Of a stretch of DNA of 36,665 nt, positions 1 to 36,665 are shown one piece after another. A model generated the notes under the pieces. It worked only from the letters and a program-made list of their open reading frames with translations, did not search any database and was not told the DNA's origin. Position 1 is the first letter of the stretch. Each line of letters starts with the position of its first letter. The DNA comes from Betaproteobacteria bacterium (GTDB taxonomy: Bacteria; Verrucomicrobiota; Verrucomicrobiia; Methylacidiphilales; UBA1321), in contig CAJCIA010000036.1 of assembly GCA_903970275.1 (NCBI GenBank), positions 1 to 36,665 on the forward strand. Reading direction: 5' to 3'. Both the position numbers and the translations under genes were made by a program.

Positions 1-1700
1 GATTTCTTCTCCTGGCCGTGGTGATGTTGGCCGGCACCGCGGTCGGGCAAGCCGAGAACCTTCCGCCGCCCCTGCCGGCCCAGGCACTCTCCGATCGTTG
101 GGCGGCGGCGGCTTTCTTTTCGCAGGGCGTCCTCCCCGCGCCCTTTTCCTTTCGCTATGGCGACAAGGGAACGGGTGACTTTCTCGGCACGTGGGTGAAG
201 GAGCAGACGCAGCGTCCGCTCGATGCCCAGCGGCTGGAGCAAACCATTACATTCACCGATCCGGCCAACATCCTGCAGGTCCGCTGCGTGGCGGTGCAGT
301 ATCGCGATTTCCCCGTTCTCGAATGGACGCTGTCCTTCAAAAACGTGGGCGCGGTGGATACCCGAATCATCTCCAACGTGCAGGCGATCGATGCGGCATT
401 TCCCGTCGATCCCAATGTGAACTCGAATCAGCTGCATTACTTCAACGACGGCGGCTCGTCCTCACCCTACGCGCCGTTTGTCGCGGCGCTCACCACGCCG
501 CAGACGTTCCGGTCGGACGATCCCGCGCCGGATCGCTGGCTGCCCTACTTTAACCTGGACGGCGATTCGCAGGGCGTGAGCTTCGCCCTCGGCTGGCCGG
601 GCCGCTGGCAGGTTTCCTTCAAGGGCAATGCGGGCACGGGCTGGCAGGTCACGGGCGGGCTGCAGGAAACCCGGTTCCTCCTGCATCCCGGCGAGGAGGT
701 ACGCGGGCCTCTCGTGGCACTGCTCTTTTGGCAAGGCGGCGACTGGCTCGACGGCCAGAACCTGTGGCGGCGCTGGATGCTCGCGCACAACCTGCCCAAG
801 GGACCGGGTGGCCAGCCCCTGCCCCCCCGGTTGATCGGCACGGCGCCCGGCAACTCGGCCGTCAACGCACCGGCGCTGAGCTCCCTGCGGTTGGACGCCT
901 GGTTGTTGAATGGCGACGCATCGCAGCTCAGCGGCGCCGTGGGCGATTTTCTGCGCACGCAGCATCTCCAACCTGTCGTTCCCCTCCCAGCCCCGGTGTC
1001 GGAACCGGACTCCGCCAATCGACCAGGTGTTTCCGAAATGAGGAGCGTGGCCGCAACCTTCGCCAGCGATGCGACTTTCCAGCGGAGCTATGCGACTTGG
1101 CCCGGCGTCTCCTTTGCGCACGCGCAGCCGCAGTACGATCTTCTCTCCCTACGCACGGGTTTGTCACTCGCGCCCAACGGCCCGGAAACGCCGCTGATGC
1201 AGCAGGCCCGGCTGGCCACGCTCAGCCTGTGGGACCCCGCTGCGGGCGGATTTGTCCAATCCTCAGCTCCCTACGCGTTCCGCAGCGGCGCGATCGGGCA
1301 AAGCCTGATGGCTCAGGACATGACGCGGCAGGATGCGTCGCCCGGCAAACTGAGCGACCTCGTTCACCGGTGGCGCGTGGTAGCGCCGCTCTTCGCGGGC
1401 GACTTTTATCCCCTCACCGCCTACTCCGCGGCGGAAACAAGCTGGCTGGCATGGCAATTCAACGACCCGCAGAAAGGTCTCGGCGTGATCCAGGCCTTCC
1501 GGCGCGCGCAGTGTCCCGGCGCCACTTTGAAGGTGAATCTCCGCGGGCTGGACGCGGGTGCGACCTATGAGCTCACCGACGTGGATCGGAACAAGACGGA
1601 CCGCTTGACCGGCGCGCAGCTGATTCAGGATGGATACACTCTGACGTCCAGCCATCCGACCGACGCGCCGCTTGTGCAATACGCCAAGGTCCAACCGTAG
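1..1700 (+). CDS. Secreted GH36-like protein with degenerate catalytic barrel (5' truncated)
   Basis: The frame is open to the left edge. Codons before the first GTG/ATG encode FLLLAVV, so the start lies outside the window and the visible N-terminus is a signal peptide probably cut after GQA. The next ~250 residues resemble the N-terminal beta domain of GH36-type alpha-galactosidases (GDFLGTW, RCVAVQYRDFPVLEWTL, LHPGEEVRGPL, NLWRRWMLAHNLP). The end resembles the family's C-terminal part (FAGDFYPLTAYS, then RRAQCPGATLKVNLRGLDAG). The barrel between them is much shortened. LRLDAWLLNGDAS (about 887-925) sits where the family has a LDYWWMDAGWY-like strand. I cannot find the nucleophile Asp segment, the CASGG segment or the acid/base Asp. 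It is probably a non-hydrolytic carbohydrate-binding relative. Family placement is by motif memory and is fairly sure; loss of activity is inference. Confidence 0.7.
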   Translation, partial: FLLLAVVMLAGTAVGQAENLPPPLPAQALSDRWAAAAFFSQGVLPAPFSFRYGDKGTGDFLGTWVKEQTQRPLDAQRLEQTITFTDPANILQVRCVAVQYRDFPVLEWTLSFKNVGAVDTRIISNVQAIDAAFPVDPNVNSNQLHYFNDGGSSSPYAPFVAALTTPQTFRSDDPAPDRWLPYFNLDGDSQGVSFALGWPGRWQVSFKGNAGTGWQVTGGLQETRFLLHPGEEVRGPLVALLFWQGGDWLDGQNLWRRWMLAHNLPKGPGGQPLPPRLIGTAPGNSAVNAPALSSLRLDAWLLNGDASQLSGAVGDFLRTQHLQPVVPLPAPVSEPDSANRPGVSEMRSVAATFASDATFQRSYATWPGVSFAHAQPQYDLLSLRTGLSLAPNGPETPLMQQARLATLSLWDPAAGGFVQSSAPYAFRSGAIGQSLMAQDMTRQDASPGKLSDLVHRWRVVAPLFAGDFYPLTAYSAAETSWLAWQFNDPQKGLGVIQAFRRAQCPGATLKVNLRGLDAGATYELTDVDRNKTDRLTGAQLIQDGYTLTSSHPTDAPLVQYAKVQP

Positions 1701-1747
1701 TAAATAACCGGGCGCTGAAAAATCCAGAAGATTACGATCTTGAAGGA

Positions 1748-1776
1748 TTGACACGGGAAGTGGAATTACCTCCAAT
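1748..1776 (+). promoter_or_regulatory. Candidate sigma70-type promoter for the PEP-CTERM gene
   Basis: A perfect TTGACA (1748-1753) is followed after 17 bases by TCCAAT (1771-1776), which matches the -10 consensus at 4 of 6 positions but lacks the critical second A. It lies about 50 bases before the GTG at 1827, in a 126-base gap with no other visible feature. Plausible, not proven. Confidence 0.3.
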
Positions 1777-1826
1777 GAGTCACAAGCCTATCGAAACGGT
1801 GTTGAGATCCAATCATTCGCCGCCCT

Positions 1827-2624
1827 GTGAAATACGTTTTTTTCACCCCTCTGGTTGGATTGATTCTGACGACAACGATGACGTTCGCGGATTCGACTGC
1901 GATCATCCCCGTCGAGCTGGATAACTCCGGCTTTTCCGTCGATGCCATTTGGGAGCTGGGTGGCAATTACACCTCGGATCTCTCCGGCACTGGGACAACA
2001 TCGTCTTATGTGTTGGTAAGTACCAGTTATGCCGCGGCGAACCCGGATAGCTTCGATCCGGCTGGTGCCCTGCCCGACGATGGAATCATTACCACCGCGA
2101 ACGCGGTCTTTTGGTTGCAGCCTTATTCAGGGAATAACGTCCTTACCCTGAACGGCGACAAGGGGACGCTGACTTTGGCTCCCTCCGCGCAATCGTCCTA
2201 CAGCGAGATCAGCCTGCTTGTCAGCAGCCTATCATCAAGCAGGAGCAGCTCGACGCTCAGCGTCACGCTTAACTATACCAATGGGCCGTCGATTTCTCTA
2301 ACGGATCCGAATCCGCCCACTGTGCCGATCTTGACGGGCCCGCCCAATAGCGACGGCTCGACCGCGATCACCCTGACGTCCTATGAAAATGGGGGCAACC
2401 CCGTCACGGGCGCGCCGATTTATCTCGATGAATATGATTTCCCTGTCTCCGCTCCGCCGGGCGAGATCCTCCAGTCGGTAACGATCGATCCCGGCGTCGG
2501 GCAACTTCAGGTCTACGCTGTCAGCGGGGTGGATCCCACGCCGGAGCCGCCCACCTGGCTGCTGTTGCTCACATCCTTGGGTGTATTTGCAGGATGGGTG
2601 CGCCGGGCGCGACTTTCAGCTTGA
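1827..2624 (+). CDS. PEP-CTERM sorting-domain protein
   Basis: A 265-residue exported protein read from a GTG with a typical signal peptide (MKYVFFTPLVGLILTTTMTFA). The body is rich in Ser, Thr, Gly, Asn and Pro with no recognisable enzyme motif. The C-terminus has the three-part PEP-CTERM anchor: PEPPTW, a hydrophobic stretch (LLLLTSLGVFAGW) and a basic end (RRAR). In known systems this signal is processed by an exosortase and the protein goes to the envelope or extracellular matrix. No exosortase is visible here. The middle (SSLSSSRSSSTLS) looks low-complexity and less GC-rich than the neighbours. The function of the mature domain is unknown. The gene ends 19 bases before thiE, so the two may be co-transcribed. 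Confidence 0.75.
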   Translation: MKYVFFTPLVGLILTTTMTFADSTAIIPVELDNSGFSVDAIWELGGNYTSDLSGTGTTSSYVLVSTSYAAANPDSFDPAGALPDDGIITTANAVFWLQPYSGNNVLTLNGDKGTLTLAPSAQSSYSEISLLVSSLSSSRSSSTLSVTLNYTNGPSISLTDPNPPTVPILTGPPNSDGSTAITLTSYENGGNPVTGAPIYLDEYDFPVSAPPGEILQSVTIDPGVGQLQVYAVSGVDPTPEPPTWLLLLTSLGVFAGWVRRARLSA

Positions 2625-2643
2625 GTCAGGCCATCCTGTGGCC

Positions 2644-3300
2644 ATGACTTTATCCGAACGCCGGGTTGCGCTGGAACAGGCCCGCTTTTACGCCATCCTT
2701 GATACCGGTTACGTGGCACCGGACCGGCTTTTCGCCGTGGCCGCCGACATCGTCCAATGCGGAGCCGACATCCTGCAACTGCGGGCCAAGGGTTGGGCCC
2801 GGTCGGAGATCGTGCGCGTCGGCCAAGGCGTGCGGGAAATCCTCGATGGAGTGGCGCGACGCCCGCTCTTCATCCTCAACGATCACCCGGGCCTGGCGGA
2901 GGAGATCGGAGCGGATGGCGTCCACGTCGGCCAGGACGATCTGCCGGTCGGCACCGCGCGTGAACAAGCCGGCGACCAACGGTTGGTAGGCAAGTCGACC
3001 CACAGCCTCGATCAGGCCATGGCGGCCGAACGTGAGGGCGCGGACTACATCGGTGTCGGCCCGCTCTTTGCCACCCCGACCAAGCCTGATTACCTGCCCG
3101 TGGGATTGCAGCTCATCGCGCAGGTGGCGGAGCGCGTGCACGTGCCGCAGTTTTGCATCGGCGGAGTGAACGGGACCACGCTGCCGGAGGTTCTGGCCGC
3201 AGGCGCGCGCCGCGTGGTCATCGTCTCCGACCTCTTGCGGAGCACCGATATTCCCGCCTATGGCGCGCGCATTCGCGAGGCGCTGCAGCGTCGTGGGTGA
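2644..3300 (+). CDS. thiE: Thiamine-phosphate synthase
   Basis: A 218-residue TIM-barrel enzyme that joins the thiazole phosphate and the pyrimidine pyrophosphate (HMP-PP) to give thiamine monophosphate in the cytoplasm. Family motifs occur in order: QLRAKG near residue 40, FILNDHPGLAEEIGADGVHV, GQDDLP, the phosphate-binding GKSTHS, GADYIGVGPLFATPTKP, and FCIGGVNGTTLPEVLAAGA. Length is normal for ThiE. I chose the ATG at 2644 because the protein then begins MTLSERR just before the first strand; the frame can be extended upstream to 2581 but that overlaps the PEP-CTERM gene. No TPP riboswitch is recognisable upstream. No other thiamine gene is in the window, so this is a stand-alone thiE. Confidence 0.92.
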   Translation: MTLSERRVALEQARFYAILDTGYVAPDRLFAVAADIVQCGADILQLRAKGWARSEIVRVGQGVREILDGVARRPLFILNDHPGLAEEIGADGVHVGQDDLPVGTAREQAGDQRLVGKSTHSLDQAMAAEREGADYIGVGPLFATPTKPDYLPVGLQLIAQVAERVHVPQFCIGGVNGTTLPEVLAAGARRVVIVSDLLRSTDIPAYGARIREALQRRG

Positions 3301-3351
3301 GAGCGGGCGAATTCGCGGCCGCGGAAGATGCCGTATCTCTCGGCTGAAAGA

Positions 3352-3591
3352 TCAGCGGCGCGAGCGTTCTGGCAGCGGATGCGTGCGGCTTAGGCACACC
3401 GTGGCGCAGACGCCGCTGATGGAAAATCCCAGGATCAGCAGCCAGAAATTGACCGAGGCCAGCTCGACCGAGCGCACGCGCACCATCAGCAGGGTAAAGA
3501 TTAGCATCTGCACAATGCTGAGAAAGCCGGTCAGCCGCCCGGCCAGGAGCCACTGGGAGCGCACTTGATCTGGCGTGCGTTCGAAAGACAT
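3352..3591 (-). CDS. Small two-helix membrane protein
   Basis: A 79-residue protein with a polar, basic N-terminus (MSFERTPDQVRSQW). Two hydrophobic helices follow, about residues 18-40 (LTGFLSIVQMLIFTLLMV) and 47-66 (FWLLILGFSISGVCATVCL), then a short basic tail. No family is recognised. It converges on thiE (51-base gap) and diverges from the PfkB gene. The clean amphipathic layout supports a real gene, but a short ORF in high-GC DNA stays uncertain. Confidence 0.55.
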   Translation of the reverse strand: MSFERTPDQVRSQWLLAGRLTGFLSIVQMLIFTLLMVRVRSVELASVNFWLLILGFSISGVCATVCLSRTHPLPERSRR

Positions 3592-3704
3592 CGGTGGTCA
3601 GCATAAATGAATGGCGAACCGGAGGCGAGCCTGCTTTTGCGGAGCACGCGCGCTCGCACGTCGCCACGCTCGACAAGAGCGGGAGGGTTTGGCTGACTTA
3701 CGGG

Positions 3705-4604
3705 ATGCCGGTTCTTGTCGTAGGCTCCATCGCGCTCGATCACATTAAAACGCCGGTGGCGGAACATCGCCACCTGCTGGGCGGTTCGGCCTCGTATGCC
3801 GCAGTCGCCGCCAGCTTTTTCGGCCCGGTGCAACTGGTCGGGGTCGTGGGACACGATTTCCCCAAGGCGCACACGGCGCTTTTTGAGTCACGCTCGATCG
3901 ACCTGGAGGGCCTGGAAGTGGCCGACGGCGAGACCTTCGCCTGGACGGGCGAGTACGAGCTCAACATGAACAACCGGCGCACGCTCTCGGTCGCGCTCAA
4001 CGTCTTCGAGCATTTCGCTCCGAAGCTGCCCGAGGCGTATCGCGACACGCCCTATGTGCTCCTCGGCAACATCGCGCCATCGCTGCAGAAGAGTGTGCGC
4101 GCGCAGGTACGCAACCCGAAGTTTGTCGTGGCCGACACCATGGACCTGTGGATCGGCATGGCCCGCGCCGACCTGGTCGAGCTGATCAAGGAAATCGATA
4201 TGCTGATCCTCAACGACAGCGAGGCGCGGCAGTTCACCGAGGAGGACAACCTCATCCGCGCCGGGCGCAAGATTGCGACCATGGGCCCGCGCTATGTCGC
4301 CGTGAAAAAAGGCGAGCACGGCTGCCTGCTCTTCGGCAAGGAAGGTGAGTTCTTCAGCACCGGCGCCTTTCCGCTGGACGAGATTAAGGACCCGACAGGC
4401 GCGGGCGACTGCTTTGCCGGGGGAGTCATCGGCCATCTGGCGCAGACGGGAGACATCTCGTTCCCGAATCTCAAGGAAGCGATCATCCAGGGCACGCTGG
4501 TCGCCTCGTTTTGTGTTGAGGAATTCAGCCTGCGCCGGCTGGAGAAGCTGAGCGACGGTGAGATCGCCGCGCGGCGCAAGGCCTTTGGCTCGTACATCGC
4601 CTAA
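3705..4604 (+). CDS. PfkB-family carbohydrate/nucleoside kinase
   Basis: A 299-residue ribokinase-like kinase that transfers ATP gamma-phosphate to a sugar or nucleoside hydroxyl. It has the N-terminal GGSASYAAVAAS segment of the PfkB fold, a late-strand VAVKKGEHGCLLF, and the C-terminal signature DPTGAGDCFAGG. The signature contains the anion hole and the catalytic base Asp of GAGD. I start at ATG 3705 (MPVLVVGSIALD), the normal first strand; the frame stays open upstream to a GTG at 3594, but that extension has no family resemblance. The substrate cannot be read from the sequence. The gene lies 8 bases before the SUI1 gene, so the two are probably co-transcribed. Confidence 0.85.
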   Translation: MPVLVVGSIALDHIKTPVAEHRHLLGGSASYAAVAASFFGPVQLVGVVGHDFPKAHTALFESRSIDLEGLEVADGETFAWTGEYELNMNNRRTLSVALNVFEHFAPKLPEAYRDTPYVLLGNIAPSLQKSVRAQVRNPKFVVADTMDLWIGMARADLVELIKEIDMLILNDSEARQFTEEDNLIRAGRKIATMGPRYVAVKKGEHGCLLFGKEGEFFSTGAFPLDEIKDPTGAGDCFAGGVIGHLAQTGDISFPNLKEAIIQGTLVASFCVEEFSLRRLEKLSDGEIAARRKAFGSYIA

Positions 4605-4612
4605 GATCGGCC

Positions 4613-5038
4613 ATGAGCCGCGAGTCGCGCAAGAAAATCGACGTGGGCGGAGCTCTGGCGCCCGCACTGCAGAATCCTTTTGCCGCGCTTTCCGGCCTGG
4701 AGGCACTTCAAAATCTGCCGCCGGCGCCTGAGCCGCCCCAGCCCCTAGTCGCGCCGGCCGTGGCCAAACCGCCGCCGCGGTTTCGCGGGCGGCTCGTCCT
4801 GCGGCGTGAGACGAAGGAGCGCGGCGGCAAGACGGTGGTGGTGATCAGCGGCTTTGCCGAAGGCGTGCCCGGCGCGAACGCCGTGATGATTGCCGACCTG
4901 GCCAAGGAACTGAAGGGCAAGCTCGGTTGCGGCGGCACCTTCGACCGCCAGGAGATCACGCTGCAGGGCGACCGCGCCGTGGCCGTGGCCGCACTGCTGG
5001 AGCAGATCGGCTTCCACGTGCGCGGCGTGACGAGCTAA
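4613..5038 (+). CDS. SUI1/eIF1-family translation factor (YciH-like)
   Basis: A 141-residue protein. The first ~60 residues are a Pro/Ala-rich, probably disordered extension (PPAPEPPQP). The C-terminal ~80 residues form a SUI1 domain: GGKTVVVISGF, LAKELKGKLGCGGTF, EITLQGDRAVAVAALLEQIGF. In bacteria this YciH-type domain is thought to bind the small ribosomal subunit and affect initiation fidelity or stress translation, by analogy with eIF1. It follows the PfkB gene by 8 bases and converges on the membrane protein gene at 5062. Family is sure; cellular role is inferred. Confidence 0.85.
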   Translation: MSRESRKKIDVGGALAPALQNPFAALSGLEALQNLPPAPEPPQPLVAPAVAKPPPRFRGRLVLRRETKERGGKTVVVISGFAEGVPGANAVMIADLAKELKGKLGCGGTFDRQEITLQGDRAVAVAALLEQIGFHVRGVTS

Positions 5039-5061
5039 GCTTGTCGGCGCGTAAGCGTCTT

Positions 5062-6663
5062 CTACTTCCGGGCGAAGACCACGATGTCCGGGTAATCGGT
5101 CATCCGGTAGTGCTCGTAAATGTAGCCGCGCAGATTCGGCGGCATGAAGGTCATGTCGGCTATCCGGCTGAAGCCGCGGACAAAGATGCAAGTCGTGAAC
5201 TGCTCGTCGATAAAGCGCTGCACACGCGGATCGAACGGAGCGTCGTCGGGCAGCCAGCGCGACGGGCCCACGAGAAAATCTGACGAGACCAGGCCCATCG
5301 GATATTGCCCACCGAGATGCGACGAGGGCACCTTCTCCCACCACAAGGGAAGGCCTTTCGGAAACGGCTGATCGTAGGCCGCGTAGCCAAATTCCAGGCG
5401 CGGGCCAAAAAAGAATTTGGAGTGCGAGCTGGAGGCGGTGGGCGCTTGGACAACATGGCCGATTTGCTCGAGAACGCGGAACAACCGGTCCTCCGTCTCC
5501 AGTCCGCGGAAGAAGGCGGGGTCCTGGATGACGTGGGTCGGTGGGGTGCCCTCCCCGAACAGCCCGGCGCCCATGCTGAAAACCCGCGCGCGCGTGAGGC
5601 CGAAGGCGAGGCCGAGCCCAAGTAGAAACAGCGTGCAGATCAGGCCGATGGAGCCCCACAGATAAAGCGGCGGACGACGCTTCACCCCGGGTAGTGCCAG
5701 CGCTATCAGCATCAGCGGATAAAGTGTGTCGATCGTCTTGAAGTCGTTGTTGGTCGCGATCTGAATGCAGGACGTGACCAAGGCCATGCCCAACCAGAGC
5801 GTCAGGTCGCGCTTTCGGGCGGCATCGTCCTGCGCCCAGATGAGGCCCCCGGCGACCAGTGTGACAATGACGACCAGTTGAATACCGAGCAGGTGCTCGG
5901 CCGGCAGCGACGAGATCGCGCAATAGTAAGTCCACGATCCGGAGGAGACGCGGACGGAGAACTCTCGGAGCAACTGCAGATAGGCGAAGGGCGAGATGCG
6001 TAGAATCAGCAGGAGCAGTCCGTCCACCAGAGCAGCCCCGGCCAACGCGGCCAGGGCGGGTAGGCGCGTGGCGGGTCGCAGGAGAAGGATCACCACCAAA
6101 AAAAGGCATACCGGCGCAGCCGTGTTGATCTTGCTCAGCATCAGCAACGTCACCGCACAACCCAGCGAGGCGGCGTAGACCCGGTCCTTGGGCGCGCGGG
6201 CCAGTCCGTAGCCGGACAGCATCGCCAGGAGGGCGATCAGGTCGGTCGTCTGGTTGTACCACCACCAGGAGAGAGGCAGCAGCGTGACGCCTTGGAAGGC
6301 CACGGCGTAGAAAAGGGCCAGCCACGGTTGGCAACTGATGCGGCTCAGCAAAAGAAAGCTCCAGGTGAAGGAGAGCAGCGCAAACACGCAGAGGAGCCAG
6401 TTCAAGGAGGACCACGAGGCGCCTCCGACCACGAAGGCCAAACCCGGGGCGAGGAAGAACAGCGGAGGCAATGGATTAGGCAGGTCCAGATAGGGAATGC
6501 TGCCGTGCGCCACGGCCCAGGCCGTCAGCACCAGCGTGCCGCCATCCTGACCCCCGTAGTCGATGAAGCCGAAGTGGCGGTGCCACGCAAGCATGCCTAC
6601 AGCCAGAACCAGATAGGCAAGCGCCACGGGGCCACGTGCTTGCATCCGTTCGAGAAGCGACAC
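5062..6663 (-). CDS. Polytopic membrane protein, GT-C glycosyltransferase-like
   Basis: A 533-residue integral membrane protein with about ten hydrophobic helices in the first ~370 residues. A ~150-residue soluble C-terminal region is probably periplasmic. After the first helix comes a loop with DYGGQDGG, then PYLDLPNPLPPLFFL. This layout recalls GT-C/ArnT-type lipid-linked sugar transferases, where an acidic pair follows the first helix, but the canonical DE/DD pair is not evident. The C-terminal part (FFGPRLEFGYAAYDQPFPKG, CIFVRGFSRIADM) is unknown to me. It faces the SUI1 gene (23-base gap) and is divergent from the penicillin-binding protein gene. The membrane call is sure; the transferase call is tentative. 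Confidence 0.6.
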   Translation of the reverse strand: MSLLERMQARGPVALAYLVLAVGMLAWHRHFGFIDYGGQDGGTLVLTAWAVAHGSIPYLDLPNPLPPLFFLAPGLAFVVGGASWSSLNWLLCVFALLSFTWSFLLLSRISCQPWLALFYAVAFQGVTLLPLSWWWYNQTTDLIALLAMLSGYGLARAPKDRVYAASLGCAVTLLMLSKINTAAPVCLFLVVILLLRPATRLPALAALAGAALVDGLLLLILRISPFAYLQLLREFSVRVSSGSWTYYCAISSLPAEHLLGIQLVVIVTLVAGGLIWAQDDAARKRDLTLWLGMALVTSCIQIATNNDFKTIDTLYPLMLIALALPGVKRRPPLYLWGSIGLICTLFLLGLGLAFGLTRARVFSMGAGLFGEGTPPTHVIQDPAFFRGLETEDRLFRVLEQIGHVVQAPTASSSHSKFFFGPRLEFGYAAYDQPFPKGLPLWWEKVPSSHLGGQYPMGLVSSDFLVGPSRWLPDDAPFDPRVQRFIDEQFTTCIFVRGFSRIADMTFMPPNLRGYIYEHYRMTDYPDIVVFARK

Positions 6664-6757
6664 AGAAGGAGGTTATCGCTTCGATCCCTCCTGCCAAGCC
6701 GCCAATCCGGTCGGCGATTTTTCCGCACACGGCGCCGCTCTTATGCTATAAGCGTTT

Positions 6758-9700
6758 GTGACCAAACGCACCGATGGAGCGGCCACCGTGCGTTCCGGGG
6801 GTTCGATCGATGGGGCCGACGGTTCGGCCACCCGCGGCAAATCGGGGGCAAATCGACCCTCCGCACCCGCTCCGAAGCGCAAGCGCTCGTTCTGGCGCAA
6901 GCTGTGGATCTGGACGCAGGTCGGCGTGGCGGTCCTGGCCATCGCCGCGTCCATTGCGGCCTACTTCATCTATCAGCAGGCGCAGATTTACTACCAGCGG
7001 GCCGAGAAGATCGACCTGAACAAGCTGAACGACGTCAATGAGACGTCGGTCTTCCTCGACGTGAACGGCGAGGAACTGGGCCGCATCTTTGTCGAGGACC
7101 GCATCGTCCTCAAACCCGACCAGATTCCCGACCTGATGCGCAAGGCGGTGATGGCCGCGGAGGACCGGCGCTATTACGAGCACGGCGCGATCGATTACTG
7201 GGGCATCCTGCGCGCGCTGCGGGAGAACTTTGGCAAGAAGGGCCGCGTGCAGGGCGGCAGCACGATCGAGCAACAGCTGGCCAAGCACCTGATCGGCGAT
7301 TTCTCCCGCACGCTGGATCGCAAGTTCCTCGAGGCTTTCGTCGCCATGCGGCTGGAGCAGCACTACACGAAGGACGAGATTCTGAATTACTACCTGAACC
7401 GGATTTATTTCGGGAAGGGCTACTTCGGTGTCGAGTCGGCGGCCAAGGGCTACTTCGGCAAGGACGCGAGCCAGCTCAGCGTGGCCGAATGCGCGACCCT
7501 GGCGGGCATCATCCGCGCGCCGGTCAGCTCATCCCCACGGACCAACATCGGGCAGGCGCGCTCGCGGCGCGACCTGACGCTCTACCAGATGCGGCAGCAG
7601 GGCTTCATCACGCCGGAGGAATACCACCGCGCCATCGACACGCCCATTCGCGTAATTCCGGCCAAGCCCTCCGGCCTGCAGACCTTCGTCATGGCCCAGG
7701 CGGTGAAGGAAATGGAGCAGATCCTTTCCATCGAGGGCACGGAGGAAATGCCGCAGGGCCTGACGGTGCGGACCAACATCGACCTGCACCTGCAGCGCGC
7801 GGTGGAGGACCAGATGGCGCAGCATCTCAGCGCCATCGAGGACGCGGCGAATGCGACCAGTCCCGCCGCGGTGCCGGCGCTCAACCCCAAGATGCAGCCG
7901 GCGCGGCAGCCGCTGCAGGGCTCGGCCATCGTGGCCGATCTCGCCACCGGCCGGGTGCGCGCGTGGGTGGGCGGGCGCGACTTCCTCAAGAACCAGTTCG
8001 ACCACGTCTCCATGGCGCGGCGGGAAAACGGCGCGTTGCTACAGCCGGTCATCTACGGCCTGAGCTTCGACAAGCTGGGGCTTAATCCGGCGTCGATGAT
8101 CAATTCCTCGTACCTGGATTCCAGCGTGACCGCCTCGCCCGCCGACCTGGCCCTGGGCAATCCGAACACCGACCTGACGAAGCTCTTTCTCTCCGTGCAG
8201 GACGCCATGGCACTGGGCAATCGCGCGGCGGCTACGCGGGTTGGGCTACAACTCGGCCCGCAACAGGTGACGCAGTGGCTAAAAAGCGCGGGGGTGGAGG
8301 AGCGCATCCCCACGGGCAAGAGCAACGTCTTCAACCCGGAACCGATGACGCTGGGTGACATCGCCTCGCTCTACCAGGTGCTTGGCAACGACGGCATTCA
8401 CCGCAAGCTGAAGATCATCCAGTCCATCACCTCGCAGGACGGCCAGGTGCTCTACGACGACACCAAGTCGGACCATGACGAGGATGGTCACCTGCTGGAC
8501 ATCGTGGACGATGAGCAGCTCACGCTGACCCTGCAGAACGCGCTGCGTGTCGGCTTTGCCCGCACGCTCACGCACGACTACAACCTGCGCGCGCCGATCG
8601 CCGGCATGCCCGGTTACTCCGAGGGTTATCGGGATGCCTGGTTCGTCGGTTACACGCCCAAGCTGCTGGCGGGCGTTTGGGTCGGCTACGACAACTCGCA
8701 GCCGATTGGCTCAAAGGCGGTGGCGGTGCGTTCCGCCGTGCCGCTCTGGGGCGACATCATGCGCGAGGTGCTCGGCCGCACCAACGGCGGCTCGGCCTTC
8801 CCGGTGCCCGAATCGCTCACCAAGGTGGAGATTGACCGCGCGACCGGAGCGCTGCGCGGCCTGGCCGGGCTCGCCCCGGCGCCGGGCGACATCTTCGTTT
8901 ACCTAAAAAAAGACCAGCTGGACGCCGCCAGCCAGGCCGACCCGCAGCAAAAGATGCAGGCGCCGCAGCAGTGGTCGGACTGGCTCACCACCATGTTCAA
9001 CGACGCGGATGAGACCGGCCTTTCCGACGAGGAACTGACGCCGGGCGCGCAGGACAAGCGCTCCAACATTATTCCCGCGCTGGCGGAGTACAAGATGCCC
9101 GGCCTGCGCGGCAGCATCGTATCGGCGGACGGAACGGTTTATGCCACGATGCGCAATCAGCAGAACCTGGTGGTGAAGTGGCCGGCGGCGGGCGAGTCGA
9201 CCACGGACGCTGACATCGTGGCGTGGATGCGCGCGCGTTTCGACGAGGCGAAGAAGGCAATCGGCGCCGAGGTGACGATCAGCGACAAGGACCTGCTCGC
9301 GCAATATCAGACGCAGCGCTACCAGCCCTTCACGGTCGTTGAAGACATCACGCCCTACCAGGTCGACCAGATCCGCCAGGCGGGGCTTGAGGCGAAGGGC
9401 TTTGGCTTTGTCGGGACGCCCATCCGCATCTACCCGAAGGGAACCGATCTGGCGCATGTCATTGGCTACCTCTCCCGCGACCAGCAGCGGAACAGGGGCA
9501 AGTACCTGAGCGGCGATGTCATCTACGATCGCTACAAGGGCGCGGCGGGACTCGAGAAGGTTTTCGATGCCGACATGATCGGCAAGGAAGGCAGCTTCAT
9601 GATCTCCACCACACCGGATGGCTACGCGCGCTCGGCAGTGGTTTCCAAACCGCCGACCTACGGCGGCACGTTGCGCCTGACGATCGATTCCAAGATCCAG

Positions 9701-11038
9701 GCCTCGGCGGAAAAGGCGCTCAATCGCAAGCGCATGGATGCGTGGGTCATGATGGACATCCACAACGGCGACGTGGTGGCCATGGCCTCGCACCCGACCT
9801 TCGACCCGAATATCTTCCTGCCCACCATCGCGCCGGACGAGTGGGCGCTGCTGAACGGCGATCAATACAACCCGCTGCTCAATCGCGCCATTGACGCGCA
9901 GTTCCCGCCCGGCTCGACCTTTAAGACCGTGACTTCCATCGCGGCGATGGTCGCGGGCGTGTTCGACCCAAACTGGGTGGTGCATTGCACCGGCTATTTC
10001 GACCTCGGGAACATGCACATGAACCTGAAGGAGGAAGCCGGCCACGACGTCTCCTACAAGGAGGCGCTGACCCATTCGTTCAATACCTACTTTGCCAACT
10101 TGGGCCTGAAGGTTGGGCGCGACGTGCTGCTCGACACGGCGCGCAGTTTCAACTTCGGCAACAAAACGGGCGTCTCCCTGCCGGGTGAGCTCCCGGGGCT
10201 GATTCCCGATTCGGAGTATATCCTGCGCACACAGCATCGGGATTTCGGCGGCGGCGACACGGTGCTGACAGCCATCGGCCAGGGCGCGGTCCTGGTCACG
10301 CCCATCCAGATGGCCGACTACATGGCGGCGCTCGCCAACGGCGGCACGGTCTATCGCCCGCGGCTGGTGAAGGAGGTCGACGATCAGGACGGCAAGGTCA
10401 TCCGCGAGATTCCGACCGACGTCGATCGCACCGTCACGCTCGATTCTCCCTACATGGCCAACCTGAAGGAAGGCATGATCAACGTCATCGACGAGGGCAC
10501 TGCCACGGTGGTGCACCGCGATGACATGAAGATCGCGGCCAAGACCGGAACGGCGCAGGTCGGCACGAAAGCCAAGCCGCGGCAGGTGGCGTGGCTCTGC
10601 GGTTATCTGCCGGCGGATAATCCCCAGTATTCCTTCGCGGTGATGATCCAGGGCGAGGATTCTGATAACCATGGTCTCGGGTTGGACGACGGTTTGCTCG
10701 GCGGTCGCGAAGGCGGCGAGATCGCGGCGCACATCTTTGACGATGTTTATGGCCCGCCGCCGAATGCCAAGGCGCGCGCGGAACAATTCGAGGATTACAA
10801 CAAGACGCCGAATCTTGCCCCGGCGCAGCCGCTGGCCGACAAGGACAAGCCGGCGGATGACACCGACTCCACCGACAAGCCGGACGTGGCCGCCAAGCCG
10901 CCGGAAACGGTCACGGCGCACGCGACCGAGGTGACTGACGACGACAGCGATGCGACCGGCATGGGCCCGAACGGCCAGCGCGAGACCAAGCCGGTGTCAT
11001 CCCACGGCGCGCCGGTGAACTCATCCTCGAAGCGGTAG
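6758..11038 (+). CDS. Tripartite penicillin-binding protein: GT51, inactive class A transpeptidase, class B PBP2-like transpeptidase
   Basis: A single 1426-residue frame. It has a basic cytoplasmic tail, one membrane helix (about 52-73), and a GT51 domain with EDRRYYEH (Glu135), GGSTIEQQLAKH and KFLEAFVAMRLE (Glu192), intact for lipid II polymerisation. A class A transpeptidase fold (about 380-740) keeps scaffold motifs such as DAWFVGYTPKLLAGVWVGYD. Its SxxK Ser is Ala426 and the Lys is Gln429; SxN reads G487-N-R; KTG reads M617-P-G. From about residue 782 a class B PBP follows: a PBP2-type dimerisation region, then PPGSTFKT (Ser1053, Lys1056), SFN (Ser1107) and KTGTAQ (Lys1262). The last ~90 residues are an acidic, Pro-rich tail. 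It should polymerise and cross-link periplasmic peptidoglycan. The GTG start at 6758 has no clear ribosome site; a TATAAG lies at 6747-6752. Architecture is seen directly; function is inference. Confidence 0.9.
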   Translation: MTKRTDGAATVRSGGSIDGADGSATRGKSGANRPSAPAPKRKRSFWRKLWIWTQVGVAVLAIAASIAAYFIYQQAQIYYQRAEKIDLNKLNDVNETSVFLDVNGEELGRIFVEDRIVLKPDQIPDLMRKAVMAAEDRRYYEHGAIDYWGILRALRENFGKKGRVQGGSTIEQQLAKHLIGDFSRTLDRKFLEAFVAMRLEQHYTKDEILNYYLNRIYFGKGYFGVESAAKGYFGKDASQLSVAECATLAGIIRAPVSSSPRTNIGQARSRRDLTLYQMRQQGFITPEEYHRAIDTPIRVIPAKPSGLQTFVMAQAVKEMEQILSIEGTEEMPQGLTVRTNIDLHLQRAVEDQMAQHLSAIEDAANATSPAAVPALNPKMQPARQPLQGSAIVADLATGRVRAWVGGRDFLKNQFDHVSMARRENGALLQPVIYGLSFDKLGLNPASMINSSYLDSSVTASPADLALGNPNTDLTKLFLSVQDAMALGNRAAATRVGLQLGPQQVTQWLKSAGVEERIPTGKSNVFNPEPMTLGDIASLYQVLGNDGIHRKLKIIQSITSQDGQVLYDDTKSDHDEDGHLLDIVDDEQLTLTLQNALRVGFARTLTHDYNLRAPIAGMPGYSEGYRDAWFVGYTPKLLAGVWVGYDNSQPIGSKAVAVRSAVPLWGDIMREVLGRTNGGSAFPVPESLTKVEIDRATGALRGLAGLAPAPGDIFVYLKKDQLDAASQADPQQKMQAPQQWSDWLTTMFNDADETGLSDEELTPGAQDKRSNIIPALAEYKMPGLRGSIVSADGTVYATMRNQQNLVVKWPAAGESTTDADIVAWMRARFDEAKKAIGAEVTISDKDLLAQYQTQRYQPFTVVEDITPYQVDQIRQAGLEAKGFGFVGTPIRIYPKGTDLAHVIGYLSRDQQRNRGKYLSGDVIYDRYKGAAGLEKVFDADMIGKEGSFMISTTPDGYARSAVVSKPPTYGGTLRLTIDSKIQASAEKALNRKRMDAWVMMDIHNGDVVAMASHPTFDPNIFLPTIAPDEWALLNGDQYNPLLNRAIDAQFPPGSTFKTVTSIAAMVAGVFDPNWVVHCTGYFDLGNMHMNLKEEAGHDVSYKEALTHSFNTYFANLGLKVGRDVLLDTARSFNFGNKTGVSLPGELPGLIPDSEYILRTQHRDFGGGDTVLTAIGQGAVLVTPIQMADYMAALANGGTVYRPRLVKEVDDQDGKVIREIPTDVDRTVTLDSPYMANLKEGMINVIDEGTATVVHRDDMKIAAKTGTAQVGTKAKPRQVAWLCGYLPADNPQYSFAVMIQGEDSDNHGLGLDDGLLGGREGGEIAAHIFDDVYGPPPNAKARAEQFEDYNKTPNLAPAQPLADKDKPADDTDSTDKPDVAAKPPETVTAHATEVTDDDSDATGMGPNGQRETKPVSSHGAPVNSSSKR

Positions 11039-11047
11039 GTGCCGGCT

Positions 11048-11186
11048 GTAGCGGGTCTATGACCGCCGGGAACAGCGCGCGAGGGAAGACTTGTGCGTTC
11101 CGCTTTCAGCGCAGGTCGCGTGGCGCGTAAGCACAAGGTGGCGGCGCGTTGCGCCGATAAATGCGACGGTCATAGACCGCCGCTAC
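11048..11186. repeat. BIME-like inverted pair of GTAG-headed palindromes (family B)
   Basis: The left unit at 11048-11068 reads GTAGC then a short palindrome GGTC-TAT-GACC. The right unit, on the other strand at 11164-11186, reads GTAGCGGCGGTCTATGACCG and then TCG. In it an 8-pair stem (one G-T pair) closes on a TAT loop. Between the units lie a further inverted pair, CTTGTGC (11090-11096) and GCACAAG (11131-11137), and a small hairpin at 11143-11155. The element fills the gap between two convergent genes and may also act as an RNA-level stop for both. A GTAG head plus an imperfect palindrome is the recognised layout of REP sequences. Confidence 0.75.
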
Positions 11187-11196
11187 AGTTGGGGGC

Positions 11197-12453
11197 TTAG
11201 GCCGCTACTTCCTCGCGTTCGGCGAGCGCGAAATCCACGCCGTCCTTGCGGCCAAGGAGAAAGAACATTTCTGCATCGCCCAGCCGCTTCACCGGCTGCA
11301 GGCCGCGGGGCTGGAAGTCGTACCAAGGCTGCGCGCGGGCGTGGAGCTCGGCGGAGACATTGATCTGGCCGGGTTCGCCGCTCGATTCCATGCGGCTGGC
11401 GAAGTTGACCGTCGCCCCCCAGACGTCGTAGCTGAACTTGCGTCGGCCGATCACCCCGGCGATGAGCGGGCCGACGTGCATGCCGATGCGGATGCGCCAG
11501 CTGTCGGCGCCCAGCGATTGCGAGATGCGGTCGGAAGCGTCACGCATTTCCAGCGCCGCCTCGCAGATGGCGCGGATGCCGTCGCTGTGCTTTTCCGGCA
11601 CGCCCGCCACGGCCATGTAGGAGTCGCCGATGGTCTTGATCTTCTCGAGGCCATGGCGCTCCACGATCTCGTCGAACTCGGAAAAATAAGCGTCCAGTCG
11701 ATCGACCACCGCGCAGGGCGTCAGGCGCGCGGCCACCTGGCTGAACTTCTCGAAATCGGTGAAGAGCACCGCGGCCTCCTCGAACAGGACGGCCTGGACG
11801 GTGCCGTTTTTCTTCAGCTCGTTGGCGATTTTTTCGGGCAGGATGCCGTGGAGCAGCCGGATATTTTCCGCGAGAGCGCTCTTGAAAATATCCTCGAAAT
11901 ACTCGTACATGGCGAACTGGTGCCGGCGGCTTTGCGTGAGGATGAGACGGTCGGCCTCGTCGGCCATGAGAGGCAGGTGCCGGCGCACGGAGGCGCGCAG
12001 CAGTTCGCGCATGTTGCCTTCGGACTGCAGGAAAAACGCGACGGTAAAGCCCTGCTTCTGGTAATCGAAGCGTTCGAAGGCCGCCTTCATCTCCGACTTC
12101 AGATGCGCGTGGCTCTCCTCGGTCCAGTCGCGCAGGTCCAGCAGGCGCGCGATGTAGGCGATGTTGTAGGTGACGAAAGCGCCCTCGTTGTAATCGAACT
12201 TGTCGTTGATGTCGGACCAGGTGTGAAAAAGATTTTCCGCCGGCACGGCGTCCTCCTCGGCAATGGAAAACTCGCGACGCGTGCGCGCGACCAGGTCCTC
12301 GAAGATCTGGCGCACGGGCAAGTGCGGATAATCCTCCGTGAGGATCGCCTCGGGCTTCTGCAGCTCGGCCTCCAGGTGGACGAGGAAGTAGCGCGCGATC
12401 AGCTGCGCGACCGCTTGGCGAACTTCGGGATGGAAGGAGGCGACAGTGGCCAT
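11197..12453 (-). CDS. Class III adenylate cyclase
   Basis: A 418-residue cytoplasmic protein without membrane segments. The first ~210 residues are a helical domain I do not recognise. A linker (LLHGILPEKIANELKKNG) leads into a class III nucleotide cyclase domain. Metal-binding Asp233 (LFTDFEKFS) and Asp277 (KTIGDSYM), adenine-specifying Lys273 and Asp343 (YDVWG), and transition-state residues Asn350 and Arg354 (VNFASRM) are all present, so it should make cAMP from ATP as a homodimer. The N-terminal domain is probably a sensor or dimerisation module. Downstream is the repeat pair; upstream (64 bases) is the manC-type gene on the same strand. Family and specificity are well supported; the signal is unknown. 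Confidence 0.9.
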   Translation of the reverse strand: MATVASFHPEVRQAVAQLIARYFLVHLEAELQKPEAILTEDYPHLPVRQIFEDLVARTRREFSIAEEDAVPAENLFHTWSDINDKFDYNEGAFVTYNIAYIARLLDLRDWTEESHAHLKSEMKAAFERFDYQKQGFTVAFFLQSEGNMRELLRASVRRHLPLMADEADRLILTQSRRHQFAMYEYFEDIFKSALAENIRLLHGILPEKIANELKKNGTVQAVLFEEAAVLFTDFEKFSQVAARLTPCAVVDRLDAYFSEFDEIVERHGLEKIKTIGDSYMAVAGVPEKHSDGIRAICEAALEMRDASDRISQSLGADSWRIRIGMHVGPLIAGVIGRRKFSYDVWGATVNFASRMESSGEPGQINVSAELHARAQPWYDFQPRGLQPVKRLGDAEMFFLLGRKDGVDFALAEREEVAA

Positions 12454-12471
12454 GCCTCCAGCATATTCGCC

Positions 12472-12494
12472 TCCCGCACGGAGGCAATGCGGGA
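12472..12494 (-). terminator. Hairpin after the mannose-1-phosphate guanylyltransferase gene
   Basis: TCCCGCA (12472-12478) and TGCGGGA (12488-12494) form a 7-pair stem with a 9-base loop, 23 bases past the manC-type stop on the minus strand. No U-run follows, so it could be a weak or factor-dependent stop, or just structure ahead of the cyclase gene. Confidence 0.3.
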
Positions 12495-12517
12495 TCGCGC
12501 GCCGTCGCTCGCGAACC

Positions 12518-13573
12518 CTAGCGCACTTTGTCTGGCAAGTGCGGCTGCAGCGCCTTGACCTGTTCGGCCGCGTCGCGATGGCAGACGAGGATGGCGTCGG
12601 CGGTCTCCACCACGATCAAATCGCGCACCCCGCAGAGCGCAATGGTGCGCCCGCGCGAGATGACGATGTTGTTCTGGGAACCATGCAGCGCCACCGTGCC
12701 CTGGATCGTGTTGTCCTGGCTGTCGAGCGGCAGGTGCGCAGGCAGCGCCGTCCAGCTGCCAACGTCATCCCAGTCGAAGCGAGCCTCGGCCACGACAACG
12801 CGCGCCGCTTTTTCCATGATGGCGTAGTCGACGGAAATCTTCGGCAGCGCGGGAAACTTCTCCGCGATATAGGCCGCGGGATCGCCCTGCGGAAATTCGT
12901 TGATGAAGGTGGCGAGCGCGGGCTGGTGCTTCTCCGCCTCGCGCAGGAAGGTGCCGGTGCGCCAGAGAAAGATGCCTGCATTCCAGAAGAACCGGCCAGT
13001 CGCGAGATACTCCACCGCGCGGACCGCGTCGGGTTTTTCCACGAAACGCTCCGCGCGGAAGAACGGGCAATCCACGCCGCTTTCCTTCAGCGTGGCGCCC
13101 GCCTCCAGGTAGCCGAAGCGGGTGGAGGGGTGATCGGGCCGGATGCCGAACGTGACGATGACCTCGTCCTGCGCGGCGAGCGCGGAGGCTTTCTCCAGCT
13201 GGCTGGCGAAGGTCGCGGCGTCCTTGATCAGCGCGTCGGCCGGCAGGAAGACGACGACAGCATCGGGATCGAGCCGCCGCACCAGCGCGGTGCCGAGCGC
13301 GCAGGCGGGCGCCGTGTCGCGCTTGGCCGGCTCGGCGATGAATTGCGCGGGAGGCAGGTGCGGCACAGCGGCGCGGCAGGCCTCGACCTGTGCGGCGTTG
13401 GTCAGCACGAAAATGTGGTCCGCGGGCAGCGCGCGTTCCACCCGGCGCACGGTCTCCTCAAGCATGGTGCGCTCGCTCAACAGCGGCACGAGGTGCTTGG
13501 GCGTTGCGACACGGCTCAGCGGCCAGAAACGTTCGCCGGAACCTCCGGCCATGATGCAGGCGTAAGTGGCCAT
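12518..13573 (-). CDS. manC: Mannose-1-phosphate guanylyltransferase
   Basis: A 351-residue nucleotidyltransferase that makes GDP-mannose from GTP and mannose-1-phosphate for glycan or polysaccharide synthesis. It has the signature GGSGERFWPLSR near residue 10 and TPKHLVPL. Later motifs are FVEKPD, WNAGIFLW, SVDYAIMEKA and DWDDVGSW. The central loop reads FLPADALI where many members have PADHxI, a small substitution. The length matches the short form with no fused C-terminal isomerase domain. The ATG at 13573 lies 2 bases after the stop of the small secreted protein gene, so they are translated from one message. Confidence 0.9.
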   Translation of the reverse strand: MATYACIMAGGSGERFWPLSRVATPKHLVPLLSERTMLEETVRRVERALPADHIFVLTNAAQVEACRAAVPHLPPAQFIAEPAKRDTAPACALGTALVRRLDPDAVVVFLPADALIKDAATFASQLEKASALAAQDEVIVTFGIRPDHPSTRFGYLEAGATLKESGVDCPFFRAERFVEKPDAVRAVEYLATGRFFWNAGIFLWRTGTFLREAEKHQPALATFINEFPQGDPAAYIAEKFPALPKISVDYAIMEKAARVVVAEARFDWDDVGSWTALPAHLPLDSQDNTIQGTVALHGSQNNIVISRGRTIALCGVRDLIVVETADAILVCHRDAAEQVKALQPHLPDKVR

Positions 13574-13575
13574 TG

Positions 13576-13932
13576 CTACATGATGGACCGGATAAGGTCG
13601 TCGGCGTCAAGGATCTCGCCGCGCGCCTTGGTCACGCCGTCGGGCTTCGCCAGGTCCTCCAGCGCCGTGCTCAGGGTCTCTGCGGCACGCATCAGCTTGC
13701 CATGATAGACATGCGGCACCCGCTGAATGGTCTTGAGCGCCTTGCTCACCAGCGCGCGCTGCTGCTCGGGAGCGGGGGCACTCTCCGGGCCGTCACCAAG
13801 CGCCTGGCGCAGGAGTTGATGCACATCATCCGGGGTGGCCGTGGCTGCGTCGTCCGCGCGTACGGATGCCGGAATGATGATAAGAACGGCCGCTGCCAAC
13901 GCCATCAAACGACGAACGAGAGAGGAGTTCAT
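13576..13932 (-). CDS. Small secreted protein, unknown function
   Basis: A 118-residue protein with a clear signal peptide (MNSSLVRRLMALAAAVLIIIPASVRA) probably cut just before DDAATA. The mature ~90 residues look helical and charged, with no Cys and no motif I recognise. It ends 2 bases before the manC-type gene and starts 42 bases after the SNF2 gene on the same strand, so it belongs to this operon. The signal peptide and tight spacing argue that it is real; no function can be given. Confidence 0.65.
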   Translation of the reverse strand: MNSSLVRRLMALAAAVLIIIPASVRADDAATATPDDVHQLLRQALGDGPESAPAPEQQRALVSKALKTIQRVPHVYHGKLMRAAETLSTALEDLAKPDGVTKARGEILDADDLIRSIM

Positions 13933-13974
13933 GCAGCCAGCGTAGTAAACCCGCGCCGGGCGGCAATCCCGGAC

Positions 13975-16900
13975 TCAACCCGCCAGCAGCTCCTCCATCT
14001 CATCGGCGCTCAGCCCCGCTACGAACGCCTCGTCCCCCACACTGGCATCGAAGAGGATGCGCTTGCGCGCCTGCAGGGCCTGGATTTTCTCCTCCACCGT
14101 GCCGGCGGCGATCAGTTTGTAAGCCTGCACCGCGCGCCGCTGCCCCAGCCGGTGCGCGCGCGCGGTCGCCTGATCCTCCACCGCCGGATTCCACCACGGA
14201 TCGAAATGGATGACCGTGTCGGCCCCCGTGAGATTAAGGCCCGTGCCGCCCGCCTTCAGGCTGATGAGGAAGAGTGGCACACCTGCGTCGTTTTGGAAGC
14301 GGTCGATCTCCGCCTGGCGGTCGGCGGTCGAGCCATCGAGATAGCAGAAGCCGATCTCGCGCCGCCGGGCCTCGTCGCGCAGCAGATGCAGCATCTGTAC
14401 GAACTGGCTGAAGAGCAGCACGCGATGGCCGCCGTCGATCGCCTCGTCGATCAGCTCGAAGGTGCGGTCGAGCTTGGCGGAAGGCTCGCGCCACGTGCGT
14501 GGCTGCGCGGGATCGCGCGGCAGCAGCTCCAGGTGGCAGCAGACCTGGCGCAGGCGCAGGAGCGTGGTGAGCATCATGATGCGGTCGCGCCCGGCGCCCT
14601 GCTTCCCGGTGTGATCGAAGACATCGCGCCGGCCCTGCGCCAGCACGGCCTGGTAGACAGCGCGCTGCTCGTCGGTCAGTTCGCACAGCGTGGCGTGCTC
14701 GAGCTTGGGCGGCAGCTCCGGCAACACCTCCTCCTTGGTGCGACGCAGGAAGAAGGGTCGCACACGGGCGCGCAGCCGGGCGAGTTCGCGCGGCGCCTCG
14801 CCAGCGGTGAGCGGCGTTTCGTAGCGCTCGCGGAATTCGGCGGCGGTGCCGAGGTAGCCGGGCACGAGGAAGTCGAAGAGCGACCAGAGATCGAGCACCG
14901 AGTTTTCCAGCGGCGTGCCGGTGAGGATGAGCCGATGCCGCGCGCGCAGCATTTTAGCGCCCTGCGCGTTCTGGCTGCCGCGATTCTTGATGTGCTGCGC
15001 TTCATCGAGCACCACCAGTCCGAACTCGAGCGTACGCAGCAGCTCGATGTCGCGGCGCAGGATCGCATAGGAAGTTACGATCAGGTCGGCCTGTGCGCAG
15101 TCGCCCCGGCGTGCGGCGCGATCCGGGCCGGTGAAATCGAGCGTGCCCAAATGCGGCGTAAAGCGGGCCGCCTCGCGCAGCCAGTTCGCCACCAGGCTGG
15201 TCGGGCAGACGATCAGCGCGGGCGCGCGGGACGATTCTGTTTCCCGCAACCATGCCGCAAAAGCGAGCGCCTGCGGGGTCTTACCGAGTCCCATGTCGTC
15301 CGCGAGCAATCCGTGCGCGCCGCGTTGCGCGAGCGCGGCCATCCAGGAAATGCCGGCCAACTGATACGGACGCAACTGCGTAACCAGCGCGGCGTCGAGT
15401 CTTGTCACGACGTCCGGCGGCGGACCTTCCGCGGCGTCGTTGCGCGCGATGCGAAAGCCCTGCTCATCGAGCGCGCCGGCCAGGTAAGGTGCAAAGGTGC
15501 GGGCCACGCGCATGCTGCCCGGCTCTTGCCGCACGGCACAATCGGCCAGCACCTGCTGCATCTCCGACCACGCCTCGGTGGGCAACAGCAACACGCGGCC
15601 GTTTTGCCGCGCATGACTCTGGCCCGTGGCCAGCCAGCGCTGCACTTCAGAAGGCTCGAGCGCCACGGGCTGGCCGTCGACGGCAAGCTGGAGATCGAGG
15701 CTCAGCCAGTCCTCGCCCGATCCACCGCGCAGCGCCACAGTCGGCTCCGCGATATCGATCTCGCGCAAGGTCGCCTCCAGCCGCGGTCCTGGCTCAACGA
15801 TCCAATCGCGCCGCCAGTGCGGCAGCGTGTTGGCCAGGAAGCGCGCGACGTGGCGCTCGGTTGCCAGGCTGAAGGCGCGGCCGCCGCTGCGCACCGGTGA
15901 AAATCCCACCGCCTGCACGGCGATCGCCGCCTGCTTTTCCGCCGCAAGATCGCGCCGCCAGAATCGCGACAAGTCGTGCGGATCGGGAAACGCCTCGGTG
16001 GCGGATGCCTCCGCCTTCCAGCCGATGGGAAACGCGCGCTCGCCGTAGCGCGCTTCCAGCTCGAGCGTGAGGCCGTGCAGCGAGCCGTCGATCCGCGCCA
16101 CAATCTGCGGCCGCGCGATGGCGAAGGAGAAATGGGGCGGGAGGGTGATGTCGCACACTTCCTCCAAAGCGGGCCATTCGCGCTCCAGAAAACCGGGCAG
16201 CGCCGCGCGCGGGATAAGGCGATGCCCTTGGGCGTCGAAGCCCGCGGGAAACGCGGGAATTTCCATCAGCCGCGTGCCCTGCAAGGTCCAACCGGGCAGC
16301 GCGCCTGTGCCGGCTGCGGCCGCATCCTGCGCGAGCCGTAACTCCAGCGCGCCGTCATTTCGCAACTCGGCCGCGAGCCGCGGCCGTTCCTCAGAAGCTT
16401 GAATCTCAATACGTTCCTTCCGGCCCGACCAAACCCTGGGATGCCCGCCCAACGCATGGAGGACACGGCCCAGCTTCGCTCGCGGAAGCTGCGTGACGCC
16501 TGCGAGCGCGCCGTTGGCCGACTCAATCGCACTCAGCGCACGATCGTCCGCCTCGCCGGTGGCATACCCCTCCACCAACTTCGAGGCAAGTGCGTCCCAC
16601 GGCAGCGTCTCCTCACCACGTTGCACTTCAAGGATGATGCGGAACGGATCCTTGCCGAGCGCTTCTCGGAGTTGCAGTGGCAGGAGAAAGGCGAATTCGA
16701 GCCGGGGAATCTGCGCGGGTGCTTCGTCCCTCAGCCAGCGCCGCGGACCCGTCTGGCGCTGAGCAGCCGCCTCACTATTTGCCACCGGTTGGGGCACCGG
16801 GACCGCAGGCTGAAGCGTGGCGAGACCCACCGCCAGCGCGTGGGCGCACACGCGGCCGCTGTGCCGCGATTCCGGGCAGGTGCAGCGCACCTCGACCGCG

Positions 16901-17085
16901 GCGATGCGCTCGGCCAGCACAATCTGCGCGTCATAGCTTTTCTCCGCACCCTGGACGCGTCCGCTCAAGCGTGGGCCTTCGCGCAACAGTTGGGTGACGC
17001 GACCGCGTTCAACCAGGCCGCGTGCTTCCTTCAGCGCGGGCCAGCCGCCCAGCTCCACCAGCAGACTGGTACTCAGCTCGACCAT
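13975..17085 (-). CDS. SNF2-family DNA translocase with N-terminal SWIM zinc finger
   Basis: About 1036 residues from the ATG at 17085 (MVELSTSLLVELGG); the frame runs 19 codons further but would overlap ubiE. Near residues 65-85 is a SWIM zinc finger (CTCPESRHSGRVCAH). A long middle region of unknown fold follows. The SNF2 ATPase core starts near residue 570: LRPYQLAGISWM, Walker A DDMGLGKT, the DEAQ box (VVLDEAQHIKN), LTGTPLENSVLDLWSLFDFL. The C-terminal helicase lobe has SLKAGGTGLNLTGAD and ATARAHRLGQ. These proteins move on double-stranded DNA and remodel bound protein; RapA-like or bacterial SWI2/SNF2 roles are possible. Its gene begins 5 bases after the ubiE stop, so the two are co-transcribed. 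Confidence 0.9.
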   Translation of the reverse strand: MVELSTSLLVELGGWPALKEARGLVERGRVTQLLREGPRLSGRVQGAEKSYDAQIVLAERIAAVEVRCTCPESRHSGRVCAHALAVGLATLQPAVPVPQPVANSEAAAQRQTGPRRWLRDEAPAQIPRLEFAFLLPLQLREALGKDPFRIILEVQRGEETLPWDALASKLVEGYATGEADDRALSAIESANGALAGVTQLPRAKLGRVLHALGGHPRVWSGRKERIEIQASEERPRLAAELRNDGALELRLAQDAAAAGTGALPGWTLQGTRLMEIPAFPAGFDAQGHRLIPRAALPGFLEREWPALEEVCDITLPPHFSFAIARPQIVARIDGSLHGLTLELEARYGERAFPIGWKAEASATEAFPDPHDLSRFWRRDLAAEKQAAIAVQAVGFSPVRSGGRAFSLATERHVARFLANTLPHWRRDWIVEPGPRLEATLREIDIAEPTVALRGGSGEDWLSLDLQLAVDGQPVALEPSEVQRWLATGQSHARQNGRVLLLPTEAWSEMQQVLADCAVRQEPGSMRVARTFAPYLAGALDEQGFRIARNDAAEGPPPDVVTRLDAALVTQLRPYQLAGISWMAALAQRGAHGLLADDMGLGKTPQALAFAAWLRETESSRAPALIVCPTSLVANWLREAARFTPHLGTLDFTGPDRAARRGDCAQADLIVTSYAILRRDIELLRTLEFGLVVLDEAQHIKNRGSQNAQGAKMLRARHRLILTGTPLENSVLDLWSLFDFLVPGYLGTAAEFRERYETPLTAGEAPRELARLRARVRPFFLRRTKEEVLPELPPKLEHATLCELTDEQRAVYQAVLAQGRRDVFDHTGKQGAGRDRIMMLTTLLRLRQVCCHLELLPRDPAQPRTWREPSAKLDRTFELIDEAIDGGHRVLLFSQFVQMLHLLRDEARRREIGFCYLDGSTADRQAEIDRFQNDAGVPLFLISLKAGGTGLNLTGADTVIHFDPWWNPAVEDQATARAHRLGQRRAVQAYKLIAAGTVEEKIQALQARKRILFDASVGDEAFVAGLSADEMEELLAG

Positions 17086-17090
17086 GGCCG

Positions 17091-17795
17091 CTACACTTCC
17101 GCCACGTGCAGCGCGACGATGCCGAAAGTCAGGTTCGTCCACCGCGCCGCGGCGAACCCGGCGCCCCGCATCATCTCCGCCAGTTGCGGCTGGCGCGGAA
17201 AGGCGCGGATGGAGTCGCCGAGGTATTCGTACGCCCCGCGCTCGGGCGTGAAGAACTGCGCATAGCGCGGCATGACCCAGCGCAGATAGGCGAAATAAAG
17301 CGGCGCCAGGCCCGCGACCGGATGCGAAAACTCAAGGATGTGGGCGCGCCCGCCGGCGCGAAGTACGCGCCGCATCTCGCGCAGGCCCGCGGAGCGATCG
17401 GCAAAATTACGCAAGCCGAAAGCGATGGTAATGGCGTCGAAGCTGGCATCCGCAAACGGCAACCGCAGCGCGTCCGCGGCGACGAGATGCGAAACCGCCT
17501 TCTCCCGCGCGACCCGCAGCATGGGCAGGCAAAAATCGGCACCGATCATCGTCTCCGACGCGGCCTGGCGGCGCGCCAGAGCGCGCAGGACGTCCCCGCT
17601 GCCGGTCGCTAGATCGAGCAGGCGCGCGGGCCGCTGTGCCGCCACCGCTCGCGCCAGCTGCCAGCGCCAATAGACATCCGTGCCGCCGCAAAGGGCATGG
17701 TTGAGAAAGTCGTACCGCGGCGCCACGCGGCCGAACATTGCGGCAATCGCCTCGGGCGATTGGTGGGCGAGATCGTCAGCGGCCGTGGCGGGCAT
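17091..17795 (-). CDS. ubiE: UbiE/MenG quinone methyltransferase
   Basis: A 234-residue SAM-dependent C-methyltransferase of the ubiE/menG family, acting late in menaquinone (or ubiquinone) synthesis. Signatures are FGRVAPRYDFLNHALCGGTD near residue 21, motif I LLDLATGSGD, and FGLRNFADR followed by LREMRRVLRAGG and EFSHP. I use the ATG at 17795 (MPATAADDLAHQ); the frame stays open upstream but that stretch is a shadow of the glycosyltransferase gene. The stop is 5 bases before the SNF2 start. Which quinone is used cannot be told from this window. Confidence 0.9.
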   Translation of the reverse strand: MPATAADDLAHQSPEAIAAMFGRVAPRYDFLNHALCGGTDVYWRWQLARAVAAQRPARLLDLATGSGDVLRALARRQAASETMIGADFCLPMLRVAREKAVSHLVAADALRLPFADASFDAITIAFGLRNFADRSAGLREMRRVLRAGGRAHILEFSHPVAGLAPLYFAYLRWVMPRYAQFFTPERGAYEYLGDSIRAFPRQPQLAEMMRGAGFAAARWTNLTFGIVALHVAEV

Positions 17796-17886
17796 GCGGT
17801 ACGTTCGCGCACGGCACCCGGAGCCGCCAGCGGAAATGCACCGCCGCGTCGGCCGGCACGCTTCCGGCAACGGTCGCGGACCGCCT

Positions 17887-19146
17887 CTACAACTTCCGAC
17901 CGAGGCTCTCCTCCAGGATCGTGCAGGCGGCGGCCACGCCGTCGCCACGCTTGATGCGGCCGCCAATCTTCCGCGCGTGCGTGGGTGCCGCGCCGGCCAG
18001 CAGGCGGTCCAGGGCACGCGCCATGGTGGCGGCGTTTCGCTCGGCGGGCCGGACCAACTCGGCGGCGCCAAGTTCCACCAGCCGGCACGCGTTGTTCGGC
18101 TGGTCGAATGCGAACGGGACGGCAACGGACGGCAGACCCGCGCGAAGAGCATGCGAAAGCGTGCCGATGCCGCATTGGTGCACCACCGCGCGCGCACGCG
18201 GCATCACCAGTCCATAGGGCGCGTAGTTGGCGGCGAGCACGTGCGACGGCAGCTGGCGCGGCCGGTTCTCCTCCGCACCGACGAGCAGCAATCCACGCAG
18301 CCTCCGCATGCGACAGACCTCCGTGGCCTCCTCATAAAACTGTCCGGGATTTCGCGATGCCGTGGAACCAAGGGTGAACAGGACCGGCGGTTCGCCCGCC
18401 GCGAGAAAGACTTCGATCTCCGGCGCAAGCGTGGCGCCGGGCGGATCGAAGAAGCAGAACCCGGCCTGCTTTTTCTCGGCGCCCCAATCCGGCGCCGGCG
18501 CGGCAAAGTGGCGGCTGTAGAGCTGAAGATTGAGCAGCCGTGAATGCGCGCCAAAAACGGCGTCGCGGATGGGAGCGAGCCCCTGCTCGCGGCGCAGTTG
18601 GTTGACCAACGGATCGACCATCCGGCTGGTGATCATCCGGCCGGCGCTCCAGATGATGCGATTGCGCATCCGCGCGACCGCGCCACGACCGGGCCGGCCA
18701 AATTGAGCGCCGGGTAGCGAGTAGGCCGAGGGCACCACGCCCGGCGCCAGCGTCACCGTTACCCACGGCTTGCCCGCGCGTTCCGCCGCGATCGCGGCGG
18801 GAAATGCGAAATGATGCGCGATCACGACGTCGTGCCGTGGAACTTCCTCGCGCAGCGCGGCGAGCAATGGAGGAAAACTCGGCGCGATGACCTCGCGCAC
18901 CAAGGCGTGCAGCGAGGGAATGCCGCCCCAGCGGCTGGAGAGAATCTCCGGGTGGCGGCGCAGCAGGTCACCACGCGGCGGCTCGGCCGTGGCGACAAAA
19001 CGAAGGCCGGCAGACGCGGTGTCGTCGGCCCATTCCGGATGACCGACGATCGTGACTTCGTGTCCGCGCGCAACCAGTCCGCGGCCCAGGGCGAGGAAGG
19101 GATGCAGGTCGCCGCGCGAGCCCCAGGAAGTCAGCAGCCAGCGCAT
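17887..19146 (-). CDS. GT1/MGT-type glycosyltransferase
   Basis: A 419-residue GT-B fold enzyme. The N-terminus (LLTSWGSRGDLHPFLALGRG) is the acceptor-side start of UGT/MGT-type transferases such as sterol or rhamnolipid glycosyltransferases. The C-terminal donor site has VLFTLGSTASRNPGQF, HQCGIGTLSHALRAGLP and FAFDQPNNACRLVELGA, in the positions of the UDP-sugar signature. The sugar and acceptor are unknown. The ATG at 19146 shares its first base with the end of the aguA TGA, so translation is probably coupled to aguA. It lies 91 bases before ubiE. Confidence 0.85.
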   Translation of the reverse strand: MRWLLTSWGSRGDLHPFLALGRGLVARGHEVTIVGHPEWADDTASAGLRFVATAEPPRGDLLRRHPEILSSRWGGIPSLHALVREVIAPSFPPLLAALREEVPRHDVVIAHHFAFPAAIAAERAGKPWVTVTLAPGVVPSAYSLPGAQFGRPGRGAVARMRNRIIWSAGRMITSRMVDPLVNQLRREQGLAPIRDAVFGAHSRLLNLQLYSRHFAAPAPDWGAEKKQAGFCFFDPPGATLAPEIEVFLAAGEPPVLFTLGSTASRNPGQFYEEATEVCRMRRLRGLLLVGAEENRPRQLPSHVLAANYAPYGLVMPRARAVVHQCGIGTLSHALRAGLPSVAVPFAFDQPNNACRLVELGAAELVRPAERNAATMARALDRLLAGAAPTHARKIGGRIKRGDGVAAACTILEESLGRKL

Positions 19147-20192
19147 CAGGCCTGCGCCGCCGGCTGCTGCTGCGTGATGCAGTGAAGCGCGCCCAAGCCC
19201 CAGATCAAGTCGAGCGACGGCCAGAGGATAACGCGACGCTGCGGGAAAAGCTCCTGCAGGATGGCCTGCGCTCGTTTGTCGTTCGGATGATCGAAGCCAG
19301 GCATGAGGACAACGCCATTCGCGATGTAGAAGTTGGCGTAGCTGGCAGGGAGACGCTGGCCCTCGCGCTCGATCACGCCGGGCGTGGGCAGTTCCACGAT
19401 GCGCCACGGTCGGCCCTCCGGCGTGCGCATGGCATCGAGTCGTGTGCGGTTCTCGCGCAGGCGCTCGTAGTTCTCGTCCTGCGGGTCCTCCTCGACGATG
19501 GTGGCCAGCGTCGTCGCATCGGTAAAGCGCGTCAGGTCGTCGATGTGACCGTCCGTGTCGTCGCCCACAATACCGTCGCCGAGCCAAAGGATCTGCTCCA
19601 CGCCCAGGAACTCGCGCAGGTTCCCCTCGATCTGCGCGCGCGACAGCTCCGGGTTGCGGTTGGGATTGAGCAGGCACGCCTCCGTGGTCAGCAGCGTGCC
19701 GGCACCATTCACCTCGATCGAGCCACCCTCCAGGATCATCGGCGGCGAAAAAAGCGGCAGGTTAAGCAGCTTGGCGACATGCTGCGGCACGGCGTCGTCG
19801 AGATCGCACGGCGGATACTTGCCGCCCCACGCATTATACTGCCAATCCACCACGGCAAGGCCGTCGGTGTTGCGCACGAAGATTGGACCGTGATCGCGGC
19901 ACCACGGTTCGTAGGCGGGAAAGGGATGCAGATGAATCCGCGTGCCGAGCGGCGCATCCTCCTTCTTCAACGCCGCGCGGATGTCCACCTCGTGCGCTTC
20001 GTCAAAGACGTTGATGTGCACGAGCTCGTTTTCGGCCAGCGTCTTGGCCAGCCGCGCCCACATCGCGGGAATGTTCTCAAAGGCGTCCGGGAAGCTGATG
20101 CCGGCCTCGCGCGGCCAGGTCAGCCACGTGGCGTCATGGCGTTCCCACTCGGCGGGCATGCGGTAGCCCAGGGCGCGCGGCGTCGCGTTCAT
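19146..20192 (-). CDS. aguA: Agmatine deiminase
   Basis: A 348-residue enzyme of the porphyromonas-type peptidyl-arginine deiminase family that turns agmatine into N-carbamoylputrescine plus ammonia. It has WLTWPREAG near the N-terminus, the CRDHGPIFV segment, an ILEGGSIEVNG strand, the catalytic-site DDTDGHIDD, and the C-terminal nucleophile Cys338 in GALHCITQQQP. The length is normal. Its stop overlaps the next gene by one base, and the partner amidase gene ends 9 bases before it. Together they convert agmatine to putrescine. Confidence 0.93.
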   Translation of the reverse strand: MNATPRALGYRMPAEWERHDATWLTWPREAGISFPDAFENIPAMWARLAKTLAENELVHINVFDEAHEVDIRAALKKEDAPLGTRIHLHPFPAYEPWCRDHGPIFVRNTDGLAVVDWQYNAWGGKYPPCDLDDAVPQHVAKLLNLPLFSPPMILEGGSIEVNGAGTLLTTEACLLNPNRNPELSRAQIEGNLREFLGVEQILWLGDGIVGDDTDGHIDDLTRFTDATTLATIVEEDPQDENYERLRENRTRLDAMRTPEGRPWRIVELPTPGVIEREGQRLPASYANFYIANGVVLMPGFDHPNDKRAQAILQELFPQRRVILWPSLDLIWGLGALHCITQQQPAAQA

Positions 20193-20201
20193 CGGCGGCG
20201 G

Positions 20202-21092
<891 letters not shown>

Positions 21093-21240
21093 GGCGCGGA
21101 ATGTAGTACCGATCCGCCGAAGATGCCAGAACCGGGGTGTGACTTTTTTACGGGCCGGCGTCGCGGCGAAGCGAGAACCGGTGTTGGTCTCTCGACTTCG
21201 CTGCGCTGTCCTCAGGCTGGCGAGGGATGGGGGAAGGAGA

Positions 21241-21323
21241 GAATTACTGGAGACAGACGGAATGAACGGGATGGCTCCTGTTTCTTTTCTCTATTCCGTC
21301 ATCTTCGTTGTTCCCTGTAATTC
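21241..21323. repeat. Nested inverted repeat in the lpxD-aguB gap
   Basis: Two nested pairs of arms. GAATTACTGG (21241-21250) pairs with CCTGTAATTC (21314-21323) with one T-T mismatch, and GACGGAAT (21256-21263) pairs perfectly with ATTCCGTC (21293-21300). The gap (21093-21388) has no gene. The element's base use (runs such as TTTCTTTTCTCT) differs from its GC-rich surroundings. It may be a small non-coding mobile remnant or a transcription stop after lpxD. Confidence 0.6.
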
Positions 21324-21337
21324 CATCCTTAGTCGGC

Positions 21338-21363
21338 TCCGTCGCCCGGAGGTCGACGGCTAC
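21338..21363 (-). repeat. Single GTAG-headed palindrome (REP-like family A)
   Basis: Read on the minus strand it begins GTAGCCGTCGACCTCCGGGC and ends GACGGA. The core pairs CCGTCG with CGACGG, one A-G mismatch, then CC with GG around a 3-base loop. It is the same unit as the pair at 25999-26080 and the diverged copy at 33744. It lies 25 bases after lpxD. Confidence 0.7.
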
Positions 21364-21388
21364 CGCGAATCGTTGAGGATGACAGGCT

Positions 21389-22441
21389 TTACTTTGGGGT
21401 TTCTCCAGAGGGTCCGCCGAGCTGGCGCACTTTTTCCTCCAACGCCTTCAGGCGCTCGAAGAGTTCCGGCAGCCGGCCCTCGAGCACCTCGATCTTGAGC
21501 GCCTCGCGGATGGGCCGCGCGTGACGGCCGTAGAAAGTGACGCCGGCGGGCACATTTTTGGTGATGCCGGACTGCGCGGTGACAGTCGCGCCGTCGCCGA
21601 CATGGATGTGCCCGGCAAGGCCCACCTGCCCGGCCAGCACCACGCCACGACCGAGAGTCGTGCTGCCCGAGATGCCGGTCTGCGCCACCACGATCGACAT
21701 CGGGCCGATGACCACGTTGTGGGCGATCATGACGAGGTTGTCGATCTTCGCCCCGGCTCCAATGTGCGTCTTGCCGAAACGCGCGCGATCCACCGTGCTG
21801 TTGGCGCCGATTTCCACGTCGTCGTCGATCTGCACGATGCCGGTGTGCACGATCTTGACGTGGCGGCCGTCGCGGAACTCGTAGCCGAAGCCATCGCCGC
21901 CGATGACCACGCCGCTGTGCAGGATGACGCGCGAGCCGATGACGCAGCGTTCGCGGATCGAGACGAGAGGATGCACCAGGACGTGCTCGCCGATCGTCGT
22001 CTCCGCGCCCACCACGCTGCCCGCACCAATGACCGTACCGGCGCCGAGTCGGACCTTGGCGCCGATCACCGCGTTGGGCTGGATACTGACCCCTTCACCC
22101 AGATGCGCGTCTGGCGCGACCACGGCGGAAGGATGCACGCCTGGCTCAAACTGGATCGGCGGCGGTGCAAAAATCTGCGCGATGTGAGCAAACGCCGCGC
22201 TGGGTGACTCGACTTGGATGAGCGTGCCGCCGAGCTGGCAGGCTTCGTCGCGGGAGACGAGGATCGCACCCGCCCGGCTTTCGCGGGCCAGCTTCTCGTA
22301 CTTGGAGTTGGCGAGAAACGAAATCTCCGAGGGGCCAGCCTCGCGCAGGTCGTTGACGCCCGTGATGGCCGTCCCGGCGCCTTCCCCCACGATAGTCCCG
22401 CCCACCTGCCGGGCGAGGGAATGGACCGTGTGCGCCGTCAC
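21389..22441 (-). CDS. lpxD: UDP-3-O-(3-hydroxyacyl)glucosamine N-acyltransferase
   Basis: A 350-residue trimeric acyltransferase adding the second acyl chain in lipid A synthesis. The N-terminal uridine-binding domain (SLARQVGGTIVGEG, ISFLANSKYEKLA) precedes a left-handed beta-helix of hexapeptide repeats (GVHPSAVV, LGEGVSIQPNAVIG, LGAGTVIGAGSVVG). Substrate-site GGDGFGYEFRDG and the catalytic His in MIAHNVVIG are present. A C-terminal helix follows (GRLPELFERLKALEEKVRQL). The start is a GTG, 27 bases after the Skp-like gene. It completes the bamA-skp-lpxD gene order common in Gram-negative bacteria. Confidence 0.93.
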   Translation of the reverse strand: MTAHTVHSLARQVGGTIVGEGAGTAITGVNDLREAGPSEISFLANSKYEKLARESRAGAILVSRDEACQLGGTLIQVESPSAAFAHIAQIFAPPPIQFEPGVHPSAVVAPDAHLGEGVSIQPNAVIGAKVRLGAGTVIGAGSVVGAETTIGEHVLVHPLVSIRERCVIGSRVILHSGVVIGGDGFGYEFRDGRHVKIVHTGIVQIDDDVEIGANSTVDRARFGKTHIGAGAKIDNLVMIAHNVVIGPMSIVVAQTGISGSTTLGRGVVLAGQVGLAGHIHVGDGATVTAQSGITKNVPAGVTFYGRHARPIREALKIEVLEGRLPELFERLKALEEKVRQLGGPSGETPK

Positions 22442-22468
22442 AAGCGGAAAGCGGCCGCGCGTTCCCGC

Positions 22469-23083
22469 CTAGTGGGTGGCGGGGGCTGCCGGTGCCGCGC
22501 CTGCGGCGGCCGTGGCCGGCGCGCTTGCGTTCAACTGCTTGACGATCGCGTCGGTAATGTCGGGCAGCTTGCCGGAGCTAAAGAGAATAATGGGCACCCC
22601 GCTCGCGGCCGAGGCTGACGACTTGTCGATGACCATGTCAAAGCCCTGCGGGCCGGAGTAGTCGTTGATGACCTTCGTAATCTCGTCGACCACTTCCTTG
22701 CGGCGGCGGATCAACTCGTCCTTGAGCTCGTTGCTGCGCTCGGTGCGGAATTCCTCGATCTGGCGCTGGGCAGCCTGCAGGTCGGCGCCGCGCTGGTCGC
22801 GGGCCTTTTGCTTTTCCTGGCGGGCTTCGGCGGAAAGCGTCTGGTCGTGCGCCTGCTGGTCGAGCTTCTGCACCTCGTCGCCGATGCGCTGGTAATCCGC
22901 CACCTTATCCTGAAGTTCCTTCTGCGCTTCGTCCTGCTTCTCCTTCAGGTGGGTCTGGATTTCCTTGGTCTTGTAGTAGCCGTCAAACGCCTTGCTCAGG
23001 TCGACCGTGGCCACCTTGAGATCGGCCGTGGCCAGCGAGACAGGAACAAAAAAGAGGAGCGCGAGGAACGAAAGCTTTTTCAT
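22469..23083 (-). CDS. skp: OmpH/Skp-family periplasmic chaperone
   Basis: A 204-residue protein with a signal peptide (MKKLSFLALLFFVPVSLATA). A short beta segment follows (LKVATVDLSKAFDGYYKT), then about 100 residues of charged coiled coil (QKELQDKVADYQRIGDEVQKL onward), the long tentacles of a Skp trimer. FDMVIDKSSASAASGVPIIL closes the body. The tail is Ala/Pro-rich (ASAPATAAAGAAPAAPATH). Skp carries unfolded outer-membrane proteins to the Bam machine. It lies 18 bases after bamA and 27 before lpxD. Confidence 0.88.
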   Translation of the reverse strand: MKKLSFLALLFFVPVSLATADLKVATVDLSKAFDGYYKTKEIQTHLKEKQDEAQKELQDKVADYQRIGDEVQKLDQQAHDQTLSAEARQEKQKARDQRGADLQAAQRQIEEFRTERSNELKDELIRRRKEVVDEITKVINDYSGPQGFDMVIDKSSASAASGVPIILFSSGKLPDITDAIVKQLNASAPATAAAGAAPAAPATH

Positions 23084-23101
23084 GATGAGCGGGCAAGATT
23101 T

Positions 23102-25783
23102 TCAAAATTGGTATCCCACGTCAAAGCTAAACTTGCCGGAACTGTGGTTGTAACCTTGGTCTTTGTAAGGAATAGCGTAATCAAGCCGGAGAGGCCCGAT
23201 AGGGAGGTTGAGTCGCACGCCCACACCCGCGGCTGCATCCAGTTCGTCCCAGGCATCCTCGTAGTGAAACGCCCGCGCATCCAGGAAACCGGCATCGGTG
23301 AAGATGGCGCCGCGCACCCGTTCCATGATCGGGAACGTGAGCTCGAGGTTGCCGTAGGCCATGGTATCGCCGCCGAGCGGGATTCCGTTTTCATCCACCG
23401 GACCGATGTCACGGTTGCTGAAGCCGCGCACCGAGCGTGAGCCGCCGATGAAGAAGCGGTCAAAGAGCGGAACTTCCTTGCTGTCGCCGTAGTAGTCGAC
23501 GTCGCCGGTCGCGCCCGCAATGGTCAGGATCAGGTCGTCCGGCAGCAGGATGTAGTGCTGGGCGTCAGCCTGGAACTTGTAGATGTTGGTCTGCCCGAAA
23601 AGCGGCCCGCCCGCGAACTCGGCGGAGACGTCCGCGTGGGTGCCGTGCCGCGTCAGGAGCACGCTGTCACGCGTGTCATACGTCATGCCCAGCGTGATCG
23701 AGCTGTCGCTGCGGTTGCCCTCTTCCATCAGCAGCTGGGGCGATGATTCCGGATTGAAGTCGTACAGGTCGTACTGCTGGATGGTGTATGTGATCGATCC
23801 TGCCCAGAACTGGCCGAAGGCGCGCGCCAGGCTGACGGAGGCTCCGTAGTTCTCCTGGCTATACTCGTAATCGTTGCTGGAGGAGTCGAAGACGCTGCTG
23901 TTGTTGAAGTCGTAGTTGTGGAAGAACAGGTTGTAGCCCAGCGCCAGCCGCTGCTCGAGGAACCAGGGTTCCTTGAACTCGACCTCCACGTCCTGCCGGT
24001 CGATGCCGTACTGCAGGCGCACGCGGAACTTTTCGCCGCCACCCGTGAAGTAGGGGAAGTTGAACAAATCGAAGTTGCCCTGCGTGATCTCGACGAAGCC
24101 CAGCAGTGAATCAACCGAGCTGAAGCCCGCGCCGAAGGTGATCGAGCCGGTGCGCTTTTCCTCGACCGTGACCACCATGTTCTTGCGGTTGGGGACGGTG
24201 GTATCCTGCGGCGAGATGTCGACCTTCTCGAAGTACTGCAAATTTTCCAGCCGCTTCTGGCTCTGGTCGGCCTGCACGCTGTCGTAGATCTCGCCCGGCT
24301 TGTTGGCCAGCTCGCGGCGGATGACCTTGTCCTTGGTGCGGTTGTTGCCTTGGATGATGATCTGCTCGACGTAGGACTGCGACTTTTCGACGATCTGATA
24401 GAGGATGTCGATCTTGCCGCTGTCCACGTTGGCCTGGCGGATCGGCGTCACCTCGCGGTCGATGTAACCGCGGACGCCATAGAGATCCATGATGCGCTGC
24501 ACGTCATTTTCCAGCGTGGGCAGTTCCTTGTTCGGCTGCTTGCCGTCCGGCGTGTAGGCGCGCGGCGAGTAAACGGAACCTTCCGTCATGCGAATGACCT
24601 TGAACGGGGCGGTGGTGCCCGGCGGCGTGTAGACCCGCAATTGCTCCTTGGTGTAGACGGTGTTGCCGGTGAAATCGATCTTGCCGACGGTGTACTGGAT
24701 GCCCTCGAAGATGGTGATCGTCACCTGCATCTGGTTCTTCGCGTCGCGCGTGTACTTCACGTCCTTGACCGACATGTCGATGTAGCCCTTGCTATTATAA
24801 TAGTCGCGCAGGTTGACGAGGTCTTGGCGGAACTGGTCCTCCTTGTAGAGGCCGGACTTGTCGATGAAGGAGATGATGTCCTTCTTCTTCGTCTTCATTA
24901 CCTTGCGCAGTTCCTTCGTCGTCAGATGGTCGTTGCCGACAAAGTTGATCGCAGTGACGAAGGCCCGCTCGCCTTCCACAATGTTGAAAGTCACGACCGA
25001 GCGCCCGAATTCCTCGTTGGTGTCGATTTTGTAGCTGACCTGCACCTGGTCGTAGCCCTTGCCCAGGTAATAGTCCTTCAGCTTGTCGGCATCGTCGGAG
25101 ACCTGCTGCTCTGAAAGCGGCTCGCCGATCTTCGACTTGATCTCCTTCTTGAGCCGCGAAAGCTTGATCTTCTTCGACCCGTTGATGACGACCTGCTTCA
25201 CCAGCGGCTTCGGCTGCACGATGACGTTCACTTTCACGCCGTCGCTCATCGGCTCGTCCTTGATCGCCAGGTTGGTGAAAAAGCCCGTGGCGTACAGGTT
25301 GCGCACATCCTCTTCCACCGCGGCGGCCGAATAGACGTCGCCCACCGTGGTGCGCATGTTGGAAAGGATGACCGCCTGCGAGACGGTCTTCGGCCCAATG
25401 AACTGGATGTCGACCGCGCGGACAATGGGACCCTGGGTCTCCGTGGCGGCCTGCTCGTCCGGCGCGGTGACGAGCTTGCGGTTGCGATGGCTCGGCGTGG
25501 CGGAATTCGCGCCCTGGTCGGGTGCTGGCGTGGCGGTCTGCGCGCCAGGCGTGCCGAGGTCGCCGGAAACGGGCTGGGAACCGCTGGCAGGAACGGCTGG
25601 CGCCGCGTCGGCAGGCGTGGCGGGAGCGGCACTCGGGCTGGCATCCGCCGGCTGGGCGGGAGTGGCGTTGGAGTCAGCGGCCGACTGGGGGTAGGCGCCG
25701 TTAAAGGGAATGAGACCCAAAACGATCAGCGCCAAGGCACGAGCAAAAATGGAATGGCGCAGTCGTTTTGGAAATTCTTTCAA
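23102..25783 (-). CDS. bamA: Outer-membrane assembly factor BamA
   Basis: About 893 residues from a TTG at 25783, which gives a normal signal peptide (MKEFPKRLRHSIFARALALI, cut near AYPQSAA) behind a good ribosome site. An Ala/Pro-rich linker of ~90 residues precedes the POTRA repeats (VRAVDIQFIG; VKQVVINGSKKIK; VTAINFVGNDHL; YTVGKIDFTGN; VEQIIIQGNNRT). The 16-strand barrel starts near RTGSITFGAGFSS. Loop 6 carries the conserved VRGF (GGSRSVRGFSNRDIGP). The chain ends in the beta-signal FSFDVGYQF with a terminal Phe. BamA folds beta-barrel proteins into the outer membrane. It is first in the bamA-skp-lpxD operon. Confidence 0.93.
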   Translation of the reverse strand: MKEFPKRLRHSIFARALALIVLGLIPFNGAYPQSAADSNATPAQPADASPSAAPATPADAAPAVPASGSQPVSGDLGTPGAQTATPAPDQGANSATPSHRNRKLVTAPDEQAATETQGPIVRAVDIQFIGPKTVSQAVILSNMRTTVGDVYSAAAVEEDVRNLYATGFFTNLAIKDEPMSDGVKVNVIVQPKPLVKQVVINGSKKIKLSRLKKEIKSKIGEPLSEQQVSDDADKLKDYYLGKGYDQVQVSYKIDTNEEFGRSVVTFNIVEGERAFVTAINFVGNDHLTTKELRKVMKTKKKDIISFIDKSGLYKEDQFRQDLVNLRDYYNSKGYIDMSVKDVKYTRDAKNQMQVTITIFEGIQYTVGKIDFTGNTVYTKEQLRVYTPPGTTAPFKVIRMTEGSVYSPRAYTPDGKQPNKELPTLENDVQRIMDLYGVRGYIDREVTPIRQANVDSGKIDILYQIVEKSQSYVEQIIIQGNNRTKDKVIRRELANKPGEIYDSVQADQSQKRLENLQYFEKVDISPQDTTVPNRKNMVVTVEEKRTGSITFGAGFSSVDSLLGFVEITQGNFDLFNFPYFTGGGEKFRVRLQYGIDRQDVEVEFKEPWFLEQRLALGYNLFFHNYDFNNSSVFDSSSNDYEYSQENYGASVSLARAFGQFWAGSITYTIQQYDLYDFNPESSPQLLMEEGNRSDSSITLGMTYDTRDSVLLTRHGTHADVSAEFAGGPLFGQTNIYKFQADAQHYILLPDDLILTIAGATGDVDYYGDSKEVPLFDRFFIGGSRSVRGFSNRDIGPVDENGIPLGGDTMAYGNLELTFPIMERVRGAIFTDAGFLDARAFHYEDAWDELDAAAGVGVRLNLPIGPLRLDYAIPYKDQGYNHSSGKFSFDVGYQF

Positions 25784-25787
25784 ATCT

Positions 25788-25795
25788 TCCCCTTC
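25788..25795 (-). promoter_or_regulatory. Ribosome binding site that decides the bamA TTG start
   Basis: On the minus strand, GAAGGGGA ends 4 bases before the TTG at 25783 (AAGGGG, then AAGAT, then TTG). The nearest upstream in-frame start codon would add 37 residues unlike a signal peptide, so the TTG is preferred. Confidence 0.65.
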
Positions 25796-25998
25796 ATGGT
25801 GAAAACAAAGACCTTGGGAACTGCGTTGATGCAGTTTCGGGCCGTCCACCTCCGTGTTGCGCAGGAATTTGGAGATGGCCTCCGGAAAGGTCAAGCGAAT
25901 ATCCGGTCGCCGGCTGTCGCCGGAAGGAAGGTTGAATTGTGGACAGTGCTGAGAGGGTTATGCGAGCGCATGATGGCGGTCGACCTTTCGCAGAACGA

Positions 25999-26080
25999 GT
26001 AGCCCTCGCGACCTCCGGGCGACGGACGGAACGCGACAGCGAGTCCTCACAGCGTCCGTCGCCCGGAGGTCGAGGGCTAC
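25999..26080. repeat. Inverted pair of GTAG-headed palindromes (family A)
   Basis: The left unit begins GTAGCCCTCG (25999) and runs to 26028. The right unit, on the other strand, occupies 26053-26080 and begins GTAGCCCTCGACC. The arms are complementary except for a 2-base insertion in the left one, with 24 unpaired bases between, so the whole can fold into one long hairpin. It lies in the 312-base gap between bamA and the alpha-E gene, 16 bases past the latter's stop, and could end its transcript. I see no gene in the rest of this gap. Confidence 0.8.
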
Positions 26081-26095
26081 CCCTGCATGTGCGCC

Positions 26096-27214
26096 CTAGC
26101 CCTGCTTCTGCGTCATGGTGCCGAGCGTCTGGGTCTGGCCCATGCTGGCCTGCTCCTGCGACATGGCAGGCGTGTCCTTCTTCGGCGGGGCGAGGGTGGC
26201 GGCTTGGTCGGAGGGGAGGACCGGCTCCGGCTCGGGCAGCTCGGCGGGCGGACAAAAGAGGTAGGTCTTATAGATGGCCTCGCCGATGCCGTTGAGCTTC
26301 ACCTGCGTCTCATCCATGTAACGGTGCATGCCGACCGTCTTGATGTCCTCGAGCGCGCTGAAGTTGAGCTCCGCCACAAGCCGGCCGGCCAGCTTTTCCG
26401 CCTGGTTCTTGTAGGCGGCATCGCGGCCGCCGGAGACGCGGCGCAGCGCGTCGTCCATGGCCTGCACGCAGGAGCGGATGGAGCGGGGAAAGAACTCGTT
26501 GAGGATGAGGAACTCCACCACCTTGTCCGGATCGACCTGTGCGACGTAGAACTTGCGGTAGGCGTCATGCGCGGAGCAACTGCGCAGGATGGCGCTCCAC
26601 TGCAGCGTGCCGCTGGTCTGCGACTTGGCCGGGGTGTTGATGAAGATCTCGTCGTGCGCGTCGAGGATGCGGGTGGTCATGTCCGCGCGCTCGAGGTACT
26701 TGCCGACCTGGATGAAATCCCAATCCTCGCCATGCGTCATGGTGCCGTCGGTGATGCCCTGGAAAAGCGCGGAGGCGTTCTTGATCTGGTTATAGAAATC
26801 GTAGGCGCCGGAACGGGCGATTTTCTTGGCGGTAAGCCCCTTGAGCGAGAGATAGGTGCGGTTGATCTCCTCCCACATCTCGAGCGAGATTTGCTCGCGC
26901 ACGTGCCGGGCGTTCTCGCGCGCGTTGGTCAGGCAGTTAAGGATGGAGTTCGGGTTCTTCGGGCTCAGCGTGAGGAACTCGATGACCGCCTCGCTGGTCG
27001 CGAGCTTGTGGTGCTGCTCGAAGTCGCCGTCGCCGGTGCTGCGCAGAACGGGCAGCCAAAGCGCCTCCTGTCCGGCCGCATCAAGCTTCGGCATGTCGAG
27101 CATGAGCTGCAGGTTGACGTCAAGGATGCGCGCGATGTTCTCCGCGCGCTCCACGTAGCGGCTCATCCAGTAAAGCGAGTCGGCGACCCGCGAGAGCATG
27201 ATGGTGGTGGGCAT
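26096..27214 (-). CDS. Alpha-E domain protein (DUF403)
   Basis: An all-helical protein of about 372 residues. It starts at MPTTIMLSRVADSLYWMSRY (27214); the second Met at 27199 begins the family's usual MLSRVADSLYWMSRYVERAE and is an equally good start. The conserved ER pairs (YVERAENIARILD; YLERADMTTRILD) are present. The last ~50 residues are a Pro/Gln/Thr-rich tail (PEPEPVLPSDQAA, TQTLGTMTQKQG). The family accompanies circularly permuted ATP-grasp proteins, as it does here with a gap of about 4 bases. A role in an unknown peptide or amide-bond forming pathway has been suggested by context; the biochemical activity is unknown to me. Confidence 0.85.
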   Translation of the reverse strand: MPTTIMLSRVADSLYWMSRYVERAENIARILDVNLQLMLDMPKLDAAGQEALWLPVLRSTGDGDFEQHHKLATSEAVIEFLTLSPKNPNSILNCLTNARENARHVREQISLEMWEEINRTYLSLKGLTAKKIARSGAYDFYNQIKNASALFQGITDGTMTHGEDWDFIQVGKYLERADMTTRILDAHDEIFINTPAKSQTSGTLQWSAILRSCSAHDAYRKFYVAQVDPDKVVEFLILNEFFPRSIRSCVQAMDDALRRVSGGRDAAYKNQAEKLAGRLVAELNFSALEDIKTVGMHRYMDETQVKLNGIGEAIYKTYLFCPPAELPEPEPVLPSDQAATLAPPKKDTPAMSQEQASMGQTQTLGTMTQKQG

Positions 27215-27218
27215 GAAA

Positions 27219-28661
27219 TCAGGTCTCGCCGTAAAGCACCCAGGTGTCCTTGCTGCCGCCGCCCTGGGAGGAATTGACGACGAGCGAGCCCTTGCGCAAC
27301 GCCACACGCGTCAGGCCGCCGGGGACAATGGTGATGTCCTGGCCGTAGAGGATGTAGGGGCGCAGATCGACGTGCCGGCCGTCGAAGCCGCCCTCGCAAA
27401 AGCTGGGATGGCGCGAGAGGCTGAGCGTAGGCTGGGCGATGAAGTTGCGCGGCTGCTTCTCGATCAACGCCTTGAACTCGTCCCTTTGCTTTTGCGTGGA
27501 CGCGGGGCCGACAAGCATGCCGTAGCCGCCCGACTCGTTGGCCGATTTCACGACCAGCTCCGGCAGGTGGGAGAGGATGTATTCGCGCTCCTTGTCGTCG
27601 GAGGCGAGATAGGTGGGCACGTTCTCGATCAGCGGCTCTTCCTTGAGATAAAAGCGGATCATGTCGGGCACGTACTTGTAGATCACCTTGTCGTCCGCCA
27701 CGCCGGTGCCGACCGCGTTGGCCAACGTGACGTTGCCGGCGAGGTAGGCCTCGAAGAGGCCAGGGACGCCGAGCGCGGAGTCCTTGCGGAAGACGCGGGG
27801 GTCGAGGAAATCGTCGTCGATACGCCGGTAGATCGTGTCGACCTGCTGCAGGCCGCGGGTCGTGCGCATGTAGACGCACTTGTTTTCCACCACGAGATCG
27901 AGACCCTCGACGATCTGGATGCCCATCTGGCGGGCGAGGAACGAGTGCTCGAAGTAGGCGCTATTATAAATGCCGGGGGTGAGCAGCACGACGGTGGGGT
28001 TGCGGTTGCCGCGCGGCGCGACGTGCTGCAGCACGGTGAGCAAATCCTGCGTGTAGTGGTCGACCGGGCGCACGCCGACCGAGCTGAAGAGATTGGGGAA
28101 CGCCCGCTTCATCGCCATGCGGTTTTCCAGCAGGTAGGAGACGCCGGAGGGACACCGGCCGTTGTCCTCCAGCACATAGTAGGTCCCCTTCCCGTCGCGC
28201 ACCAGGTCGCTGCCGCAGACGTGAATATAAACGCCGCCGGGCGGATTGAAGCCCATCATCTCGGGCCGGAAATGCTTCGCCGTCTCCACGTCCTCGCGCG
28301 GGACCTTGCCCTCCTTGATGATCGCCTGATCGTGATAGACGTCCTTGAGGAAGAGATTGAGGGCGAGCATGCGCTGCTTGAGCCCGGCCTCGATCTTCAT
28401 CCATTCCGAGTTCGGGATGATGCGCGGCATGAGGTCGAACGGGAAGATGCGCTCGGTGCCCTGCTCGTCGCTGTAGACGGTGAACGTGATGCCTTGGCGG
28501 AGAAACGCCGCGTCGACTGCGCTGCGGCGCTGCTCGAATTCCTCGCGCTCAAGATTGTTGAAACGCTCAAAGAGCGCGGCGTAATGGGGCCGGACCTGTC
28601 CCGGCGCGATGAACATCTCGTCAAAAAAAGCGCCGGGCTGGTAGGTATCGAGCAGGGGCAT
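27219..28661 (-). CDS. Circularly permuted ATP-grasp protein (DUF404/DUF407 type)
   Basis: A 480-residue protein of the circularly permuted ATP-grasp type. Family segments are PGAFFDEMF near the N-terminus, [110 protein letters not shown], and [26 protein letters not shown]-grasp enzymes activate a carboxylate as acyl phosphate and join it to an amine or thiol; the substrates of this subgroup are not established. It is followed closely by its alpha-E partner. The transglutaminase-like gene often found next to this pair is not in the window. Confidence 0.88.
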
Positions 28662-28769
28662 GGGGTGAGTCGGCCAGTTAACAGCATGTCGCTGCGGAGG
28701 GCAATCCCGGGAAGCTCGCGGTGTGCCAAAGTGTTAGCGCACGATCGCAAAGCCTGCGCGGCTGCGAAG

Positions 28770-28947
28770 GTAGCCGGCATCGGCCCGATGCCGGTGCGCG
28801 CCGAAGATCGCGACCCAGCGAGACGTTTCAGTCGCGCGCATCGAAGACTTACTGGTGCTCCGCGCGAAATGAGAGGATCGCGCCACGGGAGATTTTCTTT
28901 CTTCAACCCGTGGCGGACGCGATCACCATCGGGCTGATGGCGGCTAC
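28770..28947. repeat. BIME-like inverted pair of GTAG-headed palindromes (family C)
   Basis: The left unit (28770-28794) is GTAGC followed by CGGCATCGG and GATGCCGG arms, a perfect 9-pair stem with a 3-base loop. The right unit, on the minus strand (28947-28924), is GTAGC followed by CGCCATC-AGCCC-GATGGTG, a 7-pair stem with one G-T. Inside lies another inverted pair: GATCGCGCCACGGG (28876-28889) against CCCGTGGCGGACGCGATC (28907-28924), which pairs with a bulge. The element occupies the 350-base gap between the ATP-grasp gene and sufT; no gene is visible there. Confidence 0.75.
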
Positions 28948-29011
28948 CGAACCGCAACCAATCGCTAATCGCCACGTTTGACTTCTCCCCACACGGGGCG
29001 AGAATTTTTCC

Positions 29012-29575
29012 ATGAGCACCGGTTCTCCCGTCATCCACCTCACCCGCGACATCGAGGCGATTCAGATTCCCAGCGGCCTGACCAAGAAGCTGGAGAAGGG
29101 CACGCCGTGCATCATCACCCAGTCGCTCGGCGGCACCTTCACCGTGGTGGTGGAGCATTCGGCCGGCCTCTTCCGCGTGCTGGCCGAGGACGCCGACGCG
29201 CTGGGCAAGACGCTCGAAGTTCCGGCTGGCGGCGTGGTCGGCGTGGGCATAAAAGACGGCGGCCCCGTGAAGGAGGAGGACATCTGGACGCAGCTCAAGA
29301 CCTGCTACGACCCGGAAATTCCCGTCAACATCGTCGACCTCGGCCTGATCTACAGCATGGAAATGAAGCCGCAGGACGGCGGCACCTTCATCGAGGTGAA
29401 GATGACCCTGACCGCGCCCGGTTGCGGCATGGGCCCCTCCATCGCCAGTGACGCCCAGCGCAAAATCCTGACCGTCCCCGGCGTGACCGATGCCCAAGTG
29501 GACGTGGTCTGGGACCCGCCGTGGAGCGCCGACCGCATCAGCGCCGAAGGCAAGCAGAAGCTGGGGATGGTGTAG
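29012..29575 (+). CDS. sufT: Fe-S cluster assembly protein SufT
   Basis: A 187-residue protein. The N-terminal ~85 residues form a small beta domain (IQIPSGLTKKLEKGTP, LFRVLAEDADALG). The C-terminal MIP18/DUF59 domain has YDPEIPVNIVDLGLIYSM and MTLTAPGCGMGPSIA. The Cys of the APGCGMG loop is the conserved, likely cluster- or metal-contacting residue. SufT helps mature iron-sulfur proteins. Other suf genes are absent from the window, so it is a stand-alone copy. It converges on the HepT remnant 15 bases away. Confidence 0.88.
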   Translation: MSTGSPVIHLTRDIEAIQIPSGLTKKLEKGTPCIITQSLGGTFTVVVEHSAGLFRVLAEDADALGKTLEVPAGGVVGVGIKDGGPVKEEDIWTQLKTCYDPEIPVNIVDLGLIYSMEMKPQDGGTFIEVKMTLTAPGCGMGPSIASDAQRKILTVPGVTDAQVDVVWDPPWSADRISAEGKQKLGMV

Positions 29576-29590
29576 AACGCTTTTGCTGTC

Positions 29591-30006
29591 CTATGGCTGG
29601 AGGAAGCTTTCGATACGAACTCGGAGCAGCGGCCAGAGCTGTTGGACGAGCGCCGCTTTCTCCAGTATCTCGCTGCTCTTCAATTCGACGCCGTAGCCAC
29701 GCCGGGCGAAATGTCGGAAGCTCAGGAGATCATCCAGGAAGTCGACGCAGTCGTCCGGCACCAGCTTTGAGTCGATAGCCACGGTCAGGAGCTTCCGATG
29801 CTGATGCTCGCCGGCGGAAGGAAGCGCGACCTTGGTGAACTTGAGCACTTTCTCGAAGCAACTTTCCAAGCCGGTGTAGAACTGGCAAAGGTACTGTGTC
29901 ATGGCAGGCGCCTGGTAAAGCCAGGTTCCAGGGATGCAAGACGAAGGTCGTTGACGGTCCTCGCTAGAAGCTCGACGTCTCTGCGGATGGCCCGGGCATC
30001 GCTCAC
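29591..30006 (-). pseudogene. HepT-like HEPN toxin, split reading frame
   Basis: The first 35 codons (GTG at 30006 to TGA at 29899; ARAIRRDVELLARTVNDL) are the usual first helix of HepT-like proteins. The remaining 103 codons (ATG at 29902; QFYTGLESCFEKVL, then FRHFARRGYGVEL) are the body, in another frame. The two meet in an ATGA overlap, so a one-base change split the gene. Alternatively the parts are made separately by coupled translation. The ribonuclease motif R-x4-H-x-Y reads RHFARRGY here, with Arg at the His position. The GTG overlaps the mntA stop (GTGA). Joined length ~138 is near the family size. Probably inactive as an RNase. Confidence 0.75.
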
Positions 30007-30290
30007 AGTTCGATGCCGGTGGCGAGGATTTCCTCCTTCAGCGCTTCCGGCGCATGACCTGCAGGGATAAGATCCAATTCAAGGTCGGCGAACCTGCGGA
30101 AGGTCCTACCCACGATGGTAAACTCCCTGTCGTAAGGCACCCCTTCGAAGTAGAGGTCAATGTCGGAGTGCTCCGGAAAGAACGAGCCACCCACCACCGA
30201 GCCAAAAAGCAGAACCCGCGTGGCCCCCTGTTCCTTTTTGAGGTAGGAGGCAACTTCGCGGACCGTAGCCGTGGCGAATTCCCTGGTCAT
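30003..30290 (-). CDS. MNT-type nucleotidyltransferase antitoxin
   Basis: A 95-residue minimal nucleotidyltransferase from the ATG at 30290 (MTREFATATVREVASYL). It has the family signature LLFGSVVGGSFF then HSDIDLYFEG, the GS...DxD metal site. In characterised MNT/HepT pairs this protein AMPylates a Tyr of HepT and neutralises it. The stop overlaps the toxin GTG by 4 bases. The frame extends upstream to 30341, but the ATG at 30290 gives the normal N-terminus. The antitoxin looks intact although its toxin is split. Confidence 0.85.
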   Translation of the reverse strand: MTREFATATVREVASYLKKEQGATRVLLFGSVVGGSFFPEHSDIDLYFEGVPYDREFTIVGRTFRRFADLELDLIPAGHAPEALKEEILATGIEL

Positions 30291-30371
30291 GATGACCCAA
30301 GAATATCCAATTTCGGCCTGCATCGGAAAACATATCTTCACCGCACCACAGCGTCGCCAGCTTCCGCTTAG

Positions 30372-30399
30372 TTGACTAATTCCCTCGTGCGTTTACGAT
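30372..30399 (+). promoter_or_regulatory. Candidate promoter for the NodT gene
   Basis: TTGACT (30372-30377), 16 bases, then TACGAT (30394-30399): 5 of 6 and 4 of 6 consensus matches. The -10 ends only 9 bases before the ATG at 30409, so a transcript from here would be leaderless or nearly so. Confidence 0.35.
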
Positions 30400-30408
30400 C
30401 AGCATCCC

Positions 30409-31965
30409 ATGTCCCGGCTTAATTTTGTACCAATCGGTTTCGCATCGCTCCTTCTTCTGGCCGGCTGCTCGGTCGGGCCGGACTACGTGGCACCCTCGGT
30501 GCCGGAAACGCCGGCGTACAAGGGCGCAACCGGCCATTGGAAGAAGGCCGAGCCGCGGGATGCCGTCGCGCGCGGCAACTGGTATTCCGTTTTCCACGAC
30601 GCCCAGCTCAACCGGTTGGAGGCCCAGGCGGTGGTAAACAACCAGAACCTCCGCGCGGCCGTTGCGCGCGTGACGGAGGCGCGCGCCGTGGCACGCGAGG
30701 CGGAGGCTGACTTCTATCCCACCATCGATTTCACCGCGGATGGCGATCGCCAGCGCACCTCGCCGAACAACGGGGCGCAGCAGGCCCAAATTTCCGGCAC
30801 CGGCCGCACCTCCAGCCCTTTTACGTATAATAGTGCCACCGTCGTGCCCTTCGACCTTAGCTATGAGGTCGACATCTGGGGCCGCGTGCGCCGTGAGTTC
30901 GAGGCCAATGCCGACCAGGCGCAGGCAACCCTGGCCGACATGGAGAACGTGCTGCTTTCCTTGCGCGCAGACGTGGCGACCAATTATTTCGCCCTGCGCG
31001 CCCTCGATTCCGAGATCCAGGTGCAGCTCAACTCGATCAAGGCCTACCAGCAGAATCTTGACCTGACCAACAGCCGCTTTCAGGGCGGCATCAGCACAGA
31101 GCTGGACGTCGAGCAGGCGAAGGCGACGCTGGCCAACGCCCAGGCGCAGCTGGCCGGCTTCAAGCAAAACCGCGACGAGTTCGAACATGCCATCGCGGTG
31201 GATGAGGGCCTGCCCCCGGCGAGCTTTTCCATTCCCTTCAGCCCGCTGTCCAGCACGCCGCCGAACATCCCGCCCGGCCTGCCTTCCGACCTGCTGGAAC
31301 GCCGGCCCGACGTGGCCGCGGCGGAGCGGCGCGTGGCCGCGCAGAATGCCGAGATCGGCGTCGCGATTGCGGCCTACTTCCCCGTGGTGCGCCTGACCGG
31401 CAGCACGGGCTTCGACAGCGGCGATCTGGGCCTGCTCTTCAATTGGGAGAGCCGCATCTGGTCCATCGGGCCGAGCATCGAGTTCCCCATCTTTGAGGGC
31501 GGCCGTATCGAGGCCAACGTGAAGCAGCAGCGCGGGGCCTATGAGGAAAACGTGGCCACCTACCGGCAGCAGGTGCTGGTCGCCTTCCAGGACGTGGAGG
31601 ACAGCCTCAGCTCCATTCGTTACCTCGCCCAGCAGTACACGGCCGAGGACCGCGCGGAGCAGTCCTACCAGAAGGCGCTCGACCTCACCAACGCGCGCTA
31701 CACCTCCGGGTTGGTCTCCTACTTCGACGTCATTCAGGCGCAGAACCTGGCGCTGGCCGCGCAGCAGCAGACCGTCCAAATCGCAGGCAACCGCTTCGCC
31801 GCCACCGTGCGGCTGATCAAGGCGATCGGCGGCGGCTGGGGCGATTCGCGCCTGTCGCGGCCTGACTTTGGCGATCATGTGGACCAGCCTTCGGCTAAGC
31901 CGACAGTGCTGGGGCCGCTGGCCAACCAGACGGTGCCTCAGCCCTCGCCCTCCGGCGCGCATTGA
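30409..31965 (+). CDS. RND efflux outer-membrane lipoprotein, NodT family
   Basis: A 518-residue TolC/OprM-like outer-membrane channel. The signal peptide ends in the lipobox LLLAGCS, so the mature N-terminal Cys is lipidated. The repeated structure shows in two halves: SYEVDIWGRVRREFEAN, RADVATNYFALRALD and FQGGISTELDVEQAKATLA; then LPSDLLERRPDVAAAERRVAAQNAEIGVA and YTSGLVSYFDVIQAQNLAL. Trimers form the exit duct of RND or ABC pumps. No inner-membrane pump or adaptor gene lies next to it, so its partners are elsewhere. The tail after the barrel is Pro/Ser-rich (QPSAKPTVLGP). Confidence 0.92.
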   Translation: MSRLNFVPIGFASLLLLAGCSVGPDYVAPSVPETPAYKGATGHWKKAEPRDAVARGNWYSVFHDAQLNRLEAQAVVNNQNLRAAVARVTEARAVAREAEADFYPTIDFTADGDRQRTSPNNGAQQAQISGTGRTSSPFTYNSATVVPFDLSYEVDIWGRVRREFEANADQAQATLADMENVLLSLRADVATNYFALRALDSEIQVQLNSIKAYQQNLDLTNSRFQGGISTELDVEQAKATLANAQAQLAGFKQNRDEFEHAIAVDEGLPPASFSIPFSPLSSTPPNIPPGLPSDLLERRPDVAAAERRVAAQNAEIGVAIAAYFPVVRLTGSTGFDSGDLGLLFNWESRIWSIGPSIEFPIFEGGRIEANVKQQRGAYEENVATYRQQVLVAFQDVEDSLSSIRYLAQQYTAEDRAEQSYQKALDLTNARYTSGLVSYFDVIQAQNLALAAQQQTVQIAGNRFAATVRLIKAIGGGWGDSRLSRPDFGDHVDQPSAKPTVLGPLANQTVPQPSPSGAH

Positions 31966-32160
31966 TCGCGCCGGGCCGTCGGCGGCTGTTTGGGCTCCAA
32001 AAGCGTCAGCTTTCTGACATACGGACTGAAGATTGTGTGACTCGTAGCCGATGAATGGGGCAGGGAAAAACCTTGCCCGTATGATTCAGCACCCTTTCTC
32101 ATTCCAGCGATTTCGGGCTGGATGCCGCCCCTTCCGCCCGCTTACTTTCGAGGCGCGTTC

Positions 32161-33735
32161 ATGAGTCGAGCAGGCAAATTCATCCCCGGCGGGTCCGGCC
32201 GCAAGGCCAGCGGTGCGCTGCCCAAAGGCGGGGTCGACCCGATTCGCGCGCCCGAGGAGCCGATGCCCGACGCGCCGAAGGGCGAGCGCAAACTTTTCCC
32301 CAAGGGCGGCCTGCGCGCCCCCGTGCCGAAGAAGAACCGTCTGCCCATCACGATCATGAGCGCCATGTTCCTGGCGCTGGGTGTCTGGCTCGCACAATAC
32401 ATTCTTATCACCCGACCCGCCCAGCAACGCGCCACGGTGGCCGAGCAGCAGCAGCAGCAGGCCCAGGCCGCGCTCGCCGCCAACCAGGCCACGCAAAAGG
32501 AACTCGCGGACGCCGCGGCCAAGGCCAAGGCCTCGCAGATCACCGTCAAGGTGGACAGCAACCCGAGCGGTGCCACCGCCACGCTGGGCGAGGTGCAGAA
32601 GACCACGCCCGCTTCCTTCGACGGCGTTGCGCCCGGGGCGGTCGATCTCACGATTCATCTGGCCGGCTATGAGGATTATCACAAGAGCATCACCGCGACG
32701 GCGGGTCAGCCGCTTGATCTGGGCGTGATCACACTGGCTCATCGCACCGGCTCCATGGCGCTCACCTCGGTCGTCTCCGGCATGACCTACACGCTGAGCG
32801 GGCCGGACAACTACACGCATGCCGGTTCAGTGCCCGACAAGCTCGGCAGCCTGCCCGTGGGAGTCTACCAGCTTGCGCCCGCGTTGGGGGACTGGCACCT
32901 GCCTGTGCAGACCATCACGCTGCATCCTGGCGACAACCTGCAGGAAGCGGTCAACCCGCCTTACGCCACGCTTGCGCTGGCTAGCGATCCGCCCGGCGCC
33001 ACCGTCCGCAATGGTCGCGTGGTGCTTGGGCAGACGCCGCTCACGCTCGACCAGCAGCGGCCGGGCACGCTTCACCTTTCCGTCGACCTGCCGCCCTACA
33101 CCATGCAGACGGTGAACATCGACCTGGCTCCCTCCGCGAACGTGACGAAGACGGTGGCCCTGACGAAGGACCGCGATTTCCTCGCCGCCTGCGGCCTGCC
33201 CATGATCTGGATTCCCGAGGGCAAATTCTGGGCCGCGAAATATCCCATGATGCAAAGCGAGTTCGAGACCGTGGCCAAGTACAACCCGAGCTTCTTCCGC
33301 AACCCGAACCGCCCGGTCGAATCGATTTCGTGGGACAACGCGAACGCCTTTTGCGACAAGCTGACCGACTTCGAACGTGCGGCGGGCCGGCTGCCGCACG
33401 GCTACAAGTACTCGCTGCCGACCGAGACGCAGTGGTCCCTGCTGAACGGCGACGCGAACATCGACGAGGGCGCAACCTCGCGGATCAACCCGCTCTCCTC
33501 CACGCAGGACGTCGGCTATTCCGCACCGAACAAGTACGGGATTTACGACACGCTGGGCAACGTTTGGGAATGGTGCCTCGACTCCGTCGACGATCAGGGC
33601 GACCACAGCCTGCGCGGCGGCAGCTGGCTCAGTTCCACCGACAACTTCCCAAACTCGGACACGCGCATCATCGCGGTGCCGAAGAATGCCGATAGGTTCA
33701 CCGGCTTCCGCGTGGTGCTGGTGCCAGCGCCGTGA
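32161..33735 (+). CDS. Membrane-anchored PEGA and FGE-fold (SUMF1-like) protein
   Basis: About 524 residues from the ATG at 32161, behind a GAGG 7-10 bases upstream; an in-frame start at 32122 is less likely. A basic, Gly-rich cytoplasmic stretch leads to one membrane helix (LPITIMSAMFLALGVWLAQYI). A Gln/Ala coiled coil follows (AEQQQQQAQAAL). A PEGA domain (VKVDSNPSGATATLG, then LTIHLAGYEDYH) and a second PEGA-like repeat (LASDPPGATVRNGRVVLGQ) come next. The last ~190 residues have the formylglycine-enzyme fold: MIWIPEGKFW, PVESISWDNANAFC, SLPTETQW, YDTLGNVWEWC, SLRGGSWLSS. The two catalytic Cys that should follow GGSW are absent, so it is likely a binding, not oxidising, member. Location: periplasm. 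Confidence 0.85.
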   Translation: MSRAGKFIPGGSGRKASGALPKGGVDPIRAPEEPMPDAPKGERKLFPKGGLRAPVPKKNRLPITIMSAMFLALGVWLAQYILITRPAQQRATVAEQQQQQAQAALAANQATQKELADAAAKAKASQITVKVDSNPSGATATLGEVQKTTPASFDGVAPGAVDLTIHLAGYEDYHKSITATAGQPLDLGVITLAHRTGSMALTSVVSGMTYTLSGPDNYTHAGSVPDKLGSLPVGVYQLAPALGDWHLPVQTITLHPGDNLQEAVNPPYATLALASDPPGATVRNGRVVLGQTPLTLDQQRPGTLHLSVDLPPYTMQTVNIDLAPSANVTKTVALTKDRDFLAACGLPMIWIPEGKFWAAKYPMMQSEFETVAKYNPSFFRNPNRPVESISWDNANAFCDKLTDFERAAGRLPHGYKYSLPTETQWSLLNGDANIDEGATSRINPLSSTQDVGYSAPNKYGIYDTLGNVWEWCLDSVDDQGDHSLRGGSWLSSTDNFPNSDTRIIAVPKNADRFTGFRVVLVPAP

Positions 33736-33743
33736 TTTCTGTG

Positions 33744-33785
33744 GCAGCCGTCGACCTCCAGGTCACGGAGTCCGCCCTTGCGGAC
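33744..33785 (+). repeat. Diverged REP-like unit (family A) plus adjoining hairpin
   Basis: GCAGCCGTCGACCTCC begins a copy of the family A palindrome with GCAG in place of GTAG. GACCT-CC-AGGTC forms a 5-pair stem, extended by CCGT with ACGG around one bulged C. Directly after is a perfect hairpin, GTCCGC-CCTT-GCGGAC (33770-33785). The element sits 8 bases past the PEGA gene, between convergent genes, and may act as a stop. Confidence 0.6.
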
Positions 33786-33829
33786 AATCCTACCAAACCC
33801 CGATAGGGCGCCGGGCAACGAACGTCACC

Positions 33830-34405
33830 CTATAACCAAAATCCCGGCGACGAGGGATAAACCCAAATCCCCAGCACAATCAGCAATAGCCCCGCGGCCA
33901 CGCCGGGCCAGCCGAGCACCCGCATCCGTTCGGTATTCTCCGCTGCCCAGTCCAGCCATTTGCGGCCGACATGAGGGCTGTAGACAAGAACCATGCCGGC
34001 GATCACCCACACGTAGGCCAGGATCGTCACCACGTAGCGCCACGGGGTGAGCGCGAGGAAGGCCGCGTCCAGCAGCAAGGCCGCGCCCAGCAACAGCAGG
34101 CAGCCCAGCGCGCGCAGGGTGAGAAAACCGCGCACAAAAATGGCCAGCAGCACGCCGGCAATAGCCCAGACGGCCATCAACTGCACGCGAATGTTGGAAA
34201 TTTCGCCCAGATCCATGAGTCCGGTGAGCACCACGAACCAGAGGGTCGCCAGCATGATCAGCACCACGCCGAGGACGTAGTTCTGGGACAGCCGCTGGGC
34301 CAGTTTACCGAACCGCACCGGTGCCAGCGCCGCCGGCAAATGACCGGCCAGGTAGATCAACCCCAGAACAATGGCCGTGAGTCGAAGCGAAACGAAATAG
34401 GTCAT
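33830..34405 (-). CDS. Six-helix inner-membrane protein, unknown
   Basis: A 191-residue hydrophobic protein with about six membrane helices (SLRLTAIVLGLIYLAGHLP; VLGVVLIMLATLWFVVLTGL; LMAVWAIAGVLLAIFV; ALGCLLLLGAALLLDAAF; VTILAYVWVIAGMVLVY; GVAAGLLLIVLGIWVY). Charged residues cluster in the loop before the last helix (GRKWLDWAAENTERMR). I recognise no family or catalytic motif. It converges on the PEGA gene with the hairpin element between. Confidence 0.65.
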   Translation of the reverse strand: MTYFVSLRLTAIVLGLIYLAGHLPAALAPVRFGKLAQRLSQNYVLGVVLIMLATLWFVVLTGLMDLGEISNIRVQLMAVWAIAGVLLAIFVRGFLTLRALGCLLLLGAALLLDAAFLALTPWRYVVTILAYVWVIAGMVLVYSPHVGRKWLDWAAENTERMRVLGWPGVAAGLLLIVLGIWVYPSSPGFWL

Positions 34406-34470
34406 GGCGGGGCATGCTATCCAAGCGACTCCGACCAGGATTGTCGAGAATGGCTGCGGCAGTTCCGATG

Positions 34471-34714
34471 CTACCGATAGATATCGCGCCGGTGTCCGAC
34501 CGCGAGGACCAGAAGTTCCTTATTCTTTATGTCGCAGATAAGCCTATAATCGCCGATCCGATAGCGCCAACACCCGCGCAACCCTCCGGTTAGCGCATGA
34601 CCAAAAGAATGCGGATCAATCTCTCCGGTCGACCTTTCGTCGCAGTAGTCGAAGATGGCCTTTTTGGGTTTGCCGATCCAGCTTGCCTAGTTGTTTGAGC
34701 GCTGGCTCGTTCAA
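34471..34714 (-). pseudogene. RelE/ParE-superfamily toxin with frameshift
   Basis: The beginning (NEPALKQLGKLDRQTQK) and the end (AIFDYCDERSTGEIDP, HALTGGLRGCWRYRIGDYRL, AVGHRRDIYR, stop at 34471) of a RelE-type toxin lie in two frames. They meet at a run of A and G bases near 34659-34668. Removing one base there restores a continuous RelE-like protein of about 80 residues, so this looks like a one-base insertion. The 5' end is also unclear: the frame overlaps the antitoxin end (WAYKL) and has only a TTG near 34714 as a possible start. RelE toxins cut ribosome-bound mRNA; this copy is presumably silent. Confidence 0.75.
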
Positions 34715-34715
34715 C

Positions 34716-34922
34716 TTATAAGCCCAAGGCGCGTTTCGCCTCGGCGGCAGAGTAAATTTTCCCAGGGTTTTTCTTTGCCTTCAGCGCCGCGTAGGCCAGC
34801 TCCATTTCGGCTAGATGTTCCTCAATGGCTTCGCGCGCGTAGAAGCTTTTGGTGCGGCCGGTCTTCTTGGCGAGACGTTCCAATCGGGCTTCAAGTTCAG
34901 GCTTGCGGCGCAGAGCGAGCAT
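34716..34922 (-). CDS. Ribbon-helix-helix antitoxin of a RelBE/ParDE-type module
   Basis: A 68-residue protein. The N-terminal part (ALRRKPELEARLERLAKKTG, then RTKSFYAREAIEEHLAEME) is a ribbon-helix-helix DNA-binding fold. The C-terminal part (LAYAALKAKKNPGKIYSAAE) is the toxin-wrapping segment. It should bind its own operator at 34940-34953 as a dimer. It ends right at the toxin remnant. The frame is intact. Confidence 0.85.
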   Translation of the reverse strand: MLALRRKPELEARLERLAKKTGRTKSFYAREAIEEHLAEMELAYAALKAKKNPGKIYSAAEAKRALGL

Positions 34923-34939
34923 ACCGAACGCTAGAGGTG

Positions 34940-34975
34940 CTATACGTGTATAGAAAATCCGTCTTGCCCTAGCAA
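34940..34975 (-). promoter_or_regulatory. Promoter and operator of the antitoxin gene
   Basis: On the minus strand, TTGCTA (34975-34970), 17 bases, then TATACA (34952-34947) make a sigma70-type promoter with correct spacing. A perfect inverted repeat CTATAC-GT-GTATAG (34940-34953) covers the -10 box, as expected for autorepression by a ribbon-helix-helix antitoxin. The antitoxin ATG follows at 34922. Confidence 0.7.
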
Positions 34976-35009
34976 AAAAAGCGCGGCCCCTCGCGGAGCC
35001 GCGCTTTTT
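34976..35009 (-). terminator. rpsA: Intrinsic terminator of rpsA (bidirectional)
   Basis: The arms AAAAAGCGCGGC (34976-34987) and GCCGCGCTTTTT (34998-35009) pair perfectly around a 10-base loop. On the minus strand the U-run follows the GC stem, 24 bases after the rpsA stop. The A/T flanks make it work in either direction. Confidence 0.9.
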
Positions 35010-35032
35010 GGCGTACGTCGTACAGCGTTCGC

Positions 35033-36665
<1,633 letters not shown>

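Follow-up and report, generated by a model that had tools for sequence, protein, structure and literature searches.

Can a class A and a class B penicillin-binding protein (PBP) be joined in one conserved chain, and if so, what would such a protein do beside the normal wall-building machinery? The window analysed here, a stretch of 36,665 nucleotides from a 2.93 Mb genome assembly of 271 contigs that is 87% complete, raises this question, as a sequence-only reading had found in it a single frame of 1426 codons with one N-terminal membrane helix, an intact GT51 glycosyltransferase, a class A transpeptidase fold and a complete PBP2-type dimerisation plus transpeptidase unit. Here we examine this hybrid, its relatives and the genes that accompany it.

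Architecture and distribution of the hybrid

The domain search proposed with that reading detected all four elements in Pfam (Transgly, Transpeptidase twice and PBP_dimer), the better of the two Transpeptidase stretches being the class B one at residues 996-1304 (Table 1). Among the NCBIfam models, PBP_1a_fam aligned to residues 115-672 and pbp2_mrdA to 777-1299, the latter with a score of 421 bits that lies below the equivalog cut-off of 455. The G+C content at the three codon positions is equal on either side of the junction (0.65/0.44/0.88 vs 0.62/0.43/0.85), which argues for one coding frame, and the single frame is thus confirmed. The lone membrane helix also held up, since its hydrophobic stretch recurs at the same position in other hybrids, and residues 672-781 contain no membrane-length hydrophobic stretch ahead of the dimerisation domain. 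As had been claimed, the GT51 domain and the PBP2-type unit are complete, with all of their motifs kept. The neighbours of the gene in the window encode a membrane protein and a cyclase, with no adjoining rodA.

Table 1. Features of the hybrid gene, with nucleotide positions in the window.
Feature	Residues	Position	Strand	Basis or remark
Entire coding sequence of the hybrid (GT51, degenerate class A transpeptidase, PBP2-type dimerisation domain, class B transpeptidase)	1426 aa	6758..11038	+	GTG start; stop codon included
Single N-terminal membrane helix	about 47-72	6896..6973	+	Hydrophobic stretch read from sequence; position conserved among hybrids
GT51 glycosyltransferase	104-278	7067..7591	+	Pfam PF00912 (Transgly), 2.3e-58; motif table
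Intact GT51 motifs EDRRYYEH, GGSTI, RKFLE, YLN		within 7067..7591	+	Motif table
Class A transpeptidase-type domain, catalytically degenerate	385-672	7910..8773	+	PBP_1a_fam match to 672; motif loss; purifying selection
Lost SxxK site, ALLQ	426-429	8033..8044	+	Alignment against intact class A PBPs
Lost SxN site, GNR	487-489	8216..8224	+	Alignment against intact class A PBPs
Lost KTGT site, MPGY	617-620	8606..8617	+	Alignment against intact class A PBPs
PBP dimerisation (pedestal) domain, PBP2 type	781-956	9098..9625	+	Pfam PF03717, 1.7e-19
Class B transpeptidase	996-1304	9743..10669	+	Pfam PF00905; motif table
Intact class B motifs SxxK, SxN, KTGT	1053-1056, 1107-1109, 1262-1265	within 9743..10669	+	Motif table
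C-terminal low-complexity tail, Pro/Ala/Asp/Thr-rich		10715..11035	+	Sequence and length vary among hybrids

Structure prediction, a further check suggested at the outset, agrees with this division. Foldseek aligned an AlphaFold model of residues 104-1303 (pLDDT 68.6, pTM 0.43) to PBP1b over about 637 columns, to PBP1A over a similar length (about 640) and to PBP2 over about 540; the model fixes the folds of the domains moderately and leaves the mutual placement of the two halves free. Both halves belong to known families, and it is their combination that crosses a basic class border.

The hybrid chain is common to 18 genomes from seven Verrucomicrobiota families, that of the window included. 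It is present in all seven other genomes of the window's genus at 64-69% identity (two copies being truncated by contig ends), in three more genomes of the same family and in one genome each from two other families in the order, and a profile built from eleven hybrids recovered it in additional families of the class. The same domain order, which the sequence-only reading had recommended looking for in relatives, is therefore found in 17 other genomes, where the chain is uninterrupted except at contig ends; neither a stop near residues 750-780 nor a pair of separate genes was seen in any of these carriers. Among them are Verrucomicrobia bacterium LW23, which is deposited without a MAG label, Tous-C9LFEB and several Candidatus Methylacidiphilales assemblies; the carriers are little-studied soil and freshwater bacteria. 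The hybrid is missing from most of the order, including one family of small complete genomes (tentatively Methylacidiphilaceae), and almost no member of a 388-genome sample of the phylum has it. Its absence outside Verrucomicrobiota comes from a motif-based scan of genome contigs, which fusions of independent origin would escape.

A retained pseudo-enzyme between two intact units

Intact class A PBPs carry their catalytic serine and lysine in the motif RQxGSxxKP and have KTGT as the third motif; at the same sites the window protein reads RENGALLQP, with GNR in place of SxN and MPGY in place of KTGT. These losses extend throughout the hybrids. The SxxK lysine is replaced in every hybrid that is readable there, mostly by glutamine (by tyrosine in L015 and serine in L040), KTGT is gone from all readable hybrids with its lysine almost always changed to methionine, and SxN is likewise degenerate in every one, so that the hybrids lack all three of the motifs that define a class A transpeptidase. 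In the alignment, the normal class A PBPs that occur in these families retain the motifs. The SxxK serine is alanine in most hybrids and is still serine in L068, L147, L150 and L182, a pattern that would place the loss of the lysine before that of the serine. From these motifs we predict that none of the hybrids has a catalytically active class A transpeptidase, in which case the chain would hold one predicted polymerase and one predicted class B cross-linker rather than a class A/B double synthase. The class A transpeptidase described in the earlier reading accordingly survives as a fold but not as a set of catalytic motifs.

The domain is nevertheless not decaying. Its dN/dS is about 0.10-0.14 between closely related pairs, for which synonymous sites are partly saturated, and is similar to that of the dimerisation and class B domains, with values of up to 0.26 in the linkers; it is thus under purifying selection, as expected of a retained pseudo-enzyme. 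On either side of it, every hybrid with a readable GT51 part keeps the GT51 motifs, and the class B SxxK and KTGT motifs are intact wherever they can be read (as KSGT in L151), while the class B SxN is SYD in hybrid L008. From this conservation we infer that the GT51 domain is a lipid II polymerase and the class B unit a DD-transpeptidase.

Origin and genomic company

The N-terminal halves of the hybrids form one clade (100/100) among Verrucomicrobiota class A PBPs, and the C-terminal halves form one clade (100/100) separate from the mrdA genes of the same genomes. A single clade for each half points to one old fusion. Class A PBPs of the Opitutae type that also have degenerate transpeptidases were considered as a source of the N-terminal half and rejected, as they constitute a separate clade, and the transpeptidase losses thus look independent. 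The complete genome G018 encodes a standalone secreted class B relative of the C-terminal half without the GT51 half, together with a single GT51 protein, which is of normal type. The standalone class B protein lies on a long branch inside the hybrid clade, with L015 (97/93), and probably lost its GT51 half secondarily; that it represents the unfused ancestor is disfavoured by this placement, although a position as sister to the hybrids is compatible with the AU test (p 0.075). Its standing alone indicates that the two halves are not strictly bound together.

The hybrid is evidently an addition to the wall machinery rather than a replacement for RodA or FtsW, a role that we rejected because the other hybrid genomes tested each retain two SEDS proteins, along with one or more further GT51 proteins. 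The incomplete metagenome-assembled genome of the window shows one SEDS protein. A search for a separate mrdA/rodA pair, also recommended earlier, was positive: an mrdA-type gene lies beside rodA at a contig end, on a contig other than that of the hybrid, and the genome further encodes an FtsI-like PBP and two more GT51 proteins. The proposal of a SEDS-independent enzyme, in which a GT51 polymerase is joined to a class B cross-linker, therefore stands insofar as the class B unit has its own GT51 domain beside it, but not as a stand-in for SEDS proteins; as an enzyme, the hybrid may still be SEDS-independent.

A second gene accompanies the hybrid in most lineages. In LW23, Tous-C9LFEB, HJP_bin11 and L068 the hybrid is preceded on the same strand by a gene for a secreted protein of 700-850 residues, and this gene lies directly upstream of the hybrid in G008, G009, G010, G012, G017, G449 and G469, which represent several families; at three loci the two genes share a 4-base ATGA stop/start overlap. 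In the window's genus the partner gene is unlinked, being found on another contig, and the partner profile had no match in the window's own incomplete genome. Foldseek and profile searches both recognise a Lon proteolytic fold in the first part of the protein, and the remainder is helical and without a match. The structure model was built from four sequences with a pLDDT of 50, and its Lon-like part alone was used.

Lon proteases employ a catalytic pair of serine and lysine. In the branch of the partner family that is linked to hybrids the catalytic lysine is lost (mostly to arginine), and the serine is often lost as well. The partner therefore resembles Lon/S16-domain proteins in its proteolytic fold but differs from them in being secreted, in having no detectable AAA domain and in these catalytic residues. 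Among the 18 hybrid genomes its profile matches 15, and among the 366 others one (p about 4e-23, for genomes that are not independent). The single hybrid-less genome matched, G459, encodes a protein from a branch with intact Lon serine and lysine, to which the copies G454:C538, G469:C18 and G449:C77 also belong, and we rejected it as a true partner on this ground and treated it as a paralogue. When this branch, which was sorted out after the data had been seen, is set aside, the partner is present in 14/18 hybrid genomes and 0/366 others; across the 384 genomes the co-occurrence of partner and hybrid has a Fisher p of about 2e-22, again for genomes that are not independent. The partner probably binds or regulates the hybrid, a role suggested by this association.

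Proposed mechanism and its alternatives

We consider it likely that the hybrid is a membrane-anchored, one-chain peptidoglycan synthase, consisting of a GT51 polymerase, a scaffolding pseudo-domain and a class B cross-linker, that works beside the normal machinery. Its GT51 domain would polymerise lipid II into glycan strands, the inactive class A domain would serve as a scaffold or docking surface keeping the class B unit by the emerging strand, and the PBP2-type unit would join that strand to the existing wall; the pseudo-transpeptidase may also carry signals between the two active units. Architecture, motif states, conservation, the common descent of each half and the company of SEDS, GT51 and partner genes are observed, whereas the activities, the scaffold role, the coupling of the halves and the part played by the partner are inferred. 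The hybrid would act alongside RodA-PBP2, FtsW-FtsI and the class A PBPs, with the secreted pseudo-Lon-domain protein as a probable binder or regulator in most lineages.

Each part of this scheme has a known counterpart. Class A bifunctional PBPs (PBP1A/PBP1B, TIGR02074 PBP_1a_fam) share the membrane helix, the GT51 motifs and the class A transpeptidase fold, but the hybrid has lost their SxxK, SxN and KTGT motifs and has a complete class B unit attached behind. It might thus be likened to a bifunctional class A PBP whose cross-linking has been passed to a covalently attached PBP2. The C-terminal half has its relatives among the PBP2-type proteins of Verrucomicrobiota and shares with PBP2/MrdA (TIGR03423) the dimerisation domain and a transpeptidase with SxxK, SxN and KTGT, yet it has no membrane helix of its own and no adjoining rodA, is fused to GT51 and forms a clade apart. 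Like the SEDS-class B pairs (RodA-PBP2, FtsW-FtsI), the hybrid would combine one polymerase with one class B cross-linker, although its polymerase is a GT51 domain of a different fold and the join is covalent. In the E. coli PBP1A-PBP2 complex a GT51 polymerase likewise works with a PBP2-type cross-linker, but there the two are separate proteins, held non-covalently, and both transpeptidases are active (PMC4632607). Alternatively, then, the hybrid could resemble a permanently joined PBP1A-PBP2 complex from which the competing class A site has been removed.

In E. coli, PBP2 binds PBP1A and raises its glycosyltransferase rate about fivefold, and the PBP2 transpeptidase contributes to attaching new strands to the sacculus (PMC4632607). 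Strands made by transpeptidase-dead PBP1A were not cross-linked by PBP2 in vitro without sacculi (PMC4632607, review), so that having a GT51 polymerase at hand may not be enough, and the existing wall or the partner protein is possibly needed for class B cross-linking. A class A PBP and its class B companion drive division in C. difficile (PMC12539705). The bolder proposal, that the hybrid is a third self-contained peptidoglycan machine, with GT51 and class B units coupled through a pseudo-transpeptidase, controlled by the pseudo-Lon protein and independent of SEDS, is one that we regard as quite possible but would not yet call probable.

Among the competing explanations, the most durable is that the GT51 half is the working enzyme and the class B half mainly positions it, by docking on MreC/RodA- or FtsW-type machinery and so bringing the polymerase into a SEDS complex. 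The PBP2-like C-terminal half with its complete dimerisation domain and the two SEDS proteins kept in hybrid genomes are compatible with this, as is the C. difficile class B PBP that, bound to a class A PBP, aids division without acting as a catalyst (PMC12539705). We nonetheless think it unlikely, as class B catalytic motifs that pure docking would not need are kept almost everywhere, selection constrains the class B domain no less than the rest of the hybrid, and the helix by which class B enzymes usually pack on SEDS proteins is absent, the class B unit beginning in the periplasm. More doubtful still is that the chain is cut after export, separating the GT51 and pseudo-transpeptidase domains from a free class B unit, with fusion merely equalising their amounts. 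Although the linkers are the least conserved parts of the hybrid and G018 has a secreted standalone class B relative, the linker has no apparent cleavage motif and includes a conserved stretch (KVEIDR...FVYL), and a freed class B part would be without a membrane anchor. That the hybrid is an assembly artefact, or a sporadic and unimportant gene fusion, has practically no probability: many carrier genomes are metagenome assemblies, but the same chain in 18 genomes of seven families, with shared motif losses and one clade for each half, leads us to reject it.

The sequence-only reading did not recognise this architecture as a described system, and we likewise found it described nowhere in the full-text literature searched, a body that extends to neither most subscription journals nor any preprints; the passages searched in one study of how members of this superphylum divide make no mention of it. 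The split between class A PBPs, with their own GT51 polymerase, and class B PBPs, which rely on SEDS proteins, is a basic rule of cell-wall synthesis that this old and conserved hybrid breaks. It offers a case in which selection has preserved a pseudo-transpeptidase, presumably as a structural element, points to a partner protein and makes it possible to test whether a class B transpeptidase can use strands from a GT51 domain in its own chain.

Partner gene, paralogues and window neighbours

At five loci (L063, L064, L066, L068 and L245) the partner gene forms an apparent operon with the hybrid gene. Its product is secreted and carries a degenerate Lon-type domain, followed by a helical C-terminal part without a match. 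The secreted Lon-domain proteins L228, L233, L236 and L241 belong to a paralogous branch in which both catalytic residues, Ser and Lys, are retained (DGPSAG, QKxAAAK); such a protein would act as a periplasmic Lon-like protease. In the window, a Pfam search returned no match for the membrane protein divergent from the hybrid gene and directly upstream of it; the SUI1-family gene lies downstream of ThiE and PfkB kinase genes.

Features at the hybrid-related loci and in the window
Location	Strand	Feature
L017:1339-3255 (G018)		standalone PBP2-type protein, signal peptide
L063:2132-4330		degenerate Lon-type domain protein, secreted
L064:2204-4330		as above
L066:1395-3956		as above
L068:1585-4035		as above
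L245:4228-6384		as above
window 5062-6663	-	multi-pass membrane protein, 533 aa
window 4613-5038	+	SUI1-family translation factor, 141 aa, N-terminal extension

Relatives of the two hybrid halves

The standalone PBP2-type protein of the complete genome G018, which has neither hybrid nor partner, falls within the clade of hybrid C halves (the class B part). Among Verrucomicrobiota class A PBPs, a further clade distinct from the hybrids, with proteins about 840-900 aa long (L041, L042, L051, L052, L056, L183 and L184; families f13, f18, f22 and f108), likewise has a degenerate transpeptidase, in which GSxxKP is replaced by GTxFTP or GTAMQP and some members have KPGT/KSGT at the third motif; this motif loss was apparently independent of that in the hybrids.

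Hybrid copy number and GT51 content

Family f95 carries the hybrid twice per genome (C104 and C323 in G469; C286 and C104 in G454). Because no GT51 domain was found in the nearly complete genomes G024 and G013 (families f9 and f3), these two bacteria may depend on SEDS polymerases only.
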